Of a stretch of 64,000 nt of DNA, positions 1 through 64,000 are shown piece by piece. The notes beneath the pieces were generated by a model. The model was given only the letters and a program-made list of their open reading frames with translations. It had not been told where the DNA came from and did not search any database. Numbering within the stretch: position 1 is the stretch's first letter; each line of letters starts with the position of its first letter. The position numbers and the translations under genes were made by a program. Source of the DNA: Rhodobacterales bacterium HKCCE4037. Lineage in GTDB: Bacteria > Pseudomonadota > Alphaproteobacteria > Rhodobacterales > Rhodobacteraceae. Location: contig WVSM01000003.1 in assembly GCA_015689645.1 (NCBI GenBank), positions 372,001 to 436,000 on the forward strand, given 5' to 3'.

Positions 1-563
1 CGGGTGGCGATGTCGTCGGGCGACATGCCGGGTTTGTAGAGGGCGGAACCGATGCCGAAACCATCGGCGCTGGCCGCGATCCATTGAGCGAAGTTCTCAG
101 GGCCAGCGCCGCCGACGGCGTAGACCTGCGTGCCCTCGGGCAATACGGCGCGCAACGCCTTGAGGCCGCCGGGGCCAGCCATGTTGCCGGGGAAGAGCTT
201 CAGGCCGGTGGCCCCCGCCTTCAGCGCGACGAACGCCTCGGTCGCGGTGAAGATGCCGGGCCATGAGGCCATGCCCTGCGTAACGGTTTCGGTGATGACC
301 AGCGCATCCGTGTTGGGCGAGACGACAAGCGTGCCGCCAGCCGCCTTGACGTCGCGCACCTGTTCCGTCGTCAGGACGGTGCCCGCACCGATGGTTGCGC
401 GGTCGCCGCAGGCCTCGGCCATGGCGGCGATGCTGTCGAGCGGGTCGGGCGAATTCAGCGGCACTTCAATGGTGGTGATCCCGGCGGCGATCAGCGCCTC
501 GGTCACGGGGACGGCTTCGGGCGGCGTGATGCCGCGCAGGATGGCGATCAGGTTTCGGGGCAT
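1..563 (-). CDS. dgoA: 2-dehydro-3-deoxy-6-phosphogalactonate (KDPGal) aldolase, C-terminus cut by window edge
   Basis: Class I aldolase that splits KDPGal into pyruvate and glyceraldehyde-3-phosphate, the last step of the De Ley-Doudoroff galactose pathway. The 187 visible residues begin [20 protein letters not shown] and carry the KDPG/KDPGal family landmarks: [18 protein letters not shown], and GLKLFPGN with the Schiff-base Lys. The ATG at 563-561 shares one base with the stop codon of dgoK, so the two are probably translationally coupled. A typical member is about 200-210 residues, so only about 15-20 residues are missing off the left edge. The KDPG aldolase of the Entner-Doudoroff pathway is a close relative. 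The neighbouring dgoK favours the galactonate substrate. Confidence 0.93.
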
Positions 564-1474
564 CAGGCGGACTCCGTCAGCGAGGCATGGATGCGGGCGA
601 GGCCGAGGCGTGTCAGCGGACCCGCATCGAAGACATGGGGCTGGACGCCCTGGGTTTGAAGGGCGCTGGCATAGGCGGCGGCAAGCTTGGGGCTGCCGGC
701 GATGGCGACCTCCTGCCCCAGCCAGTAGGGTTTGGTGGCGGCAAGCTCCGCCCCGATGAGGTAGCCCGACAGGCGGGCGCGGGCGGTGGCGAGAGAGAGG
801 TTCTTCAGCACGTTCTCGGCCCGCAGGGCAAAGAGGCGTTGGGTCAGCTTTTCTGGGCGGGAGATGGTGTCGGAGACGGCTTCGGTGAAGGCCTTTGGAT
901 CCTCGCCCTCGGTGCCGATGGAATGGCGGAGGACGGATTTCTCGGCCAGAAGATGGAACATCTCGCCGGTCATGGCGGTCTGGAAGCTGACCGCCTCCTC
1001 GGCGCTGATGCGGACCCATTTGGCGTGGGTGCCGGGCAGGCAAAGCACGCCGTCGAAGCCGGGCTGCGCGGCGAGGAAGCCTGCGATCTGGGTCTCTTCC
1101 CCGCGCATGACGTCGGCGGGCTCGGACTGGCTGAGGCCGGGGACGATCATCAGGTGCAGGCGCGGGTCGGTGGTGGGGGCCTGGACGGGCGTGAGGGTGC
1201 CGGGCGTGGTGGGGACGGAGACGTAGGGGGCCTCATGCCAGCCCTGCCGGGCGCCGACCATGCCGCAGGCGAGGATCGGCATCCGGCCCTGCCCCAGCCA
1301 CGGCTCGATCAGACGCAGGAGCGCCGGTTCGAATCCGTCGCGGTCGAGCGTGCCCATGCCGTCGTCGCTCGAGGCTTCGGCGCGGGCGACGTCGCCCTGC
1401 ATCGCCCAGGCGCGCAGGTGGGTGGTGCCCCAGTCGACAGCGATCCAGTCGGCATATCTGGTCTCGCTGCTCAT
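563..1474 (-). CDS. dgoK: 2-dehydro-3-deoxygalactonokinase
   Basis: Phosphorylates 2-keto-3-deoxygalactonate at C6 to give KDPGal, the substrate of the adjacent aldolase. The 303-residue protein opens with an ASKHA-type phosphate loop ([12 protein letters not shown]), followed by [14 protein letters not shown] and [12 protein letters not shown], all typical of DgoK. The ATG at 1474-1472 overlaps the stop of the upstream SDR gene (ATGA), and the stop overlaps the dgoA start. The open frame extends 55 codons upstream, but that stretch is arginine-rich shadow sequence inside the SDR gene, so the overlapping ATG is preferred. Expected to act in the cytoplasm. Confidence 0.93.
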
Positions 1475-2241
1475 CCGGTTGTCACCACGCCGCCGTCGAT
1501 GACCATGCATTGGCCGGTCATGGCTTTCGACGCCCTTGAGGCGAGGAACAGGACACCGCCGACGATATCCTCGGGTTTGAGATGTTCCTTCAGGCACATG
1601 CGGGCCATGTGAGCGTCGAGATCTTCGGGGGAAGCCCACATCTCGAGCTGCTTGTCGGTGAGCACCCAGCCGGGGGCCAGTGCGTTGACGCGGATCGCGT
1701 CGGGACCGAATTCGCGGGCGAGGCTGCGCGTCATGGCTGTGATGCCGCCGTTGGCGGTCGTGTAGGCCGGGTAGCCGGAATTGCCCATCATGTAGCTGAT
1801 CGAGGACATGTTGATGATCGAGCCGCCGCCGGCCTTGCGCATCCCTTCGATCACCGCCTGGCAGCCGAAGAAATAGGCCTTGAGGTTGATCGACTGGGAC
1901 CAGTCCCAGAATGCCTCGTCGACCTCCAGCGTGGTGTGGCGCTGATCGTTGGCGGCGTTGTTCACAAGCACGGTGATCGGGCCGTGCGCCTCGGCCGCCT
2001 CGGCCATGGTGGCGCGTAGACGCTCGGTATCGGTGATGTCGCAGACGAGGCCGAGCGGGCGGTTGCCCGTTGCGGCTTCCATCTCGTCCATGAAGGCGTC
2101 GGACGCGGAGCGCTGGACATAGGCGACCTTCGCGCCCTGCCGCAGGAAGCCCTCGGTCAGCGACGCGCCGATGCCGGAGCCGCCGCCGGTAATGTAGACG
2201 GAGGCGCCGGAAAGGTCGGGATAGGTTGCCATGTCATTCAT
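1471..2241 (-). CDS. SDR-family sugar dehydrogenase, probably galactose 1-dehydrogenase; catalytic Lys replaced by Asn
   Basis: Classical short-chain dehydrogenase/reductase of 256 residues. It has the cofactor motif TGGGSGIG at 18-25, NNAAN at 94-98, a catalytic Ser in SSISY and Tyr160. In the usual YxxxK motif the Lys position is Asn164 (PAYTTANGG); the codon is clearly AAC on the minus strand near 1750. Its place between alpha-galactosidase and dgoK suggests oxidation of D-galactose, or of a downstream intermediate, with NAD(P)+. That substrate is inferred from context only. The ATG overlaps the alpha-galactosidase stop (ATGA). The Lys-to-Asn change could mean altered chemistry or a proton relay rebuilt with other residues. 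Confidence 0.82.
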   Translation of the reverse strand: MNDMATYPDLSGASVYITGGGSGIGASLTEGFLRQGAKVAYVQRSASDAFMDEMEAATGNRPLGLVCDITDTERLRATMAEAAEAHGPITVLVNNAANDQRHTTLEVDEAFWDWSQSINLKAYFFGCQAVIEGMRKAGGGSIINMSSISYMMGNSGYPAYTTANGGITAMTRSLAREFGPDAIRVNALAPGWVLTDKQLEMWASPEDLDAHMARMCLKEHLKPEDIVGGVLFLASRASKAMTGQCMVIDGGVVTTG

Positions 2242-4352
2242 AGTCTTTGTCCTTCAAGGACCCACATCGTATCGGGGAAGTGCCACGGCAGGGTCAGGCC
2301 GTGGTGCATCAGCCATGTGCCGGACACCTCGATTGGCCCCTCCTTGAGCGCCGGGTTGCCGCGGCTGAGGCCGGGCGCATCCGTCCGGTTCGCCAGTGTG
2401 ATGCGATAGCGCGTGTCGGGCTGCAAGGCGGTCAGGCGCAGCGGGCGCGGCGCAATCTGGTCCGAGGTCGCGGCCTTGCCTGCGAAAACCACGAACCGGT
2501 CGCCCTCGCGCGTCATCTGCTGTTCGGCAATCACCGCCGGATCGGCGCTGTCGAGGCGCAGGATATCGGCCTTGAGCATCCAGTCCCGGTTGGCCTTCCA
2601 CCAGGCGGTGACCTCGCGGAGCACCCTTGCCTCGCGCTCGTCGAGTTCGCGCGGGTCCATCTCGAACCCCATGTGGCGCTGTGCGGCGACCCAGGCGCGG
2701 AATGCGATGTCAAAGACACGGCCCGAGGTGTGGCAATGGCGCGGCCCAACGTGCGAGCCGGTGACGGCCATGGGCAGGAACAGCGCGGCGTCATGCTGGA
2801 TGCGCAGGCGTTCGAGGGCGTCGTTGGAATCCGACAGCCAAACGCGTTGGGTGCGCTTCATGATACCGAAGTCGATGCGCCCGCCACCGGAGGCACAACT
2901 TTCGATCTCCACCATAGGGAAATCGGCGCGCAAGCGGTCGATCAGGGCGTAGGAGCCGCGTGTCTGGTCGGCGTCTGGCATCGGCAGGACGCGGTTGTGG
3001 TCCCACTTGATATAGTCGATCTCGTGCGCGGAAAGGATCGCGGCCATGCGGTCGTAGATGAAATCCCGCACCTCGGGCAGCGCCATGTTCAGCGCCTTCT
3101 GCTGCCGTCCCAAGGTCTGATCTTCGGCCCCCAAGGCCCAAAGGGGATTGGCGCGGTGAATGTCGCTGTCGGGGTTGATCATCTCGGGCTCGAACCAGAT
3201 GCCGAAGGACATGCCGAGGCCATGGACGTGAGAAATGAGCGGGCCGAGACCGTCGGGATACTTGCGGGGGTCGACCTCCCAATCGGACAGGCTGCGGGTG
3301 TCGTCGTCGCGCTGGCCGAACCAGCCGTCATCGAGCACGAAGCGTTCGGCGCCGAGGTCGGCGGCGCGCGAGGCGATGTCTTTCAGCACGTCGAGCTTGT
3401 GGTCGAAATAGACGGCTTCCCAGCAATTGTAATGCACCGGACGCGGGCGGTCGGGTTGCGGCCATGTCACGATACGGTCGCGCAGGTGGCGCTGGAAGCT
3501 GACCGCGCAGCCGTTCAGGCCCGCGCCGGAATAGGTGATGTAAAGGGTCGCGGATTCGAAGAGGGTCGACGCCTGCGTTTCCATTCGCGCGGCATGGCCG
3601 AACTGGATCTGGCGACGGCCATCGGGAAGCTCTTCCGCGATCATCCGGTGCCCGCCCGACCAACCGTAGTGGAAGCCATAGGCCTCCCCTTGCGAATTGG
3701 TGCAGCCGCGACAGGGCACCAGCAGGCTGGGGAAATGTTCGTGCCCCGTGCGGCCCGTGCGGTTTTCGCGGTAGCGGATACCGGGCGACCAAGCGGTGCG
3801 GTTGGTCTGGAATTCGCCGGTCCAGCGGCCCGCGAAATCGATCATCTCGTCGCTTTGTTGCGGCGCGGGCAGGACGGGTGCGGCAAGCCAGTGCAGGTGC
3901 ACGGGGCGGTCGGCGCGGAGCCGCGTCTTGGCTGTGATGATGCGGGTCGAGGGATCGGTCGCGAACAGGAAATCAAGCGCAAGGGCGTTCGCGGTGTCCT
4001 CGTAGGTGAGGGTCAGGTGGTCGTCCCCGCTTTCCTCGCTGGCGTAGCAGAACTTGGGCAGAAGCGGCGTGCCGTCGCCGTCGCGCAGGATCAGGCCGGG
4101 CTGGCCGGGAAAGCTGCGCACGGCCTCGGGGCAGAGCGACAGGTCCGGGTTTTCGTCCAGCATGCCGCCGGTGACGTCGAGCGCATGGGCGCGGTGGAGC
4201 GTGCCAAGGTCTTCGCCCTCGGGCAGCGGCGCGCCCCAGTAGACGACCTGCGGCAGGCGGTCGCCAGTGGCGGCCATGACGAGCGTCTGCCGCCCGCCAT
4301 CATCGAGCCGCCAGGTGCGGGTTTCGGTGGTGTGCGCCGGTGTTCCGTCCAT
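2238..4352 (-). CDS. GH36 alpha-galactosidase
   Basis: Retaining alpha-galactosidase of 704 residues that releases galactose from alpha-1,6-galactosides such as melibiose or raffinose. Family GH36 signatures are present: FVLDDGWFG, FGIWFEPEMINPDSD, the nucleophile motif KWDHNR, CASGGGRIDFG, and the acid/base motif SDSNDALERLR. There is no signal peptide, so it acts in the cytoplasm on sugar imported by the adjacent ABC system. The frame is open far upstream, but the start is the ATG at 4352-4350 (MDGTPAHTTET), which shares one base with the stop of the permease gene (TGATG). The upstream extension is only a shadow of the permease. Confidence 0.93.
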   Translation of the reverse strand: MDGTPAHTTETRTWRLDDGGRQTLVMAATGDRLPQVVYWGAPLPEGEDLGTLHRAHALDVTGGMLDENPDLSLCPEAVRSFPGQPGLILRDGDGTPLLPKFCYASEESGDDHLTLTYEDTANALALDFLFATDPSTRIITAKTRLRADRPVHLHWLAAPVLPAPQQSDEMIDFAGRWTGEFQTNRTAWSPGIRYRENRTGRTGHEHFPSLLVPCRGCTNSQGEAYGFHYGWSGGHRMIAEELPDGRRQIQFGHAARMETQASTLFESATLYITYSGAGLNGCAVSFQRHLRDRIVTWPQPDRPRPVHYNCWEAVYFDHKLDVLKDIASRAADLGAERFVLDDGWFGQRDDDTRSLSDWEVDPRKYPDGLGPLISHVHGLGMSFGIWFEPEMINPDSDIHRANPLWALGAEDQTLGRQQKALNMALPEVRDFIYDRMAAILSAHEIDYIKWDHNRVLPMPDADQTRGSYALIDRLRADFPMVEIESCASGGGRIDFGIMKRTQRVWLSDSNDALERLRIQHDAALFLPMAVTGSHVGPRHCHTSGRVFDIAFRAWVAAQRHMGFEMDPRELDEREARVLREVTAWWKANRDWMLKADILRLDSADPAVIAEQQMTREGDRFVVFAGKAATSDQIAPRPLRLTALQPDTRYRITLANRTDAPGLSRGNPALKEGPIEVSGTWLMHHGLTLPWHFPDTMWVLEGQRL

Positions 4353-5209
4353 CACTTCACAGCCCCGAGGGTCAGCCCCGCGATGAAGTGCTTCTGCATC
4401 AGGAAGAACATCGCCACGGGCGGGATGGCCGCCACGATGCTGCCCGCGCTCATCAGGTGGTACATGGCGCGATACTGGCCGTTGAAGGCGGTGATGCCTG
4501 CGGTCACGGGTTGGCTTTCCGGGCTTTGGGTCAGGACCACGGCCCAGAAGAAATCGTTCCAGATGAAGGTGAAGATCAGGACGCAGAGCGCCGCGATGGC
4601 GGGTTTCATCAGGGGCAGGACGACGAACCAGAAGATGCGGAATTCGCTGACGCCTTCGACGCGCGCGGCCTCGATCAGGGGGCGCGGCAGCGCGCGGATG
4701 AAGTTGCGCATGAACAGCGTGCAGAACCCGGTCTGGAACGCGATGTGGAACAGGATCAGACCGGTACGCGTGTCGTAGAGGCCCATCTGGTCGGTCAGGT
4801 CGCGGACCGGCACCATGAGGATCTGGAACGGCACGAAATTGCCCGCGACGAACATGAAGAAGATCAGCAGGTTGCCCTTGAAGCGATAGACGCCGAGGGC
4901 GAACCCGGTCATGCACGACAGCGCCACCGCGCCGAACATGGTGGGCAGGGTGATGACGACCGAGTTCCACAGGTATTGCGGCATTGCCGACTGGGTAAAG
5001 ACGGTGAGGTAGTTGGTGATGCCCTGGAACCCGGCCTCGCCGGTGGGCAGGCCCCAGTAGTTGCCGGTGGTGAAATCCTCGCCCGGCTTGATCGAGAACC
5101 AGATCACCGCCAGCAGCGGGATCAGCCAGACCAGAAGCGCAAGCGGAAGGAGCGTCTGGTAGGTGACGCGGGCGGCGGGGCCGTATTGCTGGATCGGACG
5201 TGGAAACAT
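4352..5209 (-). CDS. ABC sugar transporter permease, MalG/UgpE type
   Basis: Inner-membrane permease of 285 residues in the carbohydrate uptake 1 (CUT1) class, with about six predicted transmembrane helices. The cytoplasmic EAA loop that contacts the ATPase reads EAARVEGVSEFRIFWFVVLP, followed by a Pro-containing helix. It should pair with the MalF-type protein encoded three bases upstream and with the binding protein at 6411-7673. The ATPase is probably the one at 8666-9721. The substrate, inferred from the downstream alpha-galactosidase, is an alpha-galactoside. Confidence 0.92.
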   Translation of the reverse strand: MFPRPIQQYGPAARVTYQTLLPLALLVWLIPLLAVIWFSIKPGEDFTTGNYWGLPTGEAGFQGITNYLTVFTQSAMPQYLWNSVVITLPTMFGAVALSCMTGFALGVYRFKGNLLIFFMFVAGNFVPFQILMVPVRDLTDQMGLYDTRTGLILFHIAFQTGFCTLFMRNFIRALPRPLIEAARVEGVSEFRIFWFVVLPLMKPAIAALCVLIFTFIWNDFFWAVVLTQSPESQPVTAGITAFNGQYRAMYHLMSAGSIVAAIPPVAMFFLMQKHFIAGLTLGAVK

Positions 5210-5212
5210 GCC

Positions 5213-6259
5213 TCAGCCCCCCCTCTCGTCGCGCCACATCTTCCACAGGAAGCCGGTGATGTAGATCATCATGATGAGGAACAGGATCACCGCGATGGCC
5301 GAGCCGTAGCCCATGCGGAAGCCGAATTCGGAAAGCGCCACATCATACATGTAGAAGGCCAGGACGGAGGTGTTGTAGAAGCCCGGGCCGCCGTTGGTCA
5401 TGATCGTGATGAGGTCGAAGGAGCGCAGCGCGCCGATGACCGTCACGACGATGGCGATGAAGGTGGCGGGCCAGAGTTGCGGCAGGACGACGTACCACAG
5501 CATCTTCGGCCCCTTGGCCCCGTCGAGCCGCGCGGCCTCGATCTGTTCGGGGTCCACGGCGTTCAGGCCGGTGAGGTAGAGGATCATGCAATAGGCCGTC
5601 TGCGGCCAAAGGCCGGCGGCGATGATGCCGTAGGTGGCGTAATCGTTGGAGCCGAGGATGTTGGTGCGGGGGCCGCCGAACCAGCTCAGCACCTCGTTCA
5701 GAAGGCCCTCGTTCGGCAGGTAGAACCACGAGAAGACGAGGCCGACGACAACCTGGCTGAGCACGAAGGGGAAGAAGAACAGCGATTTGTAGAGCCGCAT
5801 CCCGAACACCTTCTGGTTCAGGAACAGCGAGATGAAGAGGCCGCCGGGAATGGCGAGGAAATAGAGCAGGAGCCAGATCACGTTGTTCTTCAGCGAGGTC
5901 CAGAAGAACGGATCGGTCCAGAGGTTCTGGTAATTCTCCCACCCGATGTATTCGGCGGTCCAGACCGTGTCGCCGGTCGGCTCGCACCCCTCGGTCCGGG
6001 CGGCGCGGTTGCCGAGGTCCAGACATTCAAGGTCGGTCAGCCCGCCGTCGGGCGTGGCGCGGTATTCGAGCGCGTAAAGGCCGTTCCATTCGTAGAACGA
6101 GATGTAGAAGCTCTGGAAAATCGGGATGATCACGTAGACCGCGAAGAACAGGAACGCGGGCAGAAGGAACAGCCATGGCGCGATCGCCTGCTGGCTGATC
6201 CTGCGGTGCGGTCCAGGCGCGGGTGCGCTGACGGGGGTGTCGGTCGCGATTGTGGCCAT
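5213..6259 (-). CDS. ABC sugar transporter permease, MalF/UgpA type
   Basis: Inner-membrane permease of 348 residues, CUT1 class, with an N-terminal cytoplasmic tail, about six helices and an EAA loop (QIEAARLDGAKGPKMLWYVV). The first periplasmic loop (about 58-105) contains two Cys, at about 79 and 92, which could form a disulfide. The start chosen is the ATG at 6259-6257 (MATIATDTPV), preceded by AGAGGA about eight bases upstream; an ATG 16 codons further up lies inside a hairpin and lacks such a site. The gene follows the binding-protein gene after a 151-base gap holding strong inverted repeats. Confidence 0.91.
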   Translation of the reverse strand: MATIATDTPVSAPAPGPHRRISQQAIAPWLFLLPAFLFFAVYVIIPIFQSFYISFYEWNGLYALEYRATPDGGLTDLECLDLGNRAARTEGCEPTGDTVWTAEYIGWENYQNLWTDPFFWTSLKNNVIWLLLYFLAIPGGLFISLFLNQKVFGMRLYKSLFFFPFVLSQVVVGLVFSWFYLPNEGLLNEVLSWFGGPRTNILGSNDYATYGIIAAGLWPQTAYCMILYLTGLNAVDPEQIEAARLDGAKGPKMLWYVVLPQLWPATFIAIVVTVIGALRSFDLITIMTNGGPGFYNTSVLAFYMYDVALSEFGFRMGYGSAIAVILFLIMMIYITGFLWKMWRDERGG

Positions 6260-6287
6260 GGAGCCCGTCCTCTTGGCTGGAGGCAAA

Positions 6288-6355
6288 GGTGCACCATGAA
6301 TGTGCACCCTACACGTGACGCGCCGTTTGCGTTGGGTGCACGTTCATCGTGCACC
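6288..6355 (-). terminator. Intercistronic hairpin between binding-protein and permease genes
   Basis: Two 22-base arms, 6288-6309 and 6334-6355, pair with one mismatch and one G-T wobble around a 24-base spacer. Each arm itself has GTGCAC at both ends. A second GC-only hairpin, TGCGCGC with GCGCGCA, lies at 6377-6395. There is no T-run, so the structures more likely pause transcription or protect the binding-protein mRNA 3' end than act as a full terminator. Such hairpins are common after binding-protein genes in ABC operons and would lower permease output relative to the binding protein. An operator role for the GTGCAC repeats cannot be excluded. Confidence 0.6.
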
Positions 6356-6410
6356 ACAGGCGCGGATGGGGCCGGATGCGCGCGCGTGGCGCGCACCCGG
6401 TTCGCGTAGT

Positions 6411-7673
6411 TCAGTAGATCCGGCTACGGGCCTGTTCGAGGATCATCAGCACCTGGTCCAGCGTCGAGGGATCGACCATGAACTGCTGGAAGCCCTGCAT
6501 GGCGACCTGCGCCATCTCGGCCGGTGCATCACGGTCGAAGAACTGCGCGATGCCGCCGGTGGCGTTGTTCGACAGCATGTCGAAACCGGCCAGCAGGAAC
6601 TCGTCCTCATCGACGGTGGAGTTGGCGTTGACCGGCAGCTGACCGAGGTTCTCACCGTTGTTGATCAGCGTCTGGTTCTCGGCCGAGGTCACGAACAGCA
6701 GGAACGCTTCCGCTGCTTCCACGTTCTCGGCATTGGCCGCGATGTGGAAGGTGTCGGTGGGCGCGTCTTCGCCGGGTTCGATATCCGGGTTGATCTGCGG
6801 GAATTGGTAGAAGCCCAACTGGTCGTCGGTGAGACCGGCTTCGCGCAGCGGGGCCACGGCGAAGTTGCCCATCAGGTAGGCCGCGGCTTCGCCGTTGACC
6901 ATGAAGGGCAGCGCCTCCTGCCAGGAATAGGTCTGGTGATCGTCGATGAAGGCACCCATCTCGATCAGCTGCGCCCAGTTCTCGAAGGTCGCGCGGACGC
7001 GCTCGTCGGTCCATTCGACCTCACCCGCGGTCAGGGCCATGTGGAAATCGTAGCCGTTGGTGCGCATGTTGAGGTAATCGAACCAGCCGCCGGCGGTCCA
7101 CAGGAACTTGGTGCCGATGGTGTAGCATGCGCGACCGGAATCGATGATCGCCTGGCAGTTCGACAGCTCTTCTTCCCAGGTGGTCGGCGCTTCGAGCCCA
7201 AGCTCTTCGAAGATATCCTCGCGGTAATACACGCCCCACTGGTAGTAGGTGTAGGGCACGCCCCAGATGCCGTCATCCATGGTCATGGAGCCTTGCGTCG
7301 ACGCGAGCGACTCGGTCAGGCCGCCCTCTTCCCACAGGTCCGAGATGTCCATGAACAGGCCAGCTTCCACGTAGGGGGCCATGCGGTTGCCCGCGTACCA
7401 GTTCACGATGTCGGCGCCGCCCGATTGCAGCACGTTGCGGATCTGGGTCTTCCACGCCTCGCGGTCGGTGATGACCAGCTCGACCTCGACCTCGGGGTTT
7501 GCCTCTTCGAAGCGGGCGACCATGTCTTCCATCACCGCGCGCGGCGCCGGGTTCGACATGTCGGAGAAGATGCGCAGCGGGCCGGAGACGCCATGGGCGT
7601 CTGCAAAGGCCGCGCCCGAAAGCATGGTGGTTGCTGCCAGCGCCAAGGCGCCGGTTTTGAAGATGGATCGCAT
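6411..7673 (-). CDS. ABC transporter periplasmic sugar-binding protein (family 1, CUT1)
   Basis: Periplasmic binding protein of 420 residues. It has a signal peptide (MRSIFKTGALALAATTMLSGAAFA, cleaved after AFA-DAH) and an extracellular solute-binding family 1 body, including a GVPYTYYQWGVYYRED segment typical of sugar binders. The start ATG at 7673 is preceded by a strong GGGAGG site. It heads the leftward operon with two permeases, alpha-galactosidase, SDR, dgoK and dgoA, so an alpha-galactoside is the likely ligand. Expression probably starts from the promoter/operator region shared with the divergent IclR-type gene. Confidence 0.92.
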   Translation of the reverse strand: MRSIFKTGALALAATTMLSGAAFADAHGVSGPLRIFSDMSNPAPRAVMEDMVARFEEANPEVEVELVITDREAWKTQIRNVLQSGGADIVNWYAGNRMAPYVEAGLFMDISDLWEEGGLTESLASTQGSMTMDDGIWGVPYTYYQWGVYYREDIFEELGLEAPTTWEEELSNCQAIIDSGRACYTIGTKFLWTAGGWFDYLNMRTNGYDFHMALTAGEVEWTDERVRATFENWAQLIEMGAFIDDHQTYSWQEALPFMVNGEAAAYLMGNFAVAPLREAGLTDDQLGFYQFPQINPDIEPGEDAPTDTFHIAANAENVEAAEAFLLFVTSAENQTLINNGENLGQLPVNANSTVDEDEFLLAGFDMLSNNATGGIAQFFDRDAPAEMAQVAMQGFQQFMVDPSTLDQVLMILEQARSRIY

Positions 7674-7706
7674 GGTGTCCTCCCTGGTGATCCTGTCAGA
7701 AATTTA

Positions 7707-7745
7707 GTTCCAATATGTGAAACTTGGTTTCTTATATTGAAATCC
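7707..7745. promoter_or_regulatory. Two adjacent palindromes in the divergent promoter, candidate IclR operators
   Basis: Two imperfect palindromes lie side by side: GTTCCAATATGTGAAAC (7707-7723) and a GG-TTTC...GAAA-TCC element (7726-7745). Both have half-sites of the form GTTYC / GAAAC, and their centres are about 20 bp, two helical turns, apart. They sit between the binding-protein gene and the IclR-type gene. IclR-family proteins bind such palindromes as dimers of dimers. That the adjacent regulator binds here is an inference from position and symmetry. Confidence 0.55.
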
Positions 7746-7772
7746 TACGCTGACTCGGCCTAGTCTTGTCAA
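7742..7772 (-). promoter_or_regulatory. Candidate sigma-70 promoter for the alpha-galactoside operon
   Basis: On the minus strand TTGACA (7772-7767) is followed after 19 bases by TAGGAT (7747-7742). The -10 element overlaps the second candidate IclR palindrome, which would allow repression by steric block. The 19-base spacer is longer than ideal, so the -10 assignment is tentative. Confidence 0.4.
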
Positions 7773-7856
7773 CAGCAAAGCGCCCGGCCCCGCCGGGAAA
7801 TGCGTGGAGGAGGCCCCGACGCGGAGGTTGCGCGGGGCGGCAGAGGGAGGTCACCT

Positions 7857-8642
7857 TTGGCAGGCGAAACTGGCGAAGGAACGGTTGGCAAGGCGCTGGC
7901 GGTGCTGGATGCAGTCGCATCTCACGGGCGACCGGTGCGATTCGGTGAATTGCTGGAAACGAGCCCCTATCCGAAGGCGACCCTCTACCGGTTGGTGCAG
8001 GTTCTCACCAAGCAATCCATGCTGACATACGACCCGGACCGGCAAACCTATGCCCCCGGCTTGCGCCTTGTGCGGCTGGCCCATGCCGCATGGCAGAGCG
8101 CCTCGCTCGCCCCGGTCGCCCGCCCCTACCTCGAGGCATTGTCGGCCGAAGTGGGCGAGACGGTGCACCTCGCCCAACTCGACGGCGGGCAGGTGCTTTA
8201 CGTCGACAAGATCAACGCCCGGAACCCCTTGCAGATGTATTCGCAGGCCGGAAAGGTCGGGCCCGCCTATTGCACCGGCGTCGGCAAGGCGATGCTCGCC
8301 TACCTGCCCGAAGCGGAGAGGGAGCCGATCCTGCGCCAGCAGAGCTACCACCCGTTCACCGCGCATACGTTGGCCTCGCCCGAGGAATTGCGCGCCGAGC
8401 TGGCCGCCATCGCCAAGCGCGGCCACGCCTACGACCGGGAGGAGCATGAGCCGGGCATCATCTGTGTCGCCGTGCCCATCGTGACGCGCGCGGGCCGGGT
8501 GCTTGGCGCGGTTTCCGTCACCTCGTCGAAGGAACGGACCAGCATCGAGGGGCTGGAGGCCCATCTGCCGCGCATGCACGCCGCGGTCGCATCCATTGCC
8601 GGGGAGGCGCAGGATTGGCGCTTTCCCGATGCAGCAGAATAA
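7857..8642 (+). CDS. IclR-family transcriptional regulator
   Basis: Regulator of 261 residues with an N-terminal winged helix-turn-helix ([15 protein letters not shown], then [12 protein letters not shown]) and a C-terminal IclR effector domain ([15 protein letters not shown] and [10 protein letters not shown]). Start choice: the TTG at 7857 has GGGAGG six bases upstream and gives a family-typical N-terminus. An in-frame ATG at 7800 has no ribosome site and would add 19 Arg/Gly-rich residues. Divergent from the sugar operon and 23 bases upstream of the ATPase gene, so it most likely controls alpha-galactoside use, responding to the sugar or a pathway intermediate. Confidence 0.9.
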
Positions 8643-8665
8643 ATCCGGGGACAGGAGGAGCCGCA

Positions 8666-9721
8666 ATGTCGGGTGTCCAGCTAACCAATGTCATCAAGCG
8701 CTATGGCCAGACGCAGGTGATCCACGGCGTCGACCTGACCGTGGATGACGGCGAATTCTGCGTCTTTGTCGGCCCGTCGGGTTGTGGCAAGTCCACGCTT
8801 CTGCGGATGGTCGCAGGCCTGGAAGAGACCACGGGCGGCACGATCGAGATCGGTGGACGCGACGTGACCCGCGCCGATCCGGCAGAGCGGGGCGTGGCGA
8901 TGGTGTTCCAGACCTATGCGCTCTACCCGCACATGACTGTCGAACAGAACATGGGCTTCGGGCTGAAGATGAACGGCCACCCGGCGGGCGAGATCAAGGA
9001 GAAGGTGGCCGAGGCCTCGCGCATCCTGAAGCTGGACGATTATCTGTCGCGCAAGCCCGCGGCGCTGTCGGGCGGTCAGAGGCAGCGGGTCGCCATCGGG
9101 CGCGCCATCGTGCGCGGGCCGGAGGTGTTCCTGTTCGACGAGCCGCTTTCGAACCTCGATGCGGAATTGCGCGTCGAGATGCGGGTGGAGATCGCGCGGC
9201 TGCACAAGGAAATCGGGGCCACGATGATCTACGTGACCCACGACCAGGTCGAGGCGATGACGCTGGCCGACAAGATCGTGGTGCTGCGCGCGGGGCATAT
9301 CGAGCAGGTCGGCGCGCCGTTGGACCTGTTCAACGATCCTGACAACCGTTTCGTCGCGGGCTTCATCGGCAGCCCGGCGATGAACTTCTTCGACGGGGTG
9401 AATGCGGGTGGGACCGTGACGGTTCCGGCGCTTGGCGACGCGACCCTGCCTGCGCCGGAAAGCCTGACTAAGGATGGCCCGGTGATCGTGGGGCTGCGGC
9501 CGAACAAGGTGGGTCTGGCCGACGGCGCCACCCATACGGTCGACCTGTCGGAACGTCTGGGCGGCGTCAGCTACCACTACGTGAACGCGCCCGATGGGTC
9601 GCGGATCGTGGTGGAGGCCCATGACCAGCACGCGCCTGCCGCCGGGTCGTCGACGGGCATCGCGTTTGACGCGGCGGATGCCTATTTCTTCGACGCCAAG
9701 ACCGAAGAGCGGTTGCGCTGA
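8666..9721 (+). CDS. ABC sugar transporter ATPase, MalK/UgpC/MsmX type
   Basis: ATP-hydrolysing subunit of 351 residues for a CUT1 sugar importer. Walker A is GPSGCGKST, the signature LSGGQRQRV, Walker [13 protein letters not shown], and the switch His is in THDQ. The last ~115 residues form a TOBE-type regulatory domain. The ATG at 8666 has AGGAGG upstream; the frame also reads back into the regulator gene, which is ignored. It probably energises the two permeases at 4352-6259, which have no ATPase in their own operon. The gene ends six bases before the convergent glycosyltransferase gene. Confidence 0.93.
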
Positions 9722-9727
9722 GCCAGG

Positions 9728-12181
9728 CTATTCCGCCGCGGCCTGAAAGGCGCGAGACGGATCGACGGTGGAAAACAGCCGCTCCGCCGCGCCCTCTTTT
9801 GGATCCAACGGGACGGTGATGCCGTTGGGCGCATCGCGCAGCGCTTCGCCTTGCGCGCCGAGGGCGAATCCCGCAACCGGAAGCCCCGTGGCCAGCGCTT
9901 CCCGCGTGGCGTAGGAAAAGGTCTCGGGCCAGACCGAGGGCATGAGCCACGCGCGGATGCCGTAAAGCGCGGTCAGTTCGGTGATCTCGTCCCGGTGGTA
10001 GCTGCCATGAACCACGACATTACGTGGAAAGGGTATGGTGCTGTCCGTCATGCCGAGCACAACGAAAGTCTGCCCGGGATGGGACAGGGCCAGTTCCCGG
10101 ATCAGAAGTGCGCCTTTCTGGACGTTGAGATGGCCGAGGATACCGACGCGTCGCCCTGACTGTCTTTCGATCCGTGTGACCGGCACCTCACTGATGTGGG
10201 GCCGGACACGGACCCGCGCCCCGGGAAAGGCCTGGACGAACAGCCGGGCGGAGGCGTCTGAGAACACGGTGACCTCGTGACTTTCGGCGACCAGCCTGCC
10301 CCATTCGGCCTGCCAATCCGCCAGCGTGAGCCGCGTCCCATCCGGACGACGGGTGGTGTGACAGGGGTCACTCGTGTCCTGATCCGGCAGGCCGGTGAAC
10401 CCGTTGCGCCCCATCAGGGTGTAGGAGGGCGATACGGGGAAGTAATCGTGCAGGCGCATGGCGATCCGGTCGCGCCGGCCGGGACGTCTCAGCGACAGTA
10501 GCGCGGCGGGAAGGCCAACCGGGTCGGAATCGCCGACGCCGCAGGAGTAGATCAGGTCCAACGCCTTTGCCGGGTCCAGAAGGCGACGCACGAGGTCGAG
10601 GTCATCGGTGCGTCCAGCCACGATGTGCCCTGCGACATGCACCTCCACCTGCCATCGGCGCAGACCGCCAATCCGCAGTACGATCGCCCCCTCGTGGCCT
10701 GACAGTTCGGCCTGCAAGGCGGCCTCGGCCCCACCGCCAAGCGAATGGGCGAGGTACACGGGCAATCGCGGACTACGCTCGGCGGCAAGCGCGACGCTGA
10801 GCGCGAGCCGTGGCGTGGCGAGCGGGTCGTTGGCGATGAAGCTCTGCACCTCGGCATCGTAGCGCGGATAGCGTTTCGAGATCAGGGCACCGGCCGTGCG
10901 CAGGCGGGCTTTCTTCTCGTCCGAGCCGAAGCTCTGACCGCCGACATGCTCCACGAACAGGGCCGGCTGACACAGGTGCCGCCCGCCGAGCGCCCGGGTT
11001 TTCTGGCACCAGTCGACTTCTTCACCGTAGCCGCGTCCGAAAGCGCGGTCGAACTGCGGCACCTTTTCCAGCCATTTCCGCGACAATGCCATGCAGAACC
11101 CCACGCCCGTCGGCACGTTGGGCAATGGCACGGCGCCCAGGCGACGAGCGACACGGTCGATGCCATCCCCATCGCCGGCCCGCAGCGCAATTCCCGGCCC
11201 AATCTCGGGCACGGAAAGGATTTCGGCAGCGTTCGACATTGGCGTGACCGAAGCAATCGACGGCTCGGACAGCGGAGCGCAAAGGCGGATATCCCAACCT
11301 GCGGGCACCATCGCGTCGGAATTCAGCAGGATGATCGGGCCTGAACCACACCGCTTCAGCGCATGGGCAAGGCCGGTGTTCATGGCGTCGACGAACCCGC
11401 GGTTCCGGTCGTGACAGATCAGCGTTACCCGGTCGGGGCGCTTGCGAGCCCATTCCTCTACCCAGGGACGCACAGCCGGGTCGCTCGATGCGTCTTCAAC
11501 CAGCACCAGATGCCATTGGCGGTCGGTGAACCGCTCAACCCGCGTGACGCATTTCTGCAGGAGAGGCAGCGCGTTGAACACGGGCAGGATGATGGTGATC
11601 TCATCCAGTCTCTCAAGGCCGGCGGTCTTCGGTTCCTCCAACAGCCAGACACGTTCGATATCCGCACCGCGTGGGGCCAGTTCGAGCCCGAGGGCCCGCT
11701 TGACCGCGATCTTAGCGCGCACATCCGGGTGGCGAAAATACCGCACCAGCGCCGGGAGCGCCCGGTATAGATCCCTGATGAAGGCGCGATGGAAGCGCCG
11801 TCGTGCGCGACCGTCCGGCGAATCGGTCGGGTGCGTGATCGGCACGGCGAGGCCGGTGCAGCCACGCGTGACAAGCTCCAGCCGCAAAGCGCGGGCCGAA
11901 GCCGGAACCGACAGGGAAAATCCCTGGTCCGATGGCCCGCCACGGCGCAGCTTCACATCGGGACGCGAAATGTCCGGTTTCGTGCTTTCTGCGCCGCCGT
12001 CCCAACGCAGCGTGACCCGTTCCGCATCCACCCAGCCTGACACTTCCACCTTGTCGCCGCGGCGGACGACACGTTCCACCTGACCGATACGCCGCCAGAC
12101 GGGCCCAAGCGGCACGCCCCGCAACCGGCCTGAGTGGACCGCCGCATAGCGCAAGTAGAGGGCGTGAAGGCGGCGGATCAA
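9728..12181 (-). CDS. Two-domain glycosyltransferase (GT2 domain plus GT4-like domain)
   Basis: Large cytoplasmic or membrane-associated transferase of 817 residues. Residues 1-190 are a poorly defined Arg-rich N-terminal region. A GT2 domain starts near 193 (EITIILPVFNALPLLQKCV), with VEDASSD, a DxD-like LLNSDAMVP, and GEEVDWC. The C-terminal ~250 residues resemble a GT4 catalytic half (VGILGHLNVQKG, then PSVWPETFSYATREALATGL). The start is a TTG at 12181, preceded by GAAAGGA nine bases upstream within the end of rfbA. Last gene of the rfbCBDA operon, so it may add rhamnose and a second sugar to a surface polysaccharide. The exact linkage cannot be read from sequence. Confidence 0.85.
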   Translation of the reverse strand: MIRRLHALYLRYAAVHSGRLRGVPLGPVWRRIGQVERVVRRGDKVEVSGWVDAERVTLRWDGGAESTKPDISRPDVKLRRGGPSDQGFSLSVPASARALRLELVTRGCTGLAVPITHPTDSPDGRARRRFHRAFIRDLYRALPALVRYFRHPDVRAKIAVKRALGLELAPRGADIERVWLLEEPKTAGLERLDEITIILPVFNALPLLQKCVTRVERFTDRQWHLVLVEDASSDPAVRPWVEEWARKRPDRVTLICHDRNRGFVDAMNTGLAHALKRCGSGPIILLNSDAMVPAGWDIRLCAPLSEPSIASVTPMSNAAEILSVPEIGPGIALRAGDGDGIDRVARRLGAVPLPNVPTGVGFCMALSRKWLEKVPQFDRAFGRGYGEEVDWCQKTRALGGRHLCQPALFVEHVGGQSFGSDEKKARLRTAGALISKRYPRYDAEVQSFIANDPLATPRLALSVALAAERSPRLPVYLAHSLGGGAEAALQAELSGHEGAIVLRIGGLRRWQVEVHVAGHIVAGRTDDLDLVRRLLDPAKALDLIYSCGVGDSDPVGLPAALLSLRRPGRRDRIAMRLHDYFPVSPSYTLMGRNGFTGLPDQDTSDPCHTTRRPDGTRLTLADWQAEWGRLVAESHEVTVFSDASARLFVQAFPGARVRVRPHISEVPVTRIERQSGRRVGILGHLNVQKGALLIRELALSHPGQTFVVLGMTDSTIPFPRNVVVHGSYHRDEITELTALYGIRAWLMPSVWPETFSYATREALATGLPVAGFALGAQGEALRDAPNGITVPLDPKEGAAERLFSTVDPSRAFQAAAE

Positions 12182-12187
12182 ATGGCG

Positions 12188-13060
12188 CTATCCTTTCACA
12201 AGCCCGGCAAGGTACCGGCCATAGCCAGTCTTGGAAAACCGCTCGGCGCGTTTGGCCAGACCGGCGGCGTCGATCCAGCCGAGGTCATATGCGATTTCAT
12301 CTGGCGAGCCGACCTGAAGCCCCTGTCGTTGGGTCAGGGTGCGCACGAAGTTGCCCGCATCGAGCAGGCTTTCATGAGTTCCGGTATCGAGCCATGCATA
12401 GCCACGACCCATGCGTTCGACCGTCAACAGACCGTCCTTCAGGTAGCTTTCCAGAAGGCTCGTGATCTCAAGCTCCCCCCGAGCGGAGGGGGTGACCTGC
12501 GCCGCGCGTTCGGGCGCGGAGCCATCGAGGTAGTAGAGACCAGTTACTGCGTAGGGGGACGGCGCAACCTCGGGCTTTTCGATGATCGCGCGAACGTTGC
12601 CTTCCTCGTCGAAATCCACCACGCCGTAGCGTTCCGGGTCGGTGACGCGATAGCCGAAGACGGTCCCACCTTCGGTCTTCGCGTCGGCGACGGCCAACGC
12701 GATCGGAAGGCCATGCCCGAAGAAGATGTTGTCGCCCAGAACCATGGCCGAGGGTGCCCCGGCAAGAAAATCGCGGGTCAGGAGATAGGCCTGCGCAAGG
12801 CCATCGGGGCTGGGTTGTTCGATATAGGTCAGCGACAGGCCCCATTGGCTGCCATCGCCAAGGGTGCGCTGGAATTGCGCCTGGTCGGCCGGCGTGGTGA
12901 TCACCGCGATCTCGCGGATGCCCGATAGCATCAGGACCGACAGGGGGTAGTAGATCATCGGCTTGTCGTAGATCGGCAGAAGCTGTTTCGACACACCGGT
13001 GGTCACCGGATAAAGCCGCGTACCGGACCCGCCGGCGAGTATGATCCCTTTGCGCGCCAT
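12188..13060 (-). CDS. rfbA: Glucose-1-phosphate thymidylyltransferase
   Basis: First enzyme of dTDP-L-rhamnose synthesis: dTTP plus glucose-1-phosphate to dTDP-glucose. The 290-residue protein has the nucleotidyltransferase motif GIILAGGSGTRLYPVT, then SKQLLPIYDKPMIYYPL, LGDNIFFGHGL and EKPEVAPS. The start is the ATG at 13060 (MARKGIIL) with GGAGG about seven bases upstream; a further 31 in-frame codons upstream are not family-like. Placed between rfbD and the large glycosyltransferase on the same strand. Also called rmlA. Confidence 0.96.
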   Translation of the reverse strand: MARKGIILAGGSGTRLYPVTTGVSKQLLPIYDKPMIYYPLSVLMLSGIREIAVITTPADQAQFQRTLGDGSQWGLSLTYIEQPSPDGLAQAYLLTRDFLAGAPSAMVLGDNIFFGHGLPIALAVADAKTEGGTVFGYRVTDPERYGVVDFDEEGNVRAIIEKPEVAPSPYAVTGLYYLDGSAPERAAQVTPSARGELEITSLLESYLKDGLLTVERMGRGYAWLDTGTHESLLDAGNFVRTLTQRQGLQVGSPDEIAYDLGWIDAAGLAKRAERFSKTGYGRYLAGLVKG

Positions 13061-13180
13061 TCTGTGCGCCTCCGTCCTGTTGGCCATCCGCCTTGGCGTA
13101 GCGCGTCGGGTGAGGCTTGCCAATCGGCCACCCGCGCGGAACGAATGGCACAAGAGGCGTTAACGGCGGCTGAACGCGGC

Positions 13181-14026
13181 TCAGTCCTCGCGCAGATCCC
13201 GAAGGACGGCGGCAAGGCCTTGCCGCCAGTCAGGGCGCTCGATGCCGAAAATGGCCTCGGTTGCGGAGCAGTCGAGGCGGGAGTTCTGCGGCCGAGCGGC
13301 CGGCGTCGGATAGGCGGAGGACGGGATATCCTCGACCGCGCAGGATTGGCCCACCGCATCGAAGATCGCGCGGGCGAAATCGGCCCACGACACGTCCGGC
13401 GCACCCGAGAAATGGTAGGTGCCGGATCTGGTGGGATCCTGCACGAGGGCTTCGGCGATCGTGATGCAGGCTTTCGCTATTTCACGGGCCGGGGTGGGGC
13501 CGCCGATCTGGTCCGCGACGATGGACAGTTGCGAATTCGACCCGGCCAGACGGAGCATGGTCTTTACGAAATTCGCGCCATGGGCCGAGAACACCCATGA
13601 CGTGCGCAGGATCGCATGCGGGCCATTTGCGGCTCGGACGCCGTTTTCGCCCACCAGCTTGGTGCGTCCATAGGCGCCCAAGGGGCCGGTGGGGTCGCCG
13701 GGCTGCCACGGCGCGGTGCCGGAGCCGTCGAACACGTAATCGGTGGAGATATGGACGAAGGGGATGCCCTTCTTCGCGCAGGCGCGGGCCATGGCAGCGG
13801 GGGCAACCCCATTGACGGCGAGCGCGGTGGTCTCGTCCTCCTCCGCCTTGTCGACGGCGGTGTAGGCGGCGGCGTTGATGATTGCATCGGCATCGCTGGC
13901 GGCGATCAACGCGACGCAATCGACGGGCTGTGTCAGGTCCGCCCTGTCGCGCCCGATGGTTTCGACGCCAAGCGCCGCAAGCTCGCGCGCGACCTGCCCG
14001 GTCTGGCCAAACGCCAGCAGCTTCAC
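13181..14026 (-). CDS. rfbD: dTDP-4-dehydrorhamnose reductase
   Basis: Last step of dTDP-L-rhamnose synthesis: NAD(P)H reduction of the 4-keto group. An extended SDR of 281 residues with the Rossmann motif [38 protein letters not shown] and the active-site YGRTKLVGE. The start is the GTG at 14026, whose bases overlap the rfbB stop (GTGA). No ATG gives a family-like N-terminus. A 120-base non-coding gap separates it from rfbA. Also called rmlD. Confidence 0.95.
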
Positions 14027-15063
14027 GCCTTCACCCCGAGGCGCTGACCCACGCCTTCGCGGTCTTGCAGCGCGCGCCACCAGTCTTCGTTGTCGAGGAA
14101 CCAGTCGACGGTGCGCGCCAGCCCTTCTTCCACCGTGACGGAGGGTGTCCAACCCAGCTCCCGCTGGATGCGCCTGGCGTCGATGGCGTAGCGCATGTCA
14201 TGGCCGGGGCGGTCGGTGACGAAGGTGATGAGGTCGGCATGGGGCGCGGCTTCGGGGCGGCGATCGTCGAGCAGACCGCAGATCACGCGCACGAGGTCGA
14301 TGTTCCGCATCTCGTTATGGCCGCCGATGTTGTAGCTGCGCCCGACCTCGCCCTTCTCGAGCACGGTCAGAAGCGCGTCGGCGTGGTCTTCGACGAACAG
14401 CCAGTCGCGTATATTTTCGCCTGTGCCGTAGACCGGGATCGGCTCGCCGGCGAGCGCCTTGAGGATCACCACGGGGATCAGCTTTTCCGGGAAATGGAAC
14501 GGGCCGTAATTGTTCGAGCAATTGGTCAGCAGGATCGGCAGGCCGTAGGTTTCGTGCCACGCGCGGACGAGGTGGTCGGACGAGGCCTTGGAGGCCGAAT
14601 AGGGGCTGCGCGGGTCGTAGGGTGTGTCCTCGGTGAAAAGGCCGGTCTCGCCGAGCGATCCGAAGACCTCGTCTGTGGAGACATGGTGAAAGCGGAAGCT
14701 CTCTGGCCTGCCCTGCCCGTCCCAATAGGCGCGCGCGGCATCCAGAAGAGTCGCGGTTCCGGTGATATTTGTATCGATGAAGGCGGCGGGGCCGTCGATG
14801 GAGCGGTCGACATGGGATTCGGCGGCAAGGTGCAGGATCGCGTCGGGCGTGTGTTCCGAGAGAATACGATCGAGCGCTTTGCGGTCGCGGATATCGGCCT
14901 GTTCGAACGTGTAGAGGTTCGATTGCGCGACCGACGCGACATTGTCGAGGCAGGCGGCATAAGTCAGCGCGTCGAGATTGATGACCTCGTGCCCGCGTTC
15001 GACGGCGAGGCGCACGACGGCCGAGCCGATGAAGCCCGCCCCACCGGTGATGAGCAGCTTCAT
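14023..15063 (-). CDS. rfbB: dTDP-glucose 4,6-dehydratase
   Basis: Converts dTDP-glucose to dTDP-4-keto-6-deoxyglucose using tightly bound NAD+. The 346-residue extended SDR starts [17 protein letters not shown]. It contains [23 protein letters not shown] with the dehydratase Asp-Glu pair, and the catalytic [11 protein letters not shown]. The start overlaps the rfbC stop and the end overlaps the rfbD start, so all are coupled. Also called rmlB. Confidence 0.96.
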
Positions 15064-15626
15064 GATCGGGCCTCGTAGGTGAACGGAGTCTCAAAGGCGG
15101 CGAGCGTGCCGGCCTGCGCGTCCTTGCCGGACAGGATCGGCTCACCTTCGATCTGCCAGTCGATGCCGATATCGGGGTCGTTCCAGATCAGCGCGCCCTC
15201 GGTTTCGGGGGCGTAGCTGTCAGAGCATTTGTAGAGGATCTCGGTGCCCGGCTCCCGCGTCACGAAGCCATGGGCGAAGCCTTCGGGGATCAGCAGTTGC
15301 TTGCCGTTCTCGAAGGTCAGTTCGATCCCGAAATGCTGGCCGTAGGTGGGCGACCCGCGCCGGATGTCGACGGCCACGTCCCACAGCCTGCCGCGCCCGC
15401 AGCGCACCAGCTTGGCCTGCGCGCGCGGCGGGGCCTGAAAGTGCAACCCGCGGATCGTGTTGGCCTGCTCGGACAGCGAATGGTTGTCCTGCACGAAGTG
15501 TGTCGTGATTCCCCGCTCGGCCAGCTTGGCGGCGTTGTAGGTTTCGCTGAAAAACCCGCGCTCATCCCCGAAGCGCGGCGGTGTCAGGACGAGAAGGCCG
15601 TCAATGCCGGTGTCTTCGATCTGCAT
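15060..15626 (-). CDS. rfbC: dTDP-4-dehydrorhamnose 3,5-epimerase
   Basis: Cupin-fold epimerase of 188 residues acting between RfbB and RfbD. Motifs include [25 protein letters not shown] with the catalytic His, PEGFAHGF and EILYKC. The start chosen is the ATG at 15626 (MQIEDTG), which matches the family N-terminus; an ATG at 15668 would add 14 residues. GGAG lies 12 bases upstream, in the loop of a perfect inverted repeat whose inner edge abuts this start. First gene of the rfbCBDA set, 69 bases after hemC. Also called rmlC. Confidence 0.94.
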
Positions 15627-15688
15627 GTTGCGGGACTGCTCCGTTTCAAGTTCGCCTGACAATGGCATGTGGCAATGGGTCCCGCAAC
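15627..15688 (-). promoter_or_regulatory. Perfect 10-bp inverted repeat abutting the rfbC start codon
   Basis: GTTGCGGGAC at 15627-15636 is exactly repeated in inverse as GTCCCGCAAC at 15679-15688, enclosing 42 bases. In the leftward mRNA the 3' arm touches the rfbC ATG, and the loop holds the GGAG ribosome site and the alternative ATG. It could attenuate hemC transcripts or tune rfbC translation. There is no T-run, so a simple terminator is unlikely. The functional role is inference. Confidence 0.5.
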
Positions 15689-15695
15689 GGACCGG

Positions 15696-16652
15696 TCAGT
15701 GCCAGTCGAAGAAGCCCGGCCCGGCGCGCTGGCGGAGGTCGCGCGCCATTTCGGCCCCAAGCGCCGCGCCATCCTCGACCGGAACGCTTCGGTCGTCCGT
15801 CAGCACTTCGGACCCGTCCGGGCGCAGGATCTCGCCGCGAAGGCGCAGGGTGCCACCGTCCAGCTCGGCCAGACCGGCAATCGGGGTCTGGCAGGAGCCG
15901 TCAAGCCCTTCGAGAAACGCGCGTTCCGCCGCGAGGCGCTGGCCGGTGGGGCCATGGTGAATGGCTTCCAGCATCGCGGCGGCGCGACTGTCATCGGCGC
16001 GGCGTTCGATCCCGATGGCGCCCTGCGCCACGGCAGGCAGCATGTCGGTGGTCGCCAGGGCGCATTTCACCACCTCCTCCATCCCGAGACGGCGCAGACC
16101 GGCCATGGCGAGGAATGTCGCCTCGGCCACGCCGTCGCCCAGTTTCCGCATCCGCGTCTGCACGTTGCCCCGGAACTCGACGACCTTCAGGTCAGGCCGC
16201 CGCGCCGCCAATTGCGCCCTGCGACGGAGGCTGGAGGTCCCGACAATGGCCCCTTCGGGCAGCGCGGCGAGGCTTTCGTGGTTCAGCGAGACAAAGGCAT
16301 CGCGGACGTCTTCACGCGGGAGGTAGCAATCGAGCACCAGCCCCTCGGGCTGATCCACCGGCATATCCTTCATCGAATGGACCGCGATGTCGATCTTGCC
16401 CGACAGCATGTCTTCTTCGATTTCCTTGGTAAACAGACCCTTGCCGCCCAACTCCTTCAACGCGATGTCGCGCTCGATCAGGGAGCGGTCGTCGCCGGTG
16501 GTCTTGATGACCACGATCTCGAACGCGCCTTCGGGCAGGTCGAAGGCGGCCATGAGACGGTCGCGGGTTTCGTGCGCCTGCGCCAGAGCCAGCGGCGAAC
16601 CACGGGTACCGATGCGAAGGGGGGCGGTGAGGCTTGGAAGATCGAGTGTCAT
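15696..16652 (-). CDS. hemC: Porphobilinogen deaminase (hydroxymethylbilane synthase)
   Basis: Polymerises four porphobilinogens into hydroxymethylbilane in tetrapyrrole synthesis. The 318-residue protein begins near LRIGTRGSPLALAQA and has GKIDIAVHSMKDMP with the catalytic Asp, and TSSLRRRAQL with FRGNVQTRMRKL for cofactor binding. Cys254 in DGSCQTPIAG is the dipyrromethane attachment site. The ATG at 16652 (MTLDLPS) is chosen over one 12 codons upstream. Divergent from hemE across 101 bases; rfbC follows downstream. Confidence 0.95.
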   Translation of the reverse strand: MTLDLPSLTAPLRIGTRGSPLALAQAHETRDRLMAAFDLPEGAFEIVVIKTTGDDRSLIERDIALKELGGKGLFTKEIEEDMLSGKIDIAVHSMKDMPVDQPEGLVLDCYLPREDVRDAFVSLNHESLAALPEGAIVGTSSLRRRAQLAARRPDLKVVEFRGNVQTRMRKLGDGVAEATFLAMAGLRRLGMEEVVKCALATTDMLPAVAQGAIGIERRADDSRAAAMLEAIHHGPTGQRLAAERAFLEGLDGSCQTPIAGLAELDGGTLRLRGEILRPDGSEVLTDDRSVPVEDGAALGAEMARDLRQRAGPGFFDWH

Positions 16653-16753
16653 GGCGTCTTTCTTAGAGACGCTCGGCGGGCGCGACAATGGCTGGCTGTT
16701 GACAGCGATTGGTCAAGCCATCAGACCGTTCCGGCAAATCGGAGGAAACGTCC

Positions 16754-17782
16754 ATGACCCAGAAGAAACTGCTGCGGAGCCTTGCGGGTGATGCGATGGA
16801 CGTTCCGCCGGTCTGGCTGATGCGGCAAGCAGGGCGTTACCTGCCGGAATACCGTGCCACCCGCGCCAAGGCCGGCGACTTCCTGTCGCTGTGCTACAAC
16901 CCCGAACTGGCCGCCGAAGTCACCTTGCAGCCGATCCGCCGCTACGGGTTCGACGCGGCGATCCTGTTTGCCGATATCTTGCTGATCCCGCAGGCCCTGG
17001 GGGCCGATCTGTGGTTCGTGACCGGCGAAGGCCCGCGCCTGTCGACGATCACCGAGGCCTCGGGAATGGCGGGCCTGAAGGGCAAGGACGACATCCACGA
17101 GACCCTTTCCCCGGTTTACGAGACGGTGCGAATCCTATCGCAGGAACTGCCGAAGGAAACGACGCTGATCGGCTTTGCCGGCGCGCCCTGGACCGTGGCG
17201 ACCTACATGATCGCCGGGCGCGGCACGCCGGACCAGGCCCCCGCCCACAAGCTGCGCGAAGAGGATAACGCCACGTTCGAGGCGCTGATCGATCTGCTAA
17301 TTGAGGCGACCATCGAATATCTCGACATGCAGGTGAAAGCCGGCGCCGAGGTGGTGAAGCTGTTCGATTCCTGGGCCGGGTCCTTGAAGGGCGAAGCCTT
17401 CGACAAATACGCCCTCGCGCCCGCCAAGCGGATCATCGGTGAGCTGAAGTCCCGCCACCCCGACCTGCCGGTCATCGCCTTCCCGCGCGAGGCCGGGGAC
17501 AAGTACATCGGGTTTGCCAAGGCCGTCGGGGCCGATGCTCTGGCCATTGACACGTCCGTCGATGCGGCCTGGGCTGCGGAGCACCTGCAGGGCGACAGCT
17601 GCGTCCAAGGCAATCTCGACCCGAAACTGATGGTCACCGGCGGCGAGGAACTGGATCGCGAAGCCAGACGCATCTGCGACGCCCTGCGCGGCGGGCCGCA
17701 CATTTTTAACCTCGGCCACGGGATCACGCCCGAGGCGGACCCGGAGAACGTGCATCGCCTGCTGGAGGCGGTCCGGGGCTGA
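16754..17782 (+). CDS. hemE: Uroporphyrinogen decarboxylase
   Basis: Converts uroporphyrinogen III to coproporphyrinogen III without a cofactor. The 342-residue sequence has the conserved [51 protein letters not shown] and [16 protein letters not shown]. The start ATG at 16754 (MTQKKLL) follows GGAGGAAACGTCC. It is divergent from hemC, which produces its precursor. HemF and HemN, the next-step enzymes, are also in the window. Confidence 0.96.
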
Positions 17783-17911
17783 AGAGACTGGGGAACCGCA
17801 AGGCACTGCTGGCCGGTCCCGCGACACGCGGCGAGCGCCCCTGTCGATCTCGCGCGGCGGCAGGTCGGCGTCGTGCTTGTTCTCAAGCCAATCGGTGACT
17901 ATTCCTACACC

Positions 17912-17931
17912 ACTGTAGGAAAGCGTGTGCG
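17912..17931. promoter_or_regulatory. Perfect 8-bp palindrome upstream of the acyltransferase gene
   Basis: TTCCTACA and its exact inverse TGTAGGAA are separated by CCAC in the 200-base gap between hemE and the LpxL-like gene. It could be an operator or a weak hairpin. No regulator gene lies next to it, so the binding partner is unknown. The rest of the gap shows no convincing gene. Confidence 0.35.
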
Positions 17932-17982
17932 GTCGGTCGTCCAACCGTAATGATGAGCACGCGTCACAATCCGAGGAATTCT

Positions 17983-18951
17983 ATGGCGAAGCCTCGAAGC
18001 GACTGGCTCGACAGCTTCATTGATCGTTTTGCCCGCTCAGTGATCTGGCTTGCCTTGCGCCTGCCCTACCGGCGCCGTGTCCCCATGGTCGGGACGTTGA
18101 TGCGATCCTTGGGCGGGGTGACGGGCTATCGCGCGCGCGCCGAAGAACAGTTGGCCTATATCTATCCGGACATGTCCCCCGAGGCTCGCAGGCGCACCGC
18201 CCGTGCCGTTCTGGACAATGTCGGGCGCGTCCTCATCGAGAACTACTCGACCGAAGATCAACTGCGCCTTGCGCGCCAATGGCCAACCGATGGTCCCGGA
18301 TTCGCCGCCTGCGAGGCGGCCCGTGCAAATGGCCGTGGCATTCTGTTCATTTCAGGACACTTCGGAAATTATCAAGCGGCGCGTGCCGCGATGAATGTCC
18401 GCGGCTATAACATGGGCGGGCTCTACCGCCTGATGAACAACCCTTACGTCAACGCACATTACGTCGCGACGGTGGAAGCTGTCGGCGGCCCCGCTTTCCC
18501 ACGCGACCGACGCGGGCTGGCGAAGTTCGTGCGCGTCTTGCGGGACGGTGGACAAGGCGCGATGCTGATTGACCAATATTTCAGAGGCGGTGCGATGCTC
18601 GATTTCCTCGGAAAGAGCGCGCCAACCGCACTCTCCGCTGCCGAGCTTGCACTGAAATACGATGCCCTGCTGGTTCCGATCTATGGTGTCCGGCAGGAAA
18701 ACGGTCTCGATTTCGAGATCCGGGTCGAGGAACCTATTCCCCACAGCGATCCCCGAACGATGACCCAAGCCCTCAACGACAGCCTTTCTGCGCAGGTCAA
18801 CGCTCATCCCGAGCAATGGTTCTGGGTGCATCGGAGATGGAAACCGGAGCGTAAGCCAAAAGCGGCACGGTCGCGGCGCACGGAAAGGCAGGAACCCAAT
18901 TCTGCTCAGGAACGACGGAATGTTCCTGCGGACAATAATTCGAGCCGTTGA
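17983..18951 (+). CDS. LpxL/HtrB-family lipid A acyltransferase-like protein with unusual H-x4-Q motif
   Basis: Lysophospholipid/lipid A acyltransferase family, 322 residues, probably peripheral to the inner membrane, and expected to add a secondary acyl chain to lipid A or a related lipid. Landmarks are RSLGGVTGYRARAEEQLAYIYP and GILFISGHFGNYQ. In this family the catalytic pair is His-x4-Asp/Glu; here it reads His126-x4-Gln131 (codon CAA). The rest of the fold is intact and the C-terminus ends in a basic, polar tail. The ATG at 17983 has GAGGA seven bases upstream; earlier ATGs lack a ribosome site. It lies at the border of the AT-rich island. Confidence 0.82.
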   Translation: MAKPRSDWLDSFIDRFARSVIWLALRLPYRRRVPMVGTLMRSLGGVTGYRARAEEQLAYIYPDMSPEARRRTARAVLDNVGRVLIENYSTEDQLRLARQWPTDGPGFAACEAARANGRGILFISGHFGNYQAARAAMNVRGYNMGGLYRLMNNPYVNAHYVATVEAVGGPAFPRDRRGLAKFVRVLRDGGQGAMLIDQYFRGGAMLDFLGKSAPTALSAAELALKYDALLVPIYGVRQENGLDFEIRVEEPIPHSDPRTMTQALNDSLSAQVNAHPEQWFWVHRRWKPERKPKAARSRRTERQEPNSAQERRNVPADNNSSR

Positions 18952-19251
18952 TGCTTAGCGTTGGGTTTACGCCCTAGAAGGTCCGCGATTGCGATAATGC
19001 CTTTATAGAAAGAGTATACAAGAAAAGCAGTTTGGTGGATAAGCAGATATCATAACTGCCATAAATCAAACCGCCACCGTATCACTCCACTGGCGTGAGC
19101 CAGCGTAAAGGATGGTCGCTCTCACTCAACAGAAAAATCCCGTGGTAGGTCAGGCACAGTGGGTTCTCTACTGCATTTTCGGAAAGCCTACATTATCCGA
19201 AACGCCGGACATCATAAACTTAACTCAAAATGAGTACTGAATCATAACTTG
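18952..19251. other. 300-base AT-rich gap with no recognisable gene
   Basis: Separates the rightward acyltransferase gene from the leftward glycosyltransferase gene. Base composition drops clearly against the left flank. No open frame with a ribosome site, terminator with T-run, tRNA or transposase fragment was recognised. It marks the left edge of the glycan/sulfotransferase island. Confidence 0.5.
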
Positions 19252-20133
19252 CTAGCTTCTGGAGGGTTTTTTTCCGAAGAAACCAAGTCTTACTATCTCA
19301 GCGTTGTAGACCCAACCCATTTGATAGTCGTACAGCATCGCTAAGAATCGCACACGAGCGGGCGCCTCTGGTACTTCTCGCCAAATCTTTCGAAATTTTC
19401 GAATTGACGGAATCAGGTACTTGAGGCGTGGGATTCTCTTCAACACTGGCTGATTACATTTCTCCGTGAACCGTGCTCCCGCAATTCTTCTGATCTTGGC
19501 AGCGCATTCCAAATAGGACTTCCGTGCGGGATGCCACACTACCATTTCTTCTTCGAACACAATTGGTATATTCTCCTTATTGGCACGGCGATTCCATTCG
19601 AAATCACCACCAGAGAAGCGATCGTCTCTGAAGAGACCCACGTGTTCGAATGCAGACCTTCTGACTGCGAGGTTTGCCGTGACAGCGTGACCTCGCTTGA
19701 CATACTCATCTTGCCGCAAGTTAGTTACATGGTCGTATACATTCCAGCCATTCCAAGTCGTACCTTCGGGGGAAACCGCGATTCTTCCTGCAACCCTTTC
19801 GCAACCTTCCTCGCTCAAAAATCGTGCCAGCCCAGCTGAAAGCCAACGTTTCGATGGAAGACAGCCACTATCTGTAAAAAAGATGAACTCTCCTCGGGCT
19901 ACCTTGATAGCGGTGTTTCGTGCTGCATAAGATCCAGGCTTCGGCTCCCATATGAAACGTACGTTACTGGCGCTACCAATATTCTCAGGCAACGTCTTTT
20001 CACGATTATTGTTAGCGATAATTATTTCGTAACGTGAAGCATCTATATCCTGGAATGCCAATGCAGCTAGACTGCTTTTCACTCCCGGCCAGTCTTCGAA
20101 GGTAGGGATAATAACAGATATGATCGGTATCAT
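19252..20133 (-). CDS. Family 2 glycosyltransferase
   Basis: GT-A fold transferase of about 293 residues. It starts IPIISVIIPTFEDWPGVKSS, has a nucleotide-sugar segment EPKPGSYAARNTAIKVARG, and a FFTDSGC motif in the usual DxD place. A GGDFEWNRRA motif likely holds the catalytic base. No membrane anchor is evident. The ATG at 20133 gives a family-like N-terminus; another ATG 15 codons upstream would overlap the preceding gene by about 35 bases. Last gene of the leftward island, and lower in GC than flanking genes. The sugar donor is unknown. Confidence 0.85.
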   Translation of the reverse strand: MIPIISVIIPTFEDWPGVKSSLAALAFQDIDASRYEIIIANNNREKTLPENIGSASNVRFIWEPKPGSYAARNTAIKVARGEFIFFTDSGCLPSKRWLSAGLARFLSEEGCERVAGRIAVSPEGTTWNGWNVYDHVTNLRQDEYVKRGHAVTANLAVRRSAFEHVGLFRDDRFSGGDFEWNRRANKENIPIVFEEEMVVWHPARKSYLECAAKIRRIAGARFTEKCNQPVLKRIPRLKYLIPSIRKFRKIWREVPEAPARVRFLAMLYDYQMGWVYNAEIVRLGFFGKKPSRS

Positions 20134-20143
20134 CGAATTAAGC

Positions 20144-20992
20144 TCAACCTCGGTCTGCACCTTTAGAAGAGCCGTCATACTCGAAATTCAGCCAGCGGGC
20201 ACCCTGAGCCATCAAACGCAGTTGTTCGGGGACTCTATTGAGGTCCTGCCAGAGACGCCTGGCACGAGCAGCAAACGACTTGGATTGCTTTTGCCGCTCC
20301 GACAGTAAGTCCGACGGCAATTCATCGTCGTCCTGTTGCCGCGCCATGGCCGGCCTGACAACCGCAACATGTAAGTCGTTAAATACCGGTGAAACATTCG
20401 GGCTGAAAAGAAAATGGTCGATCGGCATATCAATAAGCCCACGGTGGTTGATAATGGTCTTTGCGCCATCCAAGGTGATCAAGTAGCAAGCCGCACCCGC
20501 CGTTCGTGAGTACAGGCGATGGAGAGTTCGGTCTGCAAGAGTTGCATCCTTGAACTCTGGGCCAAGCAATCTCTTGGACGACGGTTTCCCATACTTTTCA
20601 AATTGAACGACGTGCACGCCGTCCGGAAGCCAGTCAATAGAGGTTGCGTAGGGTACGAGATCCGCAGAGAGCGCCACATCATCCTGCAAGATCAGCGCTG
20701 CAGGGGTCTCTTCATCAACGATCCGTTGGTAAATTGCAAGATTGGTCAGAGCACAGCATTGACTGCCTCTTCCCATCGGAATTCTGTGACCAGATAGCGC
20801 AACTCGTTCTCCAAGGATGCCGTCGTCGATGCTCTCCATGTCGTACGCAGATATTCTGACCCACGGCAGACCAAGGCTTCCAAGCTGGTCACTCATCACA
20901 GCTAGCCGATCCGGCCGCCGGTCCAAATTTATCAGAAAGATCGGGATCAAGGGCGTACTTTCCCATTGTCTGCTGTACAACTTCGTGACCAT
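20144..20992 (-). CDS. Family 25 glycosyltransferase (LPS/LOS type)
   Basis: Transferase of 282 residues with family 25 landmarks: IPIFLINLDRRPDRLAVMSD near the N-terminus, then GSQCCALTNLAIYQRIVDE and ALILQDDVALSADL (metal-binding acidic pair). The ID...PIDHF segment is also typical. Members transfer galactose or related sugars onto lipooligosaccharide. Encoded just upstream of the GT2 gene on the same strand, probably cotranscribed. A 210-base gap without a gene (20993-21202) separates it from the next sulfotransferase gene. Confidence 0.83.
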   Translation of the reverse strand: MVTKLYSRQWESTPLIPIFLINLDRRPDRLAVMSDQLGSLGLPWVRISAYDMESIDDGILGERVALSGHRIPMGRGSQCCALTNLAIYQRIVDEETPAALILQDDVALSADLVPYATSIDWLPDGVHVVQFEKYGKPSSKRLLGPEFKDATLADRTLHRLYSRTAGAACYLITLDGAKTIINHRGLIDMPIDHFLFSPNVSPVFNDLHVAVVRPAMARQQDDDELPSDLLSERQKQSKSFAARARRLWQDLNRVPEQLRLMAQGARWLNFEYDGSSKGADRG

Positions 20993-21202
20993 GAGGTTGC
21001 CTCGCTTGACCGAAGCATCACGCGAGAGGAAGGTCTGCGAACCTCGCCACCTTATAGGAAGCGACCGGGGAAATCACTACGACAAACCGCAATGTTGCGA
21101 TGCCACTCCACTCGATTTCGATCAAGTAGTAACCGCTGCCTCAAGAGATTTCTCGATCACGCGCAGGTAGGTCAACTCATCAAGATAGGAGATGCCGTCA
21201 AG

Positions 21203-21880
21203 TTACACTGGACGATGATACCCAAACTTCTCAATTTCCTCTTGGCAGACATCTTCGATAATCTCCAGAACCCTCGGAAACTGCGTATATAATTCTTCAG
21301 CATCTTGTCCGCGAAAAGGGCGATTTCCCCCTTTTGCCGTCTGCTTCTGAAAAACCTCCCAGAGAAATCCAAGATCATTCGAGAACATATCTTCCTCCAA
21401 GTGCTCGAATCGCAAATAGATGTCGAGACTATTGCGACCATGGAGCGGTGCGATTCTCATGTTATCAGTCAGTATGTGCGGGTTTTCTTCAAAATACTCT
21501 CCAAAATTAAGCTTGCCCGTAAGGTTGCGTTTGTGATTCCAAATATATCGCGAGATTGCACGATCGTATGGGTTTCTGACGATGGTAAACTTCCGATAAT
21601 TTTGCCAGATTTTACGTGGCAACCTCCGCCGCGCTTGATCGGCGCGCGTGTGATTTCTGAACTTCCGCTCTCGCCGCGTTAAGAAAGCTGATACAGGAGA
21701 ATTTAAATAGTTCTGCGGACCTCTAGAACCCAATTGCATCCTTGCTTCTTCATCCACTTTGGAAAAGGGCGTAATGATGCAATCCGGCCCACAGAATCCA
21801 GAGAGTGCAATTTCGAGCGACGTGCCGCCTACTTTCTTTGTCTTAATAAAGATCAGCTTCTTGGGATGGCATACAATCAT
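21203..21880 (-). CDS. Sulfotransferase family 2-like protein
   Basis: Predicted PAPS-dependent sulfotransferase of 225 residues. The 5'-phosphosulfate loop reads FIKTKKVGGTSLE (about 11-23) and the 3'-phosphate motif FTIVRNPYDRAISRY. The ATG at 21880 is preferred; a TTG seven codons earlier is possible. It lies in a glycosyltransferase cluster, so a polysaccharide hydroxyl is the likely acceptor. GC content is well below the window average, which fits horizontal acquisition. Acceptor and linkage are unknown. Confidence 0.82.
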   Translation of the reverse strand: MIVCHPKKLIFIKTKKVGGTSLEIALSGFCGPDCIITPFSKVDEEARMQLGSRGPQNYLNSPVSAFLTRRERKFRNHTRADQARRRLPRKIWQNYRKFTIVRNPYDRAISRYIWNHKRNLTGKLNFGEYFEENPHILTDNMRIAPLHGRNSLDIYLRFEHLEEDMFSNDLGFLWEVFQKQTAKGGNRPFRGQDAEELYTQFPRVLEIIEDVCQEEIEKFGYHRPV

Positions 21881-21929
21881 CTTTGATACTTTTTTCCTCA
21901 ACCCGCAAGGAAGCCGAAAGAACAGAAGG

Positions 21930-22856
21930 TCATTCGGGTTCGGCTAGAAACTCCGAACCAGTCACGAGCCAATCGAAACGGGTCATTGTGTTTGGTTGAA
22001 GTGGTTCAGTCTTATCCCAGTGAAACTTGTACACCGGAGAACTACCTTCACCACGAATGGCAGCTTGAAAAGCGTCATCACAAGGTTGGCCCAAGAACTT
22101 CGAGAATGTCAACGCTGCGCGTGCGGACATCGGCTTTCCTAACGACCAAGCGCGACCAAAATCGCGATCGTTTCGTATGAGATGTGCAAAATGATAGTGA
22201 AAAAGGAAATACGGATACCACCCAAAGGTTGTAACGAACCGATGCGTGCCCATCATTGAAGATAGGTAGGAATTTCGGCGCATAAGACGTAGAATGGGGC
22301 GCCTTAGGAACCTACCCGACTGCTTCTGAGACGCAATCGCTAGCTTGAGAAGCTCGAAATGACGGAACGCAAACTCGCTGGCGATCAAGTTCCCAGGGTG
22401 GCCGGCTAAAAACCAACTCGCTATGACCCGATCGGTCGTCCGCATTGAAACCCTTTTTAGGGTTGGAACAGATGGATCGCGAAACCAAGCGTCCGCTTCC
22501 ATAAAACGAAACGCAAAGAAGCCAGACGATGTTGCGTCGTCAATCCAACCATCGAGAGGTCTTGCACAGTAGACATCGGCATCTGCCCATACACCGCCAA
22601 AACGGGAAATCAGAGCCAAACGGACAATATTGGCGATTTTAACTAGCGGTAAACCTGATGCTAAGAGCTCTTCACAGAACTCTTCATCAAGGTAGTCTAC
22701 GAGCGTGTCCTTGGTGAGTAAGTGAACTCTCCAACCCGGGTTCCGTTGACGCCAAGATTGGACACAAATCTGCACCAGAGGGTGAGCTTGCTCAAACCCT
22801 TGAAGCCAAAGCATCCAAATGTCTCTTGGTATCTTTTTTGCATCTTCGGAAGCCAT
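21930..22856 (-). CDS. Capsular polysaccharide/GT32-type glycosyltransferase
   Basis: Protein of about 308 residues starting KKIPRDIWMLWLQGFEQAHP, the usual opening of the GT32/capsular polysaccharide synthesis group. The catalytic DxD is in FGGVWADADVYCARPLDGW. A C-terminal region with aromatic-rich SSMMGTHRFVTTFGWYPYFL follows. The ATG at 22856 lies four bases after the stop of the preceding sulfotransferase gene; a TTG at 22859 has slightly better spacing to GGAG. Probably adds a hexose to a surface glycan. Donor unknown. Confidence 0.8.
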   Translation of the reverse strand: MASEDAKKIPRDIWMLWLQGFEQAHPLVQICVQSWRQRNPGWRVHLLTKDTLVDYLDEEFCEELLASGLPLVKIANIVRLALISRFGGVWADADVYCARPLDGWIDDATSSGFFAFRFMEADAWFRDPSVPTLKRVSMRTTDRVIASWFLAGHPGNLIASEFAFRHFELLKLAIASQKQSGRFLRRPILRLMRRNSYLSSMMGTHRFVTTFGWYPYFLFHYHFAHLIRNDRDFGRAWSLGKPMSARAALTFSKFLGQPCDDAFQAAIRGEGSSPVYKFHWDKTEPLQPNTMTRFDWLVTGSEFLAEPE

Positions 22857-22860
22857 CAAT

Positions 22861-23976
22861 TCAACACTCCGAAAGGTGGCGACGGAGTTGGCCGCGATCC
22901 TCTTTCAAACACCTTCGCACGTCACGGAGCCACTTCGAATTGCTCGGTCTTATCGCCCAAAGTGATCTAGAGAGCGCGTCAATCTGTCGGTTCAGCCGTT
23001 CTTGGTCTACTACGATGATGTTCGCCACGTCTGCATTGGCATCCGGCTTGGTTGCAAAGTCCTGCCTTTCCAGCCTGGCATAGTCGAAGTCAGGAAACGA
23101 AACGCCATGCTTATCTCTGAGATCCAATGCGCCCGAATGTCCGTAGTCAAGGTAGTCTTTCCATGTTGATCGCAGCTTCGGACGCGGGTTTCCATCCTTA
23201 GCATCAATCTTCTGAAGTCGCCGCAAAAGCTTTCGCGTCCTCTCGTTGAAGACATCTTCTTCGTGAGGATAGAATGCTCGCCGAAACTTTTGTAACAGCA
23301 CCATGGTCTCTGCTGAAAAGCTCTCATTTGCCGGCCGTTTTGTTTCTAGTGCTTTCAGTTCCTCCGCAAGCCTTGGAAAGTAGAGCGCTGCAAAGTCGCT
23401 TACGATACTTCCGCCGATCATTGATTTTCGATCGAATAGCCTAACGGTTACAGGATATTGACCTACAATATCCTTGAGTCCATCAACTAATACGTCGAAA
23501 TTCCAAGGATATATGGGTTCAAACAAACTTGCTGCTCTAAGCCTTTGTTGCGAAGAAGACAAAAAGAACTCCGATGGACGCCTGGCATACAGAACGAATT
23601 CAATGTTTTTCGGACTCAATGCCTCGAGATACGCCATGAACTTTCCCGAATCCTTGGCTTTGTAAAGCCTTGCAAACCACTCTGAAGATAAGACCAGAAG
23701 ATCAGGCTTATGGCTTTCTATCTGATGCTCAATCTCTCGCATCAGCGCTTTACCAGATTGGATATAGTCCCTCTCACTATATTTTTTCATGCCGCGAGGC
23801 GCCTGATCGAAGGGAAGAAATGTATAGCATAGTTCGCCATGGTTATGGCGTTTTCGACGTCCGGGTTCGGGATAGAGAATTTGATGAGCCAATAGTCTAT
23901 GACGCGCGCCATAAAGTGCTCGCTGCAAGGCGGTTGTCCCAGTTTTCGGAGGACCGACGTGTATCACGAGCTTCAT
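22861..23976 (-). CDS. Sulfotransferase-like P-loop protein
   Basis: Protein of 371 residues with an N-terminal PAPS/P-loop motif HVGPPKTGTTALQRAL (about 6-21). An LVLSSEWFAR segment and FVLYARRPSEFFLSSSQQ, likely the 3'-phosphate site, follow. The remaining half is divergent and Lys/Arg-rich. First gene of the leftward island; its ATG has AAGG seven bases upstream. Its family contains uncharacterised bacterial sulfotransferases as well as enzymes acting on sugars, so sulfation of the surface glycan is the best guess. Confidence 0.75.
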   Translation of the reverse strand: MKLVIHVGPPKTGTTALQRALYGARHRLLAHQILYPEPGRRKRHNHGELCYTFLPFDQAPRGMKKYSERDYIQSGKALMREIEHQIESHKPDLLVLSSEWFARLYKAKDSGKFMAYLEALSPKNIEFVLYARRPSEFFLSSSQQRLRAASLFEPIYPWNFDVLVDGLKDIVGQYPVTVRLFDRKSMIGGSIVSDFAALYFPRLAEELKALETKRPANESFSAETMVLLQKFRRAFYPHEEDVFNERTRKLLRRLQKIDAKDGNPRPKLRSTWKDYLDYGHSGALDLRDKHGVSFPDFDYARLERQDFATKPDANADVANIIVVDQERLNRQIDALSRSLWAIRPSNSKWLRDVRRCLKEDRGQLRRHLSEC

Positions 23977-24159
23977 AACTTACCTTGCCAGTGTTTGGTT
24001 TTGCTAGTGGCTTCGATGTCAAAGTTTCATATAGGAGTTTCGCCAATGAGGGTCCATAGCGCATCCTGACTCGTTCGGCTCACCAGTAACAGTGAGCATT
24101 CAATGGTACAAACTCGACTGGGACATTCAGAGACGGCCCAGCACGGATGCCCTTCGAAC
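23977..24159. other. Upstream region of the island operon, no gene seen
   Basis: Low-GC stretch between the divergent sulfotransferase gene and a sulfotransferase remnant. It contains a small hairpin (GCTCAC 24078-24083 with GTGAGC 24092-24097). It presumably holds the promoter of the leftward island, but no convincing -10 was found. Confidence 0.4.
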
Positions 24160-24324
24160 ATGCGCCTGCTCATCTTGGGCATTGGCTATCAGACATGTGG
24201 CACTTCGTGGTTGCACCATTATCTCTCGCAAGCTGGTAAATTTCTACTCGAACTCGATAAAATAGAACGTTGGGGCTGCGCTCAACCTCCACGTCCAGAC
24301 CCATCAGAAGGGACGCTAGTTTAA
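24160..24324 (+). pseudogene. Truncated sulfotransferase N-terminus
   Basis: A short open frame starting MRLLILGIGYQTCGTSWLHH resembles the first ~40 residues of bacterial sulfotransferases: hydrophobic strand, then a P-loop-like GxxxxxGTSWLxxYL, followed by an FLLELDKIERWG stretch where active members have a K-E-x-H-x-W region. The similarity fades and the frame stops after 54 residues. The P-loop Lys/Thr pattern is degraded (QTCGTS). Read as the remnant of a gene lost when the island was rearranged against hemF. A real small protein is possible but unlikely. Confidence 0.45.
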
Positions 24325-24356
24325 TCTGATTCAAGCTCCAGTAAAGTCAGAGCGGC

Positions 24357-25235
24357 TCAGGTCCACTTCGCAATCGGCGGCAAACTCATCAGCACGGCAT
24401 TGGCATCGTGCCCGGTTTCCAGGCCGAACTTGGTGCCCCGATCGTACACCAGATTGTATTCGGCATAAAGCCCGCGGTGGACCAGCTGCGCCTCGCGGTC
24501 GGCCTCGTCGAAGGTCTCATGGCGGCGCTTCTCCACGCAGCCCAGAAAAGCGGGCAGGAACGCGCGCCCGACATCCTGCGTGAAGGCAAAATCCGCTTCC
24601 CAGTCGCCGGTGTTCAGGTCGTCGTAGAAAATGCCGCCCACTCCCCGCGCCCTGTGCCGGTGCGGGACATAGAAATATTCGTCGGCCCAAGCCTTGAAAC
24701 GCGGGTAGTAGTCGGGGTTGTGGCGGTCACAATGGTCCTTCAGAACGCCATGGAAATAAGCCGTATCCTCCTCATATTCGATGGCGGGGTTGAGGTCCGA
24801 TCCACCACCGAACCACCATGCGTTCGGGGTCCAGAACATCCGGGTGTTCATGTGGACCGCTGGCACCCGCGGGTTCTGCATATGGGCCACGAGGCTGATG
24901 CCGGAGGCCCAGAATCGGGGGTCCGTTTCCATGCCGGGCACACCGCGCGCGGCCATCGCTTTTTGCGCGCGCTCGCCCAACGTGCCGTAAACGGTCGAGA
25001 CGTTGACGCCGACCTTCTCGAACACCCGGCCGCCGCGCATCACGCTCATCAGACCGCCGCCCGCATCCTCACCCTCATCGCCGGTGCGGCGCGTTTCCGT
25101 GACCTCAAATCGCCCCACCGCTTCCGGGCCGCCCTGCGTGTCCTCCAGACCTTCGAAGGCGGCGACGATTTCATCCCGAAGGCTTCGAAACCAATCCGAC
25201 GCACGGGCTTTGCGGTTGTCGATGAGGTCAGTCAT
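24357..25235 (-). CDS. hemF: Aerobic coproporphyrinogen III oxidase
   Basis: Oxygen-dependent decarboxylation of coproporphyrinogen III to protoporphyrinogen IX. The 292-residue protein contains GGGLMSVMRGGRVFEKVGVN, AVHMNTRMFWT, WFGGGSDLNP, RGVGGIFYDD and EYNLVYDRGTKFGL, all conserved in HemF. The ATG at 25235 is preceded by AAGGA. The anaerobic counterpart hemN is at 36595, so the cell can make haem with or without oxygen. Divergent from the carboxypeptidase gene; the 243-base gap holds a short GCTCTGC/GCAGAGC hairpin. Confidence 0.96.
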   Translation of the reverse strand: MTDLIDNRKARASDWFRSLRDEIVAAFEGLEDTQGGPEAVGRFEVTETRRTGDEGEDAGGGLMSVMRGGRVFEKVGVNVSTVYGTLGERAQKAMAARGVPGMETDPRFWASGISLVAHMQNPRVPAVHMNTRMFWTPNAWWFGGGSDLNPAIEYEEDTAYFHGVLKDHCDRHNPDYYPRFKAWADEYFYVPHRHRARGVGGIFYDDLNTGDWEADFAFTQDVGRAFLPAFLGCVEKRRHETFDEADREAQLVHRGLYAEYNLVYDRGTKFGLETGHDANAVLMSLPPIAKWT

Positions 25236-25478
25236 GGGCCGCGATCCTTTTGCAACACTCGTCGCGGTTGTATCAGGTCATTTCGCGCTCTGCCATGCGC
25301 AGAGCCGCGGCGATACAGCCACATTTTGCCCCATCTGTTGCACGCGGAACCACATCTTCCAATTCCTTGCAGCCGTTGGAAATTTTCCCATTCCGCGATG
25401 GATTTCAGGATTCATTTCGCCTAACATCGTCGTAATGGCCGCTTCTAGACGGCCGACACGAGGCAGATAGAGCAGATC

Positions 25479-26906
25479 ATGTTCGCAAGGTTATTCTACG
25501 TCGCCCTCCTGGGCGTCGCTCTGGCGTTTGGGGCATTGGCTCCTGCGCAGGCGGCCCCCTACGCAGCCATGGTCATGGATGCGCGCAACGGTGAGGTCCT
25601 GCATTCCCGCAATGCCGATACCCGTCTGCACCCCGCGTCGCTGACCAAGATGATGACGCTCTACATCGCGTTCGAGGCGATCCGTCTGGGTGAGATCACG
25701 CTCGACACCGAAGTCACGATCTCCCGCGAAGCCGCCGCGACCGAATACGCGATGGGGTTCCAGGCCGGCAGCCGGGTACGGCTGCGCTACCTGATCCGTG
25801 CAGCCGCCGTGCGCTCGTCCAACGATGGGGCCGCTGCCATCGCTGAAGCAATCAGCGGGTCAGAGGCCGCCTTCGCGCGGCGCATGAACCGCACCGCCGT
25901 CGCGCTCGGGATGACTCGCACGACTTTCCGCAACCCCCACGGTCTTACGGAAGACGGCCACTTGTCGACTGCCCGTGACATGACGATGCTGGGGAGGCGG
26001 CTGATCTACGATTATCCCCAGTATTACAACATCTTCTCGCGCCTGACCGCCGATGCGGGGATCGCGCAGGTCCGCAACACGAACCGTGTTGTGCTGACCC
26101 AGTACCGCGGCGCCGACGGGATCAAGACCGGCTACACGCGGGCTGCGGGCTTCAACCTCGTGGCCTCCGCGCAGCGCGGCGAAGAACGGATCATCGCCAC
26201 GGTATTCGGCGGGCGCAGCTCGGCCTGGCGGAACGAACGGGTGATGGAATTGCTCGACATGGGGTTCGAGCGCGCGCCCTCCCACGTGGCGCTACGCACG
26301 CCGCCACTTCCGACCTATTCCGGGGAACCGCCGTCTGCCGATGGCTTCAACCCGCCCGGTCAGCGCGCGCCGAGCACCTCGATGCGTCCGGTCATGCGTC
26401 CGTTGGGCGAGGTGAATTCCGAAGTCTTCGCGGCCATCGACGATGCAGTGGGGGCAGCGCTCGGTGAAGTGGCGGGTGCCGATGCCGAGGTGGCGGCGGC
26501 CGTCGAAGCGGCGTTGAACGCGGTAGAAGATGCCTCGGCCCGCCCCGAGCCACGGCCGGAGCCCCAGGCCGCGCTCGAGCCCGAACCCGAGCCTGAGACC
26601 GCGCGCGAGCCGGTCGTGCCCCCGCGCCCCGCGCCCGAGCCGGAAATCGTGACGCGGGCCTCTTCCACCGGGTCGCGCCTCTACGGCGTGTCGCTGGGGC
26701 CACAGAACTCGCATTACGCCGCTGAACGGCTTCTGCTGCGCACGGCGCTGGCCGAGTTGGGCACCTTCGACGAGGCGTTGCGCAGTGTCGTCCAGATCAG
26801 CCGGGGTTACGACGCACGTTTCACGGGAATGACCGAGGACCAGGCGACACGTGCCTGCGCCCGCCTGTCGGCCCGCAACGTGACCTGCGAGACCGTCGGG
26901 CCGTGA
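25479..26906 (+). CDS. D-alanyl-D-alanine carboxypeptidase (PBP5/6 type) with C-terminal SPOR-like domain
   Basis: Secreted serine peptidase of 475 residues that trims peptidoglycan pentapeptides. Signal peptide 1-26 (ends AQA-APYAA). Active-site motifs are SLTK (Ser54, Lys57), SSN (113-115) and KTG (216-218). Instead of a standard PBP5 C-terminus it has a long Pro/Glu/Ala-rich linker (about 285-390) and a final ~80-residue SPOR-like domain that may bind denuded peptidoglycan at division sites. The SPOR call is by pattern only. It stands alone between hemF and the cco cluster. Confidence 0.88.
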   Translation: MFARLFYVALLGVALAFGALAPAQAAPYAAMVMDARNGEVLHSRNADTRLHPASLTKMMTLYIAFEAIRLGEITLDTEVTISREAAATEYAMGFQAGSRVRLRYLIRAAAVRSSNDGAAAIAEAISGSEAAFARRMNRTAVALGMTRTTFRNPHGLTEDGHLSTARDMTMLGRRLIYDYPQYYNIFSRLTADAGIAQVRNTNRVVLTQYRGADGIKTGYTRAAGFNLVASAQRGEERIIATVFGGRSSAWRNERVMELLDMGFERAPSHVALRTPPLPTYSGEPPSADGFNPPGQRAPSTSMRPVMRPLGEVNSEVFAAIDDAVGAALGEVAGADAEVAAAVEAALNAVEDASARPEPRPEPQAALEPEPEPETAREPVVPPRPAPEPEIVTRASSTGSRLYGVSLGPQNSHYAAERLLLRTALAELGTFDEALRSVVQISRGYDARFTGMTEDQATRACARLSARNVTCETVGP

Positions 26907-26966
26907 GCGTCACGGGACGGCGGGAGGGGCGAAGCCGAAGGGCGAGCGTCTCCCTCCGGCACCGCT

Positions 26967-27122
26967 TCACTTCGGCTTGTCGTCGTAATCTTCCCGCAGG
27001 ATCCGGTGCGCATCGCCTTCCGGATCGTCGAACTGTCCCTTGCGCAGCATCCACCAGAAAGCCGCAAGGCCCACCGCGCCAAGGAACAGCGATACAGGAA
27101 TAAGTAGGCCGAGGATTTCCAT
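26967..27122 (-). CDS. ccoS: cbb3-type cytochrome oxidase assembly protein CcoS
   Basis: Single-pass membrane protein of 51 residues: a hydrophobic helix (MEILGLLIPVSLFLGAVGLA), then WWMLRKGQFDDPEGDAHRIL, the conserved CcoS signature, and an acidic tail. Needed for insertion of haem and copper into CcoN. The ATG at 27122 shares a base with the ccoI stop (TGATG); a longer frame upstream is out of family. Last gene of ccoGHIS. Confidence 0.93.
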   Translation of the reverse strand: MEILGLLIPVSLFLGAVGLAAFWWMLRKGQFDDPEGDAHRILREDYDDKPK

Positions 27123-29311
27123 CAGCGGAGCCTCAACGCGTTCAGCGACACCGTCAAGGAAGAGGACGACATCGCCAACGCCGCGATCAGTGGCGAACAC
27201 AGGCCCGCCACCGCCAGCGGCACGGCGAGCAGGTTGTAGACGCTGGCAATGGTGAAATTCTCCTTGATCCGGGCGCGCGCCGACACCGCCGTGCCCATCG
27301 CATCGAGCACCGGAGACAGGCTGCGCCCGGTCAGAACCATGTCCGAGGCCGCGCGTGCGGCCTCAAGCGCCGAGGCCGGCGAGATCGACACATGGGCCGC
27401 CGCCAGTGCCGCCGTATCGTTCATCCCGTCGCCCACCATCAGAACCTTCGCGCCACCTTCCGCCAGCGCCTGCACCGCCTCTGCCTTCGCTTCGGGGCGC
27501 GCTTCGGCGATGACCTCGGTGATACCAAGACGGGCCGCGAAAGCCTCCACCGCCGGGGCCACATCCCCCGAGATCAGCACGACGCGTTTGCCTTGTGCAT
27601 GGAGCGCCTCGACAACGTCTTCGGCCCCCTCGCGGACGCGGTCAGCGAATTTCAACGCCTGCACGGGACCATCCGCAAGGCGCAGGTAGGTCGCGGTTGT
27701 CCCCACCGCATTTCCTCCGCCTACCCACGCCACGCGTCCAAGGCGAACAGGCTCTCCCCGCCACGTGCCTTCGACGCCAAAGCCCGGCTTTTCCTGCAGA
27801 TGGGTCACCCGTGCAGGCGTGACCCCTTTCGCCTCCAGACCCTTTGCAAGGGCCCGGGCGAGGGGATGGGCAGAGGCCTGCGCCAGCGCAAGGGCGACGC
27901 GGGCCTTGTCCTCATCCAGATCTTCGAGTCCAAGGGGCTCGGGCGCGCCGTCGGTCAGCGTGCCGGTCTTGTCGAATGCTACCGTGTCCACTTCGGCCAG
28001 ACGTTCCAGCGCCGTGCCGTCCTTGATCAGCAGCCCCTTGCGGAACAGCCGGGCGGAGGCCGCCGTTGTCACGGCCGGCACCGCCAGCCCCAGCGCACAG
28101 GGGCAGGTGATGATCAGAACCGCAGCCGCGACGTTCAGCGCCACGCGCAGATCCCACGTATAGGCGAACCAACCTACAGCCGCGAGCACGGCCACAATAT
28201 GCACACCGGGCGCATAGAGCTTCGCCGCCGCATCGGCGAGCGAGGTGTAGTTCGAGCGTCCCGCTTCGGCCACGGCGACCAGATCGCCGATCCGCGCAAG
28301 CTCGGTATCGCGGCCAGCGGCCTCCACCGATACCGTGATCGCACCGGTCAGGTTGGCTTCGCCGGCATGAACCACGTCGCCGGGTGCTGCGGCAGCAGGC
28401 AGGGTCTCACCGGTCATGATCGAGCGGTCGAGTTCCGTGTGCCCGTCGGTCACGCGCCCGTCGACCGGGATACGCCCACCCGGCAGAACCCGCACCAGAT
28501 CACCGGGTCGCAGATCGGCGACGGCCACGGTCTCGGTCCCCTGCCCCGCAATGCGGAGCGCGCGCGGCACCTCCAGGGCGGCGAGTTCCTGCGCGGCGGA
28601 CCGTGCGTTGGCGCGCGTGCGGTGATCGAGATACCGCCCCGCCAGAAGGAAGGTGCAAAGCGCAATGGCCGCGTCGAAATAGGCGTGTTCACCCGACAGC
28701 ATGGTCTCGTAAAGCGACGTGCCGACCGCCAGCGAGATGGCCAGCGTGATCGGCACGTCCATGTTGAGCCGTCCGGCCCGCAGGGCCGCGAACGCCGACG
28801 AATAGAATGGCTGGCCTGCGAACAGCACCGCCGGGATGGCAATCGCCGCGCTGATCCAGTGCATCATGTCACGCGTCACGCCGTCGGCCCCGGACCAGAC
28901 CGCCACCGACAGCAGCATCACGTTCATCATTGCGAACACCGCCACAGCAAGGCGCATCAGAAGCGCCCGGCCGCGCGCATCGACCTCGGTCGCGGCCAGC
29001 ACACCGGGATCCAGCTCATGTGCCTCGTATCCCGCTTTCGACAGGACCGCGCAGAGCGTCTCTGCCTCCACTTCCGGCCCGGCCTCGACCGAGGCGCGGC
29101 GCAGCGTCAGGTTCACCCGCGCGTCGCGCACCCCCGGCACTGCCTGCAAGGCGCGCTCTACCCCCGAGATGCAGCCCGCGCAGTGGATGCCCGGCAGGGC
29201 CAGCATCAGGCGCCCATCGGTCATGGGCTTGCCTGCCAGCTGCTCTGCGAGCGGGGCTGCATCACAGGCCGGACAGGCAGAGGGGCGTTGAGGGTCGGCG
29301 AAGGCGGCCAT
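27122..29311 (-). CDS. ccoI: Copper-translocating P1B-type ATPase CcoI
   Basis: Copper pump of 729 residues that supplies Cu for cbb3 oxidase. The N-terminus has a CPAC pair (13-16) and a heavy-metal domain motif GIHCAGC (41-47). The transmembrane metal site ITCPCALGLAVP, phosphorylation motif DKTGTLTDG and hinge GDGMNDTAAL follow. The start is the ATG at 29311 (MAAFADPQ), four bases after ccoH; 22 further in-frame codons upstream lie within ccoH. About eight membrane helices are expected. Export-type homologues (CopA) are close, but the operon fixes the role. Confidence 0.94.
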   Translation of the reverse strand: MAAFADPQRPSACPACDAAPLAEQLAGKPMTDGRLMLALPGIHCAGCISGVERALQAVPGVRDARVNLTLRRASVEAGPEVEAETLCAVLSKAGYEAHELDPGVLAATEVDARGRALLMRLAVAVFAMMNVMLLSVAVWSGADGVTRDMMHWISAAIAIPAVLFAGQPFYSSAFAALRAGRLNMDVPITLAISLAVGTSLYETMLSGEHAYFDAAIALCTFLLAGRYLDHRTRANARSAAQELAALEVPRALRIAGQGTETVAVADLRPGDLVRVLPGGRIPVDGRVTDGHTELDRSIMTGETLPAAAAPGDVVHAGEANLTGAITVSVEAAGRDTELARIGDLVAVAEAGRSNYTSLADAAAKLYAPGVHIVAVLAAVGWFAYTWDLRVALNVAAAVLIITCPCALGLAVPAVTTAASARLFRKGLLIKDGTALERLAEVDTVAFDKTGTLTDGAPEPLGLEDLDEDKARVALALAQASAHPLARALAKGLEAKGVTPARVTHLQEKPGFGVEGTWRGEPVRLGRVAWVGGGNAVGTTATYLRLADGPVQALKFADRVREGAEDVVEALHAQGKRVVLISGDVAPAVEAFAARLGITEVIAEARPEAKAEAVQALAEGGAKVLMVGDGMNDTAALAAAHVSISPASALEAARAASDMVLTGRSLSPVLDAMGTAVSARARIKENFTIASVYNLLAVPLAVAGLCSPLIAALAMSSSSLTVSLNALRLR

Positions 29312-29315
29312 GATG

Positions 29316-29798
29316 TCAGCTGTCGCTATAGGTGAAGGTGATGTTGTGGCGATACTCGGTGCCGTCGCGCGCGACACCAGTCAGGCGCAGACGCCAGCGG
29401 CCTTCGGCCAATTCGGCCGGTGCGACGAGCACACCGTTCGCGCCACGGGTCAACTCGAGCACCTGGTCGTCGGCGCGGGTCGTGGGCCGGGTCAGCAGCG
29501 CCTCGAGCTCTGCCGGGTAGACTGGACGCCCCGTCCCGTCGACCAATGTCAGCCGCACCTCCCCTGCATCCGCCTCGGCCGACGCCACCCAGCCCAAAGC
29601 CTCCTGCGCCGCGCGGCGGTCATCGAAGGTCTGGCTGTCGGCGTAGCTGGAGTCGACCTCCAGCCCCGGGAAGGTCGACACCGCCTGCGTGGCCATGAAG
29701 ACATTCACGCCGATGATGATGCCGAAGCCACCCACGAACATGGCGGCCACGTGCCAGCCGGTCAGCTTGCGGGTGTTGTTGTCGATCGCGTCGGTCAT
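29316..29798 (-). CDS. ccoH: cbb3 oxidase assembly protein CcoH (FixH)
   Basis: Membrane protein of 160 residues with one N-terminal helix (GWHVAAMFVGGFGIIIGVN) and a periplasmic immunoglobulin-like domain containing the family patterns GLEVDSSYADSQTFDDRRAA and WVASAEADAGEVRLTLVD. It assists maturation of the cbb3 complex. The ATG overlaps the ccoG stop (ATGA). Confidence 0.93.
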   Translation of the reverse strand: MTDAIDNNTRKLTGWHVAAMFVGGFGIIIGVNVFMATQAVSTFPGLEVDSSYADSQTFDDRRAAQEALGWVASAEADAGEVRLTLVDGTGRPVYPAELEALLTRPTTRADDQVLELTRGANGVLVAPAELAEGRWRLRLTGVARDGTEYRHNITFTYSDS

Positions 29799-31309
29799 TG
29801 GTCATTCCGTCCGAAGAAGGTGGTGTTGCTATGGGCGCGTTCCTGCGTATCGAAATCCTCGACCCAGAAGCGGAAGTCGGTGCGCTCGCGCGCGGCCGGT
29901 GCATCCTCGGGCCGCGCGATGACGTAGACCCGTTGAAGGAGCGTCTCGTCCGCCGGCACCTCGACCATCAAGTCCTGCGACCCTTCCAGATTGACGCGCA
30001 GGATATCGTCGGAGGTCAGGCCGATCCGGAACGTCGTATCCTCCGCCGTCATGTTGCGGATGCGGATGTCGTAGGTGTTGCGCACCGACCCGTCGCTGAG
30101 CGTGACGAACTGCGGGTTGCGGATCTGGGCGACGGTCATGTCGATCTCGGACCGGATGAACAGGGCCACCACAAGGCCGATGCCAACGGCGGACCAGAGC
30201 GCCGTGTAGATCAGCGTGCGCGGGCGCAGGATGTGCCGCATGACCGGCACCTTCTTGTTCCCGGCGCGTTCATTGGCCTCGTCCGTCAGAGCGATGTAGT
30301 CGATCAGTCCGCGCGGCTGGCCGACCTTGTCCATGATCTCGTCACAGGCGTCGATGCAAAGCGCGCAGGTGATGCATTCGAGTTGCTGCCCGTCGCGGAT
30401 GTCGATCCCCATGGGGCAGACATTCACGCAGGCCATGCAGTCGATGCAGTCGCCGGGCGCCTGCACATCGGGCGCGGAGGTCGCGCCGGGTTCGGTTCCA
30501 CGGATCGTCGGCCCGGCGAGGCGCGAGCTGGCGATGGCGGCTTCAGCCATTTCGCGACGCTTCTTGCCCTTGCCGCGCGGCTCCCCCCGCCAGTCGCGGT
30601 AGGCCACGGTGATCGTGTGCTCGTCCATCATCGCGGCCTGGATGCGCGGCCACGGGCAGGCGTAGATGCAGATCTGTTCACGGGCGAAGCCGCCGAAGAT
30701 GAAGGTCGTCGCGGTCAAAAGGCCAACGGTGGCATAGGCCACGTAAGCCGCCTGCCCCGTCACGAGGTCGCGCAGCAGCGTGGGCGCATCGGCGAAGTAG
30801 AAGACCCAAGCGCCCCCTGTCGCCACGGCGATCAGCAGCCACACGATCCACTTGGTCACGCGCAGCCGCCACTTGTGGAAATCCCACTTGGCCTTCCACA
30901 GGCGCAGGCGCGCGTTGCGGTCGCCCTCGATCCAGCGTTCGACGGTGTAGAACAGGTCGGTCCAGACGGTTTGCGGGCAAGTGTAGCCGCACCAGACCCG
31001 GCCAAGCGCCGAGGTGAACAGGAACAGCCCCAGCCCCGCCATGATCAGCAGGCCTGCCACGAAATAGAATTCATGCGGCCAGATCTCGATCCAGAAGAAG
31101 AAGAAGCGCCGGTTGGCAAGGTCCACGAGGACCGCCTGATCGGGCAGCGACGGGCCACGGTCCCACCGGATCCAGGGGGTGATGTAATAGATCCCGAGGG
31201 TGACGATCATGATCACCCATTTCAGGTTCCGGAACTTGCCGCTCACGCGTTTGGGAAAAATCGGCTCCTGTGCCGCGTAGAGCTTCGGCGTGGTTTCACT
31301 CGCTGACAT
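29795..31309 (-). CDS. ccoG: cbb3 oxidase accessory protein CcoG (FixG/RdxB)
   Basis: Polytopic iron-sulfur membrane protein of 504 residues, involved in copper/redox steps of cbb3 assembly. It has about five membrane helices, a GYTCPQTVWTDLF segment, a YACPWPRIQ segment, and two ferredoxin-type clusters: CIDCMACVNVCPMGID and CITCALCIDACDEIMD. The C-terminal domain is periplasmic and immunoglobulin-like. The ATG at 31309 begins ccoGHIS. An FNR-type box lies about 70 bases upstream, so this half has its own low-oxygen promoter. Confidence 0.95.
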   Translation of the reverse strand: MSASETTPKLYAAQEPIFPKRVSGKFRNLKWVIMIVTLGIYYITPWIRWDRGPSLPDQAVLVDLANRRFFFFWIEIWPHEFYFVAGLLIMAGLGLFLFTSALGRVWCGYTCPQTVWTDLFYTVERWIEGDRNARLRLWKAKWDFHKWRLRVTKWIVWLLIAVATGGAWVFYFADAPTLLRDLVTGQAAYVAYATVGLLTATTFIFGGFAREQICIYACPWPRIQAAMMDEHTITVAYRDWRGEPRGKGKKRREMAEAAIASSRLAGPTIRGTEPGATSAPDVQAPGDCIDCMACVNVCPMGIDIRDGQQLECITCALCIDACDEIMDKVGQPRGLIDYIALTDEANERAGNKKVPVMRHILRPRTLIYTALWSAVGIGLVVALFIRSEIDMTVAQIRNPQFVTLSDGSVRNTYDIRIRNMTAEDTTFRIGLTSDDILRVNLEGSQDLMVEVPADETLLQRVYVIARPEDAPAARERTDFRFWVEDFDTQERAHSNTTFFGRNDQ

Positions 31310-31379
31310 GTCGGAAGGGTCCCGTAGATTCGTTCTGTTCTGCGCAGGGTCTTCCTAGAAGGTCGCGTTTGCCCATTCA

Positions 31380-31393
31380 TTGATGTGGATCAA
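31380..31393. promoter_or_regulatory. FNR/FnrL box upstream of ccoG
   Basis: TTGATGTGGATCAA is a perfect TTGAT-N4-ATCAA dyad, the consensus for FNR/FnrL. Its centre is 77 bases upstream of the ccoG ATG and downstream of the terminator of the preceding small gene. It fits class II activation of ccoGHIS at low oxygen by the FnrL encoded at 35765-36511. Confidence 0.85.
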
Positions 31394-31408
31394 CCCGGTG
31401 TCCGAAAC

Positions 31409-31439
31409 GAAAAAGGAGCGCCTCGTTACCGGGCGCTCC
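31409..31439 (-). terminator. Rho-independent terminator of the pilin-like gene
   Basis: Read leftward, GGAGCGCC and GGCGCTCC form a perfect 8-bp stem with a nine-base loop, followed by five T residues. It ends the small gene at 31464-31892 and insulates it from ccoG. Confidence 0.85.
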
Positions 31440-31463
31440 GTCATGTCGGGCAGATCCGACCGA

Positions 31464-31892
31464 TCAGGCGGATGGAACGTCGAGCTGGCGACGCTCGGCT
31501 TCTTCACGTGCAGCCCAATAGTGATCGTGAGCGTAGTCATCCTCACCCGGCTCAGCATCGGCAGCATGGGCGTAGCTCTCGATTTCTTCGAGCAGTCGTT
31601 CATCCGAGTAGCCTTCTGTCTCAAAATACTCGGGCCATGGCAGCCACAGCTGATCCTCGGGCACATAGGCTGTCCATTCCAAGGCAGTGACGCTTCCGAA
31701 AGAGGTCCGGATTTCCATGTTTGCCAGAGTTTGGCCCGTGTCGTTGGACAGGTTTTCGACCCCGCCCGAGGCGATGGCAATCGTGGCCAGGCCCAAGCCG
31801 ACAAGGCCTGCGGTCAGCACGACCCAGTCGACGGTTACGGCGCCGGATTCATCCGCGATGAATGAGGTGGAGGTGTTGTGGTGTTTGAACAT
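31464..31892 (-). CDS. Small Flp/type IVb pilin-like protein of unknown role
   Basis: Protein of 142 residues. Near the N-terminus, FIADESGAVTVDWVVLTAGL followed by more hydrophobic residues resembles class IVb prepilins: a Gly before the mature hydrophobic helix and an acidic residue (Asp) five positions later. The C-terminal two thirds are acidic and rich in Glu, Tyr and Ala, unlike short Flp pilins of about 55-60 residues. No tad/cpa export genes are in view. It splits ccoNOQP from ccoGHIS and has its own terminator. The ribosome site is weak. Function unknown. Confidence 0.65.
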   Translation of the reverse strand: MFKHHNTSTSFIADESGAVTVDWVVLTAGLVGLGLATIAIASGGVENLSNDTGQTLANMEIRTSFGSVTALEWTAYVPEDQLWLPWPEYFETEGYSDERLLEEIESYAHAADAEPGEDDYAHDHYWAAREEAERRQLDVPSA

Positions 31893-32015
31893 GATTACGG
31901 GTGTCCCATGAAGCGTGATGCGACTTCATCGCACCGGATTGTGGTTCATCACGGAACAGACCAAGACCATTTTCGGATAAATTGAGGCTTTATCTGGATG
32001 CTGCAGATGCAAAGG

Positions 32016-32119
32016 GGTGTCAGCCCCACGGTAAAGCGCGAACAGGACGCGGGGCTGACACCTGACCGTAGCAGGGTGAGGCTACGGTGTTCTTGATCGC
32101 GGGCGCGCGGATGGCGCCC
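32016..32119. terminator. Three stacked hairpins downstream of ccoP
   Basis: Three inverted repeats follow each other: GGTGTCAGCCCC (32016-32027) with its exact inverse at 32051-32062; ACCGTAGC (32065-32072) with GCTACGGT (32081-32088); and GGGCGC (32101-32106) with GCGCCC (32114-32119). None has a T-run. Together they probably stop or slow the leftward ccoNOQP transcript and protect its 3' end. The rest of the 31893-32130 gap shows no gene. Confidence 0.6.
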
Positions 32120-32130
32120 TCGCCTTTGAA

Positions 32131-33054
32131 TTACTCGCCGCCGCCCAAGCCGTGGACGTAGATGGCGGTTGCGTTGACCTCTGCCTCGCTCAGGCGCAGG
32201 GACCACGCGGGCATCACGCCGAAGCGCGCATGGCGCACGGTTTCCTCGATGGCCTCGGGCGTGCCGCCGTAAAGCCAGATCGCATCGGTCAGGTTCGGCG
32301 CGCCAAGGAAGCGGTCCCCGGTGCCGGCATCGCCATGGCAGGCCGCGCAATTGTCGAGGAAGATGGTCTCACCGGCGCTGGCCAGCTCTTCGTCATAGGT
32401 CTGGCTGATGGCATTGACGCCGTCGCCGTCCTCATCCGACAGGCTCATCGCGTAGTTGACGACCTGCGAGATCTCCTCGTCAGCGAGAATGCCTTCGAAG
32501 GCGGTCATCTCGGACCAGCGCGCGTCCGGATCATCCTCGTTGCGGATGCCGTGGGCGATGGTGGCCTGGATGTCCTCCAGCGTGCCGCCCCAGAGCCAGT
32601 CGTCGTCCAGCAGGTTGGGATACCCCGCCGCCTGCACGCCGGCCGCACCGGCACCGTGGCATTGCGAGCACCACGTGGTGAAGGTCGACTCGCCCGCCTG
32701 AACCGCGAAGTTGTAGAGGTCCGGATTGTCTTCCCGTGTGACCGTGGTGAGGTCCACCTCGGTCAATTGCTGGCGCAGATCGGCGTTCAACGCATCGAAG
32801 CGGTCGATCTCCTCGGCGACCTGTGCACGGGTCGAGAACCCCAGCACCCCGGCCGTCGCCCCGCTGATCCCCGGCCATGCCGGATAGAGCACCGAATAGG
32901 CGACGCCCCAGATGATGGTCAGGTAGAAGCACCACAGCCACCACCGCGGGAGGGGGTTGTTGAACTCCTTGATGCCGTCCCAGCTGTGGCCCGTGGTTTC
33001 CGGGTCACCGTCTTGCAGGACCTGCTCTTCGGGATGGTTTCTCTGGTCGGTCAT
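32131..33054 (-). CDS. ccoP: cbb3-type cytochrome c oxidase subunit III (dihaem cytochrome c)
   Basis: Membrane-anchored dihaem cytochrome of 307 residues that passes electrons to CcoO/CcoN. One N-terminal helix region (PRWWLWCFYLTIIWGVAYSV) is followed by two cytochrome c domains with haem motifs CSQCH and CAACH and their distal Met ligands (e.g. FGVMPAW). The ATG overlaps the ccoQ stop (ATGA). Last gene of ccoNOQP. Confidence 0.96.
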   Translation of the reverse strand: MTDQRNHPEEQVLQDGDPETTGHSWDGIKEFNNPLPRWWLWCFYLTIIWGVAYSVLYPAWPGISGATAGVLGFSTRAQVAEEIDRFDALNADLRQQLTEVDLTTVTREDNPDLYNFAVQAGESTFTTWCSQCHGAGAAGVQAAGYPNLLDDDWLWGGTLEDIQATIAHGIRNEDDPDARWSEMTAFEGILADEEISQVVNYAMSLSDEDGDGVNAISQTYDEELASAGETIFLDNCAACHGDAGTGDRFLGAPNLTDAIWLYGGTPEAIEETVRHARFGVMPAWSLRLSEAEVNATAIYVHGLGGGE

Positions 33055-33239
33055 TGCTGCGCCTCCTGCCCGTCATCTGCGGCGGGCTTATCGTCATGGC
33101 GGAAAGGGATTGCCGCGCTGTCGGCATGCAGCCGCTTGGAGCCGGGCCGCAGGGCGAAAAGCACGAAGCCGAGGAAGCTGGCGAACAGGAAGATCGTGCC
33201 GATGCTTCCCGACAGCCCGCGAAGGAATTCATAATCCAT
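33051..33239 (-). CDS. ccoQ: cbb3-type oxidase small subunit CcoQ
   Basis: Small protein of 62 residues with one membrane helix (GSIGTIFLFASFLGFVLFAL) and a charged cytoplasmic tail, RPGSKRLHADSAAIPF. CcoQ stabilises the oxidase and in Rhodobacter links it to redox signalling. It lies 12 bases after ccoO and overlaps ccoP. Confidence 0.92.
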   Translation of the reverse strand: MDYEFLRGLSGSIGTIFLFASFLGFVLFALRPGSKRLHADSAAIPFRHDDKPAADDGQEAQQ

Positions 33240-33251
33240 ATCGCGTCCTCC

Positions 33252-33974
33252 CTAGCGGCTTTCGTCCGGCGTGAAGGTCGAGAAATCGACCAGCGTGCCG
33301 AGCATTTGCAGGTAGGCGATCAGCGCATCCATTTCGGTCACGGCGGGGTTGCCGTCGAAATCGCGTTGCTGCGCGCCGGGATAGCGTTCCACCACGCCGG
33401 GGTCACCGAAATCGGTCGCCTGCTCGATGAAGTCGAGCGACGCCAGTTCCAGCTGTTCCTCGGTGTAGGGCACGCCGACGAAGGCATGAGTCTCCATCAG
33501 GTCGCCGATGCGGGCACCGGTGATCTCGTTGTCCGCAAGGAATGCGTAGGACGGCATGATCGACTGCGGCACGACCGACTGCGGATTGACCAGGTGGTCA
33601 TAGTGCCACTCGTCCGAGTAGCGCCCGCCGACCCGGGCGAGGTCCGGCCCGGTCCGTTTGGAGCCCCATTGGAACGGGTGGTCGTACTGGCTTTCAGCCG
33701 CAAGGCTGTAGTGTCCGTACCGCTCCACCTCGTCCCGCATCGGACGGATCATCTGGCTGTGGCAGACATAGCAGCCCTCGCGGACGTAGACCTCGCGGCC
33801 CGCCAGTTCCAGCGGGGAATAGGGGCGCATGCCCTCCACATCCTCGATGGTGTTCTCAAGGTAGAACAGCGGGGCGATTTCCACGATGCCACCGATGGTG
33901 ACGACGACGAAACTGAGCGCCAGCAGAAGCGTGGCATTGGTTTCGATCTTCTTGTGTTGGTCAAGAATGGCCAT
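33252..33974 (-). CDS. ccoO: cbb3-type cytochrome c oxidase subunit II (monohaem cytochrome c)
   Basis: Membrane-anchored monohaem cytochrome c of 240 residues. The N-terminal helix is [19 protein letters not shown], the haem motif [12 protein letters not shown], and further conserved segments are [20 protein letters not shown] and IMPSYAFL with the Met ligand. Takes electrons from CcoP and passes them to CcoN. Fourteen bases downstream of ccoN. Confidence 0.96.
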
Positions 33975-33988
33975 TTGTTCAGCCCTCC

Positions 33989-35584
33989 TTATTCAGCGGG
34001 GACCAGGTCGGAGGTGGGCTTCGCGCCCGCCGACCGAACGGTCATCCAGAGGTTCCAGGCCATGATCAGCGCGCCGGAGAGGAACATGACCCCACCCAGT
34101 CCGCGGACCACGTACATCGGGAATTTCGCTTCCACGGTGTCGGCGAAGGAGTTCACGAGGAAACCCTGCGCGTCGACTTCGCGCCACATCAGGCCTTCCA
34201 TGATCCCGGTCACCCACATCGAGGCGGCGTAGAGAACGATCCCCACGGTCGCGAGCCAGAAGTGCCAGCTGACGGCGCGGAGGCTGTAGAGCTTCGTGTG
34301 CCACAGTTTCGGGAACAGGTAGTAGAGCATCCCGAAGGTGATCATCCCGTTCCAGCCGAGCGCGCCCGAGTGCACGTGACCGATGGTCCAGTCCGTGTAG
34401 TGCGACAGCGAGTTCACCGCGCGGATCGACATCATCGGGCCTTCGAAGGTCGACATGCCGTAGAAGGCGAGCGAGGTCACCATCATCCGCAGGATCGGGT
34501 CGGTGCGCAGCTTGTCCCATGCCCCTTGCAGGGTCATCAGGCCGTTGATCATGCCACCCCAGGACGGCATCCACAGGATCACCGAGAACACCATGCCGAG
34601 GGTCGAGGCCCAGTCCGGCAGCGCGGTGTAATGCAGGTGGTGGGGTCCGGCCCAGATATAGAGGAAGATCAGCGCCCAGAAGTGGATGATCGACAGCTTG
34701 TAGCTGTAGACCGGGCGTTCGGCCTGCTTCGGCACGAAGTAGTACATCATGCCGAGGAAGCCCGCGGTCAGGAAGAAACCCACGGCGTTGTGGCCGTACC
34801 ACCACTGCGTCATCGCGTTCTGCACGCCCGAGAACACCTGGACCGAGCGCGAACCCCAGATCGAGACCGGGATCGACAGGTTGTTGACCACGTGCAGCAT
34901 TGCCACCGTGATGATGAACGACAGCAGGAACCAGTTCGCGACGTAGATATGCGGCTCTTTCCGCTTCAAGAGCGTGCCGACATAGACGATCAGGAACACG
35001 ACCCAGACGATGGTCAGCCACAGGTCGACGTACCATTCAGGCTCCGCATATTCCTGGCTCTGCGTGGCACCAAGAAGGTAGCCGGTCGCGGCCATGACGA
35101 TGAAGAGCTGGTAGCCCCAGAAGACGAACCACGTCGCATTGCCGCCCCACATCCGCACCGCGCTGGTGCGCTGCACGATGTAGAACGATGCCGCCAGAAG
35201 CGCGTTGCCCCCGAAGGCGAAGATCACCGCCGAGGTGTGCAGCGGGCGCAGGCGTCCGAAGTTGGCATAGCCCTCGGCCCACTGGAAGTTCAGTTCCGGA
35301 AAGGCCAGCTGGAACGCGATGAAGACACCCGCAAGGAAGCCCACGACACCCCAGAAGGCGGTTGCGATTGCGGCGGCCCTGACGGGTCCGTCCATGTATT
35401 CCCCGGTCGGCACCGCCACGGCAGGCTCGCCCGTGCGGCGGAGCTGCCACAGGAACAGGCCGCCGGCGACCACCATGATAATAAGCGCGTGCAACTTGTA
35501 AGCCGCGTCGAGGCCGTAATTCGCTGCGATGGCAGCGCAAATGGCGACGAGCCCAAGAATGGCGAGCTTTATGTAATCAAGCAT
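33989..35584 (-). CDS. ccoN: cbb3-type cytochrome c oxidase subunit I
   Basis: Catalytic haem b / haem b3-CuB subunit of 531 residues with about 12-14 membrane helices. Ligand-bearing regions include [41 protein letters not shown] and [12 protein letters not shown]. It reduces oxygen to water with high affinity. The ATG at 35584 (MLDYIKLAI) has AAGGGA upstream; a 48-codon in-frame extension runs through the FNR box and is rejected. First gene of ccoNOQP, under an FNR-type box at 35682. Confidence 0.97.
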
Positions 35585-35681
35585 CGTTCGTCCCTTCACC
35601 TTTCCCCGGGGACCGACCGAATCTGGACGGACCACGGGCATTTCTTTGATCCGGGTTTTCGCGATTTCAGCCGGGCAAACC

Positions 35682-35695
35682 TTGATCTGGGTCAA
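35682..35695. promoter_or_regulatory. FNR/FnrL box upstream of ccoN
   Basis: TTGATCTGGGTCAA matches TTGAT-N4-ATCAA with one mismatch. Its centre is about 104 bases upstream of the ccoN ATG, consistent with low-oxygen activation of ccoNOQP. The same 14 bases, with similar flanks, occur between fnrL and hemN. Confidence 0.8.
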
Positions 35696-35710
35696 GCAAG
35701 GGTCAGAAAA

Positions 35711-35738
35711 CGAAAAACGCCCCGGCATTCGGGGCGTT
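35711..35738 (-). terminator. Rho-independent terminator of fnrL
   Basis: Read leftward, AACGCCCC and GGGGCGTT form an 8-bp stem with a seven-base loop, followed by T residues. It separates fnrL from the ccoN promoter, 26 bases past the fnrL stop. Confidence 0.85.
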
Positions 35739-35764
35739 CATGGCACTCTCGGTTCGTGGAGGGG

Positions 35765-36511
35765 TCAGACCAGGACGCCGCCATCCGCATCGTCGCCGGT
35801 TTCGTCGAGGAGAAGATTGAAATCGGGTACGAGGACGCGGCGCTTGCCTTCCAGCCGGATGACGCCGTCCCGCTTCAGGCCCGACATCTGGCGACTGACC
35901 GTTTCCAGCGTCAGGCCAAGGTAATCGGCCATTGCCTCGCGCGTCAGGGGCAGATCGAAGGCGACATCGCTGCCCACTTCGGCGCCATCCGTCGCGCTTT
36001 CGCGCCGGGCGATGATCGACAGGAAACTCGCGATCTTCTCGCGCGCGGTCTTGCGGCCAAGGATCAGCATCCATTCCCGCGCCGCATCCAGTTCATCAAG
36101 CGTCATCTCCAGCAGGCGCTGGCTGATGTGTGGCGTGTCGACCAGCATTTCCTCGAACGGCTTGCGCCTAAAGCAGCACAGGGTCACGTCCGAGACAGCC
36201 GTGACATCATAAGCCACGGTGTTCCGGTTCGGACGGCCAATAAAATCCGAGGCCAGCAGAAGGCCGACCATCTGCCGACGGCCATCTTCCATGGTCTGCG
36301 ACAGCGAAGCCACACCGCCCACAACCGATGCGACGAAATCCATCGCGTCACCGGCCCAGACGATCGTCTCCCCGGCCTTGTAGCTGCGGTAGAACTTGAT
36401 CGCGTTCAGGCGCTCCAGCTCGTCTTCCTCGCACCGGGCGCACACCGCACGGTGCCGGATCGGGCAGGCCGAACAATCGACCTTGTCCAGTTTGAACGCT
36501 GCGTGCTGCAT
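35765..36511 (-). CDS. fnrL: Oxygen-sensing CRP/FNR-family regulator FnrL
   Basis: Global low-oxygen regulator of 248 residues with a [4Fe-4S] cluster and a CRP-type DNA-binding domain. Cluster cysteines are Cys13, Cys16, Cys24 and Cys27 in DCSACPIRHRAVCARC; another pair is at 112-113 (LCCF). The recognition helix has Glu203, Ser206 and Arg207 in LETVSRQ, the pattern that reads TTGAT half-sites. The ATG at 36511 (MQHAAFKL) is chosen; a 20-codon extension runs through the FNR box. Divergent from hemN with a shared box, so it probably controls itself, hemN and both cco operons. Confidence 0.95.
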   Translation of the reverse strand: MQHAAFKLDKVDCSACPIRHRAVCARCEEDELERLNAIKFYRSYKAGETIVWAGDAMDFVASVVGGVASLSQTMEDGRRQMVGLLLASDFIGRPNRNTVAYDVTAVSDVTLCCFRRKPFEEMLVDTPHISQRLLEMTLDELDAAREWMLILGRKTAREKIASFLSIIARRESATDGAEVGSDVAFDLPLTREAMADYLGLTLETVSRQMSGLKRDGVIRLEGKRRVLVPDFNLLLDETGDDADGGVLV

Positions 36512-36545
36512 TTTTGCCCCCGTGTCGCAAGAGCCCGGGCAAATC

Positions 36546-36559
36546 TTGATCTGGGTCAA
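36546..36559. promoter_or_regulatory. FNR/FnrL box shared by fnrL and hemN
   Basis: TTGATCTGGGTCAA, identical to the ccoN box. Its centre is about 42 bases from the hemN ATG on one side and about 41 bases from the fnrL ATG on the other, so it could serve either gene. Confidence 0.82.
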
Positions 36560-36594
36560 GGTGTGCCTCACCGGTCAGCTCTAGTCGTAATGGC

Positions 36595-37944
36595 ATGGAC
36601 AGGTATTATCAAATGCGACGTTTGGGGCTCTTTGAAGCGAACGTGCCCCGTTACACGTCCTATCCGCCCGCCAACCATTTCGCCGGCGACGTCACGCCGG
36701 AGGTGCATCGCGCCTGGCTGGCCTCCATCGCGCCCGGTTCGAAGGTGTCGCTCTATATACATGTACCCTTCTGTAGAAGGCTCTGCTGGTTCTGCGCCTG
36801 CCGCACGCAAGGGATGCAATCCGAAGAGCCCGTCGTCGCCTACACGAACAGCGTCATCCAGGAGCTGCGGACCCTTCGAGGCATTCTGCCGCAGGGGGTC
36901 GAGATCGAGAAGCTGCACTGGGGTGGCGGCACGCCGACGCTTCTGACCGCACCCGAGATCACCCGCCTCGCGGCGGCGATTCGTGACGCGATTCCGCTGA
37001 GCACCACGGCGGAATTCTCGGTCGAGGTCGACCCGAACGAGATCGACGAATCGCGGCTCGACGCGCTGGCCGCCGCCGGCATGGCCCGCGCCTCCATCGG
37101 CGTTCAGGATTTCGACCCCGAGATCCAGAAGATCATCGGACGCGAGCAGAGTTTCGAGGTCACCCGCGCTGCGATCGAAGGCCTGCGGGCCCGCGGCGTG
37201 ACGTCACTGAACACGGATCTGCTTTACGGCCTGCCCCGTCAGACGCAGGAACGCATCACCGCGTCGATGCAGATGCTGCTGTCTTTGAACCCAGACCGCG
37301 TGGCGCTTTACGGCTACGCCCATGTCCCGTGGATGGCCAAACGCCAGGCCCTGATCCCGACCGAGGATCTGCCCGCCCCCGAGGCGCGGTTGAACCTGTT
37401 CGAGACCGCCAGCGAAGTCATGAAGTGGGATGGATACGACAGCATCGGCATCGACCATTTCGCACGTCCCGGAGACTCATTGGCCATCGCCGCGCGCGAG
37501 GGGCGTCTGCGGCGCAATTTCCAGGGCTATACCGACGACACCTGCGACGTGCTGATCGGCGTTGGCGCCTCTTCGATCTCGAAATTCCCGCAAGGCTTCG
37601 TGCAGAACGCCGCGGCGACCGCTGCCTATCAGAAAGCGGTCCGTGCGGGCGAGCTTGCCACCGGCCGCGGCCATGTCCTGACGCCGGACGACGCGCTGCG
37701 CAGCTATGTGATCGAGCGCCTGATGTGCGATTTCGCGGTCAGCCTGTCCGATGACGGCCCGTTCCCGCGCGAAGCGATGGAGCCGCTTCTGCACGACATC
37801 GCGGCCGATTTCGACGGCCACGTGATCCTGAACGACAACGGGCTCCAGATCAGGCAGGCATCCCGTCCGCTCACGCGCCTGATGGCACGCAGCGTGGATG
37901 CCTACACCAGCGCGCAGGCGAAAAACCACTCTTCGGCGATCTGA
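36595..37944 (+). CDS. hemN: Oxygen-independent coproporphyrinogen III dehydrogenase
   Basis: Radical-SAM enzyme of 449 residues that makes protoporphyrinogen IX without oxygen. VPRYTSYPPANHF and the cluster motif CRRLCWFC (Cys60, 64, 67, then Cys69), followed by LHWGGGTPTLL and SVEVDPNEID, are typical of HemN. Start uncertain: the ATG at 36595 is used, but a class II FNR promoter from the box at 36546 would begin transcription about there, leaving no leader. The ATG at 36613 (MRRLGLFEANVPRY) is a good alternative. Ends three bases before convergent yejF. In Rhodobacter the equivalent is also called hemZ. Confidence 0.95.
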   Translation: MDRYYQMRRLGLFEANVPRYTSYPPANHFAGDVTPEVHRAWLASIAPGSKVSLYIHVPFCRRLCWFCACRTQGMQSEEPVVAYTNSVIQELRTLRGILPQGVEIEKLHWGGGTPTLLTAPEITRLAAAIRDAIPLSTTAEFSVEVDPNEIDESRLDALAAAGMARASIGVQDFDPEIQKIIGREQSFEVTRAAIEGLRARGVTSLNTDLLYGLPRQTQERITASMQMLLSLNPDRVALYGYAHVPWMAKRQALIPTEDLPAPEARLNLFETASEVMKWDGYDSIGIDHFARPGDSLAIAAREGRLRRNFQGYTDDTCDVLIGVGASSISKFPQGFVQNAAATAAYQKAVRAGELATGRGHVLTPDDALRSYVIERLMCDFAVSLSDDGPFPREAMEPLLHDIAADFDGHVILNDNGLQIRQASRPLTRLMARSVDAYTSAQAKNHSSAI

Positions 37945-37947
37945 GGC

Positions 37948-39855
37948 TTACGCTGCCCCGGCACGATCCCCGAACGCGGCAGCCATCAGTTGCCGCGTGT
38001 ATTCGTGCTGCGGATTGTCGAACAGCGCGTTCGTTTCGCCGGCCTCCACCACGTCGCCCTGTTTCATCACGATGACCTTGTGGCTGAGGGCCCGCACGAC
38101 GCGGAGGTCGTGGCTGATGAACAGGTAGGCGAGGTTGTGGTCGCGCTGCAGCTTGCGCAACAATTCAACGATCTGCACCTGCACCGTCATGTCGAGCGCG
38201 CTTGTCGGCTCGTCCAGCACAACCAGCCGGGGCCGCAGGATCATCGCGCGCGCGATGGCGATGCGCTGGCGCTGCCCGCCCGAAAATTCGTGCGGATAAC
38301 GCTCCATCATGTCGCGGCGCAGTCCCACCTCGTCGAGGATGTCGCCCACCCTTTCGCGGCGTTCGCGCGGGCCGACGCCCTGCACTTTCAGACCTTCCGA
38401 AACGATCTGCTCGATGGTCATGCGCGGGCTGAGCGATCCATAGGGGTCTTGGAACACGATCTGCATGTCCCGTCGCACGCTGCGCAATTCCGCCTTGGTC
38501 TTGCCCTCCAGGCTGTTGCCCACGAAGGTGATTGGCCCCTCCGACCGCACCAGCCGCATGATCGCCAGCGCCAGCGTCGTCTTGCCCGAGCCGCTTTCGC
38601 CCACGATCCCGAGCGTTTCGCCCTGTTTGACCGTGATACTCGCGGCATTCACCGCCTTCACGTGACCCACGGTCCGCCGCAGCAAGCCGCGCTGGATCGG
38701 GAACCAGATGCGCAGGTCTTCGGTGCTGAGGATCTGCTCGGCCTCGGCGGGCACTGGATCTGGCGATCCGGTCGGCTCGGCCCCCAGCAATTTCTTGGTA
38801 TAGGCGTGCTGCGGATTGTCGAAAATCTCGGACGTGACACCCTGTTCCACGATCTCGCCGCCCTGCATCACGCAGACCCGGTCGGCGATGCGGCGCACGA
38901 TGGCAAGGTCATGGGTGATGAACAGAAGGCTCATCCCCTCGGTCCGCTTCAACTCCGCCAGCAGGTCCAGGATCTGCGCCTGGATCGTCACGTCGAGCGC
39001 CGTTGTCGGCTCGTCCGCGATCAGCAGCTCTGGCCCGTTGGCTAGCGCCATTGCGATCATGACCCGCTGGCGCTGCCCGCCCGACAGCTGGTGCGGATAG
39101 GCCCCAAGCCGCGTTTCCGGATCCCGGATCCCCACCTTGTTCAGCAGGTCGAGAATGCGCCGTCGCAATTCGGAATCCACGACGTCGGTGAAACCGAACG
39201 CCTTCAGGATGAATTTGAGCACAAGCAACGGCACCGCGATGATCGCAGTCCACAAGGCAGCGTGAAAGACAGCGCCGATCAGGCTCACAACGATGAAAAC
39301 GAGCAGGCCGACGTCACTGGTGATGTCGGCAACCGTGGCACGGATGAAGCCAAAGGTCTCCGGTTGGATGATCGTGTAGATGTAGGCGAGAATGATCGAC
39401 AGCAGGCCGAAGATCGCCAGCAGCACCGGAACCGGATTGCCGCCGGCAATCGCGCTGGCCGAACGCAGCAGGGCCCCGGGATATTTGTAGCCCCCATGTT
39501 CCACGAGGCTTTCGGCCATCTGTTTCTCGATCGTGTGGAGCGGGTTGAGCGACGTCATCGGCTCCTGGAAGATGAAGCTGATGTCGTTGCCCCGAACACG
39601 CCGAAGCTCCACATCCGATGCGCCCACCATCTCGGCCCCGTCGTATTTGACGGACCCACCGACCTGCGCGGACCCCGGCAGAAGGTCGACCGTGGCAAGC
39701 GCCGTGACGGACTTGCCCGACCCGGACTCACCGACAAGCGCCACCGTCTCGCCCCGGTCGACATGGAACGACACGCCGCGCACCGCGTGAACGGTGTTGC
39801 CTTCCTGCGAAAAATCGACGGTCAGGTCGCGGATATCGAGGACGCGGCGGCTCAT
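37948..39855 (-). CDS. yejF: ABC peptide transporter fused ATPase YejF with hydrophobic insertion in domain 1
   Basis: Twin-ATPase subunit of 635 residues for the YejABEF importer. Domain 1 has Walker A GESGSGKS (42-49), Q-loop [13 protein letters not shown], signature LSGGQRQRV (257-265) and Walker [13 protein letters not shown]. Domain 2 has its own [17 protein letters not shown] and [12 protein letters not shown]. Between the Q-loop and the first signature, residues about 121-228 are an extra block (DNA about 39172-39495). It contains hydrophobic stretches [40 protein letters not shown] and [16 protein letters not shown], which look like membrane segments. Usual YejF proteins are about 530-540 residues with a short helical link there. 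The insertion is in frame. The ATG overlaps the yejE stop. Confidence 0.9.
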
Positions 39856-41171
39856 GTGAAAGTCTTCCGTGGGTCGAACGCGTCGCGCACGCCTTCGAAG
39901 ATGAAGACCAGCAGCGACAGCATGAAGGCGAAGGTGAAGAAGGCGGTGAAGGCCAGCCACGGCGCCTGAAGGTTGTTCTTGGCCTGAAGTGTCATCTCCC
40001 CCAGCGACGGCTCCGACGAGGGCAGACCGAATCCGAGGAAGTCGAGCGAGGCGAGGCCCGCGATCGTGCCGGTCACGATGAAGGGCAGGAAGGTCAGTGT
40101 CGCCACCATCGCGTTGGGCAGGATGTGGCGGAACATGATCGTGCCGTTGCCCACCCCCAGCGCACGGGCGGCACGGACGTATTCGAAGTTCCGCGCGCGC
40201 AGGAATTCGGCCCGCACCACGCCGGTCAGGTTCATCCAGCCGAAGAACACCATCAGGCATACCAGCAGCGTGAAGTTCATCGGGAAGATCGCGGCGACGA
40301 TGATGATGACGTAAAGGCTCGGCGTGGCGTTCCAGATCTCGATGATGCGCTGCCAGATCAGGTCGACAAGGCCGCCGAAATACCCCTGCAAGGCGCCCAT
40401 GAAGATGCCGATGATCGAGGTGAAGAAGGTCACGATCAGGGCGAAGCTGACAGACAGCTCGAACCCGTAGATCACCCGCGCCAGCACGTCGCGCGACGTG
40501 TCGTCGGTGCCGAGCAGGTTGGTGCCGCGCTTATCTTCCGGCAACAGGCCGAAGTTCCAGTCGATCACCGGCTGGTCGGTTTCATCCAGCACGGTTTCAC
40601 CGGCCGCATCGGTCTCGACCTCCGGCCACCAGCCGATCACGTTCGGGGGCGCAGGGGCCACGCCGGGCCGGTCGACGATGGTGTTGTAGCTGTGTGGGAT
40701 CAGCGGCCACATGATCCAGCCTTCGATCACGAATTCGCCGTTGTAGGTGCCGGTCTCCTCGACCTCCGCGATCACGCCCTCCGGGTCGTCCCAGCAATCT
40801 TCCAGTCCGCCCGAGATGATGAGGCATTGCACCTCGACATCGCGGTAAACGGCCTCGGTCCGGAAATCGCCGCCAAACGCGGTTTCCGGATAGAAGTTGA
40901 AGATCGGCGTGTAGAACTCGCCCTGGTAGCGGATCAGCAGCGGCCGGTCGTTGGCGAGATATGGCGCGAGCAACGACAGGCCGTAAAGCACAAGGAAGAT
41001 CCAAAGCGACCAGAACGCGCGGCGGTTGCGCTTGAAGTTGCGCCAGCGGCGGCGGTTCAGCGGGCTGAGCCAGCCGCGCCGGTCACCGCGCACGCGCCCA
41101 TGGCTTTCGACGGCGTCAGGCTCGTCGTCGGGCAGCGGCGGGGTCTTCGGGTTTTCGCTGGGAAGGGCCAT
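39852..41171 (-). CDS. yejE: ABC peptide transporter permease YejE
   Basis: Inner-membrane permease of 439 residues, OppC-like. A cytoplasmic N-terminal tail leads to RRAFWSLWIFLVLYGLSLLA. The large periplasmic region contains FNFYPETAFGGDFRTEAVYR, typical of YejE, and a Cys pair, QCLIISGGLEDC. Further helices and the EAA-type loop ARALGVGNGTIMFRHILPNA follow. The ATG at 41171 (MALPSENP) is chosen. Overlaps yejF by four bases. It forms the channel with YejB. Confidence 0.92.
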   Translation of the reverse strand: MALPSENPKTPPLPDDEPDAVESHGRVRGDRRGWLSPLNRRRWRNFKRNRRAFWSLWIFLVLYGLSLLAPYLANDRPLLIRYQGEFYTPIFNFYPETAFGGDFRTEAVYRDVEVQCLIISGGLEDCWDDPEGVIAEVEETGTYNGEFVIEGWIMWPLIPHSYNTIVDRPGVAPAPPNVIGWWPEVETDAAGETVLDETDQPVIDWNFGLLPEDKRGTNLLGTDDTSRDVLARVIYGFELSVSFALIVTFFTSIIGIFMGALQGYFGGLVDLIWQRIIEIWNATPSLYVIIIVAAIFPMNFTLLVCLMVFFGWMNLTGVVRAEFLRARNFEYVRAARALGVGNGTIMFRHILPNAMVATLTFLPFIVTGTIAGLASLDFLGFGLPSSEPSLGEMTLQAKNNLQAPWLAFTAFFTFAFMLSLLVFIFEGVRDAFDPRKTFT

Positions 41172-41175
41172 CGCG

Positions 41176-42330
41176 CTACCTCTCCAACGATTCGAAGTCG
41201 ATGCGCGGGTCGATCCACACATACATCAGGTCGGATATGATCCCGACCGTCAGGCCGATCAGGCTGAACACGAAGAGCGTCCCGAAGACCACCGGGTAAT
41301 CGCGGCTCACCACCGCCTCGAAGCCAAGCCGCCCAAGCCCGTCGAGCGAGAAGATCGTCTCGATGATGAGCGAGCCGCCGAAGAACACGCCGATGAATAC
41401 CGCCGGGAAGCCCGCGATCACGATCAGCATCGCGTTGCGGAAGACATGCCCGTAAAGCACCCGCCGCTCGGTCAGGCCCTTGGCCTTCGCGGTCATCACG
41501 TATTGCTTCTTGATCTCGTCGAGGAAGGAGTTCTTCGTCAGTAGGGTCAGCGTGGCGAAGGCCGAGATGGTGGAGGCCAGAACCGGCAGGGTGATGTGCC
41601 AGAAATAGTCGAGAATCTGCTGGATCAGGTTCATGTCCTCGAACCCGTCCGAGGTCAGCCCGCGTAACGGGAACCAGCTCAGGTATCGCCCGCCCGCGAA
41701 GACGACCAGCAGGATGATCGCGAACAGGAAGCCGGGGATCGCGTAGGCCACGATGATGATGCCGCTGGTCACGCTGTCGAACTTCGTGCCGTCCCGCACC
41801 GCCTTGCGGATGCCGAGCGGGATGGAGACGATGTAGGCGATGATCGTGGACCACAGGCCAAGCGTGATCGACACGGGCATCTTCTCGATCACGAGGTCGA
41901 CCACGGAGATCGAGCGGAAATAGCTCTCGCCGAAATCGAAGCGCAGGTAATCGAGCATCATCAGCCCGAACCGTTCTAGGATCGGGATCTGCTCGGCCAT
42001 GCATTCCTCGGCGTCCAAGTCGGGAGTGCCGGTGAAGCCCTCTTCGCAGACGATGCGGGCGAAATTGAATTCCACCTGCAATTGTTCGAGGAACTGCGGC
42101 GGAAGCCCCCGCGCGCCCTGGTATCCGACGTCGAAATCCGAATTGGCAGCGGCGTTGTCTCCGCCACCGCCCGAGATCCCGGCAAAAACATCGCCGTCGC
42201 CTTCCAGCTGCGCGATGATCTGGTCGATCGGACCGCCCGGCACGAACTGGATCAGAACGAAGTTCAGCAGCATCACGCCGAAGATCGTTGGAATCACCAG
42301 CAACAGCCGTCGAAGGATATACGCGCCCAT
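41176..42330 (-). CDS. yejB: ABC peptide transporter permease YejB
   Basis: Inner-membrane permease of 384 residues, OppB-like, starting YILRRLLLVIPTIFGVMLLN, with a Gly/Asn-rich periplasmic insert after the first helix. It then has the EAA-type region AKAKGLTERRVLYGHVFRNA and FGGSLIIETIFSLDGLGRLG. Four bases upstream of yejE and 15 bases downstream of yejA. Confidence 0.93.
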   Translation of the reverse strand: MGAYILRRLLLVIPTIFGVMLLNFVLIQFVPGGPIDQIIAQLEGDGDVFAGISGGGGDNAAANSDFDVGYQGARGLPPQFLEQLQVEFNFARIVCEEGFTGTPDLDAEECMAEQIPILERFGLMMLDYLRFDFGESYFRSISVVDLVIEKMPVSITLGLWSTIIAYIVSIPLGIRKAVRDGTKFDSVTSGIIIVAYAIPGFLFAIILLVVFAGGRYLSWFPLRGLTSDGFEDMNLIQQILDYFWHITLPVLASTISAFATLTLLTKNSFLDEIKKQYVMTAKAKGLTERRVLYGHVFRNAMLIVIAGFPAVFIGVFFGGSLIIETIFSLDGLGRLGFEAVVSRDYPVVFGTLFVFSLIGLTVGIISDLMYVWIDPRIDFESLER

Positions 42331-42345
42331 CGGTCGGGTCCGGAC

Positions 42346-44271
42346 TCAGATTGCGCCGGCGTCCCGCAGGGCCTGCTCCGCTTCGGGATCGACCCACCAG
42401 AAATCGAGGAAACCGAGCGAATAGGGCGGAAGCTCCTCGGGGTAGCGATACAAGTCGTAATACGCGACCCAATGAGAGTCGTTATACCATTGGCCGACGC
42501 GGATGACCCGGTCGCGCAGCACCCGGTCGAGCGCGCGGACGGCCACGTCGAGTTCTTCCCGCGTTTCCGTGGCAATCACCGCCTCGATCAATGCGTCGAC
42601 GCCCTCGTCTGCAAGGCCAGGCACGTTGAACAGGCTCTCGTCCGCGCCAAGCGAACCGAAATACTGGCGCAGACCCGAACCGGGCTCGTATCCCATCGCG
42701 AAATGATCGGTGATCATGTCGAAGTCCGCATCGCGCTGGCGCTGCTGCTCCTGCGCGTTGTCGACCCGGCTCATGGAGGCATTCACGCCGATGGCGCGCA
42801 GGTTCTCGACGTAGGGGTTGATGATCCGGTCGAACAGCGGCGACGAATTCAGGAATTCGACGTCCAGCGTCTGACCCGCCTCGTTGCGCAGCAAACCGTC
42901 ATCGCTCGGCACCCAGCCCGCTTCCTCCAGGAGCGCCAGCGCGCGGCGCGATTGGCGACGATCCAACGCTCGCTCGGGGCTCGACTCGGGGACGGTGAAC
43001 GCTTCCTCTGTGAAGACCGTTTCGGGAAGCTGGTCGCGGAATTGCTCAAGCAACGCCAGCTCTTCACCCTCGGGCAGGCCCTCGGCCTCCATCCAGGTGT
43101 TTTCCCAGAAGCTGACGACTGGCGAATAGAGACCGTAGAACAGCGTCTCGTTGGTCCACTCAAAGTTGAACATATGCGCCAGCGCGCGGCGCACGCGGAC
43201 GTCCTGGAACTGCGGACGGCGCAGGTTGATCATGAAGGACTGGCCGCTGGCGATGGTGCCGTCCGGCAGCTCCTCCTGGATGACGGTGCCGTCTTCCAGC
43301 GCCGGGAAATCGTAATTGTTGGCCCAGGCCTGCGACGAGCTTTCCTGGCGGAACAGGTAATTCCCGGCGGTGAACCCTTCGAACGCGGCAAGGCTGTCGC
43401 CGTAATACTCGATGCGGATCGAGTCGAAATTGTTGCGGCCCTGCGTGATCCACAGATCTTCGCCCCAGTAGTCGCGGTTCCGCGTGTAGACGACGCGCTG
43501 TCCCGGCTCGACCTCACCCAGAACGTAGGGACCGGAGCCCACCAGCGGTTCCAGCCGGCTGTCCTCGAACGACAGGCCCGAGGCTTCGTGGCTGGCCTGG
43601 CTGAACACCGGCAGGCCACCGGCGCTCTGGATCCGGTCGCGCAGCGGGGAATCGGGGTTGAAATCGAAGCGGATGCGCCGATCGTCCAGCACTTCGGCGC
43701 TGGCGATGGTGTTGGGGATGTTCGCGCGGAAAGACGGCAGCCCCTCGTCGCGCAGGATCTCGTAGGAGAACATCACGTCCTGCGCCGTCATCGGCGTGCC
43801 GTCCGAGAAGGTGACGTTGTCGCGCAAGGTGAAGATCACATAGGACCGATCCTCGGGATAGGCGAATTCCTCGCACAACAGGCAATAGGCCGACCCGATT
43901 TCGTCCGCAGTGCCTTCCAGCATCGCCTCGAAGAAGATTGACGACAGAACCGCGGGGCGGCCGATGCGCGAATAGGGATGCATCGAGTCGAAAGAGCCAG
44001 AGGACCATGAGAACGACATCTCGCCGCCCTGTGGCGCGTCCGGGTTGACGTAGTCGAGATGCGGACTGTCGGGGCCGTAGCGCAATTCGCCGAAGGTCGA
44101 GATGCCGTAGGTGTGGATCAGGCCATCTTCGCCGACCTCCTGCGCATCGCTTGCAAACGTGCCGAGCGCCAGAACCAGCGCGGCACCAGCCAACGGCAGG
44201 GTCAGCGCGCCCCATCGGCGGGCATGGTCTTCGTTTGCGCTGACGACTCTGGCTTCGCTCCGGTCCTGCAT
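42346..44271 (-). CDS. yejA: ABC transporter periplasmic peptide-binding protein YejA
   Basis: Family 5 solute-binding protein of 641 residues. The signal region is long (basic residues to about 20, then LTLPLAGAALVLALGTFASDA, cleavage near AQE). Landmarks include HTYGISTFGELRYGPDSPHL, FYPE-type DAPQGGEMSF, SGPYVLGEVEPGQRVVYTRN and FFDxxxY-like YFGSLGADESLFN near the C-terminus. Binds oligopeptides or peptide-like compounds such as microcin C relatives. Heads the leftward yejABEF operon. Confidence 0.92.
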   Translation of the reverse strand: MQDRSEARVVSANEDHARRWGALTLPLAGAALVLALGTFASDAQEVGEDGLIHTYGISTFGELRYGPDSPHLDYVNPDAPQGGEMSFSWSSGSFDSMHPYSRIGRPAVLSSIFFEAMLEGTADEIGSAYCLLCEEFAYPEDRSYVIFTLRDNVTFSDGTPMTAQDVMFSYEILRDEGLPSFRANIPNTIASAEVLDDRRIRFDFNPDSPLRDRIQSAGGLPVFSQASHEASGLSFEDSRLEPLVGSGPYVLGEVEPGQRVVYTRNRDYWGEDLWITQGRNNFDSIRIEYYGDSLAAFEGFTAGNYLFRQESSSQAWANNYDFPALEDGTVIQEELPDGTIASGQSFMINLRRPQFQDVRVRRALAHMFNFEWTNETLFYGLYSPVVSFWENTWMEAEGLPEGEELALLEQFRDQLPETVFTEEAFTVPESSPERALDRRQSRRALALLEEAGWVPSDDGLLRNEAGQTLDVEFLNSSPLFDRIINPYVENLRAIGVNASMSRVDNAQEQQRQRDADFDMITDHFAMGYEPGSGLRQYFGSLGADESLFNVPGLADEGVDALIEAVIATETREELDVAVRALDRVLRDRVIRVGQWYNDSHWVAYYDLYRYPEELPPYSLGFLDFWWVDPEAEQALRDAGAI

Positions 44272-44430
44272 CTAAACCTCCGCTTCTGTGGGTCCGTGAC
44301 CGCGTTTCCGCGCCACCTGCCATTATTATGGGTCACACGACGTTAGTGACCACCCCGCCCCCGGTTCAAGTTGAGATTCCGTGATCGGCGGTGATCGACC
44401 TAAGATTCCGGGAGATTCCGCACAAAATGA

Positions 44431-44457
44431 AAGCGCCGCCCCAACGGGACGGCGCCT
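44431..44457 (-). terminator. Terminator after the CycM-like cytochrome gene
   Basis: Read leftward, GCGCCGTCCC and GGGGCGGCGC pair with one G-U contact around a three-base loop, followed by TTT. It lies about 25 bases past the cytochrome stop. Upstream, 44377-44420 contains three copies of AGATTCCG of unknown meaning in the yejA leader. Confidence 0.75.
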
Positions 44458-44481
44458 TGTTCAGTCGTCGGACGAGAGCGC

Positions 44482-45003
44482 TTACTGCTGCGTCTCGAGA
44501 TAGGCGATCAGGTTCGCGCGATCCTCGATATCGCTCATGCCCGGATAGGACATCGCGGTGCCCGGGGCCCAGGTGCGCGGGTTCTCGATGAAATGCGAGA
44601 TATTTTCCGGCGTCCAGGTCTGATCGCTCATGCCTGCAAGTGTGTCCGAGTAGTCGAAGCCGTCGGCGGAGGCGATCTGACGGCCGACAACGCCAACGAG
44701 GTATGGGCCGACACCGTTCTGACCGGCGTTCAGTGCGTGGCAGGACGAACACTGGCGCCAGAGCCGTTCGCCCGCACCCGCATCGGCGCTTGCGAACACT
44801 TCCTCGAACGGAACCTCGGGTTCTGCCTCGGCAGGTTCACCGCTGTCCTCGGCGATTTCGACGCGATAGCCGCTGACGTGATCCTCGTCGTGGTGCTGGT
44901 CGACGTTGTAAAGGCCCTCTGCGGCCCAACCGCCCAGGAGGAACACCAGAAGTGCCGCGCAAAGTGCGCCGGCGGCCTTGGTGATGGTCATCGTGTCAAA
45001 CAT
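44482..45003 (-). CDS. cycM: Membrane-anchored class I cytochrome c (CycM / cytochrome c552 type)
   Basis: Electron carrier of 173 residues between the bc1 complex and terminal oxidases. The N-terminal uncleaved anchor is AAGALCAALLVFLLGGWAAE, followed by an acidic linker (about 35-70). The C-terminal cytochrome c domain has CSSCHALNAGQNGVGPYLVG, and Met in GTAMSYPGM as distal ligand. Closest in pattern to Paracoccus c552 and Rhodobacter c-y. Divergent from pheA. Likely serves the cbb3 or aa3 oxidase. Confidence 0.9.
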   Translation of the reverse strand: MFDTMTITKAAGALCAALLVFLLGGWAAEGLYNVDQHHDEDHVSGYRVEIAEDSGEPAEAEPEVPFEEVFASADAGAGERLWRQCSSCHALNAGQNGVGPYLVGVVGRQIASADGFDYSDTLAGMSDQTWTPENISHFIENPRTWAPGTAMSYPGMSDIEDRANLIAYLETQQ

Positions 45004-45114
45004 GTCGGCTCCGCATGAACTGTCGCTCGTTGGCGGCTATCTATTGTGTTCCTTTGGGCCATGGCAAGGTGTAGGGAGCGCGACGAAACGCCCTTTTCTG
45101 AGACGGATTGCCCC

Positions 45115-45945
45115 ATGACGGACCGCATCGCCTTCCAAGGAGAACCCGGAGCCTACTCGCACCAGGCCTGCGCCGAAGCCCGTCCGGGGCTTGAGGCGCT
45201 GCCCTGCGCGACCTTTGAAGACGTGATCGAGGCGGTGCGGTCGGGCGAAGCCGTCCAGGCGATGCTGCCCGTCGAGAACTCCACTTACGGGCGCGTGGCC
45301 GACATTCACCGACTGTTGCCGGAAAGCGGGCTGCATATCGTCGACGAGGCTTTCGTGCGGGTTCACATCAACCTTCTGGCGGTGCCGGGCGCCAAGCTGG
45401 AGGACGTGAAGGAGGCGCATTCGCACCTTGTTCTGTTGCCGCAATGTGGCGCCTTCCTGCGCAAGCACGGCATCACCGGCCGCGTCAGCCCCGACAACGC
45501 GCGCGCCGCCCGAGACGTGGCGGAATGGGGCGACACGTCCAAGGCGGCGCTGGCCTCGGAACTGGCGGGCGAGATCTACGGGCTCGACGTGCTGGCGCGC
45601 CATATCGAGGATCACGACCGCAACACCACGCGGTTCCTGGTGATGGCGCGCGAGGCCGACATGACGCGGCGGTCCGATCACATGATGACCACCTTCGTGT
45701 TCCGCGTCCGCAACATTCCCGCCGCGCTCTACAAGGCGATGGGCGGGTTCGCGACGAATGGCGTGAACATGACCAAGCTCGAATCCTACATGGTCGGCGG
45801 GCATTTCACGGCAACGCAGTTCTACGCCGATATCGAGGGTCACCCGGATGACCGGAACGTTCAACTGGCGCTGGACGAGCTGGGATACTTCACGAGCGAG
45901 CTGAAAATCCTCGGCACCTACCCGGCGGACCCGGCGCGGGACTGA
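45115..45945 (+). CDS. pheA: Prephenate dehydratase
   Basis: Converts prephenate to phenylpyruvate in phenylalanine synthesis. Monofunctional, 276 residues. The catalytic domain has IAFQGEPGAYSHQAC, LPVENSTYGRVADIHRLL and HDRNTTRFLVMA with the conserved Thr-Arg-Phe. The C-terminal ACT domain (RVRNIPAALYKAMGGFAT, then KLESYM) gives feedback inhibition by phenylalanine. The ATG at 45115 is chosen over an upstream extension of 23 codons. Ends with a palindrome immediately downstream. Confidence 0.95.
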   Translation: MTDRIAFQGEPGAYSHQACAEARPGLEALPCATFEDVIEAVRSGEAVQAMLPVENSTYGRVADIHRLLPESGLHIVDEAFVRVHINLLAVPGAKLEDVKEAHSHLVLLPQCGAFLRKHGITGRVSPDNARAARDVAEWGDTSKAALASELAGEIYGLDVLARHIEDHDRNTTRFLVMAREADMTRRSDHMMTTFVFRVRNIPAALYKAMGGFATNGVNMTKLESYMVGGHFTATQFYADIEGHPDDRNVQLALDELGYFTSELKILGTYPADPARD

Positions 45946-45949
45946 GAGA

Positions 45950-45967
45950 GTGTGCAAGGTTGCACAC
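45950..45967. terminator. Perfect palindrome just after pheA
   Basis: GTGTGCAAGGTTGCACAC, two 8-bp arms around GG, begins four bases past the pheA stop, between convergent genes. A two-base loop is too tight for an ordinary hairpin, but the inner pairs can open. It could be a bidirectional terminator without T-run or a protein-binding site. Confidence 0.45.
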
Positions 45968-46059
45968 GCATATCAAGTCCTTGAATACACTCAAATTCCC
46001 GATTTCGTTAATCTGGCTTTAACGGAATCCCGACCCCTGTTACTGCCTCGAAAGCGGCC

Positions 46060-46827
46060 CTACCCCGGCGCGCGTTCGGCCCATCCGGCGAAGATGCGTT
46101 CAAGAAACACAACAAAATAGAACAGCACGATGCCGAGCGCGGCCATGGCGAAGAGGACGGCGAACATCAGGGGATAGTCGCCGTTGATCCGCCCGCTGTC
46201 GAAAAGGTCGCCGAGACCGCGACCATGGGGCGAGACGATCTCCATCAGGTTGGTTCCGATGAAGGCCAGCGTTACAGCGACTTTCAGGGCGCCGAAGAAC
46301 TCGGGCAGGGTCTTGGGCAGCGCGATTTTCCAGAAGATCGTGAAGTTGGACGCGCCGAGCGAGCGCAGGATGTCGCGGTATTCGGGCTCCAGCGTGCTGA
46401 GGCCGATGGAGACGGACACGGCGATTGGGAAGAACGAGATCATGAAGGCGATCAGGATCGTGTTGAAATCGTGCTGGCCCACGAACATCAGCGCGACGAT
46501 GGGCACGACGGTCGCCTTCGGGATGGCGTTGAACCCCACGAGGATCGGGTAGAGCCCTTCGCGGGCGAAGCGTGAGAAGCCCATGATCATGCCGATCAGC
46601 GTGCCGACGATCACTGCAAGGCCGAGGCCCACGACGGTGCGCCAGAGGGTCTCCCAGCTTTTCTCGACGAACAGATCGGCGAACCGGATGTAGCGCGGGA
46701 TCAGGTCGGAGGGGCTGGCCATCCGGAAATCGGGCAGGTCGTTGTACCAGACCAGAAACTCCCAAATCCCCAGAATCCCTACGATAAACACGACGGGCGC
46801 GACGATCTTGCGGGTGCTGTCGTTCAT
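46060..46827 (-). CDS. ABC transporter permease, NitT/TauT (SsuC/ThiX) type
   Basis: Inner-membrane permease of 255 residues with about six helices and the EAA-type loop DILRSLGASNFTIFWKIALP. The start is the ATG at 46827 (MNDSTRKIV), overlapping the ATPase stop (ATGA); the long frame upstream is a shadow of the ATPase gene. Works with the ATPase and binding protein upstream. The family imports nitrate, taurine, sulfonates or pyrimidine precursors, and the substrate here is not resolved. Confidence 0.9.
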   Translation of the reverse strand: MNDSTRKIVAPVVFIVGILGIWEFLVWYNDLPDFRMASPSDLIPRYIRFADLFVEKSWETLWRTVVGLGLAVIVGTLIGMIMGFSRFAREGLYPILVGFNAIPKATVVPIVALMFVGQHDFNTILIAFMISFFPIAVSVSIGLSTLEPEYRDILRSLGASNFTIFWKIALPKTLPEFFGALKVAVTLAFIGTNLMEIVSPHGRGLGDLFDSGRINGDYPLMFAVLFAMAALGIVLFYFVVFLERIFAGWAERAPG

Positions 46828-47699
46828 TGCATCGCCCCCGGCGTGGTGGCTTTCACGCCGCGCTGGCCCGGTGCGGGGTCGGGCGGCGGCGGGGCTGCGC
46901 CTTCGTTTTCGGCGGGGTGGCGTCCCTGCGCGATCTGAATCTGCTCGCGCAGCGTGGCGAGCATCTCGGCGGCTTTGGGCGTGTAGAGATCGTCGAGTGC
47001 GCGCTTGCCCGGAATATCCACGTCCATCACGTATTGCGCGTGGGCTGGTCTGCCAGACAGAACAATGACCTGGTCCGCGAGGAACACGGATTCGCGCAGG
47101 TCGTGGGTGATGAGGAGGCAGGTGAACGGCTCCTCCTCGCGCAGATCGTGCATGGTGCACCAGAGGTCTTCGCGGGTGAAGGCGTCGAGGGCGCCGAAGG
47201 GTTCGTCGAGGATGAGGACGTCGGGCTTGTGGATGATCGACCGGCAGAGGGAGGCGCGCTGGCGCATGCCGCCGGACAGCTCCGAAGGGCGTTTGTTTTC
47301 AAAACCTTGCAGGCCAACCAGCTCTAGCAGGTGCATCGCGCGGTCGCGGGCCTGTGCCTTCGTCATGGGGTTCTTCACGATCTCCATGGGCAGGAGAATG
47401 TTGTCCATGATCGTGCGCCATTCGAGAAGAACCGGGTTCTGGAACGCCATACCCACCGTGGGCCGGGGGGACGTAACCTTCTGATCATGCAGCCAAACCT
47501 CGCCCTTGTTCGGCTTCATCAGGCCGGAGACCAGCCGCGTCAGGGTGGACTTGCCGCAGCCCGACGGGCCGACGACGGCGCAGAAGGTATTCTCGGGGAT
47601 CGAGAGGGTCAGCGCGTCCAGCACGGGCAGCGGCCCGGCCTTCGTCGTATAGGCATGGGTGACCGATTTCAGCTCGATCATGGGGGCGGTGGCGGACAT
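46824..47699 (-). CDS. ABC transporter ATPase, NitT/TauT type
   Basis: ATPase of 291 residues: Walker [11 protein letters not shown]-loop AFQNPVLLEW, signature LSGGMRQRA, Walker B VLILDEPFGALD, and a His switch in THDLRESVFLAD. The tail of about 35 residues is Pro/Ala/Gly-rich. The ATG at 47699 (MSATAPM) follows GAAGGGAAGG. Coupled to the permease gene by ATGA and separated from the binding-protein gene by two hairpins. Confidence 0.92.
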   Translation of the reverse strand: MSATAPMIELKSVTHAYTTKAGPLPVLDALTLSIPENTFCAVVGPSGCGKSTLTRLVSGLMKPNKGEVWLHDQKVTSPRPTVGMAFQNPVLLEWRTIMDNILLPMEIVKNPMTKAQARDRAMHLLELVGLQGFENKRPSELSGGMRQRASLCRSIIHKPDVLILDEPFGALDAFTREDLWCTMHDLREEEPFTCLLITHDLRESVFLADQVIVLSGRPAHAQYVMDVDIPGKRALDDLYTPKAAEMLATLREQIQIAQGRHPAENEGAAPPPPDPAPGQRGVKATTPGAMQ

Positions 47700-47764
47700 G
47701 GACGGGCCTTCCCTTCGGGCCGCGCGAGGCGCGTTTCGGCCCATAACGATCCTGTAGTGATCCC

Positions 47765-47813
47765 GTAGTTATTCCGTAACTACAGCGAAATGCCCGACCG
47801 ATGGCCGGGCATT
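47765..47813 (-). terminator. Two hairpins between binding-protein and ATPase genes
   Basis: GTAGTTA (47765-47771) pairs with TAACTAC (47777-47783), and AATGCCCG (47789-47796) pairs exactly with CGGGCATT (47806-47813). The second ends in TTT when read leftward. It sits 27 bases after the binding-protein stop, so it probably ends part of the transcripts and keeps binding protein in excess of the membrane parts. Confidence 0.65.
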
Positions 47814-47839
47814 CCGAATTCAGTGCGCAAAAGGCACGC

Positions 47840-48859
47840 TCATTCCGGCGCGATCATCAGCACGTCGCCTTCGGGGAGGTAGGCGTCGGTGAAGTAGGCT
47901 TCGGCGTCGATCTCGCCCTGGAACTCGTAAGTCAGGGTCAGCTGTTCGAGGGACGTCGCGAAACGCTCTGGGTCGATGTTGCCGAGACCGTTCTCGATCA
48001 CCCAGGGGGTCAGGATGTTGCCGTCGATGGCAATCTCCAGCCGGCGCTGCTCTAGCTCCACGTCGCCGGCGGGGTTGCGGTCGATCACGGCGGCGGCGCC
48101 TGCAGCCGGGTCGGCCACGGCGGCGGCCACGCCTTGCGCCACGGCGGTCAGGAAGCCGGTCACGATCTCGGGGTTCGCCTCGGCGAAGTCGGTGTTGACG
48201 ATGATGGCGTTGCCGTAAAGCTCCACCCCGTGATCGGCGAACATGATGGTGGTGATGTCATCCTCGGGGATGCCGAGTTGGGCGAGCGAAAGGAAGGACG
48301 AGAAGTTGAAGCCGGTCACGCTGTCGACATTGCCTTCGGCCAGCATCGGTTCGCGGGTGGGGAAGCCCACCGGCTCGACCGTGATGGTGGAGACGTCGAT
48401 GCCGTTCACCTCGGCCAAGATCGGGAACTGCGCCCATGCGCCATCGGGGGGCGGCGCGCCGAGGATCGAGCCTTCGAGGTCTTCGATACCGGAAATGCCC
48501 TGGCTGACGCGGCCCACGATCGAGAATGGCGGCACGTCGTAGATCATCATGACGGCGGTCACGGGCGCGTCGGGGTTCTGGTCGAGGAACCGGATCAGCG
48601 AGTTGATGTCGGCGAAACCGAGGGGGAAGGCCCCCGAGGCGACCTTGGGCAGCGCATCGAGGGAGCCCTGGCCAGCGGTGATTTCCACGTTCAGGCCCTG
48701 TTCCGCGAAATAGCCGTTGTCGACGGCGAGGAAGTAGGGCGCGGAGGGACCTTCGAAGCGCCAGTCGAGCGCGAAGGCGATATCGGTGTCCTGCGCGGCC
48801 AGCGGCGTGGCGGCAAGAACGGCCCCCGCCAGCGCGGCGGGCAGAATGCGAGTGAACAC
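47840..48859 (-). CDS. ABC transporter periplasmic binding protein, NMT1/THI5-like
   Basis: Periplasmic protein of 339 residues with signal peptide MFTRILPAALAGAVLAATPL (cleaved near LAAQD). The NMT1/THI5-type body reads IAFALDWRFEGPSAPYFLAV, then DNGYFAEQGLNVEI and FADINSLIRFL. The start is a GTG at 48859 with AAGGAG eight bases upstream. No TPP riboswitch was seen upstream, so a thiamine-precursor role is not supported over nitrate/sulfonate-like or other small substrates. Confidence 0.88.
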   Translation of the reverse strand: MFTRILPAALAGAVLAATPLAAQDTDIAFALDWRFEGPSAPYFLAVDNGYFAEQGLNVEITAGQGSLDALPKVASGAFPLGFADINSLIRFLDQNPDAPVTAVMMIYDVPPFSIVGRVSQGISGIEDLEGSILGAPPPDGAWAQFPILAEVNGIDVSTITVEPVGFPTREPMLAEGNVDSVTGFNFSSFLSLAQLGIPEDDITTIMFADHGVELYGNAIIVNTDFAEANPEIVTGFLTAVAQGVAAAVADPAAGAAAVIDRNPAGDVELEQRRLEIAIDGNILTPWVIENGLGNIDPERFATSLEQLTLTYEFQGEIDAEAYFTDAYLPEGDVLMIAPE

Positions 48860-49019
48860 TTTGGTGTCTCCTTGTTAAGTCCCTGTCTCGGGCTGCGCCT
48901 CAGTGGTGGGGCTGGACGCGGTGGCGTCAATGCAGGCAGGCCCGGCGCGCCTATCCGGAGCACAGGTTGCGCGATTCCGGGCAGTTTTGCACGTTTTTTG
49001 TGCGAGCGGAGAAAGCTGC

Positions 49020-50915
49020 CTAAAGGTCGAGCAGGTAGCGCGCGAATCCGTTGGATTGCGGCGCCTCGCCGAGGGGCCTCAGCCCGAGGTCATCGAGACG
49101 CGCAGGATGGTCCGCGGCGGCGGGACCGGTTTCGAAAATGATTTGTGTGCCACCGGGCGGCGCAAGCGTGAAGGTCGGCTCGATGTCGGGGGCGTACGGC
49201 GCTCCGGCGTCGCTGAGATACTGGGCAATCGCATCCCGAACCGAGCCATGGGGCGCGGAGATGACCTGGGCGGAGGTGGCGGCCGCGACGTTGCCACCGC
49301 CGGCGGCGCGGTAGGAATTGGTCACGACGAGCATCTGGTCGTCGGGGCGCACCGGGCGTCCGTCGGCGAAGCGCAGGTCGCGGATGCGCTGCGCCTGCGG
49401 GTCGGTCACCATGCCGTCGGCATCGGTGCGCGCGGGCTGGCTTGGGTCGATGACGTAGCGCAGCCCGGTGATGCGGTCGAAATTGTAGGGCGCGAAATCG
49501 TGGTCGATCAGGAATTGCGGCCCCTGGGCATCGGGGTCGATGCGCCGGTAGATCGAGGCGCAGCGTTCCAACCACTCCCTGATCCCGGCCCCGTCGACGC
49601 GCAGCACGCAAAGCGCGTTGGGATAGATGTAGAGGTCAGCGGCATGGCGCAGCTTGATCTCTCCGGCCGGGATGTTCGTGAAGTTCTCCGGTCCCGCGCG
49701 GCCACCGGCACGGAACGGGGCGGCCGCCGACAGGATCGGCAGATGCGCAAGATCCGGGCGGGACGCGAGCAGGCGGGCGGCGGCGGCGCGCTGTGCGTCG
49801 GCCACCAATTGCGTCGCGGCACAGGGGGAGATCGTGGAGAACAGGGTTTCCAGCGGCACGGCAGAGGCCCCGAGCGGTTGGGCGACATATCTGCGCGCCG
49901 CGCGATGGGCGCTGACCATCTGCCGCCACAGATCCGGGTAGAGGGACGGAATGCCGCCGCGCGCGCGCTCCTCCCTCGGCAGGGTCCGGGGCGCGGCCGG
50001 GGTCGAGACCTGTCTGACTGCCACGCGCCAGCGTCCCTGCCGCTCCGCGTCGGGTTCGAGGGTCAGGTCCACCATCCCGACGTGGGCGCCGAATGCACCC
50101 GGCTGGATGATCGCGGCACTGTCCTTGTCAGCGGGGAGGGCGGCGAGGCCGTGGGTGTGCCCGGCGACAACCACGTCGACATCGGCCAGTGCGGCGATCT
50201 GCATCGACACGTTCTCGGACCCGGGGGGAGCGTCAAGGCGACCCAGCCCGCTATGGCTCAGCGCCACGACGAGGTCGGCCCCGTCTTCCCTGAGGGCCCG
50301 CGCCTCGGTTCGGACCGCGTCGAGGATATCGCCGAACACCAGACGATCATCGACGAACCTGCGCGACCAGCTGGACACTTGCGGCGGCACCGCGCCGGTC
50401 ACACCGATCCGCAGGGTCCGGCAGCGGCCCGCGCCATCCTTGAACGCGCGTTCGAGGATCTGCCGGCGCGGAAGAAAATCGCTGCCGTCCAGCCGCCGGG
50501 CATTCGCGACGACCACGGGAAAGGCCGCTGCGGACAGCGAGGTTTCGAGGAAGTCGATCCCGAAATCGAAATCGTGGTTGCCGAGGGTCGCGGCATCGTA
50601 GCCGAGCGCGTTCATCGCCGTGATCATCGGGTTCGGTGCGCCGGCGGGCAGAATCTCGGCGACGGTGGCATCCGCGAGCGGTGTGCCTTCCAGGGTGTCG
50701 CCATTATCGAACAGCAGGGTGTTGGGGGCATCGGCGCGGGCGGCCTCGATCAGCTCGGCCAATTGCGCAAGTCCGGTTCCCGGCGCGCGCTTGTCCACGA
50801 AGTAATCGTGCGGCAGAAGATGCGCATGCAGATCCGTCGTGGCCAGAAGGCGCACCTGCACCTGATCCAGCCCCGCAGAAATTCCAGTTACCCGTGTCGG
50901 CCCATTCAGGGTCAT
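49020..50915 (-). CDS. 5'-nucleotidase / 2',3'-cyclic phosphodiesterase (CpdB-like) without signal peptide
   Basis: Calcineurin-like phosphoesterase of 631 residues. Metal-site motifs are LLATTDLHAHLLPHDYF, NGDTLEGTPL, ATLGNHDFDFG, ALSHSGLG and VVAGHTHG. The C-terminal 5'-nucleotidase domain has RYVIDPSQPAR and VVTNSYRAAGGGN. Such enzymes are normally periplasmic, with a signal sequence. Here the protein starts MTLNGPTRVTG, and the frame is closed by TGA about 10 codons upstream, so no signal can be added. It may be cytoplasmic or exported by another route. Divergent from nudC. Confidence 0.88.
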   Translation of the reverse strand: MTLNGPTRVTGISAGLDQVQVRLLATTDLHAHLLPHDYFVDKRAPGTGLAQLAELIEAARADAPNTLLFDNGDTLEGTPLADATVAEILPAGAPNPMITAMNALGYDAATLGNHDFDFGIDFLETSLSAAAFPVVVANARRLDGSDFLPRRQILERAFKDGAGRCRTLRIGVTGAVPPQVSSWSRRFVDDRLVFGDILDAVRTEARALREDGADLVVALSHSGLGRLDAPPGSENVSMQIAALADVDVVVAGHTHGLAALPADKDSAAIIQPGAFGAHVGMVDLTLEPDAERQGRWRVAVRQVSTPAAPRTLPREERARGGIPSLYPDLWRQMVSAHRAARRYVAQPLGASAVPLETLFSTISPCAATQLVADAQRAAAARLLASRPDLAHLPILSAAAPFRAGGRAGPENFTNIPAGEIKLRHAADLYIYPNALCVLRVDGAGIREWLERCASIYRRIDPDAQGPQFLIDHDFAPYNFDRITGLRYVIDPSQPARTDADGMVTDPQAQRIRDLRFADGRPVRPDDQMLVVTNSYRAAGGGNVAAATSAQVISAPHGSVRDAIAQYLSDAGAPYAPDIEPTFTLAPPGGTQIIFETGPAAADHPARLDDLGLRPLGEAPQSNGFARYLLDL

Positions 50916-51071
50916 GTTATTTGGCCCCAGCCAATTTTGGGATCAGACTGCCCTTGCCCGGCATTTCCCCGAAGAAAAAGCGTGCGATTTCAGGGCAAAA
51001 TTCCTGCGCACAGGTATATTGTTGCCGTCCGGACATAGTCTTGGGTGGCTGATCTTGAAGGAAAGACCCTG

Positions 51072-52049
51072 ATGAAACACGCGGAAACCGTGACTTTCGG
51101 AACCTCGGGCCTGAACCGGGCGGCGGAGCTGCGCGGCAAGGGGGACGTTCTGAAGGCCGCGCTGACGGGTTCGGCGCGTGTGCTGCCGCTGTGGCGGGGC
51201 AAGCCGCTGGTCGAGGGGGACCCCAAGGACGGGGACGTCACGCTGGCGTTCCGGCCCGCCTCGGCCCCGGTTTTCGGGCGCGCGGCGGAGGCGCCGATCC
51301 TTTTGGGCTACGACGACGATGGCGAGACGCTTCTGTTCGCGCGCGATATCTCGGCCTGGACCCCGGTGGATGCGGACCAGGAGGGCGTGAACAGCTTCTT
51401 CGACGCCACGGTGCAGATGCACCCCTCGGAGAAAGAGGCGGGCTTTCGCGAATTGCGCGGGCTGATGAACCGGCTGAGCCGGCGCGAGGCGGAGCTGGCC
51501 GCCACGGCGCGCGCGATCCTGACGTGGCATTCCTCGCACGGGTTCTGCGCGAAATGCGGCGCGAAGACCGAGATGTCGATGGGCGGCTGGCAGCGCGATT
51601 GCGGCAAGTGCGGCGGCCATCATTTCCCGCGCACCGATCCGGTGGTCATCATGCTGATCACCCACGGCAACTCGGTCCTCGTGGGGCGCAGTCCGGGCTG
51701 GCCGGAGGGGATGTATTCGCTGCTGGCCGGGTTCGTGGAGCCGGGAGAGACCATCGAGGCCGCCGTGCGCCGCGAGGTGCGCGAGGAGGCGGGCGTGACG
51801 GTCGGCAAGGTCAGCTACCTGTCGAGCCAGCCCTGGCCCTTCCCGGCCTCGCTGATGTTCGGCTGCCGGGGCGAGGCGCTGTCGACCGAGATCGAGGTGG
51901 ACCCGGTGGAGATCGAGGATGCGAAATGGGTGACCCGCAGCCAGATGCTGGAGGTCTTCGCGGGCAACGACCCGACGATGCTGCCCGCGCGCAAGGGCGC
52001 CATCGCTCATTTCCTGCTGCAACACTGGCTGGCCGATACGCTGGATTGA
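51072..52049 (+). CDS. nudC: NAD(H) diphosphatase (Nudix hydrolase NudC)
   Basis: Hydrolyses NADH or NAD+ to NMN(H) and AMP, and in some bacteria removes NAD caps from RNA. The 325-residue protein has an N-terminal NUDIX-like domain, a zinc ribbon (CAKCGAKTEMSMGGWQRDCG, then KCG), and the Nudix box GFVEPGETIEAAVRREVREE. SQPWPFPASLMFG is the NudC-specific signature. The ATG at 51072 has AAGGA about nine bases upstream; a GTG nine codons earlier is less likely. An SRPBCC gene follows on the same strand. Confidence 0.95.
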   Translation: MKHAETVTFGTSGLNRAAELRGKGDVLKAALTGSARVLPLWRGKPLVEGDPKDGDVTLAFRPASAPVFGRAAEAPILLGYDDDGETLLFARDISAWTPVDADQEGVNSFFDATVQMHPSEKEAGFRELRGLMNRLSRREAELAATARAILTWHSSHGFCAKCGAKTEMSMGGWQRDCGKCGGHHFPRTDPVVIMLITHGNSVLVGRSPGWPEGMYSLLAGFVEPGETIEAAVRREVREEAGVTVGKVSYLSSQPWPFPASLMFGCRGEALSTEIEVDPVEIEDAKWVTRSQMLEVFAGNDPTMLPARKGAIAHFLLQHWLADTLD

Positions 52050-52125
52050 GCGCGTCTTTGTCTTGACGCCCGCCCCCTGCCCCCGGAAAACGAGGACCAG
52101 GGGCCGAGCAGGAGCGAAAAGAGCC

Positions 52126-52596
52126 ATGAAATTCAAGGTGTCAGAAGACGTTGACGCGCCGGTGGAGATCACCTGGGCGCGGTTCACGGACTTTAGCGGG
52201 ATCGAGGCGGAAGCAAAGGGGCGGGGCGCTGACCTGTCGCGGGTCGGCAACTGGACCGAAGCCGCCGCCGGCCGCGGCTGGCGCGGGACCGTCACGGTCC
52301 GGGGACGCTCCCGCCCCGTCGCCTCCGAAATCAGTGCGATGACCGCCCCCGAGCGGTGCGAGATCCAGACCCGCGTGGGCGGCATGGACGCCGTCTACGA
52401 GATGATCTTCCTCGCATTGCGCCCGGACATGACGCGGGTGCAGGTCGTGCTCGACATGTCGGCGAGCACCCTGTCGGCCCGGCTGGCTTTGCAGACCCTG
52501 AAGCTGGCACGGGGGCGGGTGATGCAGCGGTTGCAGGGGTTGCTGGCGCGGCAAGGCAACTTGGCCGAGGACGATTACCGCCGGTCGCAGGGCTGA
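52126..52596 (+). CDS. SRPBCC-fold (START/polyketide cyclase-like) protein
   Basis: Protein of 156 residues starting MKFKVSEDVDAPVEITWARF, the usual first strand and helix of the SRPBCC lipid/ligand-binding fold, and ending in a long amphipathic helix (ARLALQTLKLARGRVMQRLQ). No catalytic motif is evident. The ATG at 52126 follows AGGAG. Probably cotranscribed with nudC, 76 bases upstream. Role unknown. Confidence 0.8.
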   Translation: MKFKVSEDVDAPVEITWARFTDFSGIEAEAKGRGADLSRVGNWTEAAAGRGWRGTVTVRGRSRPVASEISAMTAPERCEIQTRVGGMDAVYEMIFLALRPDMTRVQVVLDMSASTLSARLALQTLKLARGRVMQRLQGLLARQGNLAEDDYRRSQG

Positions 52597-52606
52597 CCGG
52601 GGCGGG

Positions 52607-52651
52607 GACGGGTTTTCGAAAACCCGTCAGGCCCGGTTTTCGAAAACCGGG
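52607..52651. terminator. Two adjacent perfect TTCGAA-centred palindromes between convergent genes
   Basis: A 22-base perfect palindrome (52607-52628, half GACGGGTTTTC) and a 20-base perfect palindrome (52632-52651, CCCGGTTTTCGAAAACCGGG) share the core GGTTTTCGAAAACC. They sit between the stops of the SRPBCC and HupE-like genes. In RNA each forms a stem with T-rich and A-rich halves, so they may serve as a bidirectional terminator. Alternatively they are copies of a dispersed palindromic repeat. Confidence 0.65.
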
Positions 52652-52665
52652 ACGCGCGCGTTGGT

Positions 52666-53277
52666 TCAGGCCCCGCCGCCCCTCAGCGTGAAGGCGAGGA
52701 TCAGCATCAGCATCGCGGCGATCCACGAGGCCGCGACGCGGACGGAAATGCGCATCCATTCGGCCTCCACCCGGTCGAGCGCCAGCCGCGAGATCCCCGC
52801 CGCCAGCGCGACGGCGGCGTTGGCCCCGAAGATCAGCCCGAGGTGGATGAGCACCGGAAGCTCGAATAGCGCGTGGCCTTCAAGGCCAATCGACAGGGTC
52901 AGCACACCCAGCAGAGCCGCTGCGGGCAGCGTCACCGCGGGCATGGGGCGGGGCAGAAGGGCTGCCAAAGCGCCGACCACGATGCCGGCCCCCATCATCA
53001 CCGGCAGGATCCATTCGCCCACGAACGGCGCAACGAAGATGCCCGCGACCTGCCCGCCGAGAAACCAGGGCCAGGCGCGCACCATCCCCTCGGGCTGCCA
53101 GAGGGTCAGCAGGAGGCCGAGGGCCAGGAGCGGCAGGAACACCGCCGGATAGGTCCCCACGACGCCCGCGCCCTCCACGAATTGCGCGTAGAGGTCGGCG
53201 CCGGATTCGAACGAATGCGCCGCCGCGCCGGAGGGCGCGGCGGCAAGCACCAGTGGAAGTAGGTGACGATGTTTCAC
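52666..53277 (-). CDS. HupE/UreJ-like membrane protein, second copy
   Basis: Membrane protein of 203 residues: a signal-like N-terminus (LLPLVLAAAPSGAAA), then His in AHSFESGADL and about six helices, including GMVRAWPWFLGGQVAGIFVA and ALFELPVLIHLGLIFGANAA. Size, topology and pairing with the next gene suggest a HupE/UreJ-type metal permease or a relative, but the classic His motifs are weaker than in HupE. The start is a GTG at 53277. Twenty bases downstream of the HupE gene. Confidence 0.65.
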   Translation of the reverse strand: MKHRHLLPLVLAAAPSGAAAHSFESGADLYAQFVEGAGVVGTYPAVFLPLLALGLLLTLWQPEGMVRAWPWFLGGQVAGIFVAPFVGEWILPVMMGAGIVVGALAALLPRPMPAVTLPAAALLGVLTLSIGLEGHALFELPVLIHLGLIFGANAAVALAAGISRLALDRVEAEWMRISVRVAASWIAAMLMLILAFTLRGGGA

Positions 53278-53297
53278 GCGTTTTTCGCGGGCGGTGC

Positions 53298-53891
53298 TCA
53301 GGCGAGGCCGAACAGGAATGCCGCACCGACCAGCGCGATGACGCCGCCGATGCCGCGCGCGGCCCAGATGCCGACGGAACTGCGCGTCAGCAGGCCGAGC
53401 GCGATACCGACGACATGCAGCAGGCCGGTGCCGATCACGAAGCCGACGGCGTAGCCATAGGCGCTGAACTGTTCGGGAAGCTCGCCGCCATGGGCGTGGC
53501 CGTGGAAGATCGCGAAGATGCCGACAAGGACGGCGGCGACCCAGAGCGGGGCCTTGACCGCGAAGGCGATGAGCAGGCCGAGGATGACGCCCGAAAGCGC
53601 GATGCCCGTCTCGACCGCCGGCAGCGGCACGCCCATGACGCCGAGTGCCCCGCCGAAGGCCATGACCAGCGGGAAGACGACCGGAAGGATCCAGATTGCG
53701 GGCCGCCCGAGGAACGCGCCCCAGAGGCCGACGGCCACCATGGCGACGACGTGGTCCCAGCCGAGGATCGGGTGCCAGAAGCCGGAGGCGAATCCGGTGT
53801 TGATCCCCTCGCCGGTATGGGCCGAGGCGGCGCTGGCGAGCAGCAGGAGCGGCAGGACGGCGAGGAAGCGGTGGAGGGGCTGGCGGGTCAT
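53298..53891 (-). CDS. HupE/UreJ-family nickel/cobalt permease
   Basis: Membrane protein of 197 residues with signal peptide (ending SAASAHTGEG) and six helices. The family metal motif HPILGWDHVVAMVAVG is present, as is FAIFHGHAHGGELP with three His. HupE proteins move nickel or cobalt across the inner membrane. No hydrogenase, urease or cobalamin gene is in the window, so the metal and user enzyme are not defined. Confidence 0.88.
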   Translation of the reverse strand: MTRQPLHRFLAVLPLLLLASAASAHTGEGINTGFASGFWHPILGWDHVVAMVAVGLWGAFLGRPAIWILPVVFPLVMAFGGALGVMGVPLPAVETGIALSGVILGLLIAFAVKAPLWVAAVLVGIFAIFHGHAHGGELPEQFSAYGYAVGFVIGTGLLHVVGIALGLLTRSSVGIWAARGIGGVIALVGAAFLFGLA

Positions 53892-53974
53892 GAGCGGGGT
53901 ATCCCTGTGAAATGCGTTGGAGCGAGGGTAGTGGAGGGCGTCACGGCGTCAACCCGATAGCGCGATCGTGTGCG

Positions 53975-54916
53975 TCAGGGCTGTGGCGTGTTCGCCTTGC
54001 GCGCGTTGCGTTCGAGGCCGAGTTGGCGTTCGCGCCAGATGATCGCGATGCCCGCCGCCACGATCAGGGCCGCCCCCATGAGCATGGTCGGCGTCGGAAC
54101 CTCTGAAAAGACGAAGTAGCCGACGGCGATGGCCAGCAGCATCGAGGCATATTCGAAGGGCGCGATCAGCGAGGCATCGGCGAAGCGGTAGGAGGAGGTC
54201 AGCAGGATCTGTCCCACGCCACCGGCGAGCCCCGCCCCGATCAGAAGCGCCCACTCCGTCGGCGTCGGCCAGGCCCAGCCCCAAGGCAGGGTCAGCAGGC
54301 TGAGCAGGCTGGCGGTGACCGAGAAGTAGAAGACGATGGCCGCCGTCCGCTCAGTATGGACGAGCTTGCGGACGAAGACCTGCGCCAGCGCCGCGCAGAC
54401 CGCGCCCATCAGGACGAGCACCGCGCCCAGCGCCTGCCCGGTATCCGCTGTGGCGGGATCGAGCGCAAGGCGCGGCGACAGCACGATCAGCACGCCGCCC
54501 ATGCCCAGCGCCACCATCGAGAGGCGAAACAGGCGCACCTCCTCGTTCAGGAACATCGCGGCGAAGACGACGACGAGGATCGGCGCGGCATAGCCGATGG
54601 CCGTCACCTCCGGCAGCGGCAGGAGGCCGAGGCCGGCGAAGCCGAGCCCCATGGCGGAGGTGCCCACCAGCCCGCGCCAGATGTGGCCCATGGGGTTCCG
54701 CGTCTCGAGCCCGTGGGCGAGGTCGTGCTGCATGACGAGCCACACGAGGATCACCGGGATCGCGAAGAAGGAGCGGAAGAACACCGCCTGCCCCGGCGGG
54801 ATCGACCCGGCGGAGGCCTTGATGAGCGAGGCCATGAAGACGAAGACGCAGACCGAGGCGACCTTCAGCGCGATGCCACGGAGAGGATGCTGGACGGGGG
54901 CGGGTGCGTCGGCCAT
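53975..54916 (-). CDS. DMT-superfamily (EamA) permease
   Basis: Membrane protein of 313 residues with ten predicted helices arranged as two EamA repeats. Typical segments are FMASLIKASAGSIPPGQAVF with FFRSFFAIP in repeat one and SSYRFADASLIAPFEYASML in repeat two. Relatives export amino acids, drugs or metabolites; substrate unknown. Stands alone, on the same strand as HupE and glgP. Confidence 0.88.
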   Translation of the reverse strand: MADAPAPVQHPLRGIALKVASVCVFVFMASLIKASAGSIPPGQAVFFRSFFAIPVILVWLVMQHDLAHGLETRNPMGHIWRGLVGTSAMGLGFAGLGLLPLPEVTAIGYAAPILVVVFAAMFLNEEVRLFRLSMVALGMGGVLIVLSPRLALDPATADTGQALGAVLVLMGAVCAALAQVFVRKLVHTERTAAIVFYFSVTASLLSLLTLPWGWAWPTPTEWALLIGAGLAGGVGQILLTSSYRFADASLIAPFEYASMLLAIAVGYFVFSEVPTPTMLMGAALIVAAGIAIIWRERQLGLERNARKANTPQP

Positions 54917-54984
54917 GGGGAATGGCTACGCCCGGGCCGCCGGGGCGGCAAGGGGGATTGCGCCGGCTGCGCCGTCGCCGGGTG

Positions 54985-55075
54985 CAAATTTTCATGCGAA
55001 AATTTGAGTGGGGGCCAGCCCCCGTCGCCAAAGGCGACTCCCCCGGAGGTTTTTCTGGCAAGATGAAAGACGCAG
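54985..55075. repeat. Hairpin-rich intergenic element upstream of the DMT gene
   Basis: Consecutive inverted repeats: CAAATTTTC / GAAAATTTG (54985-55006), GGGG-CCAG-CCCC (about 55011-55023) and GTCGCC / GGCGAC (55024-55038), then CCCCCGGAGGTTTTTCTGG and a purine-rich stretch. The layout resembles dispersed intergenic repeats I associate with Rhodobacteraceae genomes, but copy number cannot be checked here. It may also end the glgP transcript. Confidence 0.5.
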
Positions 55076-55084
55076 GCCCGCGCG

Positions 55085-57478
<2,394 letters not shown>

Positions 57479-57494
57479 TGCCTTCGTTCCGTTC

Positions 57495-59384
57495 TCAGGT
57501 CAGCCAGACCCGACCGTAGGGCGGAAGGGCGAAGCGTCTGTTCCGTGTTTCGATCGGCGCGTCGGACAGCTGGTCGTACAGCTCCACCACGCCGTTGGCT
57601 TTCAGCCAATCTTCCGAAAGCTCCTGCCATTCTTCGGAGAAATTGAAAAGACACAGAAGCGTTCCGGCCGGCGCGAGGCGCTGGAAGGCGAAGACGGCGC
57701 GGCCCGGTGCGTTGAGCACGCGGATCGGGTGGATGCCGTGGATCGCATGGACGGCCTTGCGGCGCGCGTAGATATGGCGCGTTCCGGCGAGGACGCGGCC
57801 AGCGGGCGTGTCCGGGTCGGACTGCGTTGAGGCCCAATCCATCACGGGGCGGTGAATCCAGCGGCTGTCGTGGGCGTGTTCGGGGTCGTCGGTGTAGCCG
57901 TAATCGTTGGTCATGGCGATCTCGTCGCCCATGTAGATCAGCGGGATGCCCCCGAAGGACGCGATCAGCGCGTTGCCCATCAGGATGCGGTTGATGGCGT
58001 CATCCAGCATTTCGGGGTTGGAGAGTTCCTGCGCCTTCTGGACGCCCGCGAGCGAGGCGAAGGTGCCGGAGATGCGCTTGTCCCCCGTCTCTTCGTTGAC
58101 CTGGAACAGCGCGCCGCGCGCGAAGGTGCCGGGGAAGCTGCCTTCGTAGAAGTCCGACAGGAAAGCGCGGTGGTCGTAGCCGGAGAAGCCCAGCGCACCG
58201 GCATCCTCGTCGGTCACGGCCCAGCCGATATCGTCGTGGCAGCGGATGTAGGTGGCGTAGGTGGCGTTGGTCAGGTGTTCGGGGAAATGGGTGCGAAGGA
58301 CATGGGTCATCAGGCCGGTGTCGCGGGTGGCCAGCGCCGACCAGAACTGCACCATGAGGTTGTTGTGATAGGCGAGGTTGCCCTCGCGCCCGTCATGTTC
58401 GCCGCGCCCGAAATAGGTGAGCATCTCGGCGGGGCCGACGATGGCCTCTTCCAGGTGCAGGGCAGAGGCGGCGACGATGCGGGTCACGGCGCGGAGTGCG
58501 CGCAGGATCATGTGCACCTCGGGTTCCGACTGGCAGCGGGTGCCCATGCGTTTCCACATGAAGGCCACGGCATCGAGGCGGAGGACGTTCACGCCCTTGT
58601 TCACGAGAAACATCATGATGCGGGCGATCTCGAGGAAGACCTGCGGGTTGGCCCAGTTCAGGTCCCACTGGTGTTCGTTGAAGGTGGTCCAGACCCATTT
58701 GCCGATGTCGTCGTAGTAGGTGAAGGAGCCGGGGGCATCGTCGGGGAAGATCTCGACCAGGTGTTCCTCGTAGGCCCTGGGCAGGGTGTCATCGTCGAAC
58801 ATCAGGTAGTAGTCGCGATAGGCCGGGTCGCCCTTGCGGGCGCGTTTGGCCCAGTCATGCTCCTTCGCGGTGTGGTTCAGGACGAGATCGACGCAGAGGG
58901 TCATGCCACGCTCGCGCAGCGCCGAGGCGAGGCGTTCGAGGTCGGCCATGGTGCCGTAGGCCGGATTGACGGCGCGGTAATCCATCACCGAATAGCCGCC
59001 GTCGTTGTTGCCGGGGCGCGGCTTCAGGCAGGGCATCAGGTGGACATAGGTGACGCCGAGGCTTTCGAGGTAGTCGAGCTTGTCGTGCACGGCGTTCAGA
59101 TCACCGGCGAAGCGGTCGATGTAGAAGACGTATCCGACCATCTCGGGCGACTGGAACCAGTCGGGTTGCAGGTCGCGCTTGAGGTCGAGTTCCTTCAGCG
59201 CGGCGGGCCGCGCCTTCCACGCCTTCTGCATCTCGGCCAGAAGGGCGTCGCGCATTGCCGGGTAGGCCGGGTGGTCGCCGTAGAGGCGGTCGAGCATGGG
59301 CCAGAGGTCGGGGGCGGAGCGTTCCAGCCGCATGTCGAACATGCGACGCCCGCTGCTGGCTTCTCCGATGATCCGTTCCGCCAT
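57495..59384 (-). CDS. Amylosucrase (GH13 subfamily 4)
   Basis: Transglucosidase of 629 residues that builds alpha-1,4-glucan from sucrose, releasing fructose. It follows amylosucrase rather than plain alpha-amylase: LMPCLKPRPGNNDGGYSVMD, nucleophile Asp271 in LRLDAVAFMWKRMGT, acid/base Glu313 in EEAIVGP, transition-state Asp384 in RCHDDIGWAVTDEDA, and HDSRWIHRP holding the Arg that defines the sucrose pocket. No signal peptide, so it is cytoplasmic. It lies three bases after pgm inside the glycogen operon, linking sucrose directly to glucan storage. Confidence 0.9.
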   Translation of the reverse strand: MAERIIGEASSGRRMFDMRLERSAPDLWPMLDRLYGDHPAYPAMRDALLAEMQKAWKARPAALKELDLKRDLQPDWFQSPEMVGYVFYIDRFAGDLNAVHDKLDYLESLGVTYVHLMPCLKPRPGNNDGGYSVMDYRAVNPAYGTMADLERLASALRERGMTLCVDLVLNHTAKEHDWAKRARKGDPAYRDYYLMFDDDTLPRAYEEHLVEIFPDDAPGSFTYYDDIGKWVWTTFNEHQWDLNWANPQVFLEIARIMMFLVNKGVNVLRLDAVAFMWKRMGTRCQSEPEVHMILRALRAVTRIVAASALHLEEAIVGPAEMLTYFGRGEHDGREGNLAYHNNLMVQFWSALATRDTGLMTHVLRTHFPEHLTNATYATYIRCHDDIGWAVTDEDAGALGFSGYDHRAFLSDFYEGSFPGTFARGALFQVNEETGDKRISGTFASLAGVQKAQELSNPEMLDDAINRILMGNALIASFGGIPLIYMGDEIAMTNDYGYTDDPEHAHDSRWIHRPVMDWASTQSDPDTPAGRVLAGTRHIYARRKAVHAIHGIHPIRVLNAPGRAVFAFQRLAPAGTLLCLFNFSEEWQELSEDWLKANGVVELYDQLSDAPIETRNRRFALPPYGRVWLT

Positions 59385-59387
59385 GGC

Positions 59388-63119
<3,732 letters not shown>

Positions 63120-63123
<4 letters not shown>

Positions 63124-64000
63124 GTCGTGAGGTCGGTATAGATCGCGTGATATTCGGCGGCGGAGGTGTCCCAGCCGACCGGTTGTTTCATGGCATTACG
63201 CTGCATCTTCTTCCAGGTCGGGGCGTCTGCATAGAGGGCGCAGAGCGTGGTGAAGGCATCGGACAGTGCCTGCGCCGTCACGGGATGGAACTGCACGCCG
63301 GTGGCGGCGCCAGCCGTCAGCGCGGCGGGCGAGGCGTTGATGACCGTATCGGCCAGCCCGCCGGTCAGCGCGACCAGCGGCAGGGTGCCGTAGCGCAACC
63401 CGTAGAGCTGGGTCAGGCCGCAGGGTTCGAACCGCGAGGGCACGAGGATGGCATCGCCGCCCGCGATCAGCTGGTGCGACAGCGCCTCGTCATAGCCGAT
63501 CTTCACGGCGAGGTTCGGGTGCCGTTCGGCGGCCTCGGCCAGCGCCACCTCCAGATGTGGCGCGCCGGAACCCAGAAGCGCCAGCTGCCCGCCGTTGTCG
63601 AGCAGCGCGGGCAGGGCCTGAAGCAGGAGGTCGATGCCTTTCTGCTCGGTCAGGCGGGAGACGAGGACGCAGAGCGGGCCATCGGATTTGCCGAGGCCGA
63701 AGGTCTTTTGCAGGGCGCGCTTGTTGGAGGCCTTTCCGGCGGGGGCCTTGTAGGGCGTGATCTCCGGGTCGGTTTCGGGGTTCCAGAGGTCCGTGTCGAT
63801 GCCGTTCACGATGCCTGTCAGGTCGGCCTTCCTGGCGCGGAGGATGCCGTCCATGCCGATGCCGAACTCGGGCGTCAGAAGCTCCCTCGCGTAGGTTTGC
63901 GAGACGGTGGTGATGCGATCCGCCCCGGCGAGCGCGGCCTTGAGGGCGGAGATCTGGCCCCAGAATTCGAAATGATCGGCGTTGAAGCGGGACGCGTCAA
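63120..64000 (-). CDS. glgA: Glycogen synthase, N-terminus beyond window edge
   Basis: The C-terminal ~293 residues of a GT5 synthase that extends alpha-1,4-glucan from ADP-glucose. Visible parts include RITTVSQTYARELLTPEFG, TGIVNGIDTDLWNPETD, a KXGG-like C-terminal half with LVSRLTEQKGIDLL, and SRFEPCGLTQLYGLRYGTLP with the conserved Glu. The frame is open through 64000. Its stop overlaps glgX. The rest, and probably glgB/glgC, should lie to the right. Confidence 0.95.

Follow-up and report, generated by a model that had tools for sequence, protein, structure and literature searches.

How does the ATPase of a peptide importer, a kind of subunit regarded as soluble and joined to its permease solely via coupling helices, come to contain a membrane-type stretch inside its first nucleotide-binding domain (NBD1)? 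This question is raised by yejF in the 64,000-nucleotide stretch of DNA from Rhodobacterales bacterium HKCCE4037 analysed here, hereafter the window. A first-pass annotation had described a hydrophobic, in-frame block of about 108 residues in NBD1, and the block is confirmed by alignment and by its occurrence in seven congeneric genomes. Its coordinates (39172-39495) were correct and are refined to 39169-39495 (Table 1). The block itself comprises 109 residues, but the net gain in length is slightly lower, 102 amino acids relative to insertless congeners (linker of 119 versus 17 residues) and 100 in the congeners G400 and G401, because a few native linker residues have been replaced.

The genes surrounding yejF follow the order yejA-yejB-yejE-yejF on a single strand, with matches to SBP_bac_5 and BPD_transp_1, as expected for a gene coding for YejF, and the ATG of yejF overlaps the stop codon of yejE. 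Both nucleotide-binding domains carry the Walker A, Q-loop, signature, Walker B and H-loop motifs of Opp/Dpp-type two-NBD importer ATPases; those of NBD2 were judged from the ABC_tran match, which falls in two stretches of YejF, and from reading of the alignment. In NBD1 all five motifs are intact and align with their counterparts in E. coli YejF and DppD, in agreement with the annotation, which had found the first four undisturbed. The best-scoring NCBIfam model for the protein is NF011713 (YejF), at 699 bits against a curated cut-off of 834; two insertless congeners also fall below this value (741 and 739 bits, compared with 1100 for E. coli YejF), so that the low score is attributed to divergence and not to the insert alone. 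Beside yejF (33989-37944) are found genes coding for a COX1-family oxidase, a Crp-type regulator and a radical SAM protein, the last of which converges on yejF and resembles hemN, the oxygen-independent coproporphyrinogen oxidase. E. coli YejF (b2180, from the YejABEF importer) shares with the window protein the two fused domains, the motifs, the gene order and 54% identity. The YejBEF of Agrobacterium is the same YejABEF-type peptide importer and is reported to recycle muropeptides together with YepA, which is itself reported in nearly every family of Rhizobiales and Rhodobacterales (PMC9790009).

Table 1. Features of the yej locus and of the insert-bearing YejF in the window.
Feature	Position	Strand	Basis or remark
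yejF coding region, stop excluded; 635 aa with two fused ABC nucleotide-binding domains	37951..39855	-	
yejF stop codon	37948-37950	-	
yejE permease gene	39852..41222	-	mechanical ORF; true start may lie downstream
yejB permease gene	41176..42330	-	
yejA-like solute-binding protein gene	42346..44271	-	
Walker A of NBD1, residues 42-49	39709..39732	-	
Q97, Q-loop glutamine of NBD1	39565..39567	-	alignment
NBD1 signature LSGGQ, residues 257-261	39073..39087	-	
NBD1 Walker B, last residue E282 aligned with DppD E179	39010..39027	-	
Inserted block, residues 121-229 (109 residues)	39169..39495	-	alignment
Short amphipathic helix, residues 128-138, before first membrane-type helix	39442..39474	-	AlphaFold2; moment 0.41
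First membrane-type helix, residues 141-163 (23 residues)	39367..39435	-	hydrophobicity, charge, AlphaFold2
Helix in acidic inter-helix loop, residues 166-179; periplasmic if hairpin inserted	39319..39360	-	AlphaFold2, charge
Second membrane-type helix, residues 184-219 (36 residues), basic near end	39199..39306	-	AlphaFold2, charge

The block follows H120 and runs up to the next native helix, which starts at about residue 228, and occupies a position where E. coli YejF and the insertless congeners have a short linker. It is not general to YejF: E. coli K-12 and six of the 13 congeners are without it, as are, judged by length, many homologues from the wider family and class. Stretches of 19 residues with a Kyte-Doolittle mean above 1.6 are confined to residues 134-226 of the protein. 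The dip in base composition noticed earlier is real, with a G+C content in 150-base windows of 0.55-0.57 at the block versus 0.60-0.71 across the remaining yejF, and of 0.586 for the whole insert versus 0.649 for the remainder of the gene. It is not distinctive, and we reject it as a sign of recent foreign origin, because comparable dips (0.57-0.59) occur in the adjoining yejE and because the deficit is absent in four of the seven carriers, whose inserts have a G+C content equal to or above that of the rest of yejF.

A search for known domain families in Pfam, NCBIfam, PHROGs and the sequences of the PDB gave no significant profile match for the block. The window block had no match in Pfam, where the best E-value across the seven blocks was 0.14, and its best E-value against NCBIfam was 0.055; against PDB sequences the best E-value was 3. 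The PHROGs family phrog_2203, annotated as 'membrane protein', weakly matches six of the seven blocks (best E 0.0075), the window block not being among them, and this similarity perhaps reflects mere common hydrophobicity. Searched against its own genome the block matched only itself, and searches against plasmids and viral contigs returned no match.

The two or three membrane-length stretches proposed by the annotation are reduced to two, because residues 183-200 and 201-219 are modelled as a single helix of 36 residues. AlphaFold2 predicted YejF with a mean pLDDT of 83.9 and a pTM of 0.71, the block itself reaching only about 55-72, from an alignment of 13 rows (the window, two Roseicyclus loci and ten more distant sequences) of which three contain the insert. 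The isolated 141-residue piece, modelled from three rows, gave near-identical helices at a mean pLDDT of 61. Additionally, the flanks of the hydrophobic pair are net positive and the loop between them net negative in all eight inserts tested, seven from the genus and one from G385, a genome of another genus. Such a pattern fits a topology in which both ends of the block are cytoplasmic, as an intact NBD1 requires, and the two-helix hairpin favoured by the annotation, which leaves the two halves of NBD1 on the same side of the membrane, agrees with the charge pattern and with the AlphaFold2 model. Hydrophobicity, charge and model thus point to YejF as a putative integral membrane protein, and from them we infer insertion into the bilayer.

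The position of the block bears on what such a hairpin could do. In E. coli Dpp, residue E114 of DppD is reported to bridge K243 of DppB, a contact with the permease (PMC12136057). E115 of the window YejF aligns with DppD E114 and the block starts six residues later, at residue 121, so that the loop carrying it adjoins the permease contact. From there a hairpin could reach the bilayer. The top structural matches of the model are OppD and DppD of M. tuberculosis, followed by OppF, DppD and OppD of E. coli among others, and the DppD and OppD proteins of both species (PDB 8z1v, 8z21, 8wd9 and 8j5q) share with YejF a common NBD fold. E. coli DppD has no comparable insert in the alignment, and Rv1281c likewise has none when aligned to an insertless protein. 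In contrast to the membrane-type block of the window YejF, E. coli DppD and DppF and M. tuberculosis OppD carry iron-sulfur domains, which are reported to stabilise the complex, M. tuberculosis DppD having none (PMC12136057). A literature search by title or abstract opening, with subscription papers and preprints outside its scope, found no account of such an insert in YejF or in another NBD. Grafted domains are known from other ABC ATPase heads, such as the coiled coils of Rad50 and SMC proteins, the arm of ABCF proteins and the chromodomain of EF3; those grafts are soluble, whereas the one in the window YejF is of membrane type.

A protein search found yejF in all 13 congeneric genomes, in one of them as a fragment. 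The block is carried by seven, each with one open frame free of stops and frameshifts and a linker of 117-119 amino acids, and the blocks of the genus are 30-65% identical to that of the window. Five congeners have a linker of 17 amino acids and the thirteenth, G398, has a yejF split across two contigs with a short linker, which brings the insertless congeners to six. In the public genome set, relatives of the block that bear a name come from two uncultured Roseicyclus assemblies, both among the seven carriers. Because seven of the 13 genomes carry the block in frame, an assembly error is ruled out, and the probability of an artefact of assembly or annotation is negligible. The carrier and non-carrier forms of yejF stand side by side within one genus (loci L003-L014 and L093). 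Two segments found in the genus are missing from G385, one in YejB with paired cysteines and one in YejE some tens of residues long.

A single gain within the genus was rejected. The genus tree, built from YejB, YejE and YejF without the block for 12 of the 13 genomes plus G385 (G398 was omitted because of its split yejF), requires three changes, at least two of them forced by the starred branches, and none of the bootstrap trees (0%) is compatible with one change. Recent transfer inside the genus was rejected as well, the silent divergence of the block being about equal to that of the rest of yejF, which is mostly saturated. Since silent change between lineages is near saturation in both, the block is considered old.

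The block evolves faster than the remainder of YejF, with ratios of amino-acid to silent change of 0.07-0.74 versus 0.016-0.156, and its ratio is below 1 in all 20 defined pairs of carriers (1 of the 21 had no defined dS). Two membrane-grade segments are present in all seven blocks of the genus on both the Kyte-Doolittle and the biological scale. As an open frame must persist regardless, it was the membrane pattern that was tested by neutral simulation, with cut-offs set after the real values had been seen: at 62, 40 and 31% identity, the number of neutral runs, out of 1000, that kept the two segments was 45-48, 7 and 2-3 by the biological scale, and 336-364, 75-83 and 29-35 by the Kyte-Doolittle scale. 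The hydrophobic pattern persists better than neutral drift predicts. An anchoring role, or a regulatory contact with YejB or YejE, had also been suggested by the annotation. This idea fits the position of the block beside the coupling-helix contact, but not a single residue of YejB separates the seven carriers from the five non-carriers. Three such sites occur in YejE, all in variable stretches, and 11 in YejF, five of which fall in or just before the linker; with none in YejB and only these three in YejE, no partner interface is visible and the suggested contact is one that we infer.

Taken with these observations, our best reading, to which we give a probability of about 0.6, is that the block is a transmembrane two-helix hairpin that would make YejF integral and anchor NBD1 beside YejB. 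The hairpin, with both ends cytoplasmic, would lie in the loop of the NBD1 helical subdomain that follows the coupling-helix-contact helix, and would turn YejF from a peripheral into an integral ATPase. It would keep NBD1 near the permease, by analogy near YejB, and a complex with NBD1 so anchored may assemble or remain coupled more stably. Counting against this reading are the low pLDDT of the block, the lack of a co-varying residue in YejB, its fast evolution in the genus, its absence from six congeners and a second helix longer than a membrane crossing needs. That same helix, with its basic end, could partly lie on a surface, and the low model confidence allows other packing; the block might then be a hydrophobic helical extension that stays on the cytoplasmic face, packed on the permease or on NBD2, and crosses nothing. 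We regard this as improbable in view of the two separate membrane-grade stretches with positive flanks found in every member of the genus. Somewhat less probable again is a tolerated insertion that has no role and stays in frame only through being part of a needed gene, which would account for the patchy occurrence, the rapid evolution and the lack of a known family. It sits poorly with a pattern that persists down to 30-31% identity, where neutral runs lose it in 997-998 of 1000 cases on the biological scale and, with cut-offs chosen once the real values were known, in 965-971 on the Kyte-Doolittle scale, and also with the intact motifs of NBD1 and the like inserts that other genera carry at this site.

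Two such genomes from other genera were identified. G385 has a hairpin-like insert of similar length at the identical site of YejF, and G004 has one with a longer loop, together with a second insertion in NBD2. The G004 insert shows the same charge pattern, flanks positive and loop negative, and its second segment is only marginally hydrophobic. The YejF of G159 (L077:1-120) starts at a contig edge within a linker longer than the family norm, and this genome may be a further carrier. An extra stretch of NBD2 ahead of the Q-loop, about 25-45 residues by eye, was seen in G152, G227, G064 and G004 (L074, L075, L076 and L124:772-2898).

Inserts of the genus, G385 and G004 have at most faint sequence similarity, and separate gains in the three lineages are apparently the simplest reading of the sequences. 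It is possible, but on balance doubtful, that those of the genus and G004, perhaps also of G385, are remote homologues, one old module spread by recombination or repeatedly lost. Scored as a profile against G004, the inserts of the genus reach 21.84, more than any of the 48 membrane-pair windows used as controls (maximum 16.89), controls that are few and partly overlapping, and a GW[RK] pattern can be seen by eye near the insert start in G401, G385 and G004. The scores of the genus against G385 (12.57) and of G385 against G004 (10.95) lie within the control range, being reached by 22 and 42 of the 48 windows. In the YejF tree without the linker, moreover, the three lineages stand apart among insertless rows, many deep forks of this tree being unresolved; 13 of the 30 family loci entered the YejF trees, the others having failed the pattern. 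Finally, the linkers of insertless congeners resemble those of other family members, so that loss would demand near-exact restoration.

The extent of the phenomenon was examined in family, order and class. The block sequence was detected in 2 of 394 family genomes, both from the window genus, and in 390 genomes of the order it was limited to the five carriers sampled, two weak matches outside the genus (E 0.004 and 0.009) falling on other ORFs of membrane type. In 29 of 30 family loci, 72 residues extend from FQEPM to VMIAM (L059 did not match the pattern); since these loci are the best matches of an insertless query, a choice that favours short linkers, this shows constancy of length among such loci and not frequency. 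A YejF match was obtained in 362 of 388 family genomes, and the best-scoring rows listed show no large extra length by eye. The re-query covered 66 family genomes: 42 with weak scores, 20 of the 26 in which no match had appeared, and four congeners. This screen rests on the low score of split matches, the window genome itself giving 732 bits. It brought up G385 among the low scorers. G004 passed no cut-off and escaped the re-query too, presumably because its two inserts split the match, and came to light in a later search; further carriers may therefore be hidden. YejF matches are cut by or start at a contig edge in G159, G166, G301 and G061 and are partial in G147. With the G385 insert as query over 19 genomes, no match was found in G159, and weak matches appeared at a second locus of G385 itself and in G061. 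In the class, 230 of 320 genomes had a YejF match at 1e-150, of which 80 were re-queried and the remainder read by eye; apart from the window genome no large extra stretch was seen, the largest being about 31 amino acids (G863).

We advance only tentatively, as a possibility we hold somewhat unlikely, the broader proposal that a peptide importer's ATPase became an integral membrane protein on at least three separate occasions within a single bacterial family, each time through the graft of a hairpin into the same coupling-contact loop, adding a third membrane element to permease-ATPase coupling beyond the two classical coupling helices. A recurrent hairpin at the joint of ATPase and permease would be a natural test of the consequences of membrane tethering for assembly, ATP use and transport, with insertless sister species serving as controls. 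Moreover, given the role reported for YejBEF in muropeptide recycling in Agrobacterium (PMC9790009), its effect may be readable in the recycling of the cell wall.
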